The notes beneath the pieces are model-generated. The model was not told the DNA's origin. It saw only the letters and a list, made by a program, of their open reading frames with translations, and did no database searches. 64,000 bases of DNA from Victivallales bacterium (GTDB lineage: Bacteria; Verrucomicrobiota; Lentisphaeria; Victivallales; UBA1829), in NCBI GenBank assembly GCA_016285345.1, contig JAEEQN010000004.1:39858-103857 (forward strand), read 5' to 3'. The translations under genes were made by a program, and so were the position numbers. Shown piece by piece: positions 1 to 64,000 of the stretch. How positions within the stretch are numbered: position 1 is the first letter of the stretch; every line of letters begins with the position of its first letter.

Positions 1-522
1 GATCTTGGCGGCCTTTTCGCGGAAGCCGGCCAGACGGGTGAGGATCAGTTCGAGCTTACCGGCGGCCTCGCCGGCGCGGATCATGTTCAGATAGAGTTTG
101 TCGAACGATTTCGGGTGCTGTGCGAGGGCTTCGGAGAAGGTCGAGCCGCCTTCGACGGAGTAGGCGACCTTGCCGAGAATGGTTTTGACGGCCGGGTTTT
201 TCGCCTGTCTCTCGAGCGTCTTGAGCGAGCGGATCAGCGGGAGGCCGGCGTCGAGCAGGATGGCGAGCTGACGGGTGAAGACGGTCAGGTCCTTGCCCTT
301 CATGACCGTGGGGCCGAGGTTGATGTTCAGTCCTTTCGCCGCGGACGGGCCTTTGGCCTTTTCCTTCTTGGCCTTGGCCGCCTTTGCGAGCGGCTTGATG
401 GAGGTGGGGAACATCCCCTGCTCCTTCAGGAACGATGCGACGGCTTCTTCGCTTGCGGCTTCGTGCTGTCCCTTCTGTTCCTTACCGGATGCGTCCATCG
501 CGGTGTATTGGAAGATCGGCAT
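1..522 (-). CDS. pilC: Type IV pilus / type II secretion inner-membrane platform protein (PilC/GspF family), C-terminal part cut by window edge
   Basis: My minus-strand reading gives MPIFQYTAMDASGKEQKGQHEAASEEAVASFLKEQGMFPTSIKPL...TVFTRQLAILLDAGLPLIRSLKTLERQ, a typical PilC/GspF N-terminus. It lies downstream of pilB and pilT. Not in the ORF track because it is truncated. Confidence 0.9.
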   Translation of the reverse strand, partial: MPIFQYTAMDASGKEQKGQHEAASEEAVASFLKEQGMFPTSIKPLAKAAKAKKEKAKGPSAAKGLNINLGPTVMKGKDLTVFTRQLAILLDAGLPLIRSLKTLERQAKNPAVKTILGKVAYSVEGGSTFSEALAQHPKSFDKLYLNMIRAGEAAGKLELILTRLAGFREKAAKI

Positions 523-565
523 TTTATGAACTCCAGGTTATGTGAATGATAAAAGAGAATCCGGA

Positions 566-1633
566 TCAGATGTTTGTGCCCGCGAGGGTCTGGACGATGC
601 CTTCGGGGTCCTGCGCCTTCGTAATGACTTCGCCGTAGGAGACCATGCCCTTCTTGTAGAGGTCGACGAGGTGGGAGTCGAGGGTGTTCATGCCGTACTT
701 CGCGCCGGTCTGGATGTCCGACGTGATGCGGAAGGTCTTGCCGTCGCGGATCAGCGCCTGAATGGAGGGCGTGGTGATCATGATCTCGAACGCGGCGACG
801 CGTCCGGGCTTGTCGATGCGCGGCAGGAGCACCTGGGAGATGACGCCGACGAGACCGGCGGCGAGCTGGGTGCGGATCTGCGGCTGCTGGTTGGTCGGGA
901 AGGCGTCGACGATACGGTCGACGGTCGGGGCCGCGCCGGTGGTGTGCAGGGTGCCGAAGACCAGGTGTCCGGTTTCGGCGGCGGTGACGGCTGCTTCGAT
1001 GGTGACCAGGTCGCGCAATTCGCCGACGAGGATGATGTCGGGGTCCTGGCGGAGGGCGCGGCGGAGGGCTTCGGAGAAGCTCGGGACGTCCGCGCCGACT
1101 TCACGCTGGATCACCACGCTCTTCTTGTGGTGGTGGTAGAATTCGATGGGGTCCTCGACCGTGATGATGTGCACGGCGCGCTCCTCGTTGATGACGTTGA
1201 TCATCGAGGCGAGCGTGGTGGACTTGCCGGAACCGGTCGGGCCGGTCACGAGGATCATGCCGCGGGGACGGTAGAGCAGGTCCTTGATGCTCGGGGGGAG
1301 GCCGATCTTGTCGAGCGGCATCATCTCGTTCGGGATCTGGCGCAGCACGGCGCCGATGCAGCCTTTCTGTTTGAACGCGCTGACGCGGAAACGCGCGCGG
1401 TCGCCGAACGCGAAACCGAAGTCGGAACCGCCGTCCTCGGCGAGCTGCTGGAGGTGGCGCGGGGAGGCGATCGATTTGACCAGCGCTTCCGTATCCTCCG
1501 GCGTAAGCACCGGGAGGTCGAGCTGGGTCATTTCACCGTGGAGGCGGATCACGGGCGCGACGCCGACTTCGAGGTGCAGGTCGCTGCATCCTTCGGTGAC
1601 GACGAGATCCAGTAATTCATCCATTTCAACCAT
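566..1633 (-). CDS. pilT: Twitching motility ATPase PilT
   Basis: CSDLHLEVG, Walker [34 protein letters not shown]; 355 aa. Confidence 0.95.
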
Positions 1634-1654
1634 GTTGAGGGCTCTTTATGTTGA

Positions 1655-3334
1655 TTACGTGTATTTGAGAACTTCTTCCATCGTGGTCTCGCCGTTCAGG
1701 ATGGCGCGGATGCCGTCCTCGCGCATGGTGGTCATGCCGAGTTCGCGCGCTTTATCGCGGATGACGACGGCGGGCGCGGAGTCCAGGATCAGCGAGGATA
1801 TCTTGCTGCTCATGCACAGCAGTTCGGTAATGGCTTTTCGTCCCTTGTACCCGGTATTGTTGCAGGTGGGGCAACCCTTGCCGTAGTAGAACTTGTTTTC
1901 ACCGATGTCCTTCCGCTGAAGCCCGAGGAGCTTCAGGTCGTCGTCTGTGGGGACGAATGCCGTGCGGCAGTGCGGACAGATGCGGCGGAGGAGCCGCTGG
2001 CCGAGAATGGCGATCAGCGAGGCCGTGATAAGGAAGGGCTGGACGCCCATATCGATCAGACGGGTCACGGCGCCGGCGGCGTCGTTGGTGTGGAGCGTGG
2101 TGAACACGAGGTGTCCCGTAAGGGACGCCTGGACGGCCATTTCGGCGGTCTCGATATCGCGCGTTTCACCGAGCATGATGATGTCGGGGTCCTGACGGAG
2201 GAAGGCGCGGAGGGCTCGTCCGAACGTCATGCCGATCGCGTCGTTGATCGGGAGCTGCACGATGCCTTCGAGGTCGTATTCCACAGGGTCTTCGGCCGTG
2301 AGGATCTTGTCTTCCACCTTGTTGATTTCCTTCAGGGCGGAGTACAGCGTGGTCGTTTTGCCGGAGCCGGTCGGGCCGGTGATGATGAAGATGCCGTTCG
2401 GCATGGCGATGATCTCGCGGATTTTCTTGAGCGTGTCTTCATTGATGCCGAGGACGTCGAGGTCGAGGTTGACGACGGAGCGGTCGAGAACGCGGAGCAC
2501 CACGGATTCGCCGTGGGAGGTCGGGAGCGTGGACACACGGAGGTCGATGGGGCGGCCGGCGATCTTGAGCTGGATACGGCCGTCCTGAGGCTTGCGGCGC
2601 TCGGAGATGTTCAGGCCGGAGAGGATCTTCACGCGGCTGATGACCGGGATTGCGAGGCTGCGCGGCGGCGGGGACATCTCGTAAAGCGCGCCGTCGATAC
2701 GGTAGCGGATCTTGAATTCGTGTTCGAACGGCTCGAAGTGGATGTCCGACGCCTTGTCGCGGATGGCCTGGTAGAGCACGGCGTCCACGAACTTGATGAT
2801 CGGGGCCTTGTTCGCGTCTTCCTCGGCGTTGGCGTAGGCGTAGTCGGAACCTTCCATGGCGTCCATCTCGGACAGGAGGTCGTTCACGCTGTTGATGTCG
2901 ACGGGATAATACTTGTCGATGAACTTGTCGATCTGCTTCTCTTCGGCGAGGACGATCATCACGTCCTTGCCCAGCACGAAGCGCATTTCGTCCGCGATCT
3001 GGTAGTTCAGCGGATTGCGGACGGCGAGCGTCACGGTGGATTCGTCCGCGTCGATCGGGACGACGCCGAGCATGCGGACATTGTCCGCGTCGATGAGGTC
3101 GATGACTTCTTTCGGGACCTCCATCATGGAGAGGTCGACGACGGTCGTGCCGAGGCTTTCCGCGATGTAGTTGAGGATTTCGTTTTCGGTCAGGATCTGG
3201 AAGTCGATCAGGATCTGCTGAAGCGGTTTCCCCGTGCGTTCGAATTCCTCTTCGGCTTCCTTCATGTTCTGGGCGGAACACGCGTTGGCGTTCAGGAGGA
3301 TGTCTTTCAGTGTTTGATTTTCGGAGTCAAGCAT
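1655..3334 (-). CDS. Type IV pilus assembly / type II secretion ATPase (PilB/GspE family), paralogue 2
   Basis: N-terminal MshE/GspE-N-like domain, Walker A GPTGSGKTTT, DPDIIMLGETRD, CPHC...CPTC zinc motif. Confidence 0.93.
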   Translation of the reverse strand: MLDSENQTLKDILLNANACSAQNMKEAEEEFERTGKPLQQILIDFQILTENEILNYIAESLGTTVVDLSMMEVPKEVIDLIDADNVRMLGVVPIDADESTVTLAVRNPLNYQIADEMRFVLGKDVMIVLAEEKQIDKFIDKYYPVDINSVNDLLSEMDAMEGSDYAYANAEEDANKAPIIKFVDAVLYQAIRDKASDIHFEPFEHEFKIRYRIDGALYEMSPPPRSLAIPVISRVKILSGLNISERRKPQDGRIQLKIAGRPIDLRVSTLPTSHGESVVLRVLDRSVVNLDLDVLGINEDTLKKIREIIAMPNGIFIITGPTGSGKTTTLYSALKEINKVEDKILTAEDPVEYDLEGIVQLPINDAIGMTFGRALRAFLRQDPDIIMLGETRDIETAEMAVQASLTGHLVFTTLHTNDAAGAVTRLIDMGVQPFLITASLIAILGQRLLRRICPHCRTAFVPTDDDLKLLGLQRKDIGENKFYYGKGCPTCNNTGYKGRKAITELLCMSSKISSLILDSAPAVVIRDKARELGMTTMREDGIRAILNGETTMEEVLKYT

Positions 3335-3361
3335 GATATAAGATCCGTGTGGTTGATTGCG

Positions 3362-5089
3362 TTATTCTTCGTCGCCGACGGTGACCGCGAGGACTTCGGA
3401 GACCGTGGTGGTTCCGGCGGCGGCCTTGCGGAGGCCGTCTTCGCGCAGGGTTCTCATACCGCTCTGGCGTGCCGCGGCGCGGAGTTTGTCGGAGCTTTCC
3501 TTGTTGTAGATGAGGTACTGCATGTCTTCGGTGATGAGGAAGATCTCGTAGATTCCCATACGTCCCTTGTACCCGGTGCCGCCGCAGGCGGGGCAGCCGC
3601 GTCCGTGGACGAGGTTCGCGGAGTCGAGGTAGTCCTTGTCGAGGTTAAGGAGGCGGATTTCGTCCGGGGACGGCTTGTAGGGCTCCATGCAGTTCTTGCA
3701 GACGCGGCGGACGAGTCGCTGCGCCATGATGGCGCGGACGGAGGACGCCACGAGGAAGGGCTTCACGCCCATATCGATCAGACGTGTCACGGAACTGGGT
3801 GCGTCGTTGGTGTGCAGGGTGCTGAACACCAAGTGACCGGTGAGCGACGCGTTGATGGCGATGTCGGCGGTTTCCAGGTCGCGGATTTCACCGACCATGA
3901 TGATGTTGGGCGCCTGACGGAGCATGGCTCGAAGCGCGTTCGAGAAGGTCATCTGCACGATCGGGTTCACCTGGACCTGGTTGATGCCGCTGAGCTGGTA
4001 TTCGACAGGGTCTTCCACCGTGATGATCTTGCGGTTCGGCTTGTTGATGGTGTTCAGAAATGCGTAAAGGCTGGTGGTCTTGCCGGAACCGGTCGGGCCG
4101 GTGACGAGGAAGATGCCGTCAGGCATGGAGATGATGCGGTCGATCTTTTCCTGGTCGTCGGTGTAGAAGCCGAGTTTCGGAATGTCGAGCTGGATGCTGG
4201 ACTTGTCGAGGATACGCATGACGATGGATTCGCCGTGCGTGGTGGGGATGGTGGACACACGGAGGTCGAGCCCGACGCCGGAGACTTCGATCTGGATACG
4301 TCCGTCCTGCGGCACGCGCTTCTCGGAGATGTCCATCTTGGACATGATCTTGATGCGGCTGATGATGTTTGTCTGGAGGTACTTCGGCGGGCTTTCCATT
4401 TCGCGGAGCGCGCCGTCGATGCGGTAGCGGATGCGGAATTTCTTTTCCATCGGCTCCAGGTGAATATCGGATGCTCGGAGCTTGAACGCATTGTAGATGA
4501 GCAGGGAGACGAGCTTGATGATCGGAGCGTCGTCCTCGGGATTGCTGTTCGCTGCCTTCGCCGCCTCCTTCGCGGCTTCGTCCTCGTCCGTCTGCACGAC
4601 TTCGAGCTTGGACGTGTCGACGCTGCCGACGTAGGAATCCACGGTGCCTTCGAGTCCGCCGTAACTGGCTTCAAGAATTTTCTGGATCTGCTTCGCGGGG
4701 GCGATGACGGCCTCCACGTCGCGTTTCAGCAGGAAGCGGAGCGAGTCGACGGTCTCCATGTCGGTCGGATCGGACATGGCGATGGTGAGGATGTCGTCAT
4801 GCAGCATGACGGGGACGACCTGATACTGCCTGGCGGTTTCCGCCGGGAGCTCCGCGATCACTTCGTCGGGGATGACGAAGGCGGACAGATCAATGGTTTC
4901 AAGCCCGTACTGCTGGGCGAGCATGTTGATGATTTCCTGTTCGTCGACGTAGCGCAGGACCTTCAGCGCGTCAAGGATATCGAGTTCGCCGTCGGAGTCG
5001 GCGACTTTTTTCCAGCCTTCGTCGACCTGCTCTTTGGTCACGAATCCGTTTTCCTGAAGCAGCTCCAATACATAATCACTGTCAAGCAC
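3362..5089 (-). CDS. Type IV pilus assembly / type II secretion ATPase (PilB/GspE family), paralogue 1
   Basis: GPTGSGKTTS, APNIIMVGEIRD, C-X2-C pairs. GTG start at 5089 (VLDSDYVLELLQENGF) preferred over the ATG at 5143 because an RBS-like cgagg precedes it. Confidence 0.92.
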   Translation of the reverse strand: MLDSDYVLELLQENGFVTKEQVDEGWKKVADSDGELDILDALKVLRYVDEQEIINMLAQQYGLETIDLSAFVIPDEVIAELPAETARQYQVVPVMLHDDILTIAMSDPTDMETVDSLRFLLKRDVEAVIAPAKQIQKILEASYGGLEGTVDSYVGSVDTSKLEVVQTDEDEAAKEAAKAANSNPEDDAPIIKLVSLLIYNAFKLRASDIHLEPMEKKFRIRYRIDGALREMESPPKYLQTNIISRIKIMSKMDISEKRVPQDGRIQIEVSGVGLDLRVSTIPTTHGESIVMRILDKSSIQLDIPKLGFYTDDQEKIDRIISMPDGIFLVTGPTGSGKTTSLYAFLNTINKPNRKIITVEDPVEYQLSGINQVQVNPIVQMTFSNALRAMLRQAPNIIMVGEIRDLETADIAINASLTGHLVFSTLHTNDAPSSVTRLIDMGVKPFLVASSVRAIMAQRLVRRVCKNCMEPYKPSPDEIRLLNLDKDYLDSANLVHGRGCPACGGTGYKGRMGIYEIFLITEDMQYLIYNKESSDKLRAAARQSGMRTLREDGLRKAAAGTTTVSEVLAVTVGDEE

Positions 5090-5297
5090 GTTTAAACCTC
5101 GTTTGGTGGGTAGAAAAATAAATATCGCTAAAAAATACGGCATGATTGCCGATTTTTCAAGTCGAAAAGTGCGTTTTTCCAGATTTATTGAAGAAAAAAC
5201 GGTTTTTTCCGCTATTTGCTCTTTAAAATCGGCATTCGGCGTGGTATATTCAATGAAATGTTTTTTGTATTCTCAAACCATCCAAGGCTGACATCCG

Positions 5298-6110
5298 ATG
5301 AAATATGCGATCCTGAGCGACATCCACGCGAACCTCGAAGCGCTGGAGACCGTGCTTGCCCGCTGCCGCGAACTCGCGGTGGACTCCTATCTCTCCCTCG
5401 GCGACATCGTCGGCTACAACGCCAATCCGCACGAATGCCTGGAGATCATGCGGTCTCTGCCCGTCGCGGCGTTCGTCAAGGGCAACCACGATGAATATGC
5501 ATCGAACGGCGACACCGTCATGGCGGGATTCAATCCCCATGCGAAAAGCGCGGTCCTGTGGACGCAGAACATGCTGAACGAGGAGGAACTTGCTTTCCTT
5601 GCCGGACTGCCGTACAAGATGCAGGTGCGCGGGACGCCTTTCACCGCGGTTCACGCGTCGCTGGACAGCCCCTCGGAATGGGGTTATATCTTTGATATTC
5701 ATCAGGCGATGGACAATTTCTCCTACCAGTACACGCAGCTCTGCTTCTGCGGACATTCCCACGTGCCGATCGCGTACTGCAAGAAAATGCTCGCGCGGCC
5801 CGGCGAACTTCCCGTCGACGAGCTGAAACTCTGGACGGTCAAACCCGACGAAGAAGGCATGATGTTCCGGTCCGACGAGGCCGACGAGATCGTGCTGCCG
5901 ATCCAGCCCGGATGCAAGTACCTGATCAACGTCGGCAGTGTGGGGCAGCCCCGCAACCGCGATCCGCGCGCGACGTTCGCCGTCTACGATACGGATCAGC
6001 GCACACTTACACGTTACCGTCTGCCGTACGACATCGCCGGGACGCAGGAGAAGATCCGCGCCGCCGGTCTGCCGGAATGCCTCGCCACCCGTCTTGAACA
6101 TGGCATGTGA
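5298..6110 (+). CDS. Metallophosphoesterase family protein
   Basis: MKYAILSDIHANLEAL, GDIVGYNANP, KGNHDEYA, CGHSHVP metallophosphatase motifs. Confidence 0.9.
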   Translation: MKYAILSDIHANLEALETVLARCRELAVDSYLSLGDIVGYNANPHECLEIMRSLPVAAFVKGNHDEYASNGDTVMAGFNPHAKSAVLWTQNMLNEEELAFLAGLPYKMQVRGTPFTAVHASLDSPSEWGYIFDIHQAMDNFSYQYTQLCFCGHSHVPIAYCKKMLARPGELPVDELKLWTVKPDEEGMMFRSDEADEIVLPIQPGCKYLINVGSVGQPRNRDPRATFAVYDTDQRTLTRYRLPYDIAGTQEKIRAAGLPECLATRLEHGM

Positions 6111-6161
6111 CCGCCGGACGGACGCCGTCCGCCGCATGGACCGGAGGAGACGCTGCGCACC

Positions 6162-7205
6162 ATGAAGCGTTATCTGATTGTGAAACCGAGCAGCCTGGGG
6201 GATATCCTGCACGCGATGCCCGCCGTTTCCGCGCTGGCGAAAGCCTGTCCGGACGTTTCCGTCGACTGGGTCGTGAAACCTGCTTTTGCCGATCTGCCGC
6301 CGTATCTCCCGTGCGTCCGCCGCGTGATCCCGTTTCGCGACGGCAGGCTCCGCAAGCCGCTCCAGTTCCTGCCGGAGTTCATACGGCTTTGCTCCGATCT
6401 GCGGCGTGACCCCTACGACGCCGTGATCGATCTGCAGGGGCTGGTCCGGAGCGCCGTCATCGGGCGTCTCACCGGTTGCGAACTCCGGTGCGGTCCGGCG
6501 ACCCCGCGCGAACGCCCCGCGTCAAAGTTCTACACACGATTCCTGAAAGGCCATGAACAGCCCGGTCACGCGGTCGAGATCAACAACGCTCTGATGAAGG
6601 ATTTTCTCGGGCGCGAAGATCTGGATTTCAGTTTGAACCTGCCGGTGAACGAGAAGAGTGCTGCCCGCGTCCGTGATGTCGTGGCCGCCGCGTTCGGCGG
6701 GACCGTGCCGGAACGTTTCGCGGTTGTTGCGCCGGGCGCGCGCTGGGTCACAAAAAAATGGCCTGCCGATTTCTTCTTTGCCGTGATTTCCTCGCTTGCC
6801 CGCCGCGATCCGGGACTGAAATTCCTGCTCGCAGGGACGCGCGATGAAGCGGAGGACGTGAATGAAATCCTGGCGAAAAGCGAAGGGATGCCCGTCGCTT
6901 CGATCTGCGGCCGGACGAGCGTGGGCGAACTGCTGGAGGCGGTGCGTCTGTCGTCCCTGATGATCTGCAACGACAGCGGTCCGATGCACATCGCGGCGGC
7001 GCTCGGCGTACCCGTCGTCGCCATGTTCGGTCCGACGGATCCCGCCCTGACCGGGCCTTATTGCGAAAAAAAATCCGTGTTTATTCCGGAAATCGCTTGC
7101 AATCGCTGTTTTTTGCGCTACTGTAAAGATTCACGATGTCACGCGTCGGTCGACCCGGAAGCGGTCGCCGGGGCGTCTTACAACCTTCTTATGGAAAGGA
7201 GCTGA
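6162..7205 (+). CDS. Glycosyltransferase family 9 (heptosyltransferase-like)
   Basis: KPSSLGDILHAMPAV N-terminus; CNDSGPMHIAAALGVPVVAMFGPTDP. Confidence 0.9.
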   Translation: MKRYLIVKPSSLGDILHAMPAVSALAKACPDVSVDWVVKPAFADLPPYLPCVRRVIPFRDGRLRKPLQFLPEFIRLCSDLRRDPYDAVIDLQGLVRSAVIGRLTGCELRCGPATPRERPASKFYTRFLKGHEQPGHAVEINNALMKDFLGREDLDFSLNLPVNEKSAARVRDVVAAAFGGTVPERFAVVAPGARWVTKKWPADFFFAVISSLARRDPGLKFLLAGTRDEAEDVNEILAKSEGMPVASICGRTSVGELLEAVRLSSLMICNDSGPMHIAAALGVPVVAMFGPTDPALTGPYCEKKSVFIPEIACNRCFLRYCKDSRCHASVDPEAVAGASYNLLMERS

Positions 7206-7208
7206 GCC

Positions 7209-8300
7209 ATGTATTTCAGACTGCGTCATTTCCGGGCGGCGGTCCTTGTTCTGTTTTTGGTCCCTCTGTGCGTCCGCGCGCAGGTGGCGATCGTCGTCAA
7301 GCCGGTCCAGATCAACTATCTTCAATATGAATCCGTGTTCGTGCGCGTCGCGATGCGCAACCTCTCCGCGCATCCTCTGGCGTTCGGCGAGAACCTCGGC
7401 CTCAAGGGCAATCTCCAGTTCGAGATACGGCGTTCCGACCGCAACGATCCGTCTTTCATCCGCACCCCGAAGGACGCGCCGCTGCCCGACATGACCGGCG
7501 TGATTCTGCCGCCCGGCGGCGAGAAATCCTACATGTTCAACCTCAGCAAGCACTACGATCTGCGTTCCACCGGACGATATACCGTCAAGGCCGTGCTGCG
7601 CCATCCCCAGATGCCGACCCCGTACCAGTCCAAGGAAGCGCATTTCAACATCGTGCGCGGCAGCGTGATCTGGTCGCGCACGGTGGGCCTGCCGCTGCTC
7701 GACGACAGCCCGGAGGAGGCCACGGTCAACGAGGACGGCACGAAGGAGGAAAAGCACCGCATGATCAAGACGCGCGAATACCGCATCCTGAGCTATTTCA
7801 CCGGCAAGTCCAACATCTACTGCCTCACGCTTGAGGACAAGGACAACCTCTACATGCTCCGGCACATCGGCTACGACCTGGGGCCCGATCTCCGTCCGAA
7901 ATGCGAGATCGACTTCCTCTCCCGCCTCAGCGTCCTGCTGCCCGCCAGCACGAAAGTGTACGCCTACTACCAGTACAATACCGACGGCAACCTCGAAAAC
8001 CGCCAGATCCTGATGAAGACCGACCGTCCGCCCCGCCTTGTGCTCGACAAGGACACCGGCATCGTGAAGGTCGTCGGCGGCCGCGAGGCGCGCAAGGACG
8101 TCGACTACGAGGAGATACAGGACATTCAGTTCCTGGAGGATATGCGCGATCCGAAAAAATCGTCCATTCTGGATGAGCCGCTTGACCGCGACGGGGACCT
8201 CATCCGCGGCCCGGAATCCCTCAATGCGAAGGACGCGGCGGAAAAGGCCTCGGAGAAAAACAAGGATCAGAACCAGAAATCCCTGCTCGAAGGTTTCTGA
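7209..8300 (+). CDS. Hypothetical exported protein
   Basis: 363-aa ORF with a signal peptide (MYFRLRHFRAAVLVLFLVPLCVRAQ); no family recognised. Confidence 0.7.
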   Translation: MYFRLRHFRAAVLVLFLVPLCVRAQVAIVVKPVQINYLQYESVFVRVAMRNLSAHPLAFGENLGLKGNLQFEIRRSDRNDPSFIRTPKDAPLPDMTGVILPPGGEKSYMFNLSKHYDLRSTGRYTVKAVLRHPQMPTPYQSKEAHFNIVRGSVIWSRTVGLPLLDDSPEEATVNEDGTKEEKHRMIKTREYRILSYFTGKSNIYCLTLEDKDNLYMLRHIGYDLGPDLRPKCEIDFLSRLSVLLPASTKVYAYYQYNTDGNLENRQILMKTDRPPRLVLDKDTGIVKVVGGREARKDVDYEEIQDIQFLEDMRDPKKSSILDEPLDRDGDLIRGPESLNAKDAAEKASEKNKDQNQKSLLEGF

Positions 8301-8507
8301 GCGACTTCCGCTTCAACTGTTCGTATGCGGCATAGGTTTCTGCCTGTGCCGCTTTTTCTTGCCTCCGAGTGATTTTGTTCAAAGAAAATATGCATTCGTG
8401 CAAAAAGTATATGGGAAAACGCCCGGAACGTGCTATTGTATGTTCATCAGAAAACCGTATTCTCAAAATCATGCTCCGGCATACGGGGCGAACAACAGGA
8501 GAAAACC

Positions 8508-10184
8508 ATGAGTCCGAGCAAGAAAAACGCCGCTAAGAAGACTGTTGCGAAGAAGTCCGAAGCGAAAAAGACTGTCGCCGCGAAGAAGTCCGCGCCGAAG
8601 AAAGCCGCCGCGAAAAAGGCTGTTCCCGAAGTCTATCCGGGCGAGACCGCGCCGGAACGCCTCATCAAGGCCGACTTCAAGGCTGTGAAGGGCGAGAGGT
8701 CCGATGTCTGGCGCGACTGCGTCGGGGCGGGGCGCATCGGCGAAGGCCTGCGCGATACATGGCGCAAGCAGCTCGCGAAATGCAAGAAGGAACTCGGATT
8801 CCGGTATCTGCGCGCGCACGGTCTCTTCCACGACGAGATGCGCGTGTACAGCGAGGACAAGGCGGGCAATCCGGTGTACAACTTCATGTACATCGACGAT
8901 GTATTCGATTTCCTGCTCTCCATCGGCGTCAAGCCGTTCGTCGAGCTCAGCTTCATGCCCGAAAAGCTCGCCTCCGGCAAGACCACGATCTTCTGGTGGA
9001 AGGCCAACGTGACTCCGCCGAAGAAGCACGAACGCTGGGCCGACCTCATCCGCGCGACCGTTCAGCACTGGACCGAGCGCTACGGCGAGGACGAGGTGAA
9101 GACGTGGCGGTTCGAGGTGTGGAACGAGCCGGATCTGGACGTCTTCTGGGATCCCGGCAAGAAGACCACCATGCTCGACGCCTACCTCGAACTCTACAAG
9201 TACACGGCGCGCGCGGTCAAGTCCGTGAACAAGGCGTATCCGGTCGGCGGTCCCTCCGGCGCCGGGCTCGACTTCATCGCTCCGCTCGTGAAATACTGCC
9301 GCAGGAACCGTCTGCCGCTGGATTTCATCTCGTTCCACCAGTACGGATTCGACCCCGAAAACCCGGCCCTGCCGAAGATCGACCGGTTCGGCGGCAACTA
9401 CATCTACCTCATGAAGAACCTCCGGCACGTGGCCGACTGTTTCAACAGGAAGCTGGAGGACATCCGCAAGAACCTCCGTTGCGACGTTCCTGTTTACATC
9501 ACCGAGTGGCACGCGTCGCCGTCTCCGGTCGACCCGGTGCACGATTCGTATTTCGCCGCGCCGTTCATCCTGGAACAGCTCCGCAACACGGAAAAGATGG
9601 CGTGCATGAGCTTGTGGACGTTCACGGACATCTTCGAGGAATGCGGACCCGCGCCGCGTCCGTTCCACGGCGGATTCGGCCTCATCACGTTCCAGAGCAT
9701 CCCGAAGGCAGCCTACCGCGCGTATCAGTGCCTGGCGGCGCTCGGCCCGACGGAACTCGTCTCCAGCGACGCGTCGTCGTACGTCTGCAAGGACGCGAAC
9801 GGCGGCGTGCAGGCGCTCTTCTGGGACCTCAGCCATCCCACGCAGGGCGGCAGGATCAGCAACCAGGACACCTTCTTCGATCCGCATCCGGCGAAAGATA
9901 AAGGCCATGCGCTGTTCAGCATCACCGGGCTCAAGGCCGGCGAATACGACCTGCGCGTGACCCGGATCGGCTACCGCGCGGGCGACGCGTATTCCGCGTG
10001 GCTGGAGGAGGACGGCGCGAAGACGGACATCAGCCGGGAGGAGATCGCACGCCTGACGCGCGTTTCCCAGCTCCGCCCGATGTACCGTGCGCAGGTCACG
10101 GTCATGAAGGGCGAGGAGTTCCAGCTCGGCCTGGACATGAAACAGAACGACGTTTATTTCGTGGAGCTGATCCCGCTGAAATAA
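8508..10184 (+). CDS. GH39-like glycoside hydrolase with Lys/Ala-rich histone-H1-like N-terminal tail
   Basis: MSPSKKNAAKKTVAKKSEAKKTVAAKKSAPKKAAAKK tail, then a TIM-barrel hydrolase with FEVWNEPDL (acid/base) and VYITEWHAS (nucleophile). ATG at 8508 is preceded by caggag. Confidence 0.8.
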   Translation: MSPSKKNAAKKTVAKKSEAKKTVAAKKSAPKKAAAKKAVPEVYPGETAPERLIKADFKAVKGERSDVWRDCVGAGRIGEGLRDTWRKQLAKCKKELGFRYLRAHGLFHDEMRVYSEDKAGNPVYNFMYIDDVFDFLLSIGVKPFVELSFMPEKLASGKTTIFWWKANVTPPKKHERWADLIRATVQHWTERYGEDEVKTWRFEVWNEPDLDVFWDPGKKTTMLDAYLELYKYTARAVKSVNKAYPVGGPSGAGLDFIAPLVKYCRRNRLPLDFISFHQYGFDPENPALPKIDRFGGNYIYLMKNLRHVADCFNRKLEDIRKNLRCDVPVYITEWHASPSPVDPVHDSYFAAPFILEQLRNTEKMACMSLWTFTDIFEECGPAPRPFHGGFGLITFQSIPKAAYRAYQCLAALGPTELVSSDASSYVCKDANGGVQALFWDLSHPTQGGRISNQDTFFDPHPAKDKGHALFSITGLKAGEYDLRVTRIGYRAGDAYSAWLEEDGAKTDISREEIARLTRVSQLRPMYRAQVTVMKGEEFQLGLDMKQNDVYFVELIPLK

Positions 10185-10231
10185 GGAGGACAAGTCCTCC
10201 ACTGAGGCAGTGCCGGGCTTCGCTCCGGCAC
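10185..10231. repeat. Dispersed multi-hairpin (REP-like) element, copy 1
   Basis: GGAGGAC-AA-GTCCTCC, ACTG-AGG-CAGT, GTGCCGG-GCTTCGCT-CCGGCAC. Begins at the base after the TAA stop of the upstream CDS. Confidence 0.85.
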
Positions 10232-10249
10232 GAGACTTTTCCAAAAATG

Positions 10250-10298
10250 AATCCCGTGCCGTTTGTCGCGGTACGGGATTCTTTCTTTCTGTTTTTTG
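10250..10298 (+). terminator. Rho-independent terminator, probably bidirectional, between convergent genes
   Basis: AATCCCGTGCCG-tttgtcg-CGGTACGGGATT stem followed by ctttctttctgtttttt. Confidence 0.8.
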
Positions 10299-10308
10299 AT
10301 GGAGAAGA

Positions 10309-11145
10309 TTATTCCTCAGCGGAAGCCTGCGGCTTTGCGTCCTTTTTCTCCGCCTCGGCCTCTTCGATGGCCTCTTTTGCCTCCTCAATGATTTCCTTCG
10401 CCTCCTCGGCTTCCCTGGCTTCTTCCTTGGCTTCTTCGGCCTGATACGCCTTCAGCCATTCCTGGAAATCGCCCTCGGGATTGAGCGGGATGCGGAGAAC
10501 GCCGTTTTCATCGGGGATATTGGTATCGGCGTCCTGCGCCTTTTCAACAGGCTTTTTGTCCGGTTTCTGCGCCGGTTTCTTCGCGGGCTTCTTCGCCTCG
10601 GCTTTCTTTTCGCCGGATTTTGCCTCGGCTTTCTTCGGTTCGAGTACCGGCGGCGTGTATTTCTTCACGAAGCCGTCGAGGTATTCGGCGTAGCGTTTCG
10701 GCGGGTCGAAGTCCATGATCTCGTTGATCTTCCGGCGATGCTTCTCCGCGCTGCCGTCCGCCTTGTGAAAATCAATGTAGATATCCCCGTTCGCATCCAG
10801 CAGCAGGGCGGTCGGCAGAATGGTGATGCCGAACTGCGTGCGGAGCTGCCTGTTCTGCTGGGAGATGTTCTTTGGCTGAAGATGGGACGCGTTCGGGAAG
10901 TCGATTTTCAGGAGCACGAGCTTTTTGTCGGCGTAGTCCTGAAATTTTCTCTGGCTGAAAATGGTCCGTTCGAGGCTGCGGTCGGCGGCGGCGTCCGAAT
11001 TTGTGAACAGGATATAGATCGGGCGCTTTGTTTTCAGCGATTCGGCTTTGGCTTTTTCAAAATCGGTGAACCACTCGCCCGCGGAGAGAGCGGGGACGAG
11101 CACGGCTGTTGTCAGGAAACAGCAAAGGGCGAAAAAGAATTTCAT
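10309..11145 (-). CDS. Thioredoxin-fold exported protein lacking the CXXC motif, with low-complexity Lys/Glu/Ala C-terminus
   Basis: Signal peptide; KTKRPIYILFTNSDAAADRSLERTIFSQRKFQDYADKKLVLLKIDFP...FGITILPTALLLDANG resembles the thioredoxin_7/DUF255-like fold. Confidence 0.7.
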   Translation of the reverse strand: MKFFFALCCFLTTAVLVPALSAGEWFTDFEKAKAESLKTKRPIYILFTNSDAAADRSLERTIFSQRKFQDYADKKLVLLKIDFPNASHLQPKNISQQNRQLRTQFGITILPTALLLDANGDIYIDFHKADGSAEKHRRKINEIMDFDPPKRYAEYLDGFVKKYTPPVLEPKKAEAKSGEKKAEAKKPAKKPAQKPDKKPVEKAQDADTNIPDENGVLRIPLNPEGDFQEWLKAYQAEEAKEEAREAEEAKEIIEEAKEAIEEAEAEKKDAKPQASAEE

Positions 11146-11191
11146 GGCATCACTCCTTTCTGTTGAGGTTTGTTTGTCGGATTTCCTTCAT

Positions 11192-11219
11192 ACTATACCA
11201 CAAAAACGCGGAAAGTCAA
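11192..11219 (-). promoter_or_regulatory. Predicted sigma70-type promoter for the 10309..11145 gene
   Basis: Minus strand TTGACT-16 nt-TATAGT with TGG extended -10 (TTGACTTTCCGCGTTTTTGTGGTATAGT). Confidence 0.65.
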
Positions 11220-11247
11220 GCCGGAAGGGCGGTATGTTCCCTCCGGT

Positions 11248-14200
11248 TCAGCTCAAAACTTTCATGAGCGAATCCTGGGTGACGGGTTTCATGACGATGC
11301 CGTCGAACATGCTCATGTCGAAGTTCGAGGAGTTCTCCGTATCGGCGGTGACGGCATAGATCGTGATGCCGGCTAAGTCCGGGTTTGCGCGGACGGCCGA
11401 AGCGAGCTCCATGCCGTTCATTTCCGGCATCCAGAGGTCGAACAGGGCGATGTCGGGCTTCGTGGTCTTCATCAGCTCGAGCGCTTTTGCGCCGGACGGC
11501 GCGGAGATCGGGTCGAATCCCATCTTGCGGAGCATGGCGCAGAGGACTTTCACGTTGAGCGGGACGTCGTCGACGACGAGTATCTTCTTCGTGAGGTCGA
11601 GCTTGCCTCCGCTTGTCTGTTCATCCTGCCTGAGTTCGGCGTCTGCGCAGATCCCGATTTCCGGGAGCAGGATGGTGAACACGCTGCCCTTGCCGGGCGT
11701 GCTTTCGACCGTGAGGGAGCCCTTCATGCAGTCGACAAGGCGTTTCGCGATGGAGAGTCCGAGTCCGGTTCCGTTTTCCGTGCGGATGCCGCGGTAGGAC
11801 GACTTGTCCTGCACGAACGGCTCGAATATCTTGTTGAGGGATTCCTTCGAGATGCCGCATCCGGTGTCGGCGACGCGGATGGTGATGGCTCCGTGTTTTT
11901 CATTGAGTTTGAAGAAAGCGAGCGAGACGGTGACGGAGCCCTGTTTCGTGAACTTGACGGCGTTGCCGATGATGTTCAGGAGGACCTGGCGGAGGCGGCG
12001 TTCGTCCAGGTTGAGGACGGGGAGATCGTCCGGGACGGTCGTGATGAGGTCGATCCCCTGGGATTGCGCCTTGGCCGTGAAGACGGCTTTCAGCTCGAAC
12101 ATGAGTTCGCGCAGGTTGGTCGGCTCCGGCTGGATGATCATCTGGTCTGCGTCGAGTTTGGAGAGGTCGAGGATGTCGTTGATGAGGGAGAGCAGGGCGT
12201 TGCCTGCGTAATGGATGCTGCGGAGGTATTCGCTCGCCTCGTTGCGCGGGAGGGATTCGTCCTGGAGCAGCTGGCTGAAGCCGAGGATGGCGTTAAGCGG
12301 CGTGCGGATCTCGTGGCTCATGGTGGCGAGGAAGAGGCTCTTCGCCTTTGCCGCGGATTCGGCGGCCTTGATCGCGTTGTGCAGCTCCGTGACGTCGCTG
12401 CTGCAGCCGAAGATGAGCAGGCGTCCGGATGTGTCCCTGAACGCGACGTGGGAGATCTGCGCTACGCCGAAGCCGTCGTGCGTGGGCACGTCGACGAGGT
12501 GCGTGCAGACTTCGCCGATTCGTTTGGCGGCTTCGTCGTCCATGTCCTGGAATGACTTTGCGAGCTCCGGCTCGAAAAGGCCGGCGTAGTTCGTGCCGAT
12601 GATCTTTTCCTCGGTCGTGTTGAGCTGGTAGCAGTATTTCTGGTTCGCCATGAGAAGGCGGTAGCCGTCGTCGTAATCGCGCACGGTGACGGTGTTGGGC
12701 ATGATGCTGAAGAGGGTCTTCAGGAAGAGCATTGCGTTCGCCGCCTCGGTTTCCAGGTCGCGGACTTTCGTGATGTCCTGGATCATGAAGAAGAACCGCT
12801 GGTTTTTCCGGCGGGCGGATTTGTCCTTGACGGCGGTGATGCGGAAATGGCGGCGCTTGCCGAAGAAGTCGCTGCGGAAGGTGCATTCGAGCATGTCGGA
12901 CTTGCCGTGGAAAAGCGCGCGCCGCTGCGTGAGGTAGTCCTGAAGGTCATCCGCGAGAATCCAGTCCTCGGCCTGAACTCGTTTCCCGTTTTCGAAGGGC
13001 CAGATGGCGTCGGAGGGCGACGGCGCGTCGAACGTGTCGGTTTCCGGCGTATAGTAGAAATAGCCGAGGCTGGCGAGGGAGGTCGCGGTCTGGAGCGCGT
13101 GCGTCTTGCGGTCGAGTTCCTCGCGGCGTTCGTATTCCTCCGTGATGTCGCGGAAGACGACGATCGCGCCGAGGAGGGCGTTTTTCGCGCCGCGGATGGG
13201 GGAGGTCGAGGTGGAAATGCGGCGCTTCGTCCCGTCCTTGGCGGTGATCGTGAGGCTGTCGCTGTTCGTGACGATGCGGTTTTCGCGGATGGCGGTCTCG
13301 ACGGGAGAAAGCGTGGCGGAACCGTCGGGCGACGCGATGTTGAAGATTTCCTGGATGGTCTTGCCTTCGGCTTCCGACTGCGCGTAGCCGGTCATTTTTT
13401 CGGCGGAGTGGTTCACCATCGTGACGAATCCGAGACGGTCGGTGACGATGACGCCGTCGCCGATGGCGCGGAGCGTGAGCTGGAGTCTGGTCGCGAGGTT
13501 GAACGACTTCTCGCGGAGTTCGGCCATCTCGGTGGTGTCCTGCGCCACGACCAGAACGGCTTCATGCTTGAAGATCCGTTTGTCGAGCTTGGTCAGCGTG
13601 ACCGTGTAGTTCCTGTCCCCGTGCTTGCGGTTGACGGTCATGGTCTTGCCGGAGATCGCCGTTTCCGCCATCTCGACGCGGATCGTGTTGGTCAGTGCCG
13701 TGCGGAGGTCGTCGAGGTTCTGCGAGGCGTCCGGGTCGTTGAACGGCACGTGGGCGTAGAGGACCTCGCCGGAGGTGGAGTAGGCCGCGACGAGGAGCGG
13801 CATGTGGCCGTGGATCGCGAGGAAGCGGCTGGTCATGTGACGGTATTTCAGGAAATAGATGAGTCCGCCGAGGACGAACGCGAGGAGGACGGTGAAGAGG
13901 ATCGCGAGCGTGGTGAGGAGTTCCTGGTTGCGCTCCGTCCAGGACTGCGGCCTGTTGACCCATTCTGCGTCGGCGGGGATGGCTTCCTTGTCGTATTCCC
14001 AGTAGTTGATGCGCTTGTAGTTGATGACGCAGGTTTCGTCGACGACGGCCGGCGCGATCTTCGCGGCGGGCGACGAGCCTCTGGCGTTCGCGAGCTGTCC
14101 GGTGAGGGCGGCGGTCTTCTTGCCGACTTCCTCGATGGAGGACATGTAGCCGCCGATCGCGAAGTCCAGCAGGACGCGCCGCCGCCCGATGATCGGGAGG

Positions 14201-15009
14201 TCGTCGCGCACCTGCATGAGCTGGTACCAGATGGTCGAACGGCTGCCGATGCTGGGCAGGTAGATGTCCCAGTCGTTGGCGACGATGAACGCGTCCGCGG
14301 GGGCGGTGGCGAGCTTGCGGAAGGCGGCTTCGCGTTCCGTGTCCGAAATATAGACCGTGGTGAAGTCGCAGATGCCGGCGTATTCATTGCGGAGCGTCAT
14401 GTCCTGCCTTTCGGACCAGCCGAAGCGCGAGGCAAGCAGCACGACGTGCTTGCGTTCCGGGAAGAGTTTGAGGCCGAACTCGATGTTCGTGCGCGGGTCG
14501 ATTTGGCGGATGACCGCGGTTGTATTGGGGTGCTCCTGACGCCATTCCTCGGGGAATGCCTTCATGTTGGAAAGGATGATCGCTGTCTGGTCCGGGACGG
14601 AGGAAAGCATTGTCCTGAGCGCTCTGGACGCGGGTTCGCCGAATGCGACGATCAGTTTGTATTTTCCCGCCTCGATCGCCTCTTTCCTCGGACTGAGCTT
14701 CTCTTCCCAGCTGGTCTGGTTCTGATCGTGCAGAGAATCCAGCTCGACCAGGTCGCTTTCGAACATGATGCCGAGGTTCGCCAGCTCGTTGAAGTACGAG
14801 CCGGTCAGGTCCGTGCGGATTTCGCTCGCGGTGTGCTCCGAGAAGATGAGCAGGATATTGAACTGCCGTCTGTCCTGTGCGGACAGAGGAAACACGGCAA
14901 AGCAGAAGAGGAAAAGCAGGACCGCAAGGCGGAAAAGATTCGCATACATAAACAAGCCGGAAAACGGATTCCGGCCAGTTTCGGCGGTGCAGACGGGACG
15001 GATTTTCAT
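11248..15009 (-). CDS. Hybrid sensor histidine kinase: periplasmic ABC-substrate-binding-like domain, TM, PAS repeats, HisKA/HATPase, receiver
   Basis: FNILLIFSEH...LIVAFGEPASRAL sensor region; TM LAILFTVLLAFVLGGLIYFL; FLATMSHEIRTPLNAILGFS; NGTGLGLSIAKRLV; KILVVDDVPLNVKVL...DLWMPEMNG. Start MKIRPVC at 15009 preferred. Confidence 0.9.
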   Translation of the reverse strand: MKIRPVCTAETGRNPFSGLFMYANLFRLAVLLFLFCFAVFPLSAQDRRQFNILLIFSEHTASEIRTDLTGSYFNELANLGIMFESDLVELDSLHDQNQTSWEEKLSPRKEAIEAGKYKLIVAFGEPASRALRTMLSSVPDQTAIILSNMKAFPEEWRQEHPNTTAVIRQIDPRTNIEFGLKLFPERKHVVLLASRFGWSERQDMTLRNEYAGICDFTTVYISDTEREAAFRKLATAPADAFIVANDWDIYLPSIGSRSTIWYQLMQVRDDLPIIGRRRVLLDFAIGGYMSSIEEVGKKTAALTGQLANARGSSPAAKIAPAVVDETCVINYKRINYWEYDKEAIPADAEWVNRPQSWTERNQELLTTLAILFTVLLAFVLGGLIYFLKYRHMTSRFLAIHGHMPLLVAAYSTSGEVLYAHVPFNDPDASQNLDDLRTALTNTIRVEMAETAISGKTMTVNRKHGDRNYTVTLTKLDKRIFKHEAVLVVAQDTTEMAELREKSFNLATRLQLTLRAIGDGVIVTDRLGFVTMVNHSAEKMTGYAQSEAEGKTIQEIFNIASPDGSATLSPVETAIRENRIVTNSDSLTITAKDGTKRRISTSTSPIRGAKNALLGAIVVFRDITEEYERREELDRKTHALQTATSLASLGYFYYTPETDTFDAPSPSDAIWPFENGKRVQAEDWILADDLQDYLTQRRALFHGKSDMLECTFRSDFFGKRRHFRITAVKDKSARRKNQRFFFMIQDITKVRDLETEAANAMLFLKTLFSIMPNTVTVRDYDDGYRLLMANQKYCYQLNTTEEKIIGTNYAGLFEPELAKSFQDMDDEAAKRIGEVCTHLVDVPTHDGFGVAQISHVAFRDTSGRLLIFGCSSDVTELHNAIKAAESAAKAKSLFLATMSHEIRTPLNAILGFSQLLQDESLPRNEASEYLRSIHYAGNALLSLINDILDLSKLDADQMIIQPEPTNLRELMFELKAVFTAKAQSQGIDLITTVPDDLPVLNLDERRLRQVLLNIIGNAVKFTKQGSVTVSLAFFKLNEKHGAITIRVADTGCGISKESLNKIFEPFVQDKSSYRGIRTENGTGLGLSIAKRLVDCMKGSLTVESTPGKGSVFTILLPEIGICADAELRQDEQTSGGKLDLTKKILVVDDVPLNVKVLCAMLRKMGFDPISAPSGAKALELMKTTKPDIALFDLWMPEMNGMELASAVRANPDLAGITIYAVTADTENSSNFDMSMFDGIVMKPVTQDSLMKVLS

Positions 15010-15166
15010 ATCAGAACACCTCAATTTTCGGCGGATGAAAGTCTGATCGAACGCGGAATGCGACCCCGACGGACTGCATTCCGTTCTTTCAGTACCATAA
15101 CTTACATTAAAAAAAAGAGAATGCAAGCCCTGAAACAAGGAAAAAGACATTTTTTTTCGTGTCATC

Positions 15167-15194
15167 TTGCATTTTCCGGATTTCGTGGTATAGT
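15167..15194 (+). promoter_or_regulatory. Predicted sigma70-type promoter for the CDF gene
   Basis: TTGCAT-16 nt-TATAGT with TGG extended -10. Confidence 0.65.
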
Positions 15195-15253
15195 TCTGTA
15201 CCTAACACTTAGCTTCATCCCCTGCACACTTCAAAACTTTTCCGCTCAGAAGA

Positions 15254-16252
15254 ATGCCGCAATTCGCGGCGTTCCGGCGGAGCCTGTACCGAACCATGCC
15301 GTCCGAAACGAAACAGAACACGCAAACCATCCGCACCGTGCGGTTCGTCACCGTCGTCGGGATGATATTGAACATTGTCCTGGCCGTCGCCAAGGCTGCG
15401 GGCGGACTGTTCTTCTACAGTCAGGCTCTGCTCGCCGACGCCGTGCACAGCTTGTCCGATCTCGTGACCGACCTGGCGGTGATCTTCGGCGTGAAATACT
15501 GGTCCGCGCCGCCCGACCGGCAGCATCCGTACGGACACGCCCGCATCGAGACGCTCATTTCGGCGTTCATCGGCGTCGCGCTCGCCGCCGTGGCGGTCGG
15601 ACTTGTCTGGGACGCCGTCGGCACGCTCCGCCGCGGCTCGGAACACGGCCCCGCCGGATTCGCGTTCGCAATCGCTGTTTTTTCCGTCGTTTCCAAGGAG
15701 GTTCTGTTCCGCTGGACCCGTGCGAAAGCCCGCGCCGTGCATTCGAGCGCGATGGAGGCCAACGCCTGGCATCACAGGAGCGACGCCATCAGCTCGATTC
15801 CCGCCGCGATCGCCATTGCGCTCGCCTACTTCTTCCCGAAACTGAGCTTCGTCGACCCGGTCGGCGCCATCATCGTGTCGGTCTTTGTCCTGTACGCGGC
15901 ATGGACGATCGTGCGCCCCACCTTGCAGGAGCTTTCCGAGACGGGCGTCTCCCGCGAAGAGCAGGCGAAGATCTACCGCATGGCGACCTCGCTCCCCGGC
16001 GTCCTCGGCGCGCATGCGCTCCGCACACGCAATACCGGCGGCGCGATCTGGGCGGACATCCATATCATCGTCAATCCTGATATGACCGTCCGTGAAGGGC
16101 ACGACCTCTCGCATCGGGTCCGCGACTTGCTTGTGGATTCCGACCTGAACATCGTCGACGTGGTGGTCCATCTGGAACCGCCGTCTCCGTCACGTTCCAA
16201 ATCCTCGTCGTCGAAGAATCAGGATCAGCCCGATCTGCCGTTCCAATCCTGA
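15254..16252 (+). CDS. Cation diffusion facilitator (CDF) family transporter
   Basis: LLADAVHSLSDLVTDLAVIFG, ANAWHHRSDAISSI, C-terminal ZT-dimer-like region. Start may be 15299 instead. Confidence 0.92.
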   Translation: MPQFAAFRRSLYRTMPSETKQNTQTIRTVRFVTVVGMILNIVLAVAKAAGGLFFYSQALLADAVHSLSDLVTDLAVIFGVKYWSAPPDRQHPYGHARIETLISAFIGVALAAVAVGLVWDAVGTLRRGSEHGPAGFAFAIAVFSVVSKEVLFRWTRAKARAVHSSAMEANAWHHRSDAISSIPAAIAIALAYFFPKLSFVDPVGAIIVSVFVLYAAWTIVRPTLQELSETGVSREEQAKIYRMATSLPGVLGAHALRTRNTGGAIWADIHIIVNPDMTVREGHDLSHRVRDLLVDSDLNIVDVVVHLEPPSPSRSKSSSSKNQDQPDLPFQS

Positions 16253-16434
16253 CCTATTCTAGAAATATACATGTTCTGAAAATACTCCGGTTCGCATGGA
16301 ATCCGAGCCGGTTTCAGGATTGTGTTTTGTTGCGAAAATGACTGAACTATCCGGAAACCGGAAAGGAATTGTGCGGCATGTCGAATACGCGGAGAAAAAA
16401 ACGTTAGTTTTTAAGAGTTTTTACGGAAAACGAT

Positions 16435-16463
16435 TTGAAAAATCGGGGAAAATGTGGTAAATT
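16435..16463 (+). promoter_or_regulatory. Predicted promoter of the hydrogenase operon
   Basis: TTGAAA-17 nt-TAAATT with tgTGG before the -10. Confidence 0.5.
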
Positions 16464-16573
16464 ATATAATCGATAAAAAAATATCGAATGCGTCCGCCGT
16501 TGCACCGCGACGTTCGTTTTCGGTCACCTTTCCAACATATACATTGTTTCCACCGCATACCTGGAGCCGTTTT

Positions 16574-16822
16574 ATGAAACGAAAGATCGTCATCTGTATG
16601 GGAAGCAGCTGCTTTGCCCGCGGCAACGAGGAGAATCTCCGCGTGATCGAGGATTTCCTGAAGTCGAACAACCTCCAGGCGGACGTGCTCCTGTCCGGCC
16701 GCTGCTGCGCGGGACTCTGCGCCGAGGGGCCGAACATCATCATTGACGACACGACTTACAGCCACGTGAGCAAGGAAGCCCTGATCGACATCCTGAACCG
16801 CGAGTTTCTCGCGAACAAATAA
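16574..16822 (+). CDS. [2Fe-2S] thioredoxin-like ferredoxin (NuoE-type) small protein
   Basis: MKRKIVICMGSSCFARGNEENL...SGRCCAGLCAEGPNIIID; four-Cys thioredoxin-like ferredoxin pattern. Confidence 0.85.
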   Translation: MKRKIVICMGSSCFARGNEENLRVIEDFLKSNNLQADVLLSGRCCAGLCAEGPNIIIDDTTYSHVSKEALIDILNREFLANK

Positions 16823-16838
16823 AACCGAGGATTGAGCC

Positions 16839-18578
16839 ATGAACCAGGGATATCCGGTTTTTACCGCCGACGCCGAGTGTCAGGACTGCTTCAAATGCGT
16901 CCGGCGCTGCCCCGTGAAAGCGATCAAGGTCGAAGACGGCCATGCATCCGTCATGCCGGAACTCTGCATCGCGTGCGGCGGATGCGTCGAGGTCTGCCCC
17001 GTTCACGCGAAGAAGATCCGCGACGATATGACGCGTGCCCGTCAGCTCATCCTCGGCCCCGATCCCGTCTATGTTTCGCTGGCTCCGTCGTGGGTGAGTG
17101 AGTTCAAAGGACTTCCCGCGAAGAACATGATCGCCTCTCTGAAGAAGCTCGGATTCGCCGGAGTGGGCGAGACCGCGATCGGCGCGCAGGCGGTCTCGGA
17201 CGCGCTCGCGTTGGAACTGAAGGATTTCAAGAGCGGACTGAAGATTTCGTCCGCATGCCCCGTGGTCGACGATTTCATCTGCAAATACATGCCCGAGTTC
17301 GCGCCGTGCATCACGAAGGTGCTGTCGCCCGCGCTGACGCATGCGAAACTCCTCAAAAAGGAATTCGGCGAGAACGCGAAAGTCGTGTTCATCGGACCGT
17401 GCATCGCGAAGAAGAACGAATCCGACCGCCACGGCGACCTCATTTCGCTTGCAATGCTGTTCTCGCGTCTGCGCCAGTGGTTCAAGAGCATGCAGATCGA
17501 CCCGTGGCGCGTGGAAACGACCGACGCGGACGTTTTCGTGCCGCAAGTCGCGCGCGAGGGAACGCTGTACCCGATTGAGGGCGGCATGAACGACACGATC
17601 AAACTGCATCCGGGTTGCGGCCATGTGAAATATGTCGCGGTGACCGGACTTGACAGTCTCCGCCTCACGCTCGAGGGGCTTCACCCGCGCGACATCCGCG
17701 AACCGGTCTTCCTCGAGACGCTCGCCTGCCAGGGCGGCTGCGTCCACGGACCGGGCACGGAACACGGCGCGCCGGGCCTCATGGAACGCCTCCGCATCCT
17801 CCGCATGGCGGACGTGCCGGAGACGGTCTCCGACCGCGAGCCGGCCGTGACGCTGGACCTGGACTACAAGGAAGCGCCCGCGGCGGGGAAAGATGTTTCC
17901 CTGCACGAGATCCGTCAGGCGCTGCTCCGCGTGGGCAAGAAGGACAAGGAAGACGAACTGAACTGCGGCGGCTGCGGCTACAATACCTGCCTCAACTTCG
18001 CCAAAGCGCTGATCGCGGGCAAGGCAGAACCGAACATGTGCGTCTCCTACATGCGCAAGCTCGCGCAGAAGAAATCCAACGCCATCCTGCGGTGCATCCC
18101 GGCGGCCGTGGTGATCGTCGACCAGAGCCTCACGCTCATTGAATCCAACCACAGGTTCGCCGAACTCTGCGGCGAATCGGCGCTCGACGTGTGGAACGTC
18201 CTGCCCGGCATGGCCGGCGCGGCGCTCGACACCTTCATCAATTTCTCCGACCTCTTCCGCGAGGTCCTGACCTCGAAAAACGAGCTGTCGCGCGACACGA
18301 TCCACGTGAACGGACGCCTTATAAGCCTGTACATCTTCAACATCGACCCCGGACAGGTCGTCGGCGCGATGATGTTCGACGTGACGCGCACGGAATTCCG
18401 CCGCGAGGAGATCGCCGCACAGGCGCGCGAAGTCATCCGCAAGAACCTGGCAACGGTGCAGGACATCGCGTGCAAGCTCGGCGAACACATGGCCGACACG
18501 GAGATCCTGCTGCGTTCCATCGCGGAAAACTACGCGGATTCGCCGGCCGACGACGAGTTCCAGAAGAAATACAAATGA
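16839..18578 (+). CDS. HydS-type sensory [FeFe]-hydrogenase: 2x[4Fe-4S], H-cluster domain, 4Fe-4S (CGGCGYNTC) and PAS domain
   Basis: CFKCVRRCPVKA, CIACGGCVEVCP; SSACPVV, GPCIAKKNE, ETLACQGGCVHGPG H-cluster loops; NCGGCGYNTCLNFAKALIAGKAEPNMC; PAS IVDQSLTLIESNHRFAELCG. Confidence 0.88.
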   Translation: MNQGYPVFTADAECQDCFKCVRRCPVKAIKVEDGHASVMPELCIACGGCVEVCPVHAKKIRDDMTRARQLILGPDPVYVSLAPSWVSEFKGLPAKNMIASLKKLGFAGVGETAIGAQAVSDALALELKDFKSGLKISSACPVVDDFICKYMPEFAPCITKVLSPALTHAKLLKKEFGENAKVVFIGPCIAKKNESDRHGDLISLAMLFSRLRQWFKSMQIDPWRVETTDADVFVPQVAREGTLYPIEGGMNDTIKLHPGCGHVKYVAVTGLDSLRLTLEGLHPRDIREPVFLETLACQGGCVHGPGTEHGAPGLMERLRILRMADVPETVSDREPAVTLDLDYKEAPAAGKDVSLHEIRQALLRVGKKDKEDELNCGGCGYNTCLNFAKALIAGKAEPNMCVSYMRKLAQKKSNAILRCIPAAVVIVDQSLTLIESNHRFAELCGESALDVWNVLPGMAGAALDTFINFSDLFREVLTSKNELSRDTIHVNGRLISLYIFNIDPGQVVGAMMFDVTRTEFRREEIAAQAREVIRKNLATVQDIACKLGEHMADTEILLRSIAENYADSPADDEFQKKYK

Positions 18579-18596
18579 CCCTCGGATGAACGGACG

Positions 18597-19781
18597 ATGA
18601 GCGAACCTTTCTTCATAGACCTCGGATTCAGCCAGTGCCGCAAGCACGGCGAGGATATCTGCGGCGACGCCTTCAAGTTCATCAAGAACATGGAGGATTC
18701 GCGCGTGGTGGCCGTGCTGTCGGACGGTCTGGGCAGCGGAGTGAAGGCGAACATCCTCGCCTCCATGACCGCGACGATGGCGCTGAAGTTCGCCAACGAG
18801 CTCACCGGCCCCCGCGGCATCCTGCACGCCGCCGAGATCATGATGGACGCCCTCCCGATCTGCCAGGTCCGCAAGATCAGCTACGCCACGTTCACGATCC
18901 TGAACGCCTGGCCGGACGGCAATGTCCGCATCATCGAGATGGGCAATCCGGCGTTCGTGCTGCTCCGCAACGACAAGGTCGTCGATGTGCCGTACGACGA
19001 GCTGAACCCGTCCAAATACGACAACCGCAGCATGAAGGTGTACCACTTCAAGGTCGACATGTGGGACCGCATCGTCTTCTTCTCCGACGGCGTCACGCAG
19101 GCCGCGATCGGCTCGGATGATCTCCCGCTCGGCTGGCGCGAGAGCGGCGTGTCCGATTACCTCGTGGAGTATCTGAGCAACAGCCTGGATGCGTCCTCCT
19201 ACGAAGTCGCGGAACACGTGATCGCCGAGGCGATCAGCAAGGAGCCGCATAACATCAACAAGGATGACATGACCTGCGCCGCGCTGTATTTCCGCAATCC
19301 GCGCGAGATGCTGCTTTTCACCGGGCCTCCGTACGATTCCGCCCGCGACGCCGAATGCGCGTCGTTCCTGAAGAACTTCGTGGGCGACAAGGCGATCTGC
19401 GGCGGCACCAGCGCGGAGATCGTGTCGCGCGAACTCGGCCGTGAACTGAAGATGGATCTGTCGAGCATTTCCCCGGATATGCCGCCGATGTCCACCATGG
19501 ACGGCGTCAACCTCGTGACGGAAGGCATCTTCACGCTCTCGAAGGCCGCGAGCTACCTGGAGGAAGTCGACGGAGGCCGTCACAACGATCCGGCCGGTCT
19601 CCTGACCCGCCTGATGCTCCGCAACGACGTGATCACGTTCCTGGTCGGGACGCGCATCAACGAGGCGCACCAGGACCCGAACCTGCCGCACGACCTGGAG
19701 CTGCGCCGCAACATCGTGCAGCGTCTGGCGCGCACGCTGGAGAACCAATATCTGAAGAAAGTCGTCATCAAATACGTTTGA
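18597..19781 (+). CDS. SpoIIE/PP2C-family serine phosphatase of a hydrogenase operon
   Basis: VAVLSDGLGSGVKAN, VFFSDGVTQAA, NKDDMTCAALYF metal-binding Asp motifs. Confidence 0.88.
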   Translation: MSEPFFIDLGFSQCRKHGEDICGDAFKFIKNMEDSRVVAVLSDGLGSGVKANILASMTATMALKFANELTGPRGILHAAEIMMDALPICQVRKISYATFTILNAWPDGNVRIIEMGNPAFVLLRNDKVVDVPYDELNPSKYDNRSMKVYHFKVDMWDRIVFFSDGVTQAAIGSDDLPLGWRESGVSDYLVEYLSNSLDASSYEVAEHVIAEAISKEPHNINKDDMTCAALYFRNPREMLLFTGPPYDSARDAECASFLKNFVGDKAICGGTSAEIVSRELGRELKMDLSSISPDMPPMSTMDGVNLVTEGIFTLSKAASYLEEVDGGRHNDPAGLLTRLMLRNDVITFLVGTRINEAHQDPNLPHDLELRRNIVQRLARTLENQYLKKVVIKYV

Positions 19782-19833
19782 CATAACTTATTTGCCATAC
19801 CCAAACCCTCACATCAACCCCATGGAGAAACCT

Positions 19834-20361
19834 ATGCAGGAAACCCTGGAAAAGACTCGTGCGATGGTGCACCACCTCGCGGCGGTCAACGAGATTCTCG
19901 AAAAGAACGGGAACGACCCCTCCCGGCTCATCCCGATCCTTCAGGAGGTGCAGGAAGTCTACAAGTACCTTTCGAAGGACGTCATCAGCTATGTGGCCAC
20001 GTCGCTCGACGTGCCCGTGGCGCATGTGTACGGCGTTGCGACGTTCTACGCCCACTTCTCCCTGAACCCCAAGGGAAAGCACATCTTCCGCCTCTGCGAC
20101 GGCACCGCCTGCCACGTGAAGAAGTCCATGGGGCTGCTCGAGGCCATCTACAAGAAGCTCGGCCTCAGCGATGAAAAGCGCACCACCGACGACCTGCTGT
20201 TCACCGTCGAGATCGTGAACTGCCTCGGCGCCTGCGGTCTCGCCCCCGTGATCGTCGTGGACGGCGAAGTCCACGGCCAGGCCACCCCGGAACAGGTCGA
20301 GAAGATCATCGACGAGATCACGGCCGCCGAAGCCGCCGCCGCGGAATCCGAAAACAAGTAA
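19834..20361 (+). CDS. hydC: Electron-bifurcating hydrogenase subunit HydC (NuoE-like)
   Basis: AHVYGVATFYAHFSLNPKGKHIFRLCDGTACHVKKS...VEIVNCLGACGLAPVIVVD. Confidence 0.93.
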   Translation: MQETLEKTRAMVHHLAAVNEILEKNGNDPSRLIPILQEVQEVYKYLSKDVISYVATSLDVPVAHVYGVATFYAHFSLNPKGKHIFRLCDGTACHVKKSMGLLEAIYKKLGLSDEKRTTDDLLFTVEIVNCLGACGLAPVIVVDGEVHGQATPEQVEKIIDEITAAEAAAAESENK

Positions 20362-20379
20362 CGAAGGGAATCACATACG

Positions 20380-22290
20380 ATGAGCACCGAAATCAAAACG
20401 CCGAATCTGGAAGAGATCGCCGCGAATTACAAGAAAGTCGTTGCCAAGCTCAAACGCCGCATCATCATCTGCGGCGGCACCGGCTGCATCGCCAACGGTT
20501 CCATGAAGGTCCGCGACGCCATCTGCGCCGAGCTCGAAAAGGCCGGCGAACACATCGAAGTCGTCCTCGACCGCCATGACTGCTCCAGGAACGAGGGCGT
20601 CACCTACTTCTCCAAGTCCGGCTGCCAGGGATTCTGCCAGATGGGCCCGATCCTCCGCATCGAACCCGAAGGGATCTTCTACTGCCACGTGAAGCCCGAA
20701 GACGCGGCCGAGATCGTCCATGTGACGCTGATCGGCGGCGAGATCATCGACCGCCTGGTCTACGTCGACCCCGTCAGCGGCAAGCCCTGCCGCCATGAGG
20801 ACGAGATCGCGTTCTACGCCCGCCAGACCCGCGTCGTGCTCGCCAACTACATGATCGAGCCCGATGATGTGGAAGAATACATTGCCCGCGACGGCTACGT
20901 CGGCGCACGCAAGGCCGTTACCGAGATGACCCCGGAACAGGTCTGCCAGACCATGATCGACGCCGGACTCCGCGGCCGCGGCGGCGGCGGTTTTCCGACC
21001 GGCCTCAAATGGAAATTCACGCTCGCTTCCCAGAACGACAAGAAATACGTCATCTGCAACGGCGATGAAGGCGACCCGGGCGCGTTCATGGACCGCTCCG
21101 TCATGGAAGGCAACCCCCACGCCGTGCTCGAAGGCATGATGATCGCCGGTCGCGCGATCGGCGCCGATGAAGGCGTCGTGTACGTCCGTGCCGAATACCC
21201 GCTGGCAGTCGAACGCATTCGCAAGGCGATCGCCGACGCCGAGGAATACGGCCTGCTCGGCAAGAACCTCTTCGGCACCGATTTCAACTTCACGATCCGC
21301 GTGATGGAAGGCGCGGGCGCGTTCGTCTGCGGCGAAGAGACCGCTCTGATCGCCTCCGTGGAAGGCAAGCGCGGCATGCCGATGCCGAAGCCGCCGTTCC
21401 CGGCGCAGAAGGGCCTCTACGGCAAGCCGACCGTGATCAACAACGTGGAAACGCTCGCCTCCGTGGCGTACATCATCCGCAACGGCGCGGAGAAGTACCG
21501 CGAAGTCGGCCCGCAGAACTCCCCCGGCACGAAGACGTTCGCCCTCACCGGCCACGTCGCGAACACCGGCCTCATCGAAGTCCCGTTCGGCACGACGCTC
21601 CGCGAGATCGTGTACAACATCGGCGGCGGCGTGACGGACAACACCGGCAAGGTGACCGGCGAAGACTTCAAGTCCGTGCAGATCGGCGGCCCCTCCGGCG
21701 GCTGCCTGGTCCCCGACCTCCTCGACCTTCCGCTTGATTTCGACTCCCTGAAGGGCGCGGGCGCTATGGTCGGCTCCGGCGGACTCGTGGTCATGAACAA
21801 GCAGACCTGCATGGTCCGCATCGCGCGGTTCTTCATGCAGTTCACGCAGAACGAATCCTGCGGCAAGTGCGTGCCGTGCCGCGAAGGCACGAAGCAGATG
21901 CTTGCACTGCTCGACGACATCATCGAAGGCCGCGCCACGGCCGAGACGCTCGACCTCCTCGAGAAGACCGCGAAAGCCGTCCAGCTCGGCTCCCTCTGCG
22001 GCCTCGGCAAGACCGCCCCGAACCCGGTCCTCTCCACCCTGCGCTATTTCCGCAAGGAGTACGAAGACCACGTGTTCAAGAAAATCTGCCCGACCGGCGA
22101 ATGCAAGGCGCTCGCCCGTCCCGAGATCGACCCCGCGAAGTGCAAAGGCTGCACGGCCTGCGCCCGCAAGTGCCCCGTCGGCGCGATCACCGGCAAGGTG
22201 AAGACCGCGCACAGCATCGACCCCGAAAAATGCATCAAGTGCGGCGCGTGCAAGGCCGCGTGCAAGTTCGGCGCAGTCAAGGGAATCTGA
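20380..22290 (+). CDS. hydB: Electron-bifurcating hydrogenase subunit HydB (NuoF-like)
   Basis: N-terminal thioredoxin-like ferredoxin; GLRGRGGGGFPTGLKW; CNGDEGDPGAFMDR; ESCGKCVPCREGTKQM; two C-terminal [4Fe-4S] motifs. Confidence 0.95.
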   Translation: MSTEIKTPNLEEIAANYKKVVAKLKRRIIICGGTGCIANGSMKVRDAICAELEKAGEHIEVVLDRHDCSRNEGVTYFSKSGCQGFCQMGPILRIEPEGIFYCHVKPEDAAEIVHVTLIGGEIIDRLVYVDPVSGKPCRHEDEIAFYARQTRVVLANYMIEPDDVEEYIARDGYVGARKAVTEMTPEQVCQTMIDAGLRGRGGGGFPTGLKWKFTLASQNDKKYVICNGDEGDPGAFMDRSVMEGNPHAVLEGMMIAGRAIGADEGVVYVRAEYPLAVERIRKAIADAEEYGLLGKNLFGTDFNFTIRVMEGAGAFVCGEETALIASVEGKRGMPMPKPPFPAQKGLYGKPTVINNVETLASVAYIIRNGAEKYREVGPQNSPGTKTFALTGHVANTGLIEVPFGTTLREIVYNIGGGVTDNTGKVTGEDFKSVQIGGPSGGCLVPDLLDLPLDFDSLKGAGAMVGSGGLVVMNKQTCMVRIARFFMQFTQNESCGKCVPCREGTKQMLALLDDIIEGRATAETLDLLEKTAKAVQLGSLCGLGKTAPNPVLSTLRYFRKEYEDHVFKKICPTGECKALARPEIDPAKCKGCTACARKCPVGAITGKVKTAHSIDPEKCIKCGACKAACKFGAVKGI

Positions 22291-22311
22291 AAACTATAAG
22301 GATCATTCATC

Positions 22312-24378
22312 ATGGCCGATACCGTTAAAACACTGACCGTCAACGGACGGGAAGTCACGTTCACGAATGAACGCAACCTCCTGGAAGTCATCCGCAAAGC
22401 CGGGATCGAGATCCCGACCTTCTGCTACCACTCCGAACTGAGCATCTACGGCGCCTGCCGCCTCTGCCTCGTCCTCGTCGAGGGCAAAGGCATCATGGCG
22501 TCCTGCTCCACCGCCCCCGCGCCCGGCATGGTCGTCCACACGGACACCAAGGAAATCCGCGACATGCGCAAGATCAGCGTGGAACTCCTGCTCGCCAACC
22601 ACAACCGCGAATGCCCGACCTGCGCCCGCAACGAGAACTGCACCCTGCAGCGCATCGCCCACCAGCTCGGCGTCCAGGACATCCGCTTCAAATCCGTGAA
22701 GAAGGACGACCCGATCGACTTCTCCTCCCCGTCGCTCGTCCGCGACCCGAACAAGTGCGTGCTCTGCGGCGACTGCGTGCGCGTCTGCTCCGAACTCCAG
22801 GGCATCGGCGCGATCGACTTCTCGAACCGCGGCTCCAACGCCCGCGTGGCCCCGGCCTTCGGCGCTTCCCTCGGCGCGGTCGAGTGCGTGAACTGCGGCC
22901 AGTGCGCCGCCGTCTGCCCCACCGGCGCGATCGTCCCGAAACAGGACCGCAACCGCGTGTGGGACGCCCTGTACGATCCCGGCAAGACCGTCGTGGTCCA
23001 GATCGCCCCGGCCGTCCGCGTGGCGCTGGGCGAATACTTCGGCGCGAAGCCGGGCGAGAACGTGGCCGGCAAGCTCGTCGCCGCCCTGAAGCTCATGGGC
23101 TTCAAACACGTCTATGACACCAGCTTCTCCGCCGATATGACCATCTTCGAGGAAGCCACCGAGCTCATCGACCGCATCGCCAACGGCGGCACGCTCCCGA
23201 TGTTCACCAGCTGCTGCCCCGCCTGGGTCAAGTTCGCCGAGATCTACTACCCCGAAATGATCCCCCACATCTCCAGCTGCCGTTCCCCGCAGGCCATGTT
23301 CGGCTCCATCGCCAAGAAGGTCCTGCCCGAACAGCTCGGCTGCAAGCGCGAAGACCTTGTGGTCGTCTCCATCATGCCCTGCACGGCGAAGAAGTTCGAG
23401 GCCCAGCTTCCGAAGTTCGCCGTCGACGGCAAGCCGGAAGTCGACATCGTCGTGACCACCAGCGAAGTCCAGCGCATGATCAACTCCATGGGCATCAAGC
23501 TCAATGAGCTCCAGCCCGAAGCGTTCGACATGCCCATGGGATTCGCCACCGGCGGCGGCGTCATCTTCGGCGCGTCCGGCGGCGTCATGGAAGCCGCGCT
23601 CCGCTACGCGGTCGAAAAGCTCGACGGCAAACCGCTCGCATCCGTCGACTTCAAGGCCGTCCGCGGCATGAACACCCTCAAGGAAGCCACCGTGACCGCG
23701 GCCGGCAGGGAAATCCGCGTGGCGGTCGTCCACGGCCTCGCCAATGCCAAGCGCCTCATCAACGACGTCCGCTCCGGCAAGGCCCACTACGACTTCGTCG
23801 AAGTCATGGCTTGCCCCGGCGGCTGCATCTCCGGCGGCGGCCAGCCCGTCGGCGTCACCGACGCGATCCGCGTCCAGCGCCAGCAGGGCCTCTACGCGGC
23901 CGACAAGTCCCAGCAGGTCCAGAAGAGCCAGGACAACTTCCTGGTCGACCAGTGCTACAAGGACCACATCGGCGGCAAGCCCGGCTCCCACGAAGCGCAC
24001 CACCTGCTGCACACGGTCTACCAGAACCGCAGCCAAATCTTCGACGCGAAGATTCCGATCATGCGCGGCACCGCCCGGAACCGCTTCATGATCACCGTCA
24101 CGATCTGCGCCAAGCAGGACAACTGCCCCGGCCAGCTCCTGATCGGCATGATCTCCGAATACGTCCGCAACAAGAACTACACGGACAAGGTCGACATGGA
24201 CGCCGCGTTCTCGTCCCGCCCCGAACAGGACGGCACGATCTGCGTGACCATCGGCGACGAAGTCGTCGAGCGCACGAAGTTCAGAAACGCCCTGAACACG
24301 CTGGAACAGCTCCAGAACCAGGCTGCGTTCGAGACGATCAAGAAGAAGATCGACGAAAGCGTCGCCAAGCTCGGCTGA
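22312..24378 (+). CDS. hydA: Electron-bifurcating [FeFe]-hydrogenase catalytic subunit HydA with C-terminal extension
   Basis: N-terminal [2Fe-2S] ferredoxin; two [4Fe-4S]; intact H-cluster loops FTSCCPAW, IMPCTAKKFE, VMACPGGCISGGGQP. Confidence 0.95.
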   Translation: MADTVKTLTVNGREVTFTNERNLLEVIRKAGIEIPTFCYHSELSIYGACRLCLVLVEGKGIMASCSTAPAPGMVVHTDTKEIRDMRKISVELLLANHNRECPTCARNENCTLQRIAHQLGVQDIRFKSVKKDDPIDFSSPSLVRDPNKCVLCGDCVRVCSELQGIGAIDFSNRGSNARVAPAFGASLGAVECVNCGQCAAVCPTGAIVPKQDRNRVWDALYDPGKTVVVQIAPAVRVALGEYFGAKPGENVAGKLVAALKLMGFKHVYDTSFSADMTIFEEATELIDRIANGGTLPMFTSCCPAWVKFAEIYYPEMIPHISSCRSPQAMFGSIAKKVLPEQLGCKREDLVVVSIMPCTAKKFEAQLPKFAVDGKPEVDIVVTTSEVQRMINSMGIKLNELQPEAFDMPMGFATGGGVIFGASGGVMEAALRYAVEKLDGKPLASVDFKAVRGMNTLKEATVTAAGREIRVAVVHGLANAKRLINDVRSGKAHYDFVEVMACPGGCISGGGQPVGVTDAIRVQRQQGLYAADKSQQVQKSQDNFLVDQCYKDHIGGKPGSHEAHHLLHTVYQNRSQIFDAKIPIMRGTARNRFMITVTICAKQDNCPGQLLIGMISEYVRNKNYTDKVDMDAAFSSRPEQDGTICVTIGDEVVERTKFRNALNTLEQLQNQAAFETIKKKIDESVAKLG

Positions 24379-24425
24379 GGAGGACAAGTCCTCCACTGAA
24401 GCAGTGCGCGGCTCCGCTCGCGCAC
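24379..24425. repeat. Dispersed multi-hairpin (REP-like) element, copy 2
   Basis: GGAGGAC-AA-GTCCTCC, ACTG-AAG-CAGT, GTGCGCG-GCTCCGCT-CGCGCAC. Begins at the base after the hydA TGA stop. Confidence 0.85.
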
Positions 24426-24444
24426 ATAGCTGAAGTGCCGAATA

Positions 24445-24508
24445 GTGCTCTCGCGTAGCAGAGCACAGCATCGACACTGCTTGCAGTGGCCCGGCTCCGC
24501 CCGGGCAC
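24445..24508. repeat. Further hairpin modules related to the REP-like element
   Basis: GTGCTCT-cgcgtagc-AGAGCAC, CACTGC-TT-GCAGTG, GTGgCCCG-GCTCCGC-CCGGGCAC in succession. Confidence 0.6.
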
Positions 24509-24522
24509 ACACAAGTATCTTT

Positions 24523-24567
24523 TCCTCCGCTCTTTTTACAGGGGCGGAGGATTTTTTCTTTTTTTCT
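24523..24567 (+). terminator. Rho-independent terminator of the hyd operon
   Basis: TCCTCCGC-N13-GCGGAGGA followed by ttttttctttttttc. Confidence 0.85.
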
Positions 24568-24594
24568 TGTATTTCGCGGAGAGTGTGCTATATT
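24567..24594 (+). promoter_or_regulatory. Predicted promoter of the ftsB-like gene
   Basis: TTGTAT-16 nt-TATATT, TGC extended -10. Confidence 0.6.
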
Positions 24595-24618
24595 AGTGTA
24601 TTATCGAGGTGTATACAT

Positions 24619-24894
24619 ATGGGAAAACTCCTGACAGGCGTCATCTATATTCTGCTGGTGCTGGTGCTGATCGTGTCCGGCATCCTCGTGCTGCCCGCGT
24701 ACCGGAAGTACAAGCGCACCGAACAGGATGTTTTTATGCTTCAGGCCGACCTCGACCGTGTGAAGACGGAATACCTCACGCTTCAGCAGGAAGTCCACGA
24801 CCTCCAGCACAACGCCTCCGCCATCGAAAAAGTCGCCCGCGAGCAGTACCATCTGTCCCGCGAGGGCGAAGTGATTTATATTTACTCCGAGTGA
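24619..24894 (+). CDS. FtsB/DivIC-like septum formation initiator
   Basis: Single TM (IYILLVLVLIVSGILVL), coiled coil, then ASAIEKVAREQYHLSREGEVIY. Confidence 0.8.
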   Translation: MGKLLTGVIYILLVLVLIVSGILVLPAYRKYKRTEQDVFMLQADLDRVKTEYLTLQQEVHDLQHNASAIEKVAREQYHLSREGEVIYIYSE

Positions 24895-24900
24895 TTTCCG

Positions 24901-25497
24901 ATGGAGCGGATTTCCAGTTCCGACGCGACCGCCGCCGCGGTCTTCCGCGATATTCTGCGGCGCGATGACGGCGTCCTGCTTGTCCCGACCGAGACCGTCT
25001 ACGGACTGGTCTGCGATGCCGCGCACGAAGCCGCCCGCGCGAAAATATACGAGATGAAACGGCGTCCGGCGTCCAAACTTCTCACGCTCTTTTTCGCCTC
25101 GCGCGAAGCGGCGGAGACGGCGTTTCCCGCCATGCCGGAGACCGCGAAACGCTTTGCGGCGGCGTTCTGCCCCGGCCCCGTGACTCTGGTCGTGCCGGAC
25201 GGCGACGCGTTCACCGGATTCCGCATTCCCGATCATCCCGCGCTGCTGAAACTTCTTGCGGCGTACGGGCGGCCGCTTGCCTCGACCAGTGCGAATCTTT
25301 CCGGACAGCCCCCGGCGCATACCGTGGATGAAGCTTTGAAATCGCTTGCGATTCCGCCCGACGGCGTGCTGGACGGCGGTGCGATCCCGCCGGATTCCGC
25401 GGCGTCGACCGTGATCAAGGTCGAGCGCGACGGCGCGTGGAGCATCCTGCGTCCGGGGCCGGTGTCCGAGGAAATGCTTCTGGCGGCGCTGAAGTAA
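24901..25497 (+). CDS. tsaC: L-threonylcarbamoyladenylate synthase (Sua5/YciO/YrdC family)
   Basis: VPTETVYGLVCDA, KRRPASKLLTLFF, PGPVTLVV, LASTSANLSGQPP. Confidence 0.93.
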   Translation: MERISSSDATAAAVFRDILRRDDGVLLVPTETVYGLVCDAAHEAARAKIYEMKRRPASKLLTLFFASREAAETAFPAMPETAKRFAAAFCPGPVTLVVPDGDAFTGFRIPDHPALLKLLAAYGRPLASTSANLSGQPPAHTVDEALKSLAIPPDGVLDGGAIPPDSAASTVIKVERDGAWSILRPGPVSEEMLLAALK

Positions 25498-25540
25498 GTC
25501 ATTTGGGACGTTTCCGCCTCTCGCGGATCGAGCTGGAGAC

Positions 25541-25568
25541 TTGCATTTTCGGAAAAATGTGGTATTTT
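25541..25568 (+). promoter_or_regulatory. Predicted promoter of the fab operon
   Basis: TTGCAT-16 nt-TATTTT, TGG extended -10. Confidence 0.6.
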
Positions 25569-25642
25569 ATTATGTCTGCATTTTTCGAAAATGATTAGAT
25601 AATTCTTGTGGCAGACTTCCAATCCATGAAAGGACAACGACA

Positions 25643-26554
25643 TTGAAAACAGCATTTTTATTCTCGGGGCAGGGCGCCCAGGCCGTCGGCATGGGCAAGG
25701 ACCTGTATGAAGCTTCCCCTGCGGCGAAAGCGGTTTTCGACCGCGCGGACGCCGTGCTCGGACGCAGCCTGTCCAAGCTCTGCTTCGAAGGCCCGGAATC
25801 CGACCTGACCGCGACGGCGAACTGTCAGCCCGCGATCTATACCGCCAGCATGGCCTGTCTGGCCGCCTGGCTGGAAAAGAACCCCGGCGAAGAAGCCGTG
25901 GCCGCTGGCGGCCTGAGCCTCGGCGAATACGCGGCGTTCGCGTCCGCCGGGACGTTCACGTTCGAGGACGGCCTGAAGCTCGTGGCGAAGCGCGCCGCCC
26001 TGATGGACGCGGCCTGTCACGAAGCCGAGGGCGGCATGGCCGCCATCATCGGCGGCGATCCCGCGGTGATCGCGGAGGTCTGCGCGGAATGCGGCATCGA
26101 CGTGGCGAACTACAATTCGCCCGGCCAGATCGTGATCAGCGGCGTGAAGGACCTGGTCCTGAAGGCTTGCGGAATCCTGAAGGAACGCGGCGTCAAGCGC
26201 GCCCTGCCGCTGAACGTGGCGGGAGCGTTCCACAGCCGCATGATGGCTTCCGCGGGCGCGGCGCTCGCTCCAGTGCTGGACGCAACTCCGATGAACGCGC
26301 CGAAGTTCCCCGTGCTCCAGAATTTCACGGGCGAACCCGAATCCGATCCGGCGAAGATCCGCGCGAACCTGGTCTCCCAGGTCGCGGGAAGCGTCCGCTG
26401 GGACACCTGCGTGCGCGTCATGGCGGAACGTTTCGGCGCGGAGCGCTTCGTGGAGTTCGGACCGGGCACGGTCCTGACCGGCCTCGTGCGGAAGATCCTG
26501 CCGGGCGCGGCCCTGCACAACGTCTCCGGCGTCGACGGGTTGGCGAACGCCTGA
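25643..26554 (+). CDS. fabD: Malonyl CoA-acyl carrier protein transacylase
   Basis: FLFSGQGAQAVGMGKDLYE, GLSLGEYAAFASAG; TTG start. Confidence 0.95.
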   Translation: MKTAFLFSGQGAQAVGMGKDLYEASPAAKAVFDRADAVLGRSLSKLCFEGPESDLTATANCQPAIYTASMACLAAWLEKNPGEEAVAAGGLSLGEYAAFASAGTFTFEDGLKLVAKRAALMDAACHEAEGGMAAIIGGDPAVIAEVCAECGIDVANYNSPGQIVISGVKDLVLKACGILKERGVKRALPLNVAGAFHSRMMASAGAALAPVLDATPMNAPKFPVLQNFTGEPESDPAKIRANLVSQVAGSVRWDTCVRVMAERFGAERFVEFGPGTVLTGLVRKILPGAALHNVSGVDGLANA

Positions 26555-26618
26555 CTTTTTCCTTGAAGAAAACAATCTTATAACCCAATCATACTGAAAC
26601 CGAATCAGGAGAAACACA

Positions 26619-27362
26619 ATGAGTCAACTCGAAAACAGAGTGGCGCTGGTGACCGGCGGAGCCCGCGGCATCGGACGCGCGATCTGCGAACGCCTGGCAC
26701 AGGAAGGCGCGAAGCTCGCCATCGTGGACATCATGCAGGAAACGGCGGACAAGACTGTGGCGGAATTCCGCGCACAGGGCATCGACGCCATCGCCATTGC
26801 GGCGAACGTCGCGAAGTATGAAGACGCCGAAGCGTCGATCAAGACCGTCATGGAAAAATACGGCCGCCTCGACATCCTCGTGAACTGCGCCGGCATCACC
26901 AAGGACAACCTGCTCATGCGCATGAGCGAGGCCGACTGGGACGCCGTGATCGCCGTCAACCTGAAGGGCACGTACAACTTCATCAAGGCCGCCATCCGTC
27001 CCATGATGAAAGCCCGCTACGGCAAGATCGTGAACATCTCCAGCGTGGTCGGCCGTGCCGGAAACGCCGGACAGGTCAACTACTCCGCCTCCAAGGCCGG
27101 CGTCATCGGCGTCACGAAGTCCGTGGCAAAGGAACTCGGCAGCCGCAACATCATGGTGAACGCGGTCGCGCCCGGCTACATCATGACCGACATGACCGAA
27201 AACCTCCCGGACGAGGCCAAGAAGTTCTTCCTGGAACTGATCCCGCTGAAGCGCGGCGGCAAGCCCCAGGATGTCGCCAACGTCGTGGCGTTCCTCTGCG
27301 GCCCGGATTCCGACTACGTGACCGGCCAGGTGATCAACTGCTGCGGCGGCTTCCTGATGTAA
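26619..27362 (+). CDS. fabG: 3-oxoacyl-ACP reductase
   Basis: VTGGARGIGRAI, NCAGITKDNLLMRM, YSASKAGVIG, GYIMTDMT. Confidence 0.96.
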   Translation: MSQLENRVALVTGGARGIGRAICERLAQEGAKLAIVDIMQETADKTVAEFRAQGIDAIAIAANVAKYEDAEASIKTVMEKYGRLDILVNCAGITKDNLLMRMSEADWDAVIAVNLKGTYNFIKAAIRPMMKARYGKIVNISSVVGRAGNAGQVNYSASKAGVIGVTKSVAKELGSRNIMVNAVAPGYIMTDMTENLPDEAKKFFLELIPLKRGGKPQDVANVVAFLCGPDSDYVTGQVINCCGGFLM

Positions 27363-27520
27363 TTTTTCCCTTCGGGATGTAAAAAAACATCATTCGGCCA
27401 TAAAAACGCAAAAAAGCGTGCATTGGATTTGCAAAATCGCAAAAACGGTGTATATTATAATCCATACACGTTACAAAAAAACGAAAACCAACCCTTCTCA
27501 CCAATACGAAAGGATTTAAC

Positions 27521-27772
27521 ATGTCCGCTGAAATCGCACAAAAAGTCAAAGAGCTCGTCGTGAAGCAGCTCGCAGTCGCCGAAGACCAGGTTACCGATGA
27601 CGCCCGTTTCGTCGAAGATCTGAACGCCGACTCCCTCGACATCGTGGAAATGATCATGGCTCTCGAAGAAGAATTCAACTCCGAGATTCCGGATGAAGAC
27701 GCCGAAAATCTGAAGACCGTCGGCGATGCGATCAAGTACATCGAAAGCAAGATGGCTGCCGCCAAGGAATAA
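27521..27772 (+). CDS. acpP: Acyl carrier protein
   Basis: [23 protein letters not shown] (DSL phosphopantetheine site). Confidence 0.97.
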
Positions 27773-27791
27773 TTTCCTTCTTTTGCTTCCC

Positions 27792-27823
27792 GGGGTCATT
27801 CGTCTTGAGTGACCCCTTTTTTT
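27792..27823 (+). terminator. Rho-independent terminator after acpP
   Basis: GGGGTCA-N-TGACCCC followed by a T-run. Confidence 0.8.
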
Positions 27824-27858
27824 CTTTTTCTATCCTAAGCGACCGGAGATAAGATACC

Positions 27859-29124
27859 ATGATGAACAGACGGCGAGTTGTAATAACCGGATACGGAGCG
27901 GTTTCCTGCGTGGGGAACGATGTGAACACCATGTGGGACGCCCTGGTCAACGGGCGCTGCGGCATCGGCCGCGTGACCCAGTTCGACCCGACCGATTTTA
28001 AGACGCAGGTCGGCGGCGAGGTGAAGAACCTCGACTGGCAGAGCGTCGTGTCCGAAAAGGACTATCGCAGAGTCGACAGCTTTGTCACGTTCGCCCTGGT
28101 CGCTTTCGACGAGGCCCGGCGCGACGCCGGACTTCCGGCCGATTTCCGAGAGGAAGGCAGCGGACTCGACGTGAACCGCATCGGCGTTGTGGTCGGCAGC
28201 GGCATCGGCGGCCTGCACACCATCGAGAGCCAGTGCGCCACGCTCCTGACCAAGGGCCCGAGCCGTGTTTCGCCCTTCATGATCCCGTCCATCATCACGA
28301 ACATGGCTTCCGGCATGATCTCCATCCGGTGCGGCGCAGGCGGCCCGAACTTCTCGGTCGTCTCCGCATGCGCCACCGCCACGCACGCCATCGGCGCGAG
28401 TTTCGACGCGATCGCCGACGGACGCGCGGACATGATGGTCACCGGCGGCGCGGAATCCTCCATCACCCGCCTGGGCTATGCCGGATTCTGCTCCATGAAG
28501 GCCATGAGCACCCATTACAACGACACTCCCGAGGTCGCCAGCCGTCCGTTCGACCGCGACCGTGACGGTTTCGTGATGTCCGAGGGCGCCGGCATCCTCA
28601 TTCTTGAAGAATATGAACACGCCGTGAAGCGCGGCGCGAAGATCCATTGCGAAGTGGTCGGCTTCGGCGCGACCGGCGACGCGTTCCACATGACCGCGCC
28701 GATGACCGGCGGTCTCGGCGGCATGCGAGCGTTCCAGATGGCGCTGGACAACGCCGGACTGAACCCGGAAGACGTGGACTACATCAACGCGCACGGAACC
28801 AGTACGCACCTCAACGACCTCTGCGAGACGCAGGCGATCAAGGCGCTGTTCGGCGACCACGCCCGCAAGCTCGCGATCAGCAGCACCAAGGGCGCGATGG
28901 GCCACGGCCTCGGCGCCGCGGGCGGCTTCGAAACGATCATTGCCTCGAAGACCATCGAGACCGGGATCGTCCCGCCGACCATCAACTACACCACCCCGGA
29001 CCCCGAGTGCGACCTGGACTACACGCCGAACGTCGCGCGTGAACGCAAGGTCGACGTGGCGCTGAACACCAACCTCGGATTCGGCGGCCACAACGGCGTG
29101 ATCGCCCTGCGCCGCTGCAAGTGA
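27859..29124 (+). CDS. fabF: Beta-ketoacyl-ACP synthase II
   Basis: RRVVITGYGAVSCVGN, SACATATHAIGASF, NAHGTSTHLND, GFGGHNGVI. Confidence 0.96.
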   Translation: MMNRRRVVITGYGAVSCVGNDVNTMWDALVNGRCGIGRVTQFDPTDFKTQVGGEVKNLDWQSVVSEKDYRRVDSFVTFALVAFDEARRDAGLPADFREEGSGLDVNRIGVVVGSGIGGLHTIESQCATLLTKGPSRVSPFMIPSIITNMASGMISIRCGAGGPNFSVVSACATATHAIGASFDAIADGRADMMVTGGAESSITRLGYAGFCSMKAMSTHYNDTPEVASRPFDRDRDGFVMSEGAGILILEEYEHAVKRGAKIHCEVVGFGATGDAFHMTAPMTGGLGGMRAFQMALDNAGLNPEDVDYINAHGTSTHLNDLCETQAIKALFGDHARKLAISSTKGAMGHGLGAAGGFETIIASKTIETGIVPPTINYTTPDPECDLDYTPNVARERKVDVALNTNLGFGGHNGVIALRRCK

Positions 29125-29191
29125 CCGGACCTGACTGACAACGCTTTCCATTTGATTTTTCAACTTACATAATCTTTTTCGGAGGTTCCTT

Positions 29192-30118
29192 ATGAAATCG
29201 CTTTCGTTCGCCGTTTCGTTCGCCGCTATGTTCGCTCTCGTCTCCTGCGCCTCCAACGTGCCGCCGCCGGAGGACGAAAAAGCCGAAGCCTGGACCCCCG
29301 GAATCCAGAATTCCTATCCCGACTGGCAGCCGCCGGAGGAAATGCCGGACGGAAATCCCGCCTACGCGGAAGCGTTCGGGGAACCGCGTCCGGTCGACGG
29401 CAAGGAAACTGAAACCGTCGCGGTGGTCGTGGTTGAGGAAACCGCGGAAGCCGCTCCTGTGAAGAAGGTCGACGAGACGCCGGAAGCCGCCAAGCCGAAG
29501 GCGCAGGAACAGCCGCAGCCGGTCGAGGTCAAGCCCGCAGGCCCCGCGAAATTCATGCGTGTCGACGTGTTCCCCGCCGAAGCCGGAGTCGACGGCGTGT
29601 ATGCCGTCAACGGCGAACGCGTGAACACCGCTGACCTGAAAACCGCACTCAATGACGCGGCCAAACTCAACAAGGACATCGCCGTGATCGTGTACGGCCG
29701 CACGGATTCCACCGTGGAGGACCTGAACGCCGTCGTGGACTACTGCAAGGAAGCCGGCATCACCAAGCTCAACGTGATGACCAACGACGACATCATGGCG
29801 CAGCGCCGCGCCGAAGTCCGCGCCCAGAAGGGCATCAAGGACGAGCCGGCGAAGGAACAGAAGACCGATGCGAAGGAAGCCGCCAAGCCCGCCCGTGAAG
29901 TGCTGGCCGCCGATCCCGACCAGCCCTCCACTGAGTATATCGTGAAGGACGGCGATTCCCTCTCCGCTATCGCCAAAACGCTCTACCACGACGGCACCGC
30001 GTGGGAGATCATTTTCGACGCGAACAAAGAACTCCTGAACGGGAAACCGAATTTCCTGAAGCCCAAGATGAAACTTGTCATCCCGGCCGTGAAGAAGGTC
30101 CCCGTTTCCTCGAAGTAA
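29192..30118 (+). CDS. LysM-domain lipoprotein
   Basis: Lipobox LVSCAS; C-terminal LysM STEYIVKDGDSLSAIAKTLYHDGTAWEIIFDANKELL. Confidence 0.85.
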   Translation: MKSLSFAVSFAAMFALVSCASNVPPPEDEKAEAWTPGIQNSYPDWQPPEEMPDGNPAYAEAFGEPRPVDGKETETVAVVVVEETAEAAPVKKVDETPEAAKPKAQEQPQPVEVKPAGPAKFMRVDVFPAEAGVDGVYAVNGERVNTADLKTALNDAAKLNKDIAVIVYGRTDSTVEDLNAVVDYCKEAGITKLNVMTNDDIMAQRRAEVRAQKGIKDEPAKEQKTDAKEAAKPAREVLAADPDQPSTEYIVKDGDSLSAIAKTLYHDGTAWEIIFDANKELLNGKPNFLKPKMKLVIPAVKKVPVSSK

Positions 30119-30132
30119 TTTTGTTATACTCC

Positions 30133-31131
30133 ATGCAATCCACGGAACAGGATCCCGACAGCGCTTCCCCCGACAGTAAAACCGGAGGGGGACGCGTCTA
30201 TTTCGACAGTCCGGGCGCGCTGGAATCGGCGTTCGCCGGGAACTTGACCGGGAATCTCGCCGCGGCGGAATACGCCCTCGGCGTGAAGTTCGCCTCGCGC
30301 GAATCCTGGGCGATGTCCGTGGAGGATACCCCCGACAAACGCGGCGACGGGTTCCTGCGCGAACTCCGCCGCCTTCAGAAAGAACGCGGCCGCGGTCTGG
30401 ACCAGTCCGAATTCGACCTGGCGCTGGATGCCTGGCGCGAGGGACGCGAACAGGACCTCGGCACGTATTTCGCCGAACGCGTCACGGTCGGCCCCGGCAA
30501 GAAAGACGTTTCCGCGCGTTCCCCGAACCAGCTTGCCTATCTGCGTGCGATTCGGAGCAAGGACCTCGTGTTCGGCGTCGGGCCCGCCGGTACCGGCAAG
30601 ACCTATCTTGCCATGGCGATGGCTGTCTCCCTGCTCGTCGCGGGGAAATACAACCGCATTATCCTGACGCGTCCCGCCGTGGAGGCCGGGGAAAACCTCG
30701 GATTCCTGCCCGGCACGCTTCAGGAGAAGATCAACCCGTATCTGCGTCCGCTGCACGATGCGCTCCACGAGATGATGGACTACGCCGCCGCCGAGGAACT
30801 GATGTCGCGCGGCGTGATCGAGGTCGCGCCGCTGGCTTTCATGCGCGGGCGCACGCTGAACCATGCGTTCGTGATCCTGGATGAGGCGCAGAACGCCTCC
30901 CACGAACAGATGTTCATGTTTCTGACCCGCCTCGGATTCCATTCGAAGTGCGTGGTCTGCGGCGATCCCTCGCAGGCGGACATCCCGCACGGCCAGTCCG
31001 GGCTGCCGCACGCACTGGACTGTCTGGCGAATATCGACGGCGTGCGGATTTGCCGGTTCGATACGCGCGACGTGGTGCGGCATCCGCTGGTGGAAAAGAT
31101 CATTCGCGCCTATGAGATGAGCGGAAAATGA
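30133..31131 (+). CDS. PhoH family ATPase
   Basis: GPAGTGKTYLAMAMAV, FVILDEAQNAS, VVCGDPSQADIP. Confidence 0.95.
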   Translation: MQSTEQDPDSASPDSKTGGGRVYFDSPGALESAFAGNLTGNLAAAEYALGVKFASRESWAMSVEDTPDKRGDGFLRELRRLQKERGRGLDQSEFDLALDAWREGREQDLGTYFAERVTVGPGKKDVSARSPNQLAYLRAIRSKDLVFGVGPAGTGKTYLAMAMAVSLLVAGKYNRIILTRPAVEAGENLGFLPGTLQEKINPYLRPLHDALHEMMDYAAAEELMSRGVIEVAPLAFMRGRTLNHAFVILDEAQNASHEQMFMFLTRLGFHSKCVVCGDPSQADIPHGQSGLPHALDCLANIDGVRICRFDTRDVVRHPLVEKIIRAYEMSGK

Positions 31132-31147
31132 GGAAAGGAATGAAGCA

Positions 31148-33508
31148 ATGACCGAGGAAAAGAAAAAGTCAAATGTTTTTTTTGAGCATGTCGGCGCATG
31201 GATGCAGCGTTCGCTGATCGTGTCCCTGCTGCTGATTCTGATGGTGTTCGGGGCGGCCGTGGCTTTGCTGTGGATTCCGAGCCAGAGCGACCTGCCGTCC
31301 ATCGAAAAAGGTTCGCAGGCCGCGCAGGATATCGAAGCCGTCTGTGATTTCTCATATCAGAACAAAAAGGAGGCGATGCGCGTCTTTCAGACGTTCGCAC
31401 TGGAGTTTCCGCGTTATTTCCGGTTCGACCCGGCGCGCTCTGAAAAAATCATAAAGGGCTATGAACTCCTGATGCAGGAGGTCCTGCGCCGGAATGCCGC
31501 CGAGGAGGAACGCAAGGCATATGTCGCGCCGGAAAACGCCGACCCGGAAACGTCCGCGATGGTGTCGTTCGTGCAGGAAATGCCGCCGCTACTGTATTTC
31601 TTCCTCCGTCAGACCGCGCTTGACGACGCCAGGAAGGAAAAAGCCGCCGCGCAGGTGGAGGAGATCGTGTTCGGCGGCATCGCGACCGCGGACGAACGGA
31701 ACAAGGCGCAGCCGTTTACCGGCAAGCTGTCCGAGGGCGAGGGCGCCCGGACGGTCAACGCGCAGATGAACGCGAAGATCCTGGATTCCGATTCGCGCGA
31801 AGTCGGTCCGTTCAAACTCAGCGACCTCCCGACGCCGGAGCTCGCCGCCGCACAGACCGTGAACTCCCTGCTGTCCACGGTGTCCTACGACCAGCGCGTA
31901 CCCTACGAGGAGCCGCTCCTGCGGTTTTTCCGGGCGCTGTATGCGGACGGGAACCTGACTTACGACGCGGAACTGAGCAGGCAGCGTCTGGACGAGGAAT
32001 TCGCGGAGATGCCGAAGGAAGTCCGCGAACCCGAGATATTCCACAAGAAAGGCACGATCCTGATCCACAAGAACGAGATACTGAGCGAGGACCAGGCGGA
32101 GATGTACAAGGCGTACCAGATACGCTACAGCGAGTATCTCCGCGAACAGCGTACATGGAGCAACCTTTTCCAGAAGACGATGCTCGTGGCGCTCCTGATC
32201 GTGCTTTCCTGCATTTACATCGTGCGAGTCCACCCCGAGCTCATCGGCAATAACCGTTCGGTGTGGCTGATCGGCTTCGTGGTCATTATTTCCCTGCTGT
32301 GCAACCGGTTTTTTATGGAGCAGTACAACTATTTCGCTTTAGGCAAGGGGTACCCGGTCGTGCCTCTGTACCTGGCGATACCGCTGGCGTTGCCCGCGCT
32401 CGTGATCGCCGCGATCTACAGCGGGCGTTCCGCCGTGTTCGCCGGGCTGTTCGTGGCGGGCGTGTCCGCCGTGGCGCTGGATTTCTCGTTCCCGGCATTC
32501 GCCTCGGGACTGTTCGTCTGCGCCGTCGGCACTGTCTGCGTGCGGCAGGTCTACGACTACAAGAAATTCTTCACGCGGTCGTTTTTCTCCTGCGCGGTCA
32601 CGATGTGCCTGGCCTCGCTGATCTTCCAGCAGAATCCCGACTTCCTGACGAGCGTCCGCATGCAAGACTGGAACCGTCTGGGATTCAGCCTGGCCGTGCC
32701 GCTGACCGCCGGACTGCTGACTGCGATGGCCGCCTCCGCGCTGATCATCGCGCTGGAGACTGTGCTGGACGTGACGAGCAACATGTCGTATCTGTCGCTG
32801 ACCGACCGGAACCATCCTCTGCTGAAGAAGCTTCAGATGGAGGCGCCCGGCACGTATCACCACTGCGAACGCGTGGCTCTGCTGGCCGAGGAGGCGGCGA
32901 ACCGCGTGGGCGGCGTCTCGCTGAAGGCGCAGGCGTACGCGCTGTTCCACGACGTCGGCAAGCTCGCCTCGCCGGAGATGTTCACGGAAAACTCCAACGG
33001 CAAGGATATGTACAAGGACCTGAACCCGGCGGAGAGCGCGGAGATCATCTGCTGCCACGTGGAATTCGGTGTACAGCTGGCGAAAAAATACAAGCTGAAA
33101 ACGCCGATCCGCCGCGCCATCGAGTGCCATCACGGCAACGACTTCATCTCGTTCTTCTACGAGAAGGAGAAGCAGCGCACGGGGAAGACTCCGCCCGAAG
33201 CGCCGTTCCGTTATCCCGGCCCGCTGCCGGAGGAGAAGGAATGCGTGATCCTGATGCTGGCGGACTGCTGCGAGGCGGCTGTCTGCTCGCTGTCCGATCC
33301 GACCGAGGAAAACGTGCGCGCCCTGGTGGAAAAGATATTCAACGGCAAGCTCCAGCGCAAACAGCTGGATGCCGCGCACATTACGCTGGAACAGCTTACG
33401 CAGATCCGCGAATCGTTCCTGAAGACGTTCAAATCCATGAACCATACGCGCGTCTCGTATTCGCGGGCGAAGGCGGAACCGTCCGGGGGGAAGGGGAAGA
33501 AATCATGA
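31148..33508 (+). CDS. 7TM-HD (PgpH-like) HDIG-domain membrane phosphohydrolase
   Basis: N-terminal TM plus extracytoplasmic domain, multiple TMs, then HHCERVALLAEEAANRVG...YALFHDVGKLASPEMF. Gene order phoH-7TMHD-ybeY. Confidence 0.92.
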   Translation: MTEEKKKSNVFFEHVGAWMQRSLIVSLLLILMVFGAAVALLWIPSQSDLPSIEKGSQAAQDIEAVCDFSYQNKKEAMRVFQTFALEFPRYFRFDPARSEKIIKGYELLMQEVLRRNAAEEERKAYVAPENADPETSAMVSFVQEMPPLLYFFLRQTALDDARKEKAAAQVEEIVFGGIATADERNKAQPFTGKLSEGEGARTVNAQMNAKILDSDSREVGPFKLSDLPTPELAAAQTVNSLLSTVSYDQRVPYEEPLLRFFRALYADGNLTYDAELSRQRLDEEFAEMPKEVREPEIFHKKGTILIHKNEILSEDQAEMYKAYQIRYSEYLREQRTWSNLFQKTMLVALLIVLSCIYIVRVHPELIGNNRSVWLIGFVVIISLLCNRFFMEQYNYFALGKGYPVVPLYLAIPLALPALVIAAIYSGRSAVFAGLFVAGVSAVALDFSFPAFASGLFVCAVGTVCVRQVYDYKKFFTRSFFSCAVTMCLASLIFQQNPDFLTSVRMQDWNRLGFSLAVPLTAGLLTAMAASALIIALETVLDVTSNMSYLSLTDRNHPLLKKLQMEAPGTYHHCERVALLAEEAANRVGGVSLKAQAYALFHDVGKLASPEMFTENSNGKDMYKDLNPAESAEIICCHVEFGVQLAKKYKLKTPIRRAIECHHGNDFISFFYEKEKQRTGKTPPEAPFRYPGPLPEEKECVILMLADCCEAAVCSLSDPTEENVRALVEKIFNGKLQRKQLDAAHITLEQLTQIRESFLKTFKSMNHTRVSYSRAKAEPSGGKGKKS

Positions 33509-34026
33509 ATGCCGTCACCGTCTGGCGCGCCGGCAAATGCTTTCCTGCCCCGTCCCGTGCACGCCTCCGCAGAATGACCGCCGCCGCGGCCGAGCTCGCC
33601 GGACTTCACGACGTCCCGGGCGGCGTCTGCGTGTCGTTCCTGTCTCCGGCGGGCATCGAACGCGTGAATGAGGATTTCCTGGGGCATCACGGCCCGACGG
33701 ACGTGATCAGCTTCGATTACCGCGCGGAGGACGATCCGGGATTTGAGGACGAAACGGACGTATTGGATGAGGCGGATGACGCCGATCCCTCCATCGAGCT
33801 CATCGTGTGTCCCGCCGTGGCCTACGAACAGGCCGTGAAACGCGGGTTGCCGTATGCCGAGGAAGTGGCGCTGTACGTGGCGCACGGACTGCTCCACGCC
33901 GCCGGATACGATGACCTGAATCCGAAGGCGAAACGTGTGATGCGGCGCGCCGAGAAACGCGTGATGGCCGGACTCCGCAAGGCCGGACTGATCCCGCCGA
34001 TGGAATACAAGGACTCTGCCGAATGA
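33505..34026 (+). CDS. ybeY: Endoribonuclease YbeY-like
   Basis: HHGPTDVISFDY, YVAHGLLHAAGYDD; 4-bp ATGA overlap with upstream gene. Confidence 0.88.
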   Translation: MNAVTVWRAGKCFPAPSRARLRRMTAAAAELAGLHDVPGGVCVSFLSPAGIERVNEDFLGHHGPTDVISFDYRAEDDPGFEDETDVLDEADDADPSIELIVCPAVAYEQAVKRGLPYAEEVALYVAHGLLHAAGYDDLNPKAKRVMRRAEKRVMAGLRKAGLIPPMEYKDSAE

Positions 34027-35303
34027 ATCTGATTCTCTTTATTTTCTGCTCCATCCTGTACCTGTGGATCACCGCCGCGTTCGAGGCGTTCTCCTCGCTG
34101 ACCGGCGGCCGCATCCTGAAGGTGGCCGAACGCGACCGCAAGTTCGCGGAACAGCTGGAAGAATGGCACGACCGGGAGGAATCCCTGCGCGCGCTGCTGA
34201 AGCTGATCCTGTGCGTACTGGCGGCGTTCGCGGGCGTGCTTGCGATGGAGTGGACCGGCTCCATCGCGCCGGAGTTCGCGCATCATTGGGGCTGGCTGGT
34301 CATTATGGGCGCTGTCACGATCCTGACCGTGATCTCCGAACTCGCCGCCCGTCTCGTGATCCTGCGGATCGACCTTGCTATCCTGAAGTTCACGGTCCCG
34401 ATCGTTGCCAGTAAATTCTTCCATCCGCTCGCTACGCTGATCGAAAAGGTGACGACCGCGGGAGACGACTGGCGCCGGGCGGACGCCCCGGACGAACTGG
34501 CCTCCGCCGAAGACGAGATCATGAGCATGCTGGACGGTCCGGACGATGACGAGGACGACAGTCTGGAGGAAGAGGAAAAGCAGATGATCCGCGGTATTCT
34601 GGAACTCGGCGAGATGAAGGTGCGCGAAATCATGACGCCGCGCGTGGATCTGGAGGCAATCCCCGCTTCCGCGAGCGTCGCCGACGCGAAACGCCTCTTC
34701 GTCGAGTCCGGCCACAGCCGCATCCCCGTGTACGGCGCGAACCTGGACGACGTGAAGGGCATCCTGTACGCGAAGGACTTCATCGACGAGCACAGTCTGG
34801 AGGGCAAGACACTGACCGAGCTGGCGCGTCCGCCGATCTTCATCCCGGAGACCAAGGAAGTGTCCGACCTGCTCCGCCAGATCAAACGCACGAGCAACCA
34901 TTTCGCCGTCATCATCGACGAATACGGCGGGACCTCGGGCGTCGTCACGTTCGAGGACATCATCGAGGAGATCGTGGGCGAGATCCACGACGAATACGAT
35001 ACCGCCGAGGATTTCGAGGAGCCGCCCGAACATCTGCCGGACGGGTCCGTGATTCTGGACGCCCGCACGCCCGTGGACGACGTGAACACCGAGGCCGGGA
35101 TCATGATCGAGGATTCCGAGGAGGCCGACACCATCGGCGGCTACATCTGCGCCCGCCTGGGACGCATCCCGCGCACGAGGGAGGTCTACGAGGAGCCGGG
35201 CGTATTCCGCGCCACGATCCTTGCGGCGGATTCGCGCACGGTCCGCAAGCTGAAACTTGAACCGATTCAGGAGAAAGAGGGGAACCCCGATGATGCTGAA
35301 TAA
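34023..35303 (+). CDS. CorC/HlyC-family protein with CBS domains and TM N-terminus
   Basis: VREIMTPRVDLEAIP, FVESGHSRIPVYGANLDDVKGILYAKDF, VIIDEYGGTSGVVTFEDIIEEIVGEIHDEYD. Confidence 0.93.
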   Translation: MNLILFIFCSILYLWITAAFEAFSSLTGGRILKVAERDRKFAEQLEEWHDREESLRALLKLILCVLAAFAGVLAMEWTGSIAPEFAHHWGWLVIMGAVTILTVISELAARLVILRIDLAILKFTVPIVASKFFHPLATLIEKVTTAGDDWRRADAPDELASAEDEIMSMLDGPDDDEDDSLEEEEKQMIRGILELGEMKVREIMTPRVDLEAIPASASVADAKRLFVESGHSRIPVYGANLDDVKGILYAKDFIDEHSLEGKTLTELARPPIFIPETKEVSDLLRQIKRTSNHFAVIIDEYGGTSGVVTFEDIIEEIVGEIHDEYDTAEDFEEPPEHLPDGSVILDARTPVDDVNTEAGIMIEDSEEADTIGGYICARLGRIPRTREVYEEPGVFRATILAADSRTVRKLKLEPIQEKEGNPDDAE

Positions 35304-35994
35304 GACCGAACCGAAAAAGAAACATTTCCAGTTCTTCCGCAACATGATCGTGACCGGTCTCCTCGTGGCGGTCCCGATCGTGCTGTCGCTCTGGGTGGCC
35401 TGGTATCTGTACTCCCGCCTCACGGGCTGGGGGCTTACGCTCGCCGATTCCCTGGGGCTGATGGCCGAGATTCCGCCCTTCTGGCGGACGCAGATCATCC
35501 GCATTCTGGCGCTGATCGTCGTGCTGGCCGTGCTGTTCTTCCTCGGCGTTCTCACGAAGATCACCCTCGGCCGCAAAGTGATCGAAAAGGCGCAGGCCCT
35601 GCTCCTGAAACTTCCGCTCGTCAACTTCATCTACTCGACCTGCAAGCAGATCGGCGACACGATCATGTCGTCGAAATCGGGCAGTATGTTCCGGCAGGTC
35701 GTCCTGTTCGAATACCCCCGCAAGGGCTGCTGGGCGATCGGGTTCATGACCAACGAAAACACGCCCGAGAACAGCGAGGCGGCGCGCCGTCTCGGCAAGG
35801 GCGACCTGATCAGCGTCTTCATGCCGACCACGCCGAACCCGACAAGCGGATTCCTGATGCTGATCCCGCGCGAGGAGTGCATCATGCTCGACATGAGCGT
35901 GTCCGACGCCATGCGCCTGATCGTGAGCTGCGGCGCGATCCTGCCCGGCTCCGAAAACGAGGAATCCGGGGAAAAGTCCGGCGATGTGGGGTGA
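35290..35994 (+). CDS. DUF502 family membrane protein
   Basis: NMIVTGLLVAVPIVLSLWVAWYLY; LPLVNFIYSTCKQIGDTI; FMPTTPNPTSGFLMLIPREE. Confidence 0.9.
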   Translation: MMLNKTEPKKKHFQFFRNMIVTGLLVAVPIVLSLWVAWYLYSRLTGWGLTLADSLGLMAEIPPFWRTQIIRILALIVVLAVLFFLGVLTKITLGRKVIEKAQALLLKLPLVNFIYSTCKQIGDTIMSSKSGSMFRQVVLFEYPRKGCWAIGFMTNENTPENSEAARRLGKGDLISVFMPTTPNPTSGFLMLIPREECIMLDMSVSDAMRLIVSCGAILPGSENEESGEKSGDVG

Positions 35995-37288
35995 ACCGGA
36001 ACAATCGTCCGGCGCGTTCGCCGGGGAACGCCCCTGGACCGTCACCGAACTGAACGACGCGGTCCGCACGATCCTTGAAGGCTCGTTCCGTCCGTTCTGG
36101 CTGACCGGCGAGGTCGGCTCGTACAACCCGTACCGCTCGGGGCATGTTTATCTCACGTTGAAGGACGCGGCGTCGCAGGTGCGCGCGGTTTTTTTCAGCG
36201 GGTCGGAAGTGTGCCGCAAGCTCGGACTGAAGGTCGGCGACCAGGTCGAGGTGTTCGGCTCGCTGTCGCTCTACACGCAGCGCGGCGACTTCCAGTTCTA
36301 CATCAAAAAACTCCAGCTGTGCGGGGTAGGGGACCTGCACCGCCAGTTCGCGCTTCTGAAGGAAAAATTAGCGGAGGAAGGGCTTTTCGACCCCGAACAC
36401 AAGAAACCCGTCCCGTTCCTGCCGAAGCGCATCGGCGTCATCAGTTCGCCCATGGGCGCCGCCGTGAAGGACTTCATGAAGATCGCCCTCGCGCGATTCC
36501 CGAACCTCGAAATCCGCCTGTGTCCCGCCCCCGTGCAGGGCAAGGGCGCGGCGGAGAAACTTGCGCGCGCGGTCCGGTTCTTCAACCGGGCGGGCGGCGT
36601 GGACGTGATCGTGCTGACCCGCGGCGGCGGCTCGATGGAGGACCTGTGGCCGTTCAACGAAGAGGTGCTGGCGCGTGCGATCTACGCTTCGAAGATACCC
36701 GTGGTGAGCGCGGTCGGACATGAGATCGACTTCACCATTTCGGATTTCGTCGCCGACATGCGCGCGCCGACGCCGAGCGGGGCGGCGGAACAGCTGATCC
36801 CGGAGAAACGCGTGCTGCTCGACTCGCTGGACGACCTGAAAGTGAGGATGAACACGGCAGCCGCGTACGCCGTGGAACGGTCCGCCGGACGCCTCGCGCA
36901 CGTGATGGGCTCGAAGGTGTTCCGCGACTCCATGCGTCTGGCGCTGGAACGCATGCAGCGCGTGGACATGCTCATGCAGAGCGCGTCCGCTGCGCTTCTG
37001 CGCCGTGCCGACGCCGCCACGCATCGCCTGGAACGCGTCCGCGCCGAGTTCGATGCCTACGATCCGTTCAGGATTCTGAAGCGCGGCTACGTCTATCTGG
37101 CGGAACCCGGCACGGGGCGTCAGATCACGGGCGTCGGCGGGCTTCGGGCGGGACAGCACGTGCGCGCGATTCTGGCGGACGGCGCGGCGGATCTGGATGT
37201 CCGGAGCGTCCGCGAGGCCGAGGCCGCTCAGAACGGCCGCCGGGACCTGTTGCCGCTGATCACGGCGGAGCCGGAGGCAACCAATTAA
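35984..37288 (+). CDS. xseA: Exodeoxyribonuclease VII large subunit
   Basis: WLTGEVGSYNPYRSGHVYLTLKD, RIGVISSPMGAAVKDF, LTRGGGSMEDLWPFNEE, SAVGHEIDFTISDFVADMRAPTPSGAAE. Confidence 0.96.
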   Translation: MWGEPEQSSGAFAGERPWTVTELNDAVRTILEGSFRPFWLTGEVGSYNPYRSGHVYLTLKDAASQVRAVFFSGSEVCRKLGLKVGDQVEVFGSLSLYTQRGDFQFYIKKLQLCGVGDLHRQFALLKEKLAEEGLFDPEHKKPVPFLPKRIGVISSPMGAAVKDFMKIALARFPNLEIRLCPAPVQGKGAAEKLARAVRFFNRAGGVDVIVLTRGGGSMEDLWPFNEEVLARAIYASKIPVVSAVGHEIDFTISDFVADMRAPTPSGAAEQLIPEKRVLLDSLDDLKVRMNTAAAYAVERSAGRLAHVMGSKVFRDSMRLALERMQRVDMLMQSASAALLRRADAATHRLERVRAEFDAYDPFRILKRGYVYLAEPGTGRQITGVGGLRAGQHVRAILADGAADLDVRSVREAEAAQNGRRDLLPLITAEPEATN

Positions 37289-37314
37289 ATGAACCAACGG
37301 GAAAGGAGCGTCCC

Positions 37315-38235
37315 ATGAACTTTTCTTTCAGAATGAAACCGGTTGTGCTGATGATTGCCGCGGCCGCGGCGTTGAGTTTTGTTGCCGCGCTGGATCTTTC
37401 CGGCGCGCAGGTGTCGAAGGCGGATGCCGGGGCGGAAAAGAACCTGATCCATGTGGCGACCTACAACGTGCGCGGACCGAGCGACCGTGCGCCGAACGCG
37501 TGGCGGGACCGTCTGCCGCGCATGGTGAAGACCATCCGCGACAACAGATTCGAGCTGATCGGCACGCAGGAAACGCTTTCCGGACCGATCAAGGACCTCG
37601 CCGCTTCGCTCGAGTTCAATTATTTCGGCATCGGGCGCGACAAGCACAAGGGTGACGAGCACAACGTCGTTTTCTACGATCCCGCGCGCTTCGACGTGAT
37701 CTCGCAGGAGACGTTCTGGCTCTCCGACAACCCCGGAACCCCCGGTTCCTCCAGCTGGGATTCCGGGTGTCCGCGCATCTGCACGTGGGGGCTTCTGCTG
37801 GACCGCCGGACCAATCAGCGCTTCGTCATCGCGAACACGCACCTCGACAACCGGAGCGCGGTGGCGCGGATTCAGGGGATCAACGTGCTCCTCACGCGCC
37901 TCGCGCCCATGATCGAGAAATACCCGTTCATCCTCACCGGCGACTTCAATTCCACCGCCGACGACATGCCCGTGCGGCGTGTGCTCGGCGTACTGCGGAA
38001 CGCCCGCGACGTGTCCGAGACCGACCACTATGGCGCGGGCGACGAGACGTTCCACGATTTTCACGAGAACCGCAGGGAGCGCACTCACCGGAAGCCGATC
38101 GACTTCATCTTCGTGAACAATCGCGTGCGCGTGCTTTCCCACGGCACGATCAACGATTTCCGCAACGGCCTCGCGTCGTCCGACCATTTCCCCGTTACCG
38201 CCGAGATCGTCCTCCTCGACGAACCGGAGAAGTAA
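37315..38235 (+). CDS. Secreted endonuclease/exonuclease/phosphatase family protein
   Basis: Signal peptide; ATYNVRGPSD, IGTQE, ANTHLDNRSAVARIQGI, LTGDFNS, DFIFVNN, SSDHFPVTAEI. Confidence 0.92.
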   Translation: MNFSFRMKPVVLMIAAAAALSFVAALDLSGAQVSKADAGAEKNLIHVATYNVRGPSDRAPNAWRDRLPRMVKTIRDNRFELIGTQETLSGPIKDLAASLEFNYFGIGRDKHKGDEHNVVFYDPARFDVISQETFWLSDNPGTPGSSSWDSGCPRICTWGLLLDRRTNQRFVIANTHLDNRSAVARIQGINVLLTRLAPMIEKYPFILTGDFNSTADDMPVRRVLGVLRNARDVSETDHYGAGDETFHDFHENRRERTHRKPIDFIFVNNRVRVLSHGTINDFRNGLASSDHFPVTAEIVLLDEPEK

Positions 38236-38287
38236 AGCGGCGTCTTGCTTTTGCCTGAGGGTGTGTCTCCTGATAGCTGCTCCGGAC

Positions 38288-38354
38288 AAGGTATGTACCT
38301 TCGAATAGTCTTATACACCTAGATGATATGTCTTATATGTCATATAGGACATAT
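38288..38354. repeat. Two AT-rich palindromes
   Basis: AAGGTA-TG-TACCTT (38288-38301) and ATATGTC-t-TATATG-T-CATATA-g-GACATAT (38326-38354). Confidence 0.7.
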
Positions 38355-38370
38355 TTCTTTCCTCAATTAA

Positions 38371-38711
38371 CCTAAGCCGTTCGCGTCTCTGCGGTGAGGG
38401 AAATCTACCTTACTGAAAAAGAAGAGGGAGGAACCATTTACTCCCCCCCCAAAAAAGGTTTTTGCCGTTCGCATTTCTACGGTGAGGTAAATCAGCCCTG
38501 TTCGCCCCATTTTTAACCTCAGCCGTTTGCGCCTCCGCGGTGAGGTGAATCCACCTCGACAATCTAAAAAACTTAGCCGTTCGCGTCTCAGCAGTGAGGT
38601 GAATCCACCTCATTCTTCTAAAAACTCAGCCGTTCGCGTCTCAGCGGTCAGAGAAGAATCAGTACCGCAATCTAAACTCTTCTGCTATTCGCGTCTCGCG
38701 GTCAAGTAATC
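38371..38711 (+). repeat. Cluster of six imperfect direct repeats, consensus approx. cYtAGCCGTTCGCGTCTCaGCGGTGAGGTGAATCCACCTC
   Basis: Copies at about 38371, 38459, 38517, 38572, 38625 and 38680; several contain GAGGTG-AATC-CACCTC. Confidence 0.85.
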
Positions 38712-38721
38712 CTGTTGCCGA
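38681..38721 (+). repeat. Left arm of inverted repeat flanking the Sel1 gene
   Basis: tctgctattcgcgtctcgcggtcaagtaatcctgttgccga pairs with the reverse complement of 39541-39580. Confidence 0.7.
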
Positions 38722-38826
38722 GTGTGAGCGAGGCTACCACGGCGGCGAAGCCGCCCCCAGCAACGCGGGGACGCAACGCGTCCTTTCCCCCCTTTCCGAA
38801 ATGTGGAAAAAAAGCATAAAAAACGT

Positions 38827-38854
38827 TTGATTTTTCTCGGACTGAATGTACATT
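38827..38854 (+). promoter_or_regulatory. Predicted promoter of the Sel1 gene
   Basis: TTGATT-16 nt-TACATT. Confidence 0.5.
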
Positions 38855-38917
38855 GTGCTTTAGAAATAATAGTCCGTCTGTTTTGTATTCTTGACTATGA
38901 TAAACGGAGGAATCAAG

Positions 38918-39469
38918 ATGAGAGAACATGATTTTCGGGATTTGAAGGCAAAGGCCGTGGAACAGTTGTTTCAGGTCGGCAAATGCTATGAAACTGGCGA
39001 TGGCGTCGACAAGGATGAGGTGGAAGCCGTCAGGTGGTACCGTATGGCGGCGGAGCAGGGTTCCGCCGATGCGATGTTCGAACTCAGCAAGTGCTATACA
39101 TTCGGCATTGGTGTGAGGCGGAACCGCGCAACGGCGTTCAAATGGCTGAGCAAGGCCGCGGAACGCGGTCATTCGAAGGCGATGGTCCAGCTTGGCAAGA
39201 GGTGTACACACGAATACGAAGCAGATTATAATCCGCGCAAAGCCGTCAGATTGTTCCGCACGGCGGCGGAAAAAGGGGATGCGTGGGGCATGTTTCACCT
39301 CGGAGAGTGCTACGCGGACGGCATCGGTGTGAAGAAAGATTATGACGCGGCGTATTTATGGTTCTGCCGTGCCGCGCTTGCCGCCCCTGACGACGAAATG
39401 CTGTATCAATCCGTCCAAAACAAAATCTATGACCCGAACCTGAAAGAAATTCTGGGAAAGAAAAAATAG
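38918..39469 (+). CDS. Sel1-repeat (TPR-like) protein
   Basis: Sel1 repeats: QVGKCYETGDGVDKDEVEAVRWYRMAAEQGSADAMFELSKCYTFGIGVRRN...MFHLGECYADGIGVKKDYDAAYLWF; ggagg upstream of ATG 38918. Confidence 0.9.
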   Translation: MREHDFRDLKAKAVEQLFQVGKCYETGDGVDKDEVEAVRWYRMAAEQGSADAMFELSKCYTFGIGVRRNRATAFKWLSKAAERGHSKAMVQLGKRCTHEYEADYNPRKAVRLFRTAAEKGDAWGMFHLGECYADGIGVKKDYDAAYLWFCRAALAAPDDEMLYQSVQNKIYDPNLKEILGKKK

Positions 39470-39540
39470 GCTAAATCATTCTGTTTGCCGCTTCGCTGGG
39501 GGCGCACATCCGCGCGCCTCGGTGAACTCGTTTGCTCGAG

Positions 39541-39580
39541 TTCGACAGATTACTTGAACGCAGAGACGCGAACGGCGAGA
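39541..39580 (-). repeat. Right arm of inverted repeat flanking the Sel1 gene
   Basis: Reverse complement tctcgccgttcgcgtctctgcgttcaagtaatctgtcgaa matches 38681-38721. Confidence 0.7.
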
Positions 39581-39662
39581 GGTTATTATTATCGCGAACG
39601 GCAAACGTTTTGATGGTTGCGGTGAAAGAGAGGTGGGGGGGCCATTAAAAATTTCTCGTGGG

Positions 39663-39772
39663 TCAGGATTTTTTCGGGCGCTTGATGCTGGAACGGGAGG
39701 GGGCTCGGTGCGGGAATCAGGATTTTTTCGGGCGCTTGATGCTGGAACGGGAGGGGGGCTCGGTGCGCGGGT
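39663..39772. repeat. 54-bp tandem duplication of the hrpB 3' end
   Basis: tcaggattttttcgggcgcttgatgctggaacgggaggggg(g)ctcggtgcg occurs at 39663 and again at 39717. Confidence 0.9.
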
Positions 39773-42359
39773 CCTCGGGCCAGTTGTGCTTGGGGTAACG
39801 GCCGCGCATGTCTTTCCGCACGAGGAAATACGAGCCGTCCCAGAATTCGTCCAGGTTGCGCGTGATCTGCACGGTGCGCATGGCGGGCGAAAGCAGGTCG
39901 AACACGAGCGGGACGCGTCCGCCGGCGATCTTCGGCGAATGCGCGAGTCCGAAGACCTCCTGAAGCTTCACTCGCACCATGGGGGCGGCGGGGTCGGAAT
40001 AGTCGATGGCGATGTGCGAGCCGCTCGGGACCTCGAAGCGTTCGGGCGCGAGCGAGTTCAGCGTGGACTGGGCTTTCGGCGGGAGCATGGCGGCGAAGAT
40101 CGAACGGTAATCCAGGTCCGCGAGCTTGTCAAGGCGGCTGACGCCGCCGAGGTGCGGCGCGAGCCAGTCTTCGAGCGTGTCCAGCAGGTGCTGTTCCGAG
40201 CAGTCGGGGAAGCCCTCGCAGCCGTGCACGTGCAGGAACTGGATGCGCCGGAGAAATTTGAGCTGAGCGTGGGTGATGCCGAGCGAGGCGAACCCGCGTT
40301 TGCGGACGGCGGCGATCAGAAGGACCGCGGTGTCGTCGCCGGGGCGCAGATTGGACAGCTTGCGTTCAATCGTGAGCGAACCGACCGCCTTCACGTTGAA
40401 CACGCGGACGCACAGCGCATCGTCGTCCCAGACCGTTTCGCGGCGCGTGCGGAAGAGGTCCGGCAGGGCGGCTTCGAGCTCGGCGATGTCGAGCGGGAGC
40501 GCGAGGCGGATCGTGGGCTGTCCGGAGAGTCCGCCGGAATCCGCCACGGCGAGGTATTCCGAATCGCGGAGCGGGTCGCGTGCGCCGAGCTTCGCGGTCA
40601 TGCCGTTGGAGAGCTGGTATTCGGGGCGGTCGCCGCCGGTGCGACGTCGCGCGATACGGTCGGGGTATGCCGCGGCAAGGACAAGTCCTTGACTGATATT
40701 GTGCCGGGCTTCGCTTCCGGCACGGGGAGGCGGGGCCTCCACTGCGGTTGTGCCGGGCTTCGCTCCGGCACGGGAGGACAAGTCCTCCACTGCGGCAGTG
40801 CCCGGCTTCGCTCGGGCACGGGAGGACAAGTCCTCCACTGCGGCGGTGCCGGGCTTCGCTCCGGCACGAGGAAGGGCGGCTTCGAGTTGGGAAACGGCCT
40901 GTCGGATACGGGAAAGCGTCTGACGGTCCGCAGGCAGGGCGGACGCCTTGTCGAGCACGGCGAGGCGTTCTGCGAGGTCGGCGGTCTGCGGATTGACGAG
41001 CGGATCGCGGTCGGACAGGATTGCGGCAATCTGAAGCGCCTCCCGGCGGAGTCCGTGCTCGTCGGCGAAGAGAATGGCGTTCGCGAGGCGCGGATGCACG
41101 GGCAGACGGTGCAGGAGCTTGCCGTGCGGCGTGATCTGCCCGGTCTTTGCCGAGATCGCGCCGAGTTCGGTCAGCAGGTCGAACGCGTAGTCGAGCTTGA
41201 CCTCGGGCGGCGTCGTCATCCAGGGCAGGGCGGCGGCCTTTTCGCGGACCACGCCCCAATGCGCCAGCTCCAGCGCGAGCTCGGTGAGGTCGGCATGTTC
41301 GATCTCCGGCGGGGCGAAATCCGGCATGGCGTTCTGTTCGTATTCGTGCCAGAGACGGATGCAGACGCCCGGCGCGGTGCGTCCGGCGCGCCCCCGGCGC
41401 TGTTCGGCGGACGCCTTCGATATCTTGACCGTGCGGAGCTGGTCCATGCCGGACGCGGGGGAGAAGAACGGCATGCGCGCGAGGCCGGAGTCGACGACGA
41501 TGCGGATGCCGGGGATGGTGATGCTGGTCTCGGCGACGGGCGTGGCGAGGATGATGCGGCGGCGGTCCGACGGCGCGAACACGCGGTCCTGTTCGGCGGC
41601 GGAGAGCGAGCCGTAGAGCGGGAGGACCTCGAAATCGTGGCGCATGGAGGCGAGTTCGGCGGCGGTGCGGCGGATTTCCGCCTCGCCGGGGAGAAAAACG
41701 AGCGCGTCGCCTTCGTGTTCGCGCATGGCGTCCAGCACGACCGAGGCGGCGTGCGGTTCGACGGGAGCACCGGGCTTCAGGGGCGCGTAGCTCACGCCGA
41801 CCTCGAAACAGCGTCCCGAGGCGTTGACGATCTCGGTATCGTTTCCGAGCAACCCGGCGGCGGAATCCGCATCGAGCGTGGCGGACATGAGCGCGATGCG
41901 GAGGTCGTCGCGGAGGACGGAGCGCGCGTCAAGCGTGAGTGCGAGCGCGAGATCGGCGTGAATGCTGCGTTCGTGGAATTCGTCGAAAATGACGGCGGAG
42001 ACGCCTTCCAGCGACGGGTCGCGCTGGAGCATGCGCGTGAGCAGCGCCTCGGTCACGACCTCGATGCGCGTGTCCGCCGAAACGAGCGTCTCGAAGCGCG
42101 TCCGGTAGCCCACGGTCTTCCCCGGCGGTTCGTTCAGGAGCGACGCCATGCGCCGTGCCGCGGCGCGCGCGGCGATGCGGCGGGGTTCCAGCATGACGAT
42201 CTTCCCCTCGGGCAGCACGCCCGGTTCGAGCAGGGCGAGCGGCACGACAGTGCTTTTGCCCGCGCCGGGTTCCGCCGTGATGACCAGCGGACGGCAGGCG
42301 CGCGCGGCGTCCGCGATCCGCGGCAGGACGGCGTCGACGGGGAGACCGGAGCGGATCAT
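39717..42359 (-). CDS. hrpB: ATP-dependent helicase HrpB with internal tandem peptide repeat
   Basis: VITAEPGAGKSTVVPLALLE, IFDEFHERSIHADLALAL, EQRRGRAGRTAPGVCIRLW, AAAYPDRIARRR, HrpB C-terminal domain. Confidence 0.93.
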   Translation of the reverse strand: MIRSGLPVDAVLPRIADAARACRPLVITAEPGAGKSTVVPLALLEPGVLPEGKIVMLEPRRIAARAAARRMASLLNEPPGKTVGYRTRFETLVSADTRIEVVTEALLTRMLQRDPSLEGVSAVIFDEFHERSIHADLALALTLDARSVLRDDLRIALMSATLDADSAAGLLGNDTEIVNASGRCFEVGVSYAPLKPGAPVEPHAASVVLDAMREHEGDALVFLPGEAEIRRTAAELASMRHDFEVLPLYGSLSAAEQDRVFAPSDRRRIILATPVAETSITIPGIRIVVDSGLARMPFFSPASGMDQLRTVKISKASAEQRRGRAGRTAPGVCIRLWHEYEQNAMPDFAPPEIEHADLTELALELAHWGVVREKAAALPWMTTPPEVKLDYAFDLLTELGAISAKTGQITPHGKLLHRLPVHPRLANAILFADEHGLRREALQIAAILSDRDPLVNPQTADLAERLAVLDKASALPADRQTLSRIRQAVSQLEAALPRAGAKPGTAAVEDLSSRARAKPGTAAVEDLSSRAGAKPGTTAVEAPPPRAGSEARHNISQGLVLAAAYPDRIARRRTGGDRPEYQLSNGMTAKLGARDPLRDSEYLAVADSGGLSGQPTIRLALPLDIAELEAALPDLFRTRRETVWDDDALCVRVFNVKAVGSLTIERKLSNLRPGDDTAVLLIAAVRKRGFASLGITHAQLKFLRRIQFLHVHGCEGFPDCSEQHLLDTLEDWLAPHLGGVSRLDKLADLDYRSIFAAMLPPKAQSTLNSLAPERFEVPSGSHIAIDYSDPAAPMVRVKLQEVFGLAHSPKIAGGRVPLVFDLLSPAMRTVQITRNLDEFWDGSYFLVRKDMRGRYPKHNWPEDPRTEPPSRSSIKRPKKS
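40676..40868. repeat. Four tandem copies of the REP-like element, about 48 bp each, inside hrpB
   Basis: Hairpin A at 40676, 40726, 40773, 40821; hairpin C at 40701, 40750, 40798, 40846. Encodes RAGAKPGTAAVEDLSS repeats on the minus strand. Confidence 0.92.
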
Positions 42360-43111
42360 TCTGCGAGGCGCTTTTTGATCTCGGCGAGGAGTTGAGGCAT
42401 GACCTCGCCCGCCTTGCCGCGGATGTAGATATCAGTGATGTGCCCGGTGAACGCGGATTTCTCGGGATTGACCTCGATGACGACCGCGCCGCGGCGTTTC
42501 GCCGTGTGCGGCACCATGCAGGCGGGCATGACCTCGCCGGTGGTCCCGCTCACAAGGCACACGCTGCACGATTCGGCGTCCGCGAACGACTGGTCCATGG
42601 CGTGTTCGGGGATGCCTTCGCCGAAGAAGACGATGTCCGGCTTCAGCAGGGCGGCGCACTTCGGGCAGGACGGAGGATTCCCCGCGAGGAGGTCGGCGGT
42701 CGGCGGCCCGGAGAACGAGCACCGGGTGCAGCGGAGGCGTCCGAGCGTGCCGTGGAATTCGATCACGTTCCGCGAGCCCGCCGCCTGGTGGAGATTGTCG
42801 ATGTTCTGCGTGACGAGCGAGAACGCGACCCCCATCTTTTCCAGTTCGGCGAACGCGAGGTGGGCGGCGTTCGGGGCGCACTTGCCCCAGAGATCGTAGA
42901 AGATGGAGCGGATGCGGTTCCAGGACTCCACCGGGTGCCGCATGAAGTGGTCGATCTCGAAGAAATCCGGGTTCACCTGCTGCCAGAGGCCGCCCGCGCC
43001 CCGGAACGGCGGGATGCCGCTTTCGACCGAGACTCCGGCGCCGGTGAAGATCAGCATGTTCTTTTTTTCGGCGATGATGTCCGCCGCGGACTGGATGGGA
43101 TCGGGATTCAT
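42356..43111 (-). CDS. SIR2-family NAD-dependent protein deacylase
   Basis: IFTGAGVSVESGIPPFRG, LVTQNIDNLHQAAGSRNVIEFHG, CTRCSF...CPKCAALLKPDIVFFGE. Confidence 0.93.
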   Translation of the reverse strand: MNPDPIQSAADIIAEKKNMLIFTGAGVSVESGIPPFRGAGGLWQQVNPDFFEIDHFMRHPVESWNRIRSIFYDLWGKCAPNAAHLAFAELEKMGVAFSLVTQNIDNLHQAAGSRNVIEFHGTLGRLRCTRCSFSGPPTADLLAGNPPSCPKCAALLKPDIVFFGEGIPEHAMDQSFADAESCSVCLVSGTTGEVMPACMVPHTAKRRGAVVIEVNPEKSAFTGHITDIYIRGKAGEVMPQLLAEIKKRLAE

Positions 43112-43231
43112 AGGGCGCAAACTCCAAAAAAAGTGAAAAAAATCCGCTTTAAAATACGTGTTGGGTTTGTATATTTCAAGACATGCTTTATTTTTTAAAG
43201 AGAACTTTTTTCCCGAAAGGAGAACGAAACC

Positions 43232-43843
43232 ATGAAACGAATCCTCGCCGCATTGGTGCTGACGCTGACCCTCGCAGCAGCCGGGGCGCGCGCCGCCGAG
43301 CTGAAGATAGCCGTGATCGACATGCAGAAGACATTCCAGGAATACGAGAAGACCAAGACCATCGAGATCAAGCTGAACCAGCAGATGGAGGTGTTCAAGG
43401 AGTATTCCAACCAGCTGAACCAGCAGTACCAGAACCTGCGCAAGCAGTACGAGTCCGCCCGCGACGACTCGCAGAACATCGCATACTCCGCCGCCGAACG
43501 CGAGAACAAGCGCCAGAAGGCGCAGCAGCTGTACGAATCGCTGAAGCTGAAGGAGCAGGAAATGACCAGCTACACCGAGAGCCGCAAGACGCAGATACGC
43601 GACATGTACACGAAACTGCGCGGCGAGGTGGTCGACGAGATACGCAAGGCCGTCCACAACAAGGCCGTGCTCGAAGGCTACACCATCGTGCTCGACCAGT
43701 CCGGCGAATCCCTGAACGACGTCGGATTCGTGATCTACGTCCAGCCCGGCCTCGACATCACCGACGCCATCATCCAGGACCTGAACCGCGGCTACCGCAA
43801 GAACGCGAAGGACCCCGCCGGGGCGGCGGCGTCCGGCGAATGA
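43232..43843 (+). CDS. OmpH/Skp-family periplasmic chaperone
   Basis: Signal peptide MKRILAALVLTLTLAAAGARAAELKIAVIDMQKTFQEYEKT, long coiled coil; upstream of lpxD. Confidence 0.88.
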   Translation: MKRILAALVLTLTLAAAGARAAELKIAVIDMQKTFQEYEKTKTIEIKLNQQMEVFKEYSNQLNQQYQNLRKQYESARDDSQNIAYSAAERENKRQKAQQLYESLKLKEQEMTSYTESRKTQIRDMYTKLRGEVVDEIRKAVHNKAVLEGYTIVLDQSGESLNDVGFVIYVQPGLDITDAIIQDLNRGYRKNAKDPAGAAASGE

Positions 43844-43908
43844 GCCGAACCGGACCAAAACTTGAACTTGAATCAACAACACCCAACTTACCCATAAGAG
43901 GATTTGAA

Positions 43909-44967
43909 ATGAGCAAAGAATACAAAGCATCCGAACTTGCCGAGATCGTCAACGGCACGCTCGTCGGCAATCCGGACACCGTGGTCAACGCGGTCAATTC
44001 CCTGAAACTGGCGGAACGCAACGAAGTGTCGTTCCTCAACAACGCGAAATATCTGAAGGCGCAGCGCGAAAGCCACGCCGGGGTCGTCCTGGTCCCGAAC
44101 GACTGGAAATACGAGCCCCCCGAGGGGCAGACCAACATTCACTGCGCGGACCCGGGCAAGGCCTTCTCCAAGCTCTGCACGATCTTCGCTCCGGAACCGC
44201 TTGACTATCCCGTCGGCGTCCACCCGACCGCGTTCGTCCACCCGACCGCGAAGCTCGCCGAGGGCGTCCACGTGGGGCCGAACGCCGTCATCATGGAGGG
44301 CGCGGAGATCGGCAAGAACACGAAGATCTGCGCCTGCGCCTACATCGGCCAGTACACGAAAGTCGGCGAGAACACGATCATTTATCCCGGCGTGTGCATC
44401 ATGCACCGCTGCATCATCGGCAACCGCGTGATCCTGCACGGCTGCGCGGTCATCGGCGCGGACGGATTCGGCTACACGCCCTCGTTCCGCGGACTCGTGA
44501 AGGTGCCGCAGAACGGCATCGTGCGCATCGATGACGACGTGGAGGTCGGCGCGTGCTCGACCATCGACCGCGCCAGATTCGGCATGACGTGGATCAAGAA
44601 GGGCGTGAAGATCGACAACCTGGTCTTCGTGGCGCACAACGTGATCGTGGGCGAATCGTCCGTCCTGATCGGCCAGTCCGGCATCGCCGGCAGCGCCGAG
44701 CTCGGACGCGGCGTGGAGCTCCAGGCCCGCGCGGGCGTGAACGGCCACATCACCCTGGGCGACGGCTCCAGGGTGCTCGGGCTCTCCGCCGCATGGAGGA
44801 GCACGTCGCCCGGCGAAAGCGTGTTCGGCGTCCCCGGCGAAGGCCAGGAAACGTACCTCGAACGTCTCGCCCTGCCGATCCGCGTCCGCAAGCTCATGGC
44901 CCGCATTGAGAAGCTCGAGGCGAAGATCGCGGAGCTCGAAGGCAAGGACGCCGGAGGCGCGAAATGA
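43909..44967 (+). CDS. lpxD: UDP-3-O-(3-hydroxyacyl)glucosamine N-acyltransferase
   Basis: ASELAEIVNGTLVGN; left-handed beta-helix hexapeptides; GADGFGY, VFVAHNVIVGESSVLIGQSGIAGS. Confidence 0.94.
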   Translation: MSKEYKASELAEIVNGTLVGNPDTVVNAVNSLKLAERNEVSFLNNAKYLKAQRESHAGVVLVPNDWKYEPPEGQTNIHCADPGKAFSKLCTIFAPEPLDYPVGVHPTAFVHPTAKLAEGVHVGPNAVIMEGAEIGKNTKICACAYIGQYTKVGENTIIYPGVCIMHRCIIGNRVILHGCAVIGADGFGYTPSFRGLVKVPQNGIVRIDDDVEVGACSTIDRARFGMTWIKKGVKIDNLVFVAHNVIVGESSVLIGQSGIAGSAELGRGVELQARAGVNGHITLGDGSRVLGLSAAWRSTSPGESVFGVPGEGQETYLERLALPIRVRKLMARIEKLEAKIAELEGKDAGGAK

Positions 44968-45881
44968 AACGCGACCCCGCCGAGCTGCAGAAAGAGATAC
45001 TGAAGCTCAAGGAGCAGACCGGGGCGACCATCCTCGCGCACAACTACGTGGACGGCGCGATCCAGGATGTCGCGGATTTCTGCGGCGACTCGCTGGAGCT
45101 CAGCGTCAAGGCGAAGAAATACAAGGCCGACCTCATCGTCTTCTGCGGCGTGCGCTTCATGGCCGAGACCGCGAAGATCCTCTCGCCCGAATCCCGCGTG
45201 ATCCTGCCCAACTCCACCGCCGGCTGCCCCATGGCCGACATGGCGCAGGTCGACGAGGTCCGCAAGTACCGCAAGGAGCACCCGGACGAGATCCTCGTGG
45301 CGTACGTGAACAGCACTGCCGCCGTGAAGGCGCAGGTCGACTGGTGCTGCACCTCCGGCAACGTGGAACGCGTGCTGAACGCGATCCCGGCGGACGCGAA
45401 GATCATGTTCCTGCCGGACCGCAACCTCGGCGCGAACATGACCGCCAAGCTCGGCCGCCCGATGTCCCTGTGGAGCGGCTGCTGCCCCGTGCACGACCGC
45501 ATCACACTGGAGAGCATCCGCGAGGCGCGCGCTGTGCATCCCGGCGCCGAGGTGCTGGTGCACCCCGAATGCCGTCCGATGATCATCGAGGCCGCCGACG
45601 TTGCGCTCAGCACGGGCGGCATGCTCCGCCACGTGTCCGAATCCCTCTTCAAGGAGTTCATCATCGGCACCGAGCTCGGCATCATCCACCGCATGCAGAG
45701 GGAGAACCCGGACAAGGTGTTCCATCCGCTCCTGCCGCAGGTCGTCTGCCCGGACATGAAGAAGATCACGCTCGAAAACGTGCTGGCCGCGCTTCAGGGG
45801 AAATGCGAGGAGATCGTGCTCGACCCCGAGATCATGGACGCCGCCCGCAAGCCCATCGAACGCATGCTCGCGCTGAAATAA
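44964..45881 (+). CDS. nadA: Quinolinate synthase
   Basis: ILAHNYVDGAIQDVADFCGDSLELS, FCGVRFMAETAKIL, NSTA, VHPECRP, STGGM. Confidence 0.96.
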   Translation: MKRDPAELQKEILKLKEQTGATILAHNYVDGAIQDVADFCGDSLELSVKAKKYKADLIVFCGVRFMAETAKILSPESRVILPNSTAGCPMADMAQVDEVRKYRKEHPDEILVAYVNSTAAVKAQVDWCCTSGNVERVLNAIPADAKIMFLPDRNLGANMTAKLGRPMSLWSGCCPVHDRITLESIREARAVHPGAEVLVHPECRPMIIEAADVALSTGGMLRHVSESLFKEFIIGTELGIIHRMQRENPDKVFHPLLPQVVCPDMKKITLENVLAALQGKCEEIVLDPEIMDAARKPIERMLALK

Positions 45882-45906
45882 CCTGAAGTTTTTATCCGTA
45901 AAGAAA

Positions 45907-45938
45907 CGCACGCCCGAAATCCCGGACGTGCGCTTTTT
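45907..45938 (+). terminator. Rho-independent terminator after nadA
   Basis: CGCACGcCCG-aaat-cCGGaCGTGCG followed by ctttttgtgttt. Confidence 0.7.
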
Positions 45939-45961
45939 GTGTTTGCAAGGACGTCTCTGTT

Positions 45962-47134
45962 TCAGGTCAATGCGTAGTACGCGGCGTTGCGGAGGCGGTG
46001 GAAGAGGTGGGAATTGTCCTGCGGGGACTGGTTCTGCGCCATGAAGAGGACGGCGAGCTCGTTTTTGAGGTCGAGCGTGAAGTTCGTCTCCAGCCAGCCG
46101 CCCCAGCCGAACGATCCGATGGCGTCTGTGGTGGAGGAGCACCCGCCGAAGGTCTTCATGAAGAGGAAATTGCCGTAGTTCTGTCCGCCGAGGTCCTGCC
46201 AGGTGAACGTGCGCGCCTGATGCGGCGTGAGCTGGGGGGAGATGAGGTAGTCGAACCCGGCGGCGGAGAGGAACTTGTGTCCGTTGTATTTGCCGCGGTT
46301 CATGAGCATCTTCACGAACTCGGCGTAGTCGCCGATGGTGGAGACGAGGCCCGCGCCGCCGGACTCGAACGCGGTGTCCTCGCGGTAGGCGTTCAGCCCG
46401 AGGTGCCAGTCGGCGTAGCCGAAGCGCTTGCGCGTGTGGTCGCGGTGGTCGTAGGCGGTGGCGAGGCGGGCGCGCTTCGCCTCGGGCACGACGAATCCGG
46501 TGTCCTTCATGCCGAGCGGGGCGAAGATCTCGTCCTGGAGGTACTGCCCGAAGCGTTTCCCGGCGGCGCATTCGATGACCGCGCCCATCACGTCGGCGGA
46601 GTAGCCGTACGCCCAGCGGTCGCCGGGCTTGAACGCGAGACGGCAGCCGCCGAGCCTGTTCGCGAACTCGACCGTGGAGAGCTGGACGCCCTGCTTGCGG
46701 AGGTCCTCCATCTCGCGCACGACCAGCGCGACGTCCGGCGAGCAGTCGGGATAGAGCAGCCCAGAGGTCATGTTCAGCAGGTCGGAGACGTACATCGGGC
46801 GGTCGCTGACGATTGCGAGGCCCTGTCCGTGCTCGGTGTCGTAGCGCTGGTTCGCGAATCCCGGCAGGAAGCGCGCGACCATGGCGCGGGGCGACAGGAT
46901 GCCGCGGTCGATGTTCATGACGGCGGCGGTGCCGGTGATCGGCTTCGACTGCGAATAGATGCGGAAGATGGTGTCGCGGGAGATCTTTCGGCCGGATTCG
47001 ACGTCGGCATAGCCGCTTTCCGTGTAGTAAATCTCCTCGCCCTTGTGCAGGACCATGACGGACGCGCCGGCGTATTCGCCGCGGTCGACGGATTCGCTGA
47101 GCAGATCGGAGAGGCGGTTGAGTTCGGGATTCAT
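45962..47134 (-). CDS. Beta-lactamase-family serine hydrolase (class C-like / esterase)
   Basis: FRIYSQSKPITGTA (S-x-x-K), YGYSADVMG (Y-x-S/N). Confidence 0.9.
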   Translation of the reverse strand: MNPELNRLSDLLSESVDRGEYAGASVMVLHKGEEIYYTESGYADVESGRKISRDTIFRIYSQSKPITGTAAVMNIDRGILSPRAMVARFLPGFANQRYDTEHGQGLAIVSDRPMYVSDLLNMTSGLLYPDCSPDVALVVREMEDLRKQGVQLSTVEFANRLGGCRLAFKPGDRWAYGYSADVMGAVIECAAGKRFGQYLQDEIFAPLGMKDTGFVVPEAKRARLATAYDHRDHTRKRFGYADWHLGLNAYREDTAFESGGAGLVSTIGDYAEFVKMLMNRGKYNGHKFLSAAGFDYLISPQLTPHQARTFTWQDLGGQNYGNFLFMKTFGGCSSTTDAIGSFGWGGWLETNFTLDLKNELAVLFMAQNQSPQDNSHLFHRLRNAAYYALT

Positions 47135-47196
47135 GCTGTGTCTCCTGTCGGATATGAGGTGTGAAAATGAAATGCTTGTCTGAACAGGATTTGGGG

Positions 47197-48027
47197 TTAC
47201 TTTTCGGCGATCTCCATGGGGGCGAACGTGCCGTCGCAGGTGAAGACGTTCTTTCCGTCCGGGGTGTGTCCGACCGCGCGGAAGGCGGAATCGTCGTGTT
47301 CGCCCGTGGTGACGATGGATTCGCCGAGGCGGAGCGCGAAGTTGAAGTTGACGCGGATGGAGTTCACGCGGACGGGGTATCCGAGCTTGGCGGCGAGCCA
47401 GTCCTGCGCGAACATCGGGTAATGCGCGTTGTTCACGTGGTTGTTGTAGTCGATCTTGGACTGGCCGATGTCGGTGCGGACGGGATCGGAACCGGGCGAG
47501 GGGTCGAGCTTGCCCCAGTCCTCGAAGAAGATCGGCTTGTCGGGGTTCGAGGGGAATTTTCCGGTGACGTCGTCGGGGGAGACGGGGCGGAGGTTGGCGA
47601 GTTTGAGCATGAGCCAGTAGCTGCTGGCGGTGGCGATGCGCTGCCCGGTGGCGGGATCGGTCAGCTCGAACTGGCGCATGGCGAAGAGACGGTGGACGCC
47701 GCTGGGCCAGGTCTTCAGGCGCACGGAATCCGCGCGCGGGGGCAGGGCGTCGAACTTGATCATGAGGCGGGAGAGGACCCAGGTGATGCCGAGACGGCGC
47801 AGGTCGTGGATGCCGACGCCGAGGAGTTCGGCGTGCGCGCCCGCGATGTCCTGCATCAGGTCGAATGCCGCGCCGAGGCGGAGCCGTCCGTCCGGGCCGA
47901 TGGCGTGGAGCTGGGTCGGGTACTCGCGGGTGATGCTGGCGGGCTTGCCGTCGAAATACGGGTTGCCGTCGTGGATGACGTCGGCGGAGGTTTCAGGCGT
48001 ATTGAGAGGACCGGTTGCGGTGCTCAT
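47197..48027 (-). CDS. Acyl-ACP thioesterase family protein
   Basis: Double hotdog; GITWVLSRLMIKFDALPPRADSVRLKTWPSG; DYNNHVNNAHYPMFAQDWL. Confidence 0.88.
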   Translation of the reverse strand: MSTATGPLNTPETSADVIHDGNPYFDGKPASITREYPTQLHAIGPDGRLRLGAAFDLMQDIAGAHAELLGVGIHDLRRLGITWVLSRLMIKFDALPPRADSVRLKTWPSGVHRLFAMRQFELTDPATGQRIATASSYWLMLKLANLRPVSPDDVTGKFPSNPDKPIFFEDWGKLDPSPGSDPVRTDIGQSKIDYNNHVNNAHYPMFAQDWLAAKLGYPVRVNSIRVNFNFALRLGESIVTTGEHDDSAFRAVGHTPDGKNVFTCDGTFAPMEIAEK

Positions 48028-48593
48028 GGTTCGGTTTCCTTTCGTTGTGCTTTTTCTTTGCGGATGCCGTCGGCGAGGAGCGAGACCAGCGCCTCCTGTT
48101 CCGGGGCGATGCCGGACCGCAGGACCTTGCGCGCGTTTCCGCCGTAGATCACGCCGAGGAGCGAGGTGTTCAGCCTCGACACGACGGCGTTTCCGCTGTC
48201 AGGATCGTCGGTGATGCTGACCGTGCAGGGGATCAGGGCGGGCAGGACGAGGCCGCGGTCCGGGTCGTCCATGAGGCCGCGCGCGTAAGTGCGGTTGCAG
48301 AGTTTCCAGTTGTAGAGGGCGCGTCCGTCCGAGGGAAGGGGCAGGGAACACGCCTCGCGGGAGGCTTTCCAGCCGGATTCCGCGGGCATGGCGTTCTCGA
48401 ACGCGTCGTCGAAATCGTCGGCGGTGAGGCCGGGGAATTCGTGCGAGACGATGAGGTTGTGGCGGAGGTAGAGGAATCCGGCGCAGAACATGGCGGCGGC
48501 TCCGGCGATCACACCAAGGAGGAACGCCGCGAGGACAGGATTCTTTCTGGGGGGACGTTTCTGTTCCGTTATCGTTGTTGTCAGCGGTTCCAT
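48024..48593 (-). CDS. Hypothetical membrane-anchored protein
   Basis: TM NPVLAAFLLGVIAGAAAMFCAGFLYL; overlaps both neighbours by a few bases. Confidence 0.65.
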   Translation of the reverse strand: MEPLTTTITEQKRPPRKNPVLAAFLLGVIAGAAAMFCAGFLYLRHNLIVSHEFPGLTADDFDDAFENAMPAESGWKASREACSLPLPSDGRALYNWKLCNRTYARGLMDDPDRGLVLPALIPCTVSITDDPDSGNAVVSRLNTSLLGVIYGGNARKVLRSGIAPEQEALVSLLADGIRKEKAQRKETEP

Positions 48594-49606
48594 GAGTAGT
48601 CCTTTCCATCCAGCGCGCGCCGGATGTTTTCGAGCTGAATGCGGAAGTCGGCGGTTTCGCGGCGCCAGAACTCGCGCGTGCCCCAGTCGGGGTACTGCCT
48701 GCGGAATCCGGCGTCGCCGGACTGCACGGCGCACCAGGAGAGGAAGTGCATCATGCGCATGGCGCGGAGGGGTTCGACGAGGCGAAGCGAGGCGCGGTCG
48801 AACGGACGGAAGACCTCGTAGGCGGCGAGGATCACGTCGAGCTCGCGTTTGGATTCGGAGAGCGTGCCGGGGAGCAGCAGCCAGAGGTCCTGCACGGGCG
48901 GCCCCGCGACCATGTCGTCGAAGTCGATCGCCATGAGGCCGGTTCCGGGACGGTCGAGCACGTTCGCGCGGTGGAAGTCCCCGTGGATGCGGATCATGGC
49001 GTCGTCGGGCGGATAGACCGCCTCCGCCAGGTCGAGGATGGCGTCGCAGAGGTCGATCAGCTCCTGTTCGCACGAGGGATCGACCGCGCCGGATTTGAAG
49101 ATGCGGTGCATGGCGGCCTCGGCGAAGTTCGCGGGCGTCATGCGGAGCCGGTGAGGTGCGGCGCGGCGTTCGCCGCAGGCGTGGATGCGTCCGAGCAGGG
49201 ACCCGACGCGTTCGAGTGTTTCGTCCTGTTCGAGTTCGATCTCGCGGCCCCTCATTCGAGGGAAAATGGCGAAGAACACGCCGTCGAGTTCGCCGAGCGT
49301 GGAGTCCGTTTCGAGCTCGTAGGGCGGTACGACGGGTATCTCCTCGCCGTCGCAGTCCCACAGGAACTCGTGTTCCTCCAGGATCGCCTCACGCGTCCAG
49401 CGTCCGGGACGGTAGAACTTGACCACGAGGCGTTCGCCCGTGGCGGCCTCGATCTCGTACACGCGGTTGATGTAGCTGGGCAGGGCGGAGGCGAGTCCGG
49501 TCAGGCGGCACGCGAGGGCGTCCTCCAGGGCAGGCAGAAAATACTCCGGCGTGATGCGGTCGAATCCGGCCGCACCGGCTGTCTTGCTGCCCCGCGGAAG
49601 GTCCAT
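48581..49606 (-). CDS. APH/SrkA-like phosphotransferase
   Basis: RIHGDFHRANVLDRPGTGLMAIDFDDMVAGPPVQDLWLL kinase-like catalytic motif. Confidence 0.9.
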   Translation of the reverse strand: MDLPRGSKTAGAAGFDRITPEYFLPALEDALACRLTGLASALPSYINRVYEIEAATGERLVVKFYRPGRWTREAILEEHEFLWDCDGEEIPVVPPYELETDSTLGELDGVFFAIFPRMRGREIELEQDETLERVGSLLGRIHACGERRAAPHRLRMTPANFAEAAMHRIFKSGAVDPSCEQELIDLCDAILDLAEAVYPPDDAMIRIHGDFHRANVLDRPGTGLMAIDFDDMVAGPPVQDLWLLLPGTLSESKRELDVILAAYEVFRPFDRASLRLVEPLRAMRMMHFLSWCAVQSGDAGFRRQYPDWGTREFWRRETADFRIQLENIRRALDGKDYSWNR

Positions 49607-49625
49607 TGGAACACCTGCTGAAAGA

Positions 49626-50762
49626 TCAGAGGGATTCGCGGTCGGCGACCCACTGGCGCATCGCCTTTTCGGTGGCGATGTTCTTGCCGTTCATGACGGC
49701 CGCTGCGAATTTCCTGAAGTAGGCGTTGAAGACGGTGTGGAGGATGTTCAGGTTGGAGACGCGTTCCTCGAAGGCGGATTCGCGTTCCATCTCCTCGCCG
49801 GTCGGGAGCTTCACGGAGCCGAACGTGAACGCGTCGGCGTCGAACGTGAACGCCCATTTGTCGACCTCGGCGTCGCCGCCCTCGCGGGCGAAGGAGACGC
49901 GCGCCTTGCGGAGTTTCTTGCCGCTGGAAAGGGCGGCCTTCGCCTCGCCGGAGGCCAGGGGGTTGCCGCGCTTGATGACGCTTTCGCCGGAACCGGCGAG
50001 GTCGGGGTCCTTGGTCTTGCCCGGGGAATACGCGAGCGTGAGCGGACCTTCGATCGCAAGCACGAACGTGCCGAGGTCGCCGACGGAGCAGCGGCCGCCG
50101 TTCACTTCCGCCTCGTACCAGAGCCAGGTCAGGAAATCGCGTCCGGGCTGGGGTTCGTCCATGCCGGAGGCGAGATTGGTGAGCGTGAGCGGGGGCAGGT
50201 CGGTCTCGTTCTTCTTCAGGAGCGTTACCATGAGCTCGTCGACGGAGATCGGAACGGGCTCGACGTCCAGTCCGAGCGCGCGGGTGAATTCCTGCACGAA
50301 GACGTCGAACTTCGCGAGCGAGGCCGCGCCGAAATACAGCACGTTCGCGGCGGTGTCGACTACGAACGGCGTGGCGGAGATCGTGGGGACCATCTTCGGC
50401 ATCAGGGATTCGATCGCGGCTTCCTTGATCATCTTCTTTTCCTTGCGCGGGACGAAGAGGCAGTCGTTCGCCTGCATGTAGGCGAGCTCGTCGCGGCGGC
50501 AGACGGCGTTCAGCAGCTGGGATGGGACCTTGCGTTCGGTTTTGCGGAGGTTCAGGTAGGGGAATCCGCCGCACATGGAGGTGGTGTCGTCGATTTTGCT
50601 TTCGAGCAGATGGCGGCCGCTGACCCAGCCGAGCACGGGCTCGTCCTTCACGTCGTCGAGCTTTCCGGCGGAATGTTTCGCGAAGAGCTCCAGGTAATTC
50701 TCCGGCATCGGGTTGCGGAGCGGGCAGATCATGAGGGAGATGCTTCCGGTTTCAAAAGACAT
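49626..50762 (-). CDS. RdgC-like recombination-associated protein (tentative)
   Basis: FLTWLWYEAEVNGG...FVLAIEGPLTL...VIKRGNPLASGEAKAALSSGKKLRKARVSFA resembles the RdgC layout; from memory, no alignment run. Confidence 0.5.
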   Translation of the reverse strand: MSFETGSISLMICPLRNPMPENYLELFAKHSAGKLDDVKDEPVLGWVSGRHLLESKIDDTTSMCGGFPYLNLRKTERKVPSQLLNAVCRRDELAYMQANDCLFVPRKEKKMIKEAAIESLMPKMVPTISATPFVVDTAANVLYFGAASLAKFDVFVQEFTRALGLDVEPVPISVDELMVTLLKKNETDLPPLTLTNLASGMDEPQPGRDFLTWLWYEAEVNGGRCSVGDLGTFVLAIEGPLTLAYSPGKTKDPDLAGSGESVIKRGNPLASGEAKAALSSGKKLRKARVSFAREGGDAEVDKWAFTFDADAFTFGSVKLPTGEEMERESAFEERVSNLNILHTVFNAYFRKFAAAVMNGKNIATEKAMRQWVADRESL

Positions 50763-50979
50763 GATGGAATCCTTTCAATCTGATCGGCGGGCGTGGAAAG
50801 CCGCGCCGGGGTGGGTGAAAAAGGGATAATTACTGTATCACGGAATGGCATTTTTCGCAAGTCCCGGACTGTTTTTTATTCAAAAAAAGACAAGATGCGC
50901 CGTCCGGGGGATTCGTGCGATGGATGCAAAGAGGATAAACCGGAACCGAAATGGAGTACGGATCCAGATTGTTTTGACT

Positions 50980-52365
50980 TTACAGCGGTTGTTTCGCGCC
51001 GTTGTCGATCATGAACTTGCGGAGTTCGAGGTTTCCCCTGGCGAAGAAAAGCGGGGTGCGGCCGGCATTGTTCAGCTCATTGATGTTAAGTCCTTTCGCG
51101 AGGAGGTACTTGATGACATCAATGCCCCCGCCGTTCGCGGCATAGTGCATGGCGGTCCAGCCGCGAACGTCCTTGGCCGTGTAGTCCATCTTTTTGCTGA
51201 CCAGGTATTTGACTACATCCAGCTTATTATTTTTCGCGGCGTAGTGAAGTGCGGTTGCGCCAAAACCATCCCTGTCCTGTATGTCGGCGCCGTGTTCCAC
51301 AAGATATTTGACCGTGTCGAGGTTGCCGTTTTCCGCGGCGAAATGAAGCGCGGTTCTGCTGAAGATCATGTCCTGCGCCTTGATATCCGCACCGTTTTCG
51401 AGCAGGAACTGAACGGTGGCGCTGTCGCCGTTCTGCGCCGCGAAAAGAAGCGCGGTCATGCCGTCCACATTGGCCGCGTCGGTGAGGTCCTTGGGGAGGA
51501 GCTCAAGAGGAATATTGTAAATGTCTTCAAGAAACTCATCTTCCCTCTTTTTAGCAGATGAAGATTCTGAATCGTTGACGGCATCCGCATAACGTTCACC
51601 GTCGTCATCATCGTCCTCGTCATCATACTCGCTCTCTTCCTCCTCGTCATCCTGAAGTAATTCCGGAGTTTTCAGTCCAAGAGCTTTTTTCAGTCCCATG
51701 ATGCGATCTTCGTCGGTTTCGAAATAAAGCTTGTCCTGGCGGAGGCGCTGGTCTCTGAGGCTTTCGACGAGCGCCCAGTTGATGGCTTTGATGCTGGCTC
51801 CGTGTTCAAAAAGGAACTTGACTTCTTCCACGCCGGAATACTTCGCGGCGAAATGGAGAGGCGTATCTTTCTTTTTCGTAAGCGTGTTCGGATTGCTGCC
51901 GAGGTTGAGCAGGGATTCCAGAATTTTTTCGTTTCCGCTCATGGCGGCGTAATGGATGGCGGTACGGCCTTCCTTGTCGGGAAGGTTGACTTCCGCGCCG
52001 CGTTTAATGATTTCCTCGGCAATCTTTTGCTTTCCGTCCCGGCAAACGGCATGCAGGAGAGTCATGCCGTCCTGCTGCTTGATACCGTAGTCAGCGTTAT
52101 GGTCGAAAAGCCAGACAGCTTCTTCGAAGAACCCGTTTGTGGCGAGATACCATGTGAAAGCATCAGGGCAGAACGTGCAGTCGACTTTCCCATCGGATTC
52201 CTTTTCCGCGGCCATAACGGCACGAAGTTCCGCAATTTCCTGTTCGCCGAACGTATTGTGTTTTGCGAGGTTGTCGAATTTGTTCTGCGGGGTCAGTTGC
52301 GGCGTATCCGCGAGAAGAATTGACGCCGTAAACAGGATGCAAACCGAAAAGAAAGCTTTCAACAT
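50980..52365 (-). CDS. Exported ankyrin-repeat protein with internal acidic insert
   Basis: Signal peptide MLKAFFSVCILFTASILLA; multiple GxTALHxAA repeats; DDEEEESEYDDEDDDDDGERYAD insert. Confidence 0.9.
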   Translation of the reverse strand: MLKAFFSVCILFTASILLADTPQLTPQNKFDNLAKHNTFGEQEIAELRAVMAAEKESDGKVDCTFCPDAFTWYLATNGFFEEAVWLFDHNADYGIKQQDGMTLLHAVCRDGKQKIAEEIIKRGAEVNLPDKEGRTAIHYAAMSGNEKILESLLNLGSNPNTLTKKKDTPLHFAAKYSGVEEVKFLFEHGASIKAINWALVESLRDQRLRQDKLYFETDEDRIMGLKKALGLKTPELLQDDEEEESEYDDEDDDDDGERYADAVNDSESSSAKKREDEFLEDIYNIPLELLPKDLTDAANVDGMTALLFAAQNGDSATVQFLLENGADIKAQDMIFSRTALHFAAENGNLDTVKYLVEHGADIQDRDGFGATALHYAAKNNKLDVVKYLVSKKMDYTAKDVRGWTAMHYAANGGGIDVIKYLLAKGLNINELNNAGRTPLFFARGNLELRKFMIDNGAKQPL

Positions 52366-52581
52366 ATTCAACACTCCAGTGTGATTTCGGGAAAGAGTCA
52401 TAATATATTATACATCGTATAGGAAAAAAATCAAGCGCGAATCGGAAACTTCTATTGCTTCAAGGGAAAAAACTGTGTATTTTGCGGCAGACGGGAGCCG
52501 GCAGGGGGGAACATAAGCGCGAGTCAGGATGGCGGTCCGGCGAATATTCGTCAATTTCCCCGACTTTTGCGGGCGATGAAC

Positions 52582-52609
52582 TTGACTTTTCGTATTTTGG
52601 CATTAAATT
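52582..52609 (+). promoter_or_regulatory. Predicted promoter of the PpiD-like gene
   Basis: TTGACT-16 nt-TAAATT. Confidence 0.5.
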
Positions 52610-52664
52610 AATGTTTTGTATTTTCATCTGAAACACTTTTGCACCAATAGAGGTCACGCAATCC

Positions 52665-54317
52665 ATGATCATTCAGAAAATGAACAACGTGCTGGTGAAG
52701 CACGGAAAAGTCACTTTTGCCATTTTTACCGCCGTCATCATCGTCTCGTTCGTGTGGTTCTTCACGCCGGGCGTGGACGGATCGCTGCTTTTCGGCGGGA
52801 ACGCCGGCATGGGCTCCCAGTACGGAGCCGTGCTCGGAAAGAAGGTCACCTACGGCGATGTGAGCAACGCCCGCCAGGTCGTTTCGATGGTCCGCGCCGC
52901 CACCTACGGCCTGTCCCCGAATCGCGTGCAGTCCCCGGACGAGGACGCCTCGTTTCAGGCCGCGCTGCTGATCAAGGCCGCAGACGTCCTGAACGTCCAG
53001 GCCAGCGACAAGGAAGTCGCCGACCTGATCCAGAGCCTGCCGGCGTTCATGAACGAGGACGGCAAGTTCTCGCAGGAACGCTACCTCAAATACAAAAACG
53101 ACTATCTGGCTCCCTCGGGACTCGGGTTCGCCGACCTCGAAGAAGCGGTCCGCACCATGATCCGTATGCAGAAGGTCCCGATGCTGACGTCCACCAACGT
53201 GATCGTGACGGACGACGAGGCGAAAACGGGGATCGAAAACCTGCTTCAGAAGATCACGTACCATATGGTCACGTTCGACCACGAGGCGTTCGAGGACCAG
53301 GTGAAGCTTGAAGATGCCGAGATCAAGGATTTCTACGCGGCCAATCCGAACCTTTTCCTGAGCGAACCGGAATCGGACGGCCTGCTCGCGTTCGTCGCCT
53401 ACACGGTGAAGAAGAACGAGCTCACGGACGACCAGATCAAGGATTACTATGAGGCTAACAAGGCCATCTTCACCAAGGCCGATGGCACGGAACAGGCTTT
53501 CGACGATGTGAAGGACGATATCCGCAAGGAGCTCGAGACCGTGGTCGAACGCGATGCGGCGGAAGAAGCCGGACGTGCATTCAATAAGTCGTTCCGCGAG
53601 GCCATCCGCGCGGACAAGGAAGCCTTCCAGGCCGATCCGCAGAAACTCTTCCGCGAAGAGGCGGAAAAGGCCGGATTGATAATCTCCGAGGTCAAGAACC
53701 TCACCGCCCAGACGGCGACCGACGAAGACCTCCATATCGACAGCAACCTTATCCACGCCGTCACGGAGCTGAAGAACGTTGGTTCCTACACCAATCTCCA
53801 GTTCGGCGAACATGGCGTGTCCATGTTCCTGATGACCGCCCGCCGTCCGGCCGTGGTCCAGCCGTTCGAAGATGTGAAGGAAGTCGCGCAGAAACGCCTT
53901 CTCGCCCAGCGTGAATACGCTTTGGCGGACGAAGCGGCCTCCCAGCTCGCGCTGAAGGCTCTGGATCTGAAGAACGCACCTGCCGAGATCGAAGAGCTTG
54001 TGAAGACTCTGAAGGGCACCTGGCATGCCGAGGTCACGCGGACCCGTTTCGAGATCGAGGGCAATCCCTATCTGCCGTGCACGAACGAGATCCTCACCAC
54101 CGACGTCGGCAAGCTTTCTTCCCCGGATAAGTCGTTCGGCGATCCCGCGTTCATCTTCGTGACCGCGCACATGCCCGCCACGGCGGAAGAGATCGCGGAA
54201 AAGAAAGAGACGCTCGCTCTCGAGCTGAAATACCGCAAGCAGGAAGTCGTGAGCCGCGGTCTTCAGGGCTGGGTCATCGAATCCGCCACGGTCGTCAACC
54301 GCCGGACACAGGAATAA
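52665..54317 (+). CDS. PpiD/SurA-like membrane-anchored peptidyl-prolyl isomerase or chaperone
   Basis: IIQKMNNVLVKHGKVTFAIFTAVIIVSFVWFF anchor; SurA_N-like region; C-terminal VSRGLQGWVIES. Confidence 0.75.
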   Translation: MIIQKMNNVLVKHGKVTFAIFTAVIIVSFVWFFTPGVDGSLLFGGNAGMGSQYGAVLGKKVTYGDVSNARQVVSMVRAATYGLSPNRVQSPDEDASFQAALLIKAADVLNVQASDKEVADLIQSLPAFMNEDGKFSQERYLKYKNDYLAPSGLGFADLEEAVRTMIRMQKVPMLTSTNVIVTDDEAKTGIENLLQKITYHMVTFDHEAFEDQVKLEDAEIKDFYAANPNLFLSEPESDGLLAFVAYTVKKNELTDDQIKDYYEANKAIFTKADGTEQAFDDVKDDIRKELETVVERDAAEEAGRAFNKSFREAIRADKEAFQADPQKLFREEAEKAGLIISEVKNLTAQTATDEDLHIDSNLIHAVTELKNVGSYTNLQFGEHGVSMFLMTARRPAVVQPFEDVKEVAQKRLLAQREYALADEAASQLALKALDLKNAPAEIEELVKTLKGTWHAEVTRTRFEIEGNPYLPCTNEILTTDVGKLSSPDKSFGDPAFIFVTAHMPATAEEIAEKKETLALELKYRKQEVVSRGLQGWVIESATVVNRRTQE

Positions 54318-54360
54318 TCCAGCTTCGTTTTTCCGCGGAAGCAAAGGAGACACGGATCCC

Positions 54361-54852
54361 ATGAAAGACATGCGAATCGGAATCGGCTACGACGTTCACC
54401 GTATGGCGCCGGAACGCGATTTGATGCTCTGCACCTGCCATATCCCGAACGAAACCGGACTCGACGGCCACAGCGACGCCGACGTCCCGGTCCACGCCCT
54501 GATCGATGCCATGCTCGGCGCGCTCGCCCTCGGCGACATCGGGCAGCACTTCCCGGACGACGATCCGCAGTATCTCGGAGCATCCGGCGAATCCCTGCTC
54601 AGAAAGACGCTCGCCCTGCCTGAATTCCAGGTGTGGCGGATCGGTAATGCCGACATCACGATCATCGCGCAGAAACCGAAGCTCGCCCCGTACGTCCCGA
54701 AGATGCGCGAGGCTCTCGCCGCGGTCCTCGGCATCGCCGTAGACCATGTCTCCATCAAGGCGAAAACCGCCGAGGGACTGGATTCCGTCGGGCACTGCCA
54801 GGCGATCGAGGCGCACGCCGCCGTGATCCTCTTCCCGAAGGAAGAAAACTGA
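54361..54852 (+). CDS. ispF: 2-C-methyl-D-erythritol 2,4-cyclodiphosphate synthase
   Basis: RIGIGYDVHRMAPE, GLDGHSDADVPVHALIDAMLGALALGDIGQHFPDDDP, KAKTAEGLDSVG. Confidence 0.96.
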   Translation: MKDMRIGIGYDVHRMAPERDLMLCTCHIPNETGLDGHSDADVPVHALIDAMLGALALGDIGQHFPDDDPQYLGASGESLLRKTLALPEFQVWRIGNADITIIAQKPKLAPYVPKMREALAAVLGIAVDHVSIKAKTAEGLDSVGHCQAIEAHAAVILFPKEEN

Positions 54853-54872
54853 TTTAGGAAAGGGCCGCCGTT

Positions 54873-56141
54873 ATGCTTGAAGGATTGGCCGGAAACAAAC
54901 TGAAGACGCTGGCGACGGCGTGTCTTGACGTGATCCGTCTAGCCTGGCAGGACCTTGAAGAAAAGGGCCTGCCCGCGGACAAGTTCCTTGCCGAATTTTT
55001 CCGCGCCAACCACAAATACGGCTCGCGCGACAGGCACGCCATCACAAGCAGCGTTTTCGCGTTCTTCCGCTGGAAGGGCTGCCTCGAAAAGCTTTTTGAT
55101 ATTGACAGGGAGAACATCCCCGGTCCCGCGCTCTCCGCGGCGCTCGCCGCCGACGATCCGTCCTGCCCCGTGTTCCCGTTCTGGTGCGACGTCGCGCCGG
55201 ACGTGCTGGCCGCGATGAAGGATCCCTTCGAACGCCTCCGCACGGTCACGAATACCGACATCGATATGGACGTGTACGACCTGGTTCCCGAGTGGATGCC
55301 GGATGAAGTGCCGGAGTCAAGCCGTCAGGCGTGGCTCGACGGCCTCACGTCCCATTCCCCGCTGTGGCTCCGGGCGCAGAATATTACTGCGACCGAACTT
55401 ATCCGCCGTCTTGCGTCTCAGGATATTCAGGCGGAACGCGGCTCCGAGGTCCTCGTGGACGCCGTGCGCGTGAAAACGCCGCATGCGCATCCGGACCAGG
55501 TGAAAGGCCTGATCGGCAATTTCGAGGTGCAGGATTATTCGTCCCAGTGCATCGTCTGGCCCGCCGATCCCATGCCGAAGGAAAAATGGTGGGACTGCTG
55601 CTGCGGCGCGGGCGGCAAGACGCTCCAGCTCGCGGCGATCGGCGGAAAAAAAGCTCAGATTTACGCCTCGGACATTCGTCAGGACGTGCTCGCTCAGTTG
55701 AAAAAACGCATGCTCGCGGCGAAATTCAAAAACATCATCATCACGACTCCGCTCGGCGGCGCGCTCGGCGAATACGACGGCGTGCTGGTCGATGCGCCGT
55801 GTTCCGCCTCGGGACGCTGGCGCCGCAACCCCGAAATGCGCTGGATTTTCAAGCAGGAAGATATTCAGAAGCTGACCAAGACGCAGTTCGCGATCCTGGA
55901 CAAGGCGGCGAATGCCGTCAAGCCCGGCGGCAAGCTCGTCTACGGCACCTGCTCCGTCTTCGACGCCGAGAACATGGGGCTGGTGAAACGTTTCCTTCAG
56001 GCGCGCCCCGATTTCAAGCTCAAACCGTTTAAGAATCCGCACGACGGCTCCCGGACCGACGGCACGCTCACGACTCTGCCCTGCCACGCCGACTGCGACT
56101 GCTCCTTCACCGCGCTCTTTGTCCGCAACGGTGGCAAATGA
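54873..56141 (+). CDS. RsmB/NOP2-Sun-family RNA m5C methyltransferase
   Basis: WDCCCGAGGKTLQLA, VLVDAPCSASGRWRRNPEMRW, LVYGTCSVFDAEN. Confidence 0.93.
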   Translation: MLEGLAGNKLKTLATACLDVIRLAWQDLEEKGLPADKFLAEFFRANHKYGSRDRHAITSSVFAFFRWKGCLEKLFDIDRENIPGPALSAALAADDPSCPVFPFWCDVAPDVLAAMKDPFERLRTVTNTDIDMDVYDLVPEWMPDEVPESSRQAWLDGLTSHSPLWLRAQNITATELIRRLASQDIQAERGSEVLVDAVRVKTPHAHPDQVKGLIGNFEVQDYSSQCIVWPADPMPKEKWWDCCCGAGGKTLQLAAIGGKKAQIYASDIRQDVLAQLKKRMLAAKFKNIIITTPLGGALGEYDGVLVDAPCSASGRWRRNPEMRWIFKQEDIQKLTKTQFAILDKAANAVKPGGKLVYGTCSVFDAENMGLVKRFLQARPDFKLKPFKNPHDGSRTDGTLTTLPCHADCDCSFTALFVRNGGK

Positions 56142-56815
56142 GCTCGGCTCCGCTGAACGGCCCGACTGCGCCGGACGCGCACGCGCACGGCGTTCCCGGT
56201 GAAAACAACGGTGTGTTCCGTCTGTGGAACATCGGCGATCCTTCATGCTCTGTTCCTGAAAACCTTTTTTTTTCCGCCGGAATCCATCCGTGGGACGCTG
56301 GAAAGTATGAGCTTGCCTCGTTTGCTCCGCTCTTCGATTCGCCGCGCTGTCTGGCAATCGGCGAATGCGGCCTGGACCGCACCTCGGATGCCGCTCTGCC
56401 GCTCCAGATGAAGGTGTTTGAGGCGCAGATCGCGGAATCCGACCGGCGCGGCAAGCCGCTGATGATTCACTGCGTGCGGTGTTTCCCCGAACTCCTCCGC
56501 CTCAAATCCGCATTATCCGACGATGCGCCAGCCTGGGTGATCCACGGATTCCGCGGGACGAAACGCAAGGCGTTCGACCTGCTGGACGCGGGCTGTGTGC
56601 TGTCGTTCGGCGCGGGCCTGCTCCGCGACGCCGGAAACATGGAGTATTTCGCGGAGATCCCGCTCGACCGCATCCTGATCGAGACGGATGAATCGCCGGA
56701 GCTTTTCGACCGGATTCTGGCCGAGGCTGCCGCCATGCATCTGCTTTCTCCGTCCGAATTCGCCGCAATTGTTCGCACCAACTTCAAAAGGATATTCCGC
56801 CATGACCCCGTCTGA
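56138..56815 (+). CDS. TatD-family metal-dependent hydrolase
   Basis: DAHAH, AGIHPWD, IGECGLDR, LMIHCVR, ILIETDESPE. Confidence 0.9.
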   Translation: MSSAPLNGPTAPDAHAHGVPGENNGVFRLWNIGDPSCSVPENLFFSAGIHPWDAGKYELASFAPLFDSPRCLAIGECGLDRTSDAALPLQMKVFEAQIAESDRRGKPLMIHCVRCFPELLRLKSALSDDAPAWVIHGFRGTKRKAFDLLDAGCVLSFGAGLLRDAGNMEYFAEIPLDRILIETDESPELFDRILAEAAAMHLLSPSEFAAIVRTNFKRIFRHDPV

Positions 56816-57527
56816 ACTTGATCCCGCCCCGGAATGGCTTGGGCGCATGCTCGCGCTCGAAGACGTTGCGACCGTCGAAAAGATACGGCGTTCGCAGGTG
56901 CTTTGCGTCGGCTTGGGCGGGGTAGGGGGGCTCGCGACTGAACTCGTCGCGCGGCTGGGCGTCGGCGCGATGACGATCGTGGACGGCGACGTGGTGGAGG
57001 CGACCAACATCAACCGTCAGATCCCCGCGCTCACGAGCACGGTCGGGCAGTCGAAGGCCGTTGTGATGGCCGACCGTCTCATGGATATCGATCCCAAGCT
57101 CAAATTGACCGTGATGGAGCGGTTCCTTTCGCCGGAAGACATGCCCGGCGTGCTCAATACCGGACGTTATACCTGCGTGCTGGACGCCATCGACTCCGTG
57201 CCGTCGAAGATCGCACTCCTCGCCGAGTGCGTCCGGCGCAGCATCCCCGTGGTCAGCGCCATGGGCGCGGGACTCCGTACCGATCCCGGCGCGATCCGCT
57301 GCGGCGACATCTCGGAAACGAGCGTGTGTCCGCTCGCGAAACTCGTCCGGAAGGGCCTCCGCGACCTCGGATTCGAGCACGGCGTGACGGCGGTTTATTC
57401 CACGGAGACGCCCCGCAAACCGAAGCTCGACGAGGCGGGGCATCCGCTGATCGGGACTGTTTCGTTCATGCCCGCGGCGTTCGCCGTGCAGTGCGCGGCG
57501 GCGGTGTACCGGATCCTTTCCAAATAA
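56802..57527 (+). CDS. tcdA: tRNA threonylcarbamoyladenosine dehydratase / ThiF-E1 family (TcdA-like)
   Basis: VLCVGLGGVGGLATELVARLGVGAMTIVDGDVVEATNINRQIPAL, VLDAIDSVPSKIALL, SAMGAGLRTDP. Confidence 0.9.
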   Translation: MTPSELDPAPEWLGRMLALEDVATVEKIRRSQVLCVGLGGVGGLATELVARLGVGAMTIVDGDVVEATNINRQIPALTSTVGQSKAVVMADRLMDIDPKLKLTVMERFLSPEDMPGVLNTGRYTCVLDAIDSVPSKIALLAECVRRSIPVVSAMGAGLRTDPGAIRCGDISETSVCPLAKLVRKGLRDLGFEHGVTAVYSTETPRKPKLDEAGHPLIGTVSFMPAAFAVQCAAAVYRILSK

Positions 57528-57623
57528 CACGTTTTTCCAGCGTCATTCTCCGTTAAGAATCTTTTTTTCGTGCGTGGAACGCGGAATCGCGCGAAAAATA
57601 TAGAAAAATGGCGGAAAACGGGA

Positions 57624-57651
57624 TTGATTTTTCCGGAAACACTGCTATGTT
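57624..57651 (+). promoter_or_regulatory. Predicted promoter of the GH2 gene
   Basis: TTGATT-16 nt-TATGTT, TGC extended -10. Confidence 0.55.
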
Positions 57652-57699
57652 TCAGGTAGGAAATTGTTTGAATTCACTCAACAACTTCATCAACCATAA

Positions 57700-61014
<3,315 letters not shown>

Positions 61015-61026
61015 GGCCTGAAGGTA

Positions 61027-61080
61027 TTTCCCGAAAACAGGGAAACATGGCCCGGTACACGGAAAAACCGTGTGCCGGGC
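61027..61080. terminator. Two adjacent hairpins downstream of GH2 gene
   Basis: TTTCCC-gaaaaca-GGGAAA and GCCCGGTACACGG-aaaaa-CCGTGTGCCGGGC; no long U-tract. Confidence 0.5.
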
Positions 61081-61205
61081 TTGCGCTGAGGTAAAGCGCG
61101 ACCTGCACCGCTGACGTTGCAACACATACTAACAGGAACAAGCTAAGGGGAGCGATTCCGCGGCATGCCGCTTTGCTCCCCCCAAAAAACACAAATGGAG
61201 AGAAT

Positions 61206-62120
61206 ATGTCTGAACACATGGAAGTCTTTATAGACGGCTTAAATCAGCTTCACTTCACAGGCGGTCTGGTGCGTCTGGATTTTATGTCGCTTCATCCTGA
61301 AGATGAAGGAACACCTTCGGAAAAAAAGACAAACCTGCGGGTGATTATGAATGCCCGGCAAACGGTTCAGCTGCGGGATTCGTTGAATACTTTTATTCAA
61401 AGATTGCAGGAGGCCAATGTGTTCCAGAATCAGGCGGCGGGCAATCGTGACGTCGGCCGGCGGAATGCCCGCAATGGCCGGTCATTGGAGGAGCGTTACA
61501 ATCCGGGAGTTTTTTCCGTTTCCAATATTGATGATGCAAAACGCATTATTCTGACAGACGAGGGGCGAGACGGTTCCGAGGATCGTTGGCGCAAAGAAAC
61601 CCCGGCACTGATTTCGCTTTTGAAAAATGAATGGAGACTGGGCGAGGGAACGACTGTGGTGGATTACGGATGCGGCATCGGGCGAATATCGAAAGAGCTA
61701 TGCAGGATGGGATGTCGGGTCGTCGGCGTCGATATATCGCCGGAAATGCGCAACCTGGCGGTCCAATATGTGAATGACGAGCGTTTTTCCGTAGTCACGC
61801 CCGAGGCTTTTGTCAATATGGTCAATCATGGGTTCTCCTGTGACTATGCATGCACGATTTGGGTTTTGCAGCATTGTTTGAAACCCACGGAGGACTTGGG
61901 ACATATAAAAAGAGCGCTGAAAAATGGCGGCGGACTGTTTGTGGTAAACAACAAATTCTCCAGGGCTGTCCCTGTGATCGACGGCGTATGGCAAAACGAC
62001 AACATAGACATATGGCGGATGTGCCGTGATAATCTGAGGGAAGTGCGTCTTCTGGATTTCCCCGATGGGATTGGCGTGGATGCCAGGTTTTATCAATGTG
62101 GTTTTTATCAGAAAAACTAA
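61206..62120 (+). CDS. Class I SAM-dependent methyltransferase with unrecognised N-terminal domain
   Basis: VVDYGCGIGRISKELCRMGCRVVGVDISPEMRNLA; ggagag RBS upstream of ATG 61206. Confidence 0.85.
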   Translation: MSEHMEVFIDGLNQLHFTGGLVRLDFMSLHPEDEGTPSEKKTNLRVIMNARQTVQLRDSLNTFIQRLQEANVFQNQAAGNRDVGRRNARNGRSLEERYNPGVFSVSNIDDAKRIILTDEGRDGSEDRWRKETPALISLLKNEWRLGEGTTVVDYGCGIGRISKELCRMGCRVVGVDISPEMRNLAVQYVNDERFSVVTPEAFVNMVNHGFSCDYACTIWVLQHCLKPTEDLGHIKRALKNGGGLFVVNNKFSRAVPVIDGVWQNDNIDIWRMCRDNLREVRLLDFPDGIGVDARFYQCGFYQKN

Positions 62121-62147
62121 TAATCCTAATACGAAGAAAACAAAAAT

Positions 62148-62191
62148 TGTCCTCCGCAATCGTGTTCGGTTGCGGAGGACATTGTCTTTTC
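62148..62191 (+). terminator. Rho-independent terminator after the methyltransferase gene
   Basis: TGTCCTCCGCAA-tcgtgttcgg-TTGCGGAGGACA, then ttgtctttt. Confidence 0.85.
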
Positions 62192-62237
62192 AGGAGAGAT
62201 GCGTCTGCGTTCGCTTTGCCGACGGGGCTGTTTGCGT

Positions 62238-62843
62238 TCAGTGGAGCTGCGTCGGGAGGACGTGTTTCTCGCGCGGGGTGAACCATATCTCGAACTGTTC
62301 CACCTCGGCGGGGTCGATCTGGTACGGATCGCTCTCCTGATAACGTCCGGCGAGGTCGGCGTCCGGGTCGAACCGGAGCAGCTGGAGCACGTCATAGAAA
62401 TTGCCGTCGCACGCCGCGATGCCCGCGTCCTGACCGGGCGTGAACCCGAACCGTCCGTAATAGGCGGGATCGCCGAAGATCACGATGCCGGGGTGTCCGG
62501 CGGCCTTCACGAGCGGGATCGTGTGGCGGATCAGGGCGGAGCCGATGCCGCGTTTCTGAATCGCGGGCGCGACGCCGACCGGGCCGAGCGTCGGGATCGG
62601 GATGCGCGAGCCGTCCGGTTTCTCAATGGCGCATAATGCGTACCAGATGCCGCCGACGGGCTGTTCGTCCAGCACGGCGATGAAGCTGAATTCCGGCAGA
62701 TACGACGGGTCCTGGCTGAGCTTGTGGATCAGGAGGTGTTCGCTCGCGCCGGGGCGGTAGACGTCCCAGAACGCGTCGCGGATCAGGTTCTCCATGGCGG
62801 GATGGTCGGCGGGCTCTTCGGGACGGATGATGAGATTTGTCAT
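62238..62843 (-). CDS. GNAT-family N-acetyltransferase
   Basis: MTNLIIRPEEPADHPAMENLIRDAF, LGPVGVAPAIQKRGIGSALIRHTIPLVKAAGHPGIVIFGDPAYYGRFGF. Confidence 0.93.
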   Translation of the reverse strand: MTNLIIRPEEPADHPAMENLIRDAFWDVYRPGASEHLLIHKLSQDPSYLPEFSFIAVLDEQPVGGIWYALCAIEKPDGSRIPIPTLGPVGVAPAIQKRGIGSALIRHTIPLVKAAGHPGIVIFGDPAYYGRFGFTPGQDAGIAACDGNFYDVLQLLRFDPDADLAGRYQESDPYQIDPAEVEQFEIWFTPREKHVLPTQLH

Positions 62844-62964
62844 GGTATGATTTGACCTTTCAAAAACTCGCCTGCCAAAGTGAGGATAAATAACCTCAAC
62901 GCCGTACATGTGTTATACGGCGCATGAAACAATCGTTTGAGGAAGAAATGAGCGTGACGGACGC

Positions 62965-63018
62965 GGAGGGCAAGCCCTCCTCTGCGGTAGTTTCCGGCGC
63001 GTGCCGCGCTACGGAACC
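62965..63018. repeat. Divergent copy of the REP-like element
   Basis: GGAGGGC-AA-GCCCTCC, tctgcggtagt, then GCGCG-TGC-CGCGC inside an imperfect GTTtCCG/CGGAAC stem. Confidence 0.6.
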
Positions 63019-63042
63019 GGGGATGTGTGACGAATGCAGGGA

Positions 63043-63261
63043 TCAGGCGCGTTCGACCACGATCTCGGGATCGACGGATTCCCGGAGGATGCGCTCGATG
63101 CCGTCCTTGAGCGTCATCTGCGCGTGGGGGCAGGCGCCGCAAGCGCCGCGGAGACGGAGGAGGACGGTTTTTCCGGTGATGGAGACGACTTCGAGATCGC
63201 CGCCGTCGGCCTGGAGCATTCCCCGGAGTTCTTCAAGTTTTTCTCTGATTGCCTCTTCCAT
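63043..63261 (-). CDS. NifU C-terminal-domain-like Fe-S scaffold protein
   Basis: LQADGGDLEVVSITGKTVLLRLRGACGACPHAQMTLKDGIERILRE (C-X2-C). Confidence 0.9.
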   Translation of the reverse strand: MEEAIREKLEELRGMLQADGGDLEVVSITGKTVLLRLRGACGACPHAQMTLKDGIERILRESVDPEIVVERA

Positions 63262-63771
63262 GATGTCTGCCTTTCTTCGGGCGGATGCGCCCGTTGCGTT
63301 GGAGCCGCTGTGCGGCGTTTGTTGTTGAAGTACGATATAAAGTAGCACGCGCGGGGGAAAATACAAATGGAAAGCGGGACTTTTTGCGAAATAAAACGCG
63401 GCGGCGGATGATGCGAGGCCGGAAAATGTGAAAAAATAATCGTGGAATCCGAATAAACGGTAAAATGCTGTCACTTTATAATCGGTTGAAATTGAGCATA
63501 AAACGATGCTGTTTTGGAATGCTGTCACGATTTTTTTACAAAAAAAGTGGATGCCCGGCAATAAAACGCAAACGGGATGCGTTAATTGAGATGTAAGAGC
63601 TGCGGAAAACGTCAACGAACGCTGCGGGAAAGAGTTACGAAGCGGGCAGGGCGTGGAAGACAGCAGGAAACCCCGAATAACGCATGCCGGTCATGCGGAC
63701 GGAAACGACAAACGGTTGAAACAGCCTTAAAACATTTGACAACGCAAACTTTAACCATAAGGAGAACGACT

Positions 63772-64000
63772 ATGAAGAACCTCAACGCGATCATCATCCT
63801 CGCCACGGTTGCCGGAATGGCGACTCTCACCGCCTGTTCCAGCGCGAACGCCGAACAGGTAACTGACACGAACGAAACGGCTGTCCCGGCTGAAACGACG
63901 ACGGCAGCAACTCCGATCCCCGGTCCCGGCCCCGGTTTCGGCGGTCCCGGCATGATGGGCCCCGGCATGGGCGGCGGCTTCGGCGGCGGCATGGGCATGG
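63772..64000 (+). CDS. Lipoprotein with Gly/Pro/Met-rich tail (truncated by window end)
   Basis: Lipobox ATLTACSS; PGPGPGFGGPGMMGPGMGGGFGGGMGM; aaggaga RBS. Confidence 0.7.
   Translation, partial: MKNLNAIIILATVAGMATLTACSSANAEQVTDTNETAVPAETTTAATPIPGPGPGFGGPGMMGPGMGGGFGGGMGM

Follow-up and report, generated by a model that had tools for sequence, protein, structure and literature searches.

A probable REP-dimer-like hairpin repeat of gene 3' ends in a genus of rumen Lentisphaeria

Directly behind the stop codon of a gene for a GH39 glycoside hydrolase in a Victivallales bacterium begins a short sequence that folds into hairpins and recurs elsewhere in the same DNA. What kind of repeat is this, how might it have spread, and why does it start at the very first base after a stop codon? 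We addressed these questions in the 64,000-nt stretch of DNA that holds the gene (the window) and in related genomes, labeled here G000 (the window's genome), G001, and so on. A preliminary description had placed a copy at 10185-10231 against the GH39 stop and had quoted stem variants for other copies in the window. The former is exact as stated, and the variants are present at 24379-24425 and 40676-40867. The relevant features, with scores of the element and its parts from a covariance model, are as follows.

8430..10184, plus strand: GH39 glycoside hydrolase gene (PF01229, E = 5.9e-101), whose TAA abuts copy 1
10185..10231, plus strand: element copy 1, adjoining the GH39 stop (74.3 bits, E = 8e-18; RNA and DNA folding)
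22312..24378, plus strand: gene for an NADH-dependent [FeFe] hydrogenase of group A6, whose TGA abuts copy 2
24379..24425, plus strand: element copy 2 (72.3 bits), its first base directly after the hydrogenase TGA
24445..24472, minus strand: loose hairpin C of the element family, in a composite array (24.3 bits)
24473..24508, plus strand: weak or partial further unit of the composite array at 24445-24508 (19.2 bits, E = 0.002)
39717..42359, minus strand: hrpB ATP-dependent helicase gene (TIGR01970, 850 bits)
40676..40723, plus strand: tandem unit 1 in hrpB, antisense to the gene and in frame (59.6 bits)
40725..40771, plus strand: tandem unit 2 in hrpB (60.2 bits)
40773..40819, plus strand: tandem unit 3 in hrpB (75.4 bits)
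40821..40867, plus strand: tandem unit 4 in hrpB (70.4 bits)
62965..63017, plus strand: degenerate copy with hairpin A intact and hairpin C altered (35.3 bits)

The window holds six clear copies (at 10185, at 24379, and the four in tandem at 40676-40867), in addition to the degenerate copy at 62965 and the loose parts at 24445-24508; the composite array at 24445..24472 also has a hairpin of the CACTGCAAGCAGTG type. The real start codon of the GH39 gene may be internal to the interval called. Two further repeats were observed in the window. Positions 38369-38700 contain another array, of five or six units (GCCGTTCGCGTCTC..GCGGTGAGG) spaced 53-54 in part, and a few distant matches to it occur in other parts of the genome. 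The 3' end of hrpB (39663-39757) has a 41-nt stretch that is exactly duplicated, 54 nt apart, one copy spanning the C-terminal codons of the gene.

Copy 1 consists of hairpin A (10185-10200; GGAGGACAAGTCCTCC), a linker of 9 nt, and hairpin C (10210-10231; GTGCCGGGCTTCGCTCCGGCAC), and its first base is directly 3' of the GH39 TAA. Across the family the unit is about 47 nt long, its two covarying hairpins, A and C, being joined by a fixed linker that measures 9 nt in 256 of 259 copies. The linker starts with ACTG in 195 of the 259 and ends, if the first G of hairpin C is included, in GCAG (75 copies), exact GTAG (73 copies, or 28%), or GTTG (37 copies); that is, the right tag reads G[TC]AG in 148. 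Units stand alone or form direct tandem arrays whose period is 47-49 nt. The preliminary description had recognized three adjacent palindromes. Two of these, hairpins A and C, hold up, but the middle one, ACTGnnnCAGT, does not: its right half varies, and in both RNA and DNA folding, where the unit was stabler than its shuffles (z of -3.1 and -3.5), only hairpins A and C were paired. Given the variable linker ends and a reading of both strands, the middle segment is better regarded as two inverted tags that face each other. The order A-ACTG-N-G[TC]AG-C is the layout of head-to-head REP dimers, and head-to-head dimers are predominant among REPs (PMC3733652).

How widespread is the unit? The covariance model, built from 62 copies, yielded 134 matches at E<=0.1 in the 2.78-Mb genome of the window, 106 of them at E<=1e-4 and the best at 1.8e-16. 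The genome scan that the preliminary description had proposed thus returned far more than a few copies, and the match numbers and E-values exclude a chance origin. (Further analyses of this genome used the stretches around matches.) Among 13 genomes of the genus, 12, including that of the window, have 61-139 copies each; the model found none in G007, which is placed in the same genus, and none in 23 genomes from nine other genera of the same family. Because the hrpB of G007 is only 62-63% identical, G007 may be the earliest branch. An exact-pattern search of 84,980 species genomes returned 94 stretches. The records listed represent 12 assemblies and are titled rumen Lentisphaeria or uncultured bacteria of the RUG series, apart from one titled Bacteroidales (ONQP01), which is the sole listed holder outside Lentisphaeria and unnamed bins and is perhaps a misassigned contig. 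As sampled, then, the element family is restricted to one genus of rumen Lentisphaeria. The family is wider than the covariance model, since hairpins of the CACCGCAAGCGGTG and CACACAGAGTGTG types share the linker and hairpin C. Composite arrays at four loci (L019, L026, L080, and L192) mix the element with these further types.

The preliminary description had also called for a check of location bias, and there is one, toward the 3' ends of upstream sense genes. In contexts taken from a codon-usage gene caller, the upstream gene was in the sense orientation for 85 units and antisense for 26, and only seven units lay in divergent gaps. Counted independently of gene calls, a stop triplet ended exactly where hairpin A starts in 22 of the 93 first units from the window's genome (~2 expected; P = 6e-17) and in 14 of 105 units from relatives (about 2 expected; P = 1e-7), the latter having been picked by a pattern that contains AGGACAAGTCCT and hence being biased to that stem. 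A stop triplet fell within -3..+2 in 8 of 27 units of G005, and in some units the stem itself opens with TGA or TAA. About two thirds of units have no abutting stop. Paralogous proteins ending in ITEPLK or similar were observed at five loci (L247, L202, L077, L081, and L100), and several copies have a unit directly after the stop.

Two simple accounts of the abutment were rejected. The first takes TRA as a plain DNA target, in which case intergenic TRA triplets should outnumber gene stops, yet among the 66 clean-stem units that have a stop triplet at -3..+2, an open frame of 70 codons or more precedes 58. The second invokes compaction of the genome to zero spacing and was discarded because convergent stops show no spike at the free end of hairpin C, with 1 of 197 at distance 0. 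Units that abut stops did not differ in decay from the others (paired fractions of 0.94 and 0.96, P = 0.24), and in the element-free G007 a stop hairpin stood at -3..+1 in 0 of 67 genes, a small sample for a genus-wide habit. Functional stops, the sense orientation, one fixed end, and zero distance might together reflect insertion or retention linked to translation termination, a conjecture that we offer tentatively and hold to be improbable; if it were correct, mobile DNA would be connected to termination. Far less probable still is that the units are intrinsic transcription terminators copied after genes. Their 3' location and strong hairpins would fit, but no T run follows the last unit (T accounts for 5% at +1 and 17-21% from +2 to +5), and further down from both the GH39 and the hydrogenase gene a terminator-like hairpin distinct from the unit, with a T run, can be seen by eye.

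Orthologous sites in relatives are not uniformly occupied. At the hydrogenase orthologue, G000 and G001 have a unit, G005 and G009 keep the stop alone, and in G010 and G003 a hairpin of another type abuts that same stop. For GH39, the unit is again present in G000 and G001, whereas G005 and G010 have offset or decayed forms and G008, G012, G003, and G002 lack it. Thus, units come and go beside unchanged protein ends. No target duplication was evident by eye at the few empty sites compared. Genes that are 88-97% identical, whether from different species or paralogous, can differ in the type of hairpin C that they have at zero distance, and such sequence comparisons point to replacement or repeated insertion, plus change in place.

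The stems themselves bear on what maintains the unit. We measured covariation in 125 matches of the window's genome, with shuffled and slid partners as controls. In this alignment, which was made with the covariance model and therefore leans to structure, standard pairs filled 94.0% of pair cells (79.9 +/- 0.5% in shuffles and 28-63% with slid partners), 12 of 15 pairs had changed on both sides in at least one copy each (6 of 6 in hairpin A and 6 of 9 in hairpin C), cells with a both-sided change numbered 206 as against 51 in shuffles, and the covariation score was 0.316, compared with 0.102 for shuffled and at most 0.093 for slid partners. Copies found by sequence alone have, by eye, the same stem changes. 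Paired stem changes beyond chance, as the preliminary description had claimed, are therefore borne out by covariation well above both controls, and its conserved pairing with kept loops is confirmed by the same 125 matches and by the model scan. It had gone on to conclude that selection acts on structure; the conserved pairing stands, but covariation alone does not imply selection, because hairpin-templated mutation yields an identical pattern.

Template switching within a hairpin can yield covariation. Might the paired changes be mutational only, one arm being recopied from the other by quasipalindrome template switching, with no selection and with the units as inert debris? The changes are mostly whole-pair flips (G-C to C-G) with few one-sided intermediates, and at the hydrogenase site one stem pair is flipped while the upstream 250 nt are 97.6% identical. 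Moreover, the same unit of hrpB alternates by species between CAAGG/CCTTG (two species) and CGAGG/CCTCG (three species), which makes it the clearest candidate for change in place. Replacement by another copy yields identical flips, however, and recopying leaves several features unexplained: the loops are conserved, the linker is fixed, there are tags, the units are dispersed, and stop codons show a spike. We therefore consider a purely mutational origin possible but rather unlikely.

A second explanation is that the stop hairpin is a functional RNA at mRNA 3' ends, selected in place for termination, stalling, or decay, with the covariation as the mark of selection on RNA. It would account for the exact abutment of one particular end on the sense strand, for the 85-to-26 excess of sense upstream genes, and for the keeping of place while stems change (TGA with TGAGGGC/GCCCTCA in one species, TAA with TAAGGC/GCCTTA in another). 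It is at odds with the two thirds of units that lie away from stops, with the frequent absence of the unit from orthologues, with an uncompensated stem change in one GH39 orthologue, with units that are antisense within coding sequence, and with the window's lack of any Rfam match at the gathering score. G-U pairs, too, are scarce, making up 1.0% of hairpin C pairs and 5.4% of pairs in 16 tRNA acceptor stems, a small control (Fisher P = 0.0015); this speaks, weakly, for constrained pairing in DNA, or for arm-to-arm repair, rather than for selection on RNA. On balance a functional RNA seems to us unlikely.

A minority of units lie inside genes. The hrpB gene has four units in the window's genome and three in G004; four species have two, G001 has one, G009 has one that is decayed, and G011 and G002 lack units there. 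In-frame repeat expansion inside a helicase gene thus provides a natural series of 0, 1, 2, 3, and 4 units. The 48-nt period of the array keeps the frame and encodes a 16-aa repeat resembling RAGAKPGTAAVEDLSS. A 724-aa glycosyltransferase-like protein contains RAVAKQGTASEEDLSS, with orientation, frame, and peptide matching those in hrpB, and another gene in three species takes its C-terminus and stop from unit sequence (EYVRRGGQVLH, or ...QALY). At two loci with the element in frame in a glycosyltransferase-like protein (L203, 2001-2047, and L124, 2474-2520), the element peptide is identical at 15 of 16 residues compared with 66% for the whole protein.

What could have moved the unit? A REP-associated tyrosine transposase (RAYT) had been predicted in the genome, a prediction that failed: the RAYT profile NF047646 was over its cut-off in none of the 13 genomes of the genus, and the window's own genome lacks Y1_Tnp. 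Y1_Tnp does occur in 4 of the 13, at full length only in G012, whose gene scores as an IS200 TnpA (151.5 bits, cut-off 55) that failed as a REP transposase (32, cut-off 80) and whose locus (3.4 kb) has no element copy. Because five carrier genomes are at least 92% complete and none has a full Y1 gene (two have fragments), assembly incompleteness alone is an unlikely reason for the missing RAYT. An autonomous element between adjacent units was rejected, as the translations of genes predicted in six such intervals look by eye like ordinary host genes, and so was viral carriage, since no viral contig held the element. That the units belong to the classical GTAG REPs or REPINs and that a RAYT still present moves them is thus very unlikely and already largely refuted for these assemblies. 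The dimer layout, the GTAG of 73 copies, and the visual likeness of GGTAGTGCCGGGC to GGTAGCGCCGGGC, a REP of Stenotrophomonas (PMC2817692), speak for it, but against it are the empty RAYT search, an only full Y1 gene that is IS200-like with no unit nearby, and a hairpin A tag that is CAGT instead.

The reading that we prefer, with a probability of about 0.6, is that the element is a genus-specific, REP-dimer-like (REPIN-like) hairpin DNA repeat of gene 3' ends. Units would spread as DNA hairpins, most likely via a single-strand step that recognizes the hairpin, as has been proposed for REPs, catalyzed by an enzyme that has since been lost or is yet to be found. Stem identity would drift with pairing kept if recognition needs the hairpin, if one arm is recopied from the other, or both, and copies would persist at gene 3' ends as the places where they do least harm. 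Side effects on mRNA near the stop are likely: a transcribed unit would set a stable hairpin beside the stop, and termination could be slowed or the mRNA end protected, as happens with some E. coli REPs. Against this preferred reading stand the lack of a RAYT over its cut-off in the 13 genomes, an exact GTAG in only 73 of 259 copies, and the missing target duplication at the few empty sites compared by eye; in addition, a general model of DNA mobility predicts no spike at functional stop codons. The unit works like a REPIN but is not demonstrated to be one, because the GTAG tag and the RAYT were both tested and neither test came out positive.

Comparison with known repeats places the family close to several of them. 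Like GTAG REPs and REPINs (PMC3733652, PMC2817692, PMC3116915), it comprises short palindromes in tens to hundreds of copies at 3' gene ends, arranged as head-to-head dimers with facing tags, and its stems vary while the fold stays. Unlike them, it has an exact GTAG in 28% of hairpin C tags and CAGT on the other arm, a linker fixed at 9 nt, two hairpins that are unlike each other, arrays in direct tandem, and no RAYT over the cut-off. With CGTC REPs (PMC3733652) it shares tagged palindromic dimers without a dedicated transposase, some of them in ORFs, but it belongs to a different phylum and its tag is not CGTC, which is missing among the 4-mers at the foot of hairpin C (the hairpin A tag is CAGT in 195 of 259). 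Rickettsia palindromic elements (PMC10969869) likewise are palindromic, insert in frame into protein genes, and have no assigned mobilizer, but they are about 150 bp long, whereas the present unit is 47 bp and its intragenic copies are a minority. As regards the terminal inverted repeats and target duplication of MITEs, the two ends of the present unit are different hairpins, and duplication was not seen by eye at the few empty sites compared. The family therefore adds a REP-dimer-like repeat, without a known mobilizer, to a group lacking a described example in the literature searched. REPs that lie no more than 15 nt from a stop lower translation in E. coli (PMC12306157), and the present units resemble these in setting a stable hairpin close behind the stop but differ in that a distance of exactly zero stands far above any other. 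As far as the literature searched goes, no REP or MITE is reported to have such a zero-distance link to functional stops, and this exact abutment is the part that known families leave unexplained; it provides a testable genome feature, in which one end of a putatively mobile hairpin meets the stop codon without a gap.

Follow-up and report, generated by a model that had tools for sequence, protein, structure and literature searches.

In-frame copies of a genus-specific REP-like hairpin repeat in the hrpB helicase gene of a Victivallales bacterium

The window, by which we mean the whole stretch of 64,000 nucleotides analysed here, comes from the genome of a Victivallales bacterium (G000), a draft MAG of 2.78 Mb in 66 contigs that is 83% complete. 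Positions 39717..42359 of its reverse strand encode HrpB, an ATP-dependent DEAH helicase of 880 aa (TIGR01970, 850 bits; Pfam DEAD, Helicase_C, HA2_C and HrpB_C; PDB 6eud/6heg), which is 85–90% identical to the HrpB of a closely related sheep-rumen Lentisphaeria MAG. This gene hosts an array of four REP-like units at 40676..40868 (+), corresponding to HrpB residues ~498–562, which was located by repeat search and by a covariance model. The element is oriented antisense to hrpB, and the 880-aa frame crosses the array with no stop codon. The covariance model, built from genomic copies, matched all four units at 53.7–75.6 bits. In coding order they are unit 1 (40821..40867, +; model R1, 72.6 bits; peptide RAGAKPGTAAVEDLSS), unit 2 (40773..40819, +; 75.6 bits; RARAKPGTAAVEDLSS), unit 3 (40726..40771, +; 53.7 bits; RAGAKPGTTAVEAPPP) and a degenerate unit 4 (40676..40723, +; 53.8 bits; RAGSEARHNISQGLVL), and PGTAAVEDLSSR is an example of a peptide spanning the array. 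An earlier note on this DNA had described four tandem copies in the open HrpB frame, 48 bp for the last two periods, and the first three peptides followed by a degenerate fourth; we recovered all of these, with copy starts spaced 49, 48 and 48 bp. Copy 4 is read in a different frame because of one extra base (GGAAGC). At the 3′ end of hrpB there is also a perfect 41-bp direct repeat (39663–39757), its copies 54 bp apart, one in the last codons of the gene and the other just past the stop.

The element is 47–50 bp long and has two hairpins: hairpin 1, GGAGGACAAGTCCTCC, is followed by a short spacer, ACTGnnn, and by a long second hairpin, GTGCxxxGCTTCGCTxxxGCAC, labelled hairpin 3. A second hairpin-1 subtype reads GGAGGCnnnGCCTCC. 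Unit 3 of the hrpB array has the hairpin-1 subtype GGAGGCGGGGCCTCC, which is present extragenically too, and unit 2 carries a compensatory stem variant, GTGCCCG/CGGGCAC, with the same stem found in extragenic copies. Across 43 copies the hairpin 3 stem was 97.9% paired, as were 98.8% of cells in the whole structure. The second hairpin is under strong compensatory change, with 53 stem cells changed on both sides versus 14 in shuffles; hairpin 1 could not covary in this alignment, because the copies had been gathered by its exact core. Folding gave z = −3.6 to −4.0. The consensus, GGAGGACAAGTCCTCCACTGnnGTAGTGCC..GGCAC, carries neither a terminal GTAG nor a terminal CGTC at the hairpin foot, and we did not place the element in those REP superfamilies; the internal GTAG ahead of hairpin 3 is a majority reading only, other copies having CAGT, GAGT or TTGT. 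An Rfam gathering search of the window returned no match. We rejected an intrinsic terminator, as the copies have no T-run and a terminator scan gave nothing at the array. Within hairpin 1, a GGAGG that resembles a Shine-Dalgarno sequence is paired with CCTCC.

With up to three mismatches allowed on both strands, the core GGAGGACAAGTCCTCC had 10 matches in the window versus 0.55 in shuffles; genome-wide it had 25 exact matches versus 0 for a reversed control. The covariance model found 130 matches in the 2.78-Mb genome, ~90 of them above 35 bits. Twelve of the 13 genus genomes carry the exact core, as against 0 of 185 further genomes from the class, and the element is a genus-specific REP-like repeat family. 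G007 has no exact copy of the core. Viral carriage was rejected, the exact core being absent from the viral contigs searched.

We placed 87 copies with a codon model for which conserved genes had served as the training set. Interior coding copies occurred in just two host genes, and several copies overlapped a gene's 3′ end. In 11 of the 52 full-length copies the first base directly follows a stop codon on the same strand, and 15 of the 52 lie within 3 nt of one, versus 0.7% of random intergenic positions. Given this concentration at stop codons, we regard the element as REP-like and strongly biased towards gene ends; it is mostly extragenic, chiefly downstream of genes. In the window, one extragenic copy (10185..10231, +; 75.2 bits) starts at the base after the upstream gene's TAA and is replaced or absent in G004, another (24379..24425, +; 73.7 bits) starts directly behind a TGA stop, where the orthologous site differs between species, and a third is diverged (62965..63017, +; 38.8 bits). 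Exact abutment on the stop codon yields TAAGGAGG, TGAGGAGG or TAGGAGG (loci L001, L004, L006, L010, L011, L015, L020 and L024).

Other hairpin repeats (CACACAAAGTGTGCCG... and GTGCTCTCGCGTAGCAGAGCAC) occur at 24445–24508 and at the orthologous G004 and G008 sites; in relatives they too start immediately past the same stop codon, a pattern that looks like competition between several hairpin families for one site. A different repeat, GAGACGCGAACGGC, forms an intergenic cluster of about six copies at 38376–38697 and recurs at 39563. Tandem units of 112–113 bp, each made of one element plus other sequence, were seen in G010:C159 and G003:C25 (L189 and L188). Searching for a mobilising enzyme, we found no Y1/RAYT (Y1_Tnp) transposase in G000 (83% complete) or in most genomes of the genus. 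DDE (rve) transposases are present, and were set aside as mobilisers because nothing ties them to the element.

We measured the hrpB linker, between SDRDPL and AAYPDR, across the genus. It was 62–64 residues long in four element-free genomes (G005, G011, G002 and G007), 63 with one unit (G001 and G009), 76 with two (G003, G006, G008 and G010), 94 with three (G004) and 108 with the four of the window, and every allele, from 0 to 4 units, stays open and in frame. A variable linker joins the ratchet (HA2) domain to the C-terminal part, and the array sits within it, just ahead of AAAYPDRIARRR, where the earlier note had put it. Linker length and sequence vary among 40 HrpBs from many phyla, and the alignment of homologues defined the insert boundaries. 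The homologues do not all have a conserved linker of matching length and unrelated sequence. As one unit gives the native linker length, the element stands in place of the native linker; the location proposed in the earlier note was correct, and what it took for an insertion looks like replacement combined with tandem expansion. E. coli HrpB structures (6eud and 6heg) align on either side of the array. In the AlphaFold model of HrpB (mean pLDDT 89), the sole segment below 50 is residues 505–553, within the array, and only the array segment is predicted to be disordered. A separate observation concerns the same linker in a MAG labelled Campylobacteraceae (L162, JALWPZ010000111.1), whose unrelated HrpB carries TIPWIPGQARNDEGYSR there. 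Its linker DNA is a palindrome, CGTCATTCCGGGCTTGACCCGGAATC, which differs from our element, is read as WIPGQARNDE and has 19 copies (≤3 mismatches) in its own genome.

A search for the unit peptide found it again in a second gene, encoding a PMT/ArnT-like glycosyltransferase (PF13231), with the element at G000:C52:70448-70494. The element is therefore not intergenic everywhere outside hrpB, as the earlier note had supposed. This copy has the same frame and orientation as the hrpB copies, with the peptide RAVAKQGTASVEDLSS. One copy is present in G000, G001, G003, G005, G008 and G010 and, decayed, in G009; G002 has three, and the site is empty in G004, G006, G011 and the outgroup G007. Relative to the empty site, CTCATCC[GG]CGCAAACAG, 47 nt replace 2 nt and add 15 residues with no target-site duplication, which together with terminal inverted repeats marks classical DDE MITEs; this is the only clean empty site, the others being too diverged. 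Fourfold-site divergence in the copy was 0.103, versus 0.108 and 0.128 in its flanks, and the copy, diverging as its flanks do, was therefore inherited with the gene. The AlphaFold model of this protein was poor (pLDDT 58) and served only to place the insert between predicted helices. In relatives, many copies that looked coding (G002:C83, G004:C30, G010:C184 and others) proved to be shadow frames or gene-adjacent copies.

All 5 spacings between full units within genes were divisible by three, versus 13 of 38 outside (P = 0.009), on counts that are small and partly dependent and that leave out the degenerate unit (49 bp). This frame conservation suggests that the array is translated. Indirect support for translation comes from G009, in which the hairpins are partly eroded and the peptide pattern RA.TKPGT.S.EDL.S is kept. 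The antisense frames of the element are open in 35–39 of 43 copies.

We consider it very probable that the array is a tolerated, neutral or near-neutral linker extension derived from the genus-specific repeat and gained or lost by whole units. A repeat of about 47 bp with two hairpins, found mainly at gene 3′ ends, would rarely land in open frames, and in hrpB it would have supplanted the unconserved stretch that links the ratchet domain to the C-terminal part. Since the antisense frames of the element are open in most copies, translation would run through it. The antisense unit, usually free of stops, would encode a hydrophilic 16-residue peptide, with the consequence that HrpB could still fold. 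Thereafter the coding copy would be inherited, and the array would behave like other tandem repeats, losing entire 48-bp units and gaining them, probably by slippage or recombination, with selection purging length changes not divisible by three. The original movement may have been as single-stranded hairpin DNA; that the element is mobile at all is suggested by its distribution.

It appears unlikely that every lineage acquired its hrpB copies by separate insertions and not from one ancestral array that gained and lost units. Such insertions would suit an array whose units belong to two subtypes, both found extragenically, with the unit 2 stem variant also occurring elsewhere in the genome, and alleles that are patchy on the tree: G011 has the element in neither gene, yet clusters with species whose hrpB contains the array, which demands losses or allele exchange between species. 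The near base-for-base sharing of units speaks against them. Unit 3 is common to G000, G003, G004, G006, G008 and G010 with 0–3 base differences, and the degenerate unit 4 to G000, G003, G006, G008 and G010, with 3 bases differing between G000 and G003. The array is therefore older than the split of these species, whose DNA is mostly 91–95% identical, and the junctions are identical within each allele class.

We regard as still less probable that the element-derived linker has a selected function in HrpB and the glycosyltransferase, as a flexible spacer, an interaction or degradation tag, or a hairpin translational pause. A function of the element would account for the frame being the same in both genes, as is the orientation, for the peptide pattern in G009 outlasting its hairpins, and for residue differences in the glycosyltransferase copy (0.042) lying below those of its flanks (0.083–0.103). 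However, the agreement in frame comes from two events with no more than six options, and an antisense frame of the element is in most cases open to begin with. Moreover, close relatives have element-free alleles of both genes, the number of units is free to vary, and the hrpB linker is unconserved across bacteria. The earlier note had left open whether the element "tolerates or exploits" coding insertion; tolerance is supported and exploitation is not, and we take the linker to be probably neutral.

An assembly artefact, in which a short-read assembler put intergenic repeats into hrpB or miscounted units, is very improbable. The genome is indeed a fragmented draft and relatives' contigs do break within element clusters, but in-frame arrays with shared, species-specific units recur in at least seven genomes that were assembled separately, and their flanks have diverged to the degree expected. 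The exact unit number in the window's hrpB, four, could be off by one unit.

In-frame elements of this kind have described counterparts. GTAG/CGTC REPs mostly follow closely on a gene, in some cases supplying the stop codon. Some lie wholly within ORFs, often clustered, and RNA helicases of the verrucomicrobium O. terrae are among the hosts; flexible linkers or loops were proposed as the sites that tolerate them (Di Nocera et al. 2013, PMC3733652). Our element resembles these intragenic REPs as a short hairpin repeat with a preference for gene ends and some copies inside ORFs. Unlike them, it has two hairpins in 47 bp and no foot tag, and no RAYT was found in G000. These are the closest described precedent; the likeness to Rickettsia RPEs drawn in the earlier note is nonetheless apt. 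As PMC10969869 describes them in the passage that summarises Ogata (2000, 2002), RPEs are palindromic and occur in frame in unrelated protein genes as well as outside genes, with RPE-1-type elements of ~150 bp that are often coding. By comparison with that description only, our element is similar in lying in frame at fold-compatible sites of hrpB and the glycosyltransferase gene, and differs in its 47-bp length and in having two host genes among 87 copies. Coxiella burnetii QMITEs are palindromic MITEs that sometimes extend or interrupt ORFs in frame (PMC5896051); ours differs in size and taxon, and tandem in-frame expansion is not noted for QMITEs in the part of that source used here. PARCELs are likewise tandem palindromic coding repeats of variable copy number, but encode a 25-residue amphipathic domain in ORFs of no assigned function (PMC2996958), whereas our element gives a 16-residue hydrophilic linker in conserved enzymes.

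In-frame hairpin repeats are thus already described and uncommon, and this element is a new example with an unusually clear allele series. Our literature search found no paper on this repeat in Victivallaceae, and in-frame REP-like elements now extend to Lentisphaeria, for which the literature searched held no earlier report. It is conceivable, though we hold it doubtful, that unrelated REP-like elements have landed repeatedly, in different bacterial phyla, in the linker between the HrpB ratchet domain and C-terminal part, the L162 palindrome being one candidate case; if so, this linker would be a natural test bed for extragenic repeats becoming protein. Within one genus, the natural series of 0, 1, 2, 3 and 4 units follows one extragenic repeat into the reading frames of two conserved enzymes. 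As close relatives retain empty sites, whether intragenic REPs and RPEs are neutral passengers or useful linkers is a question that becomes directly testable.
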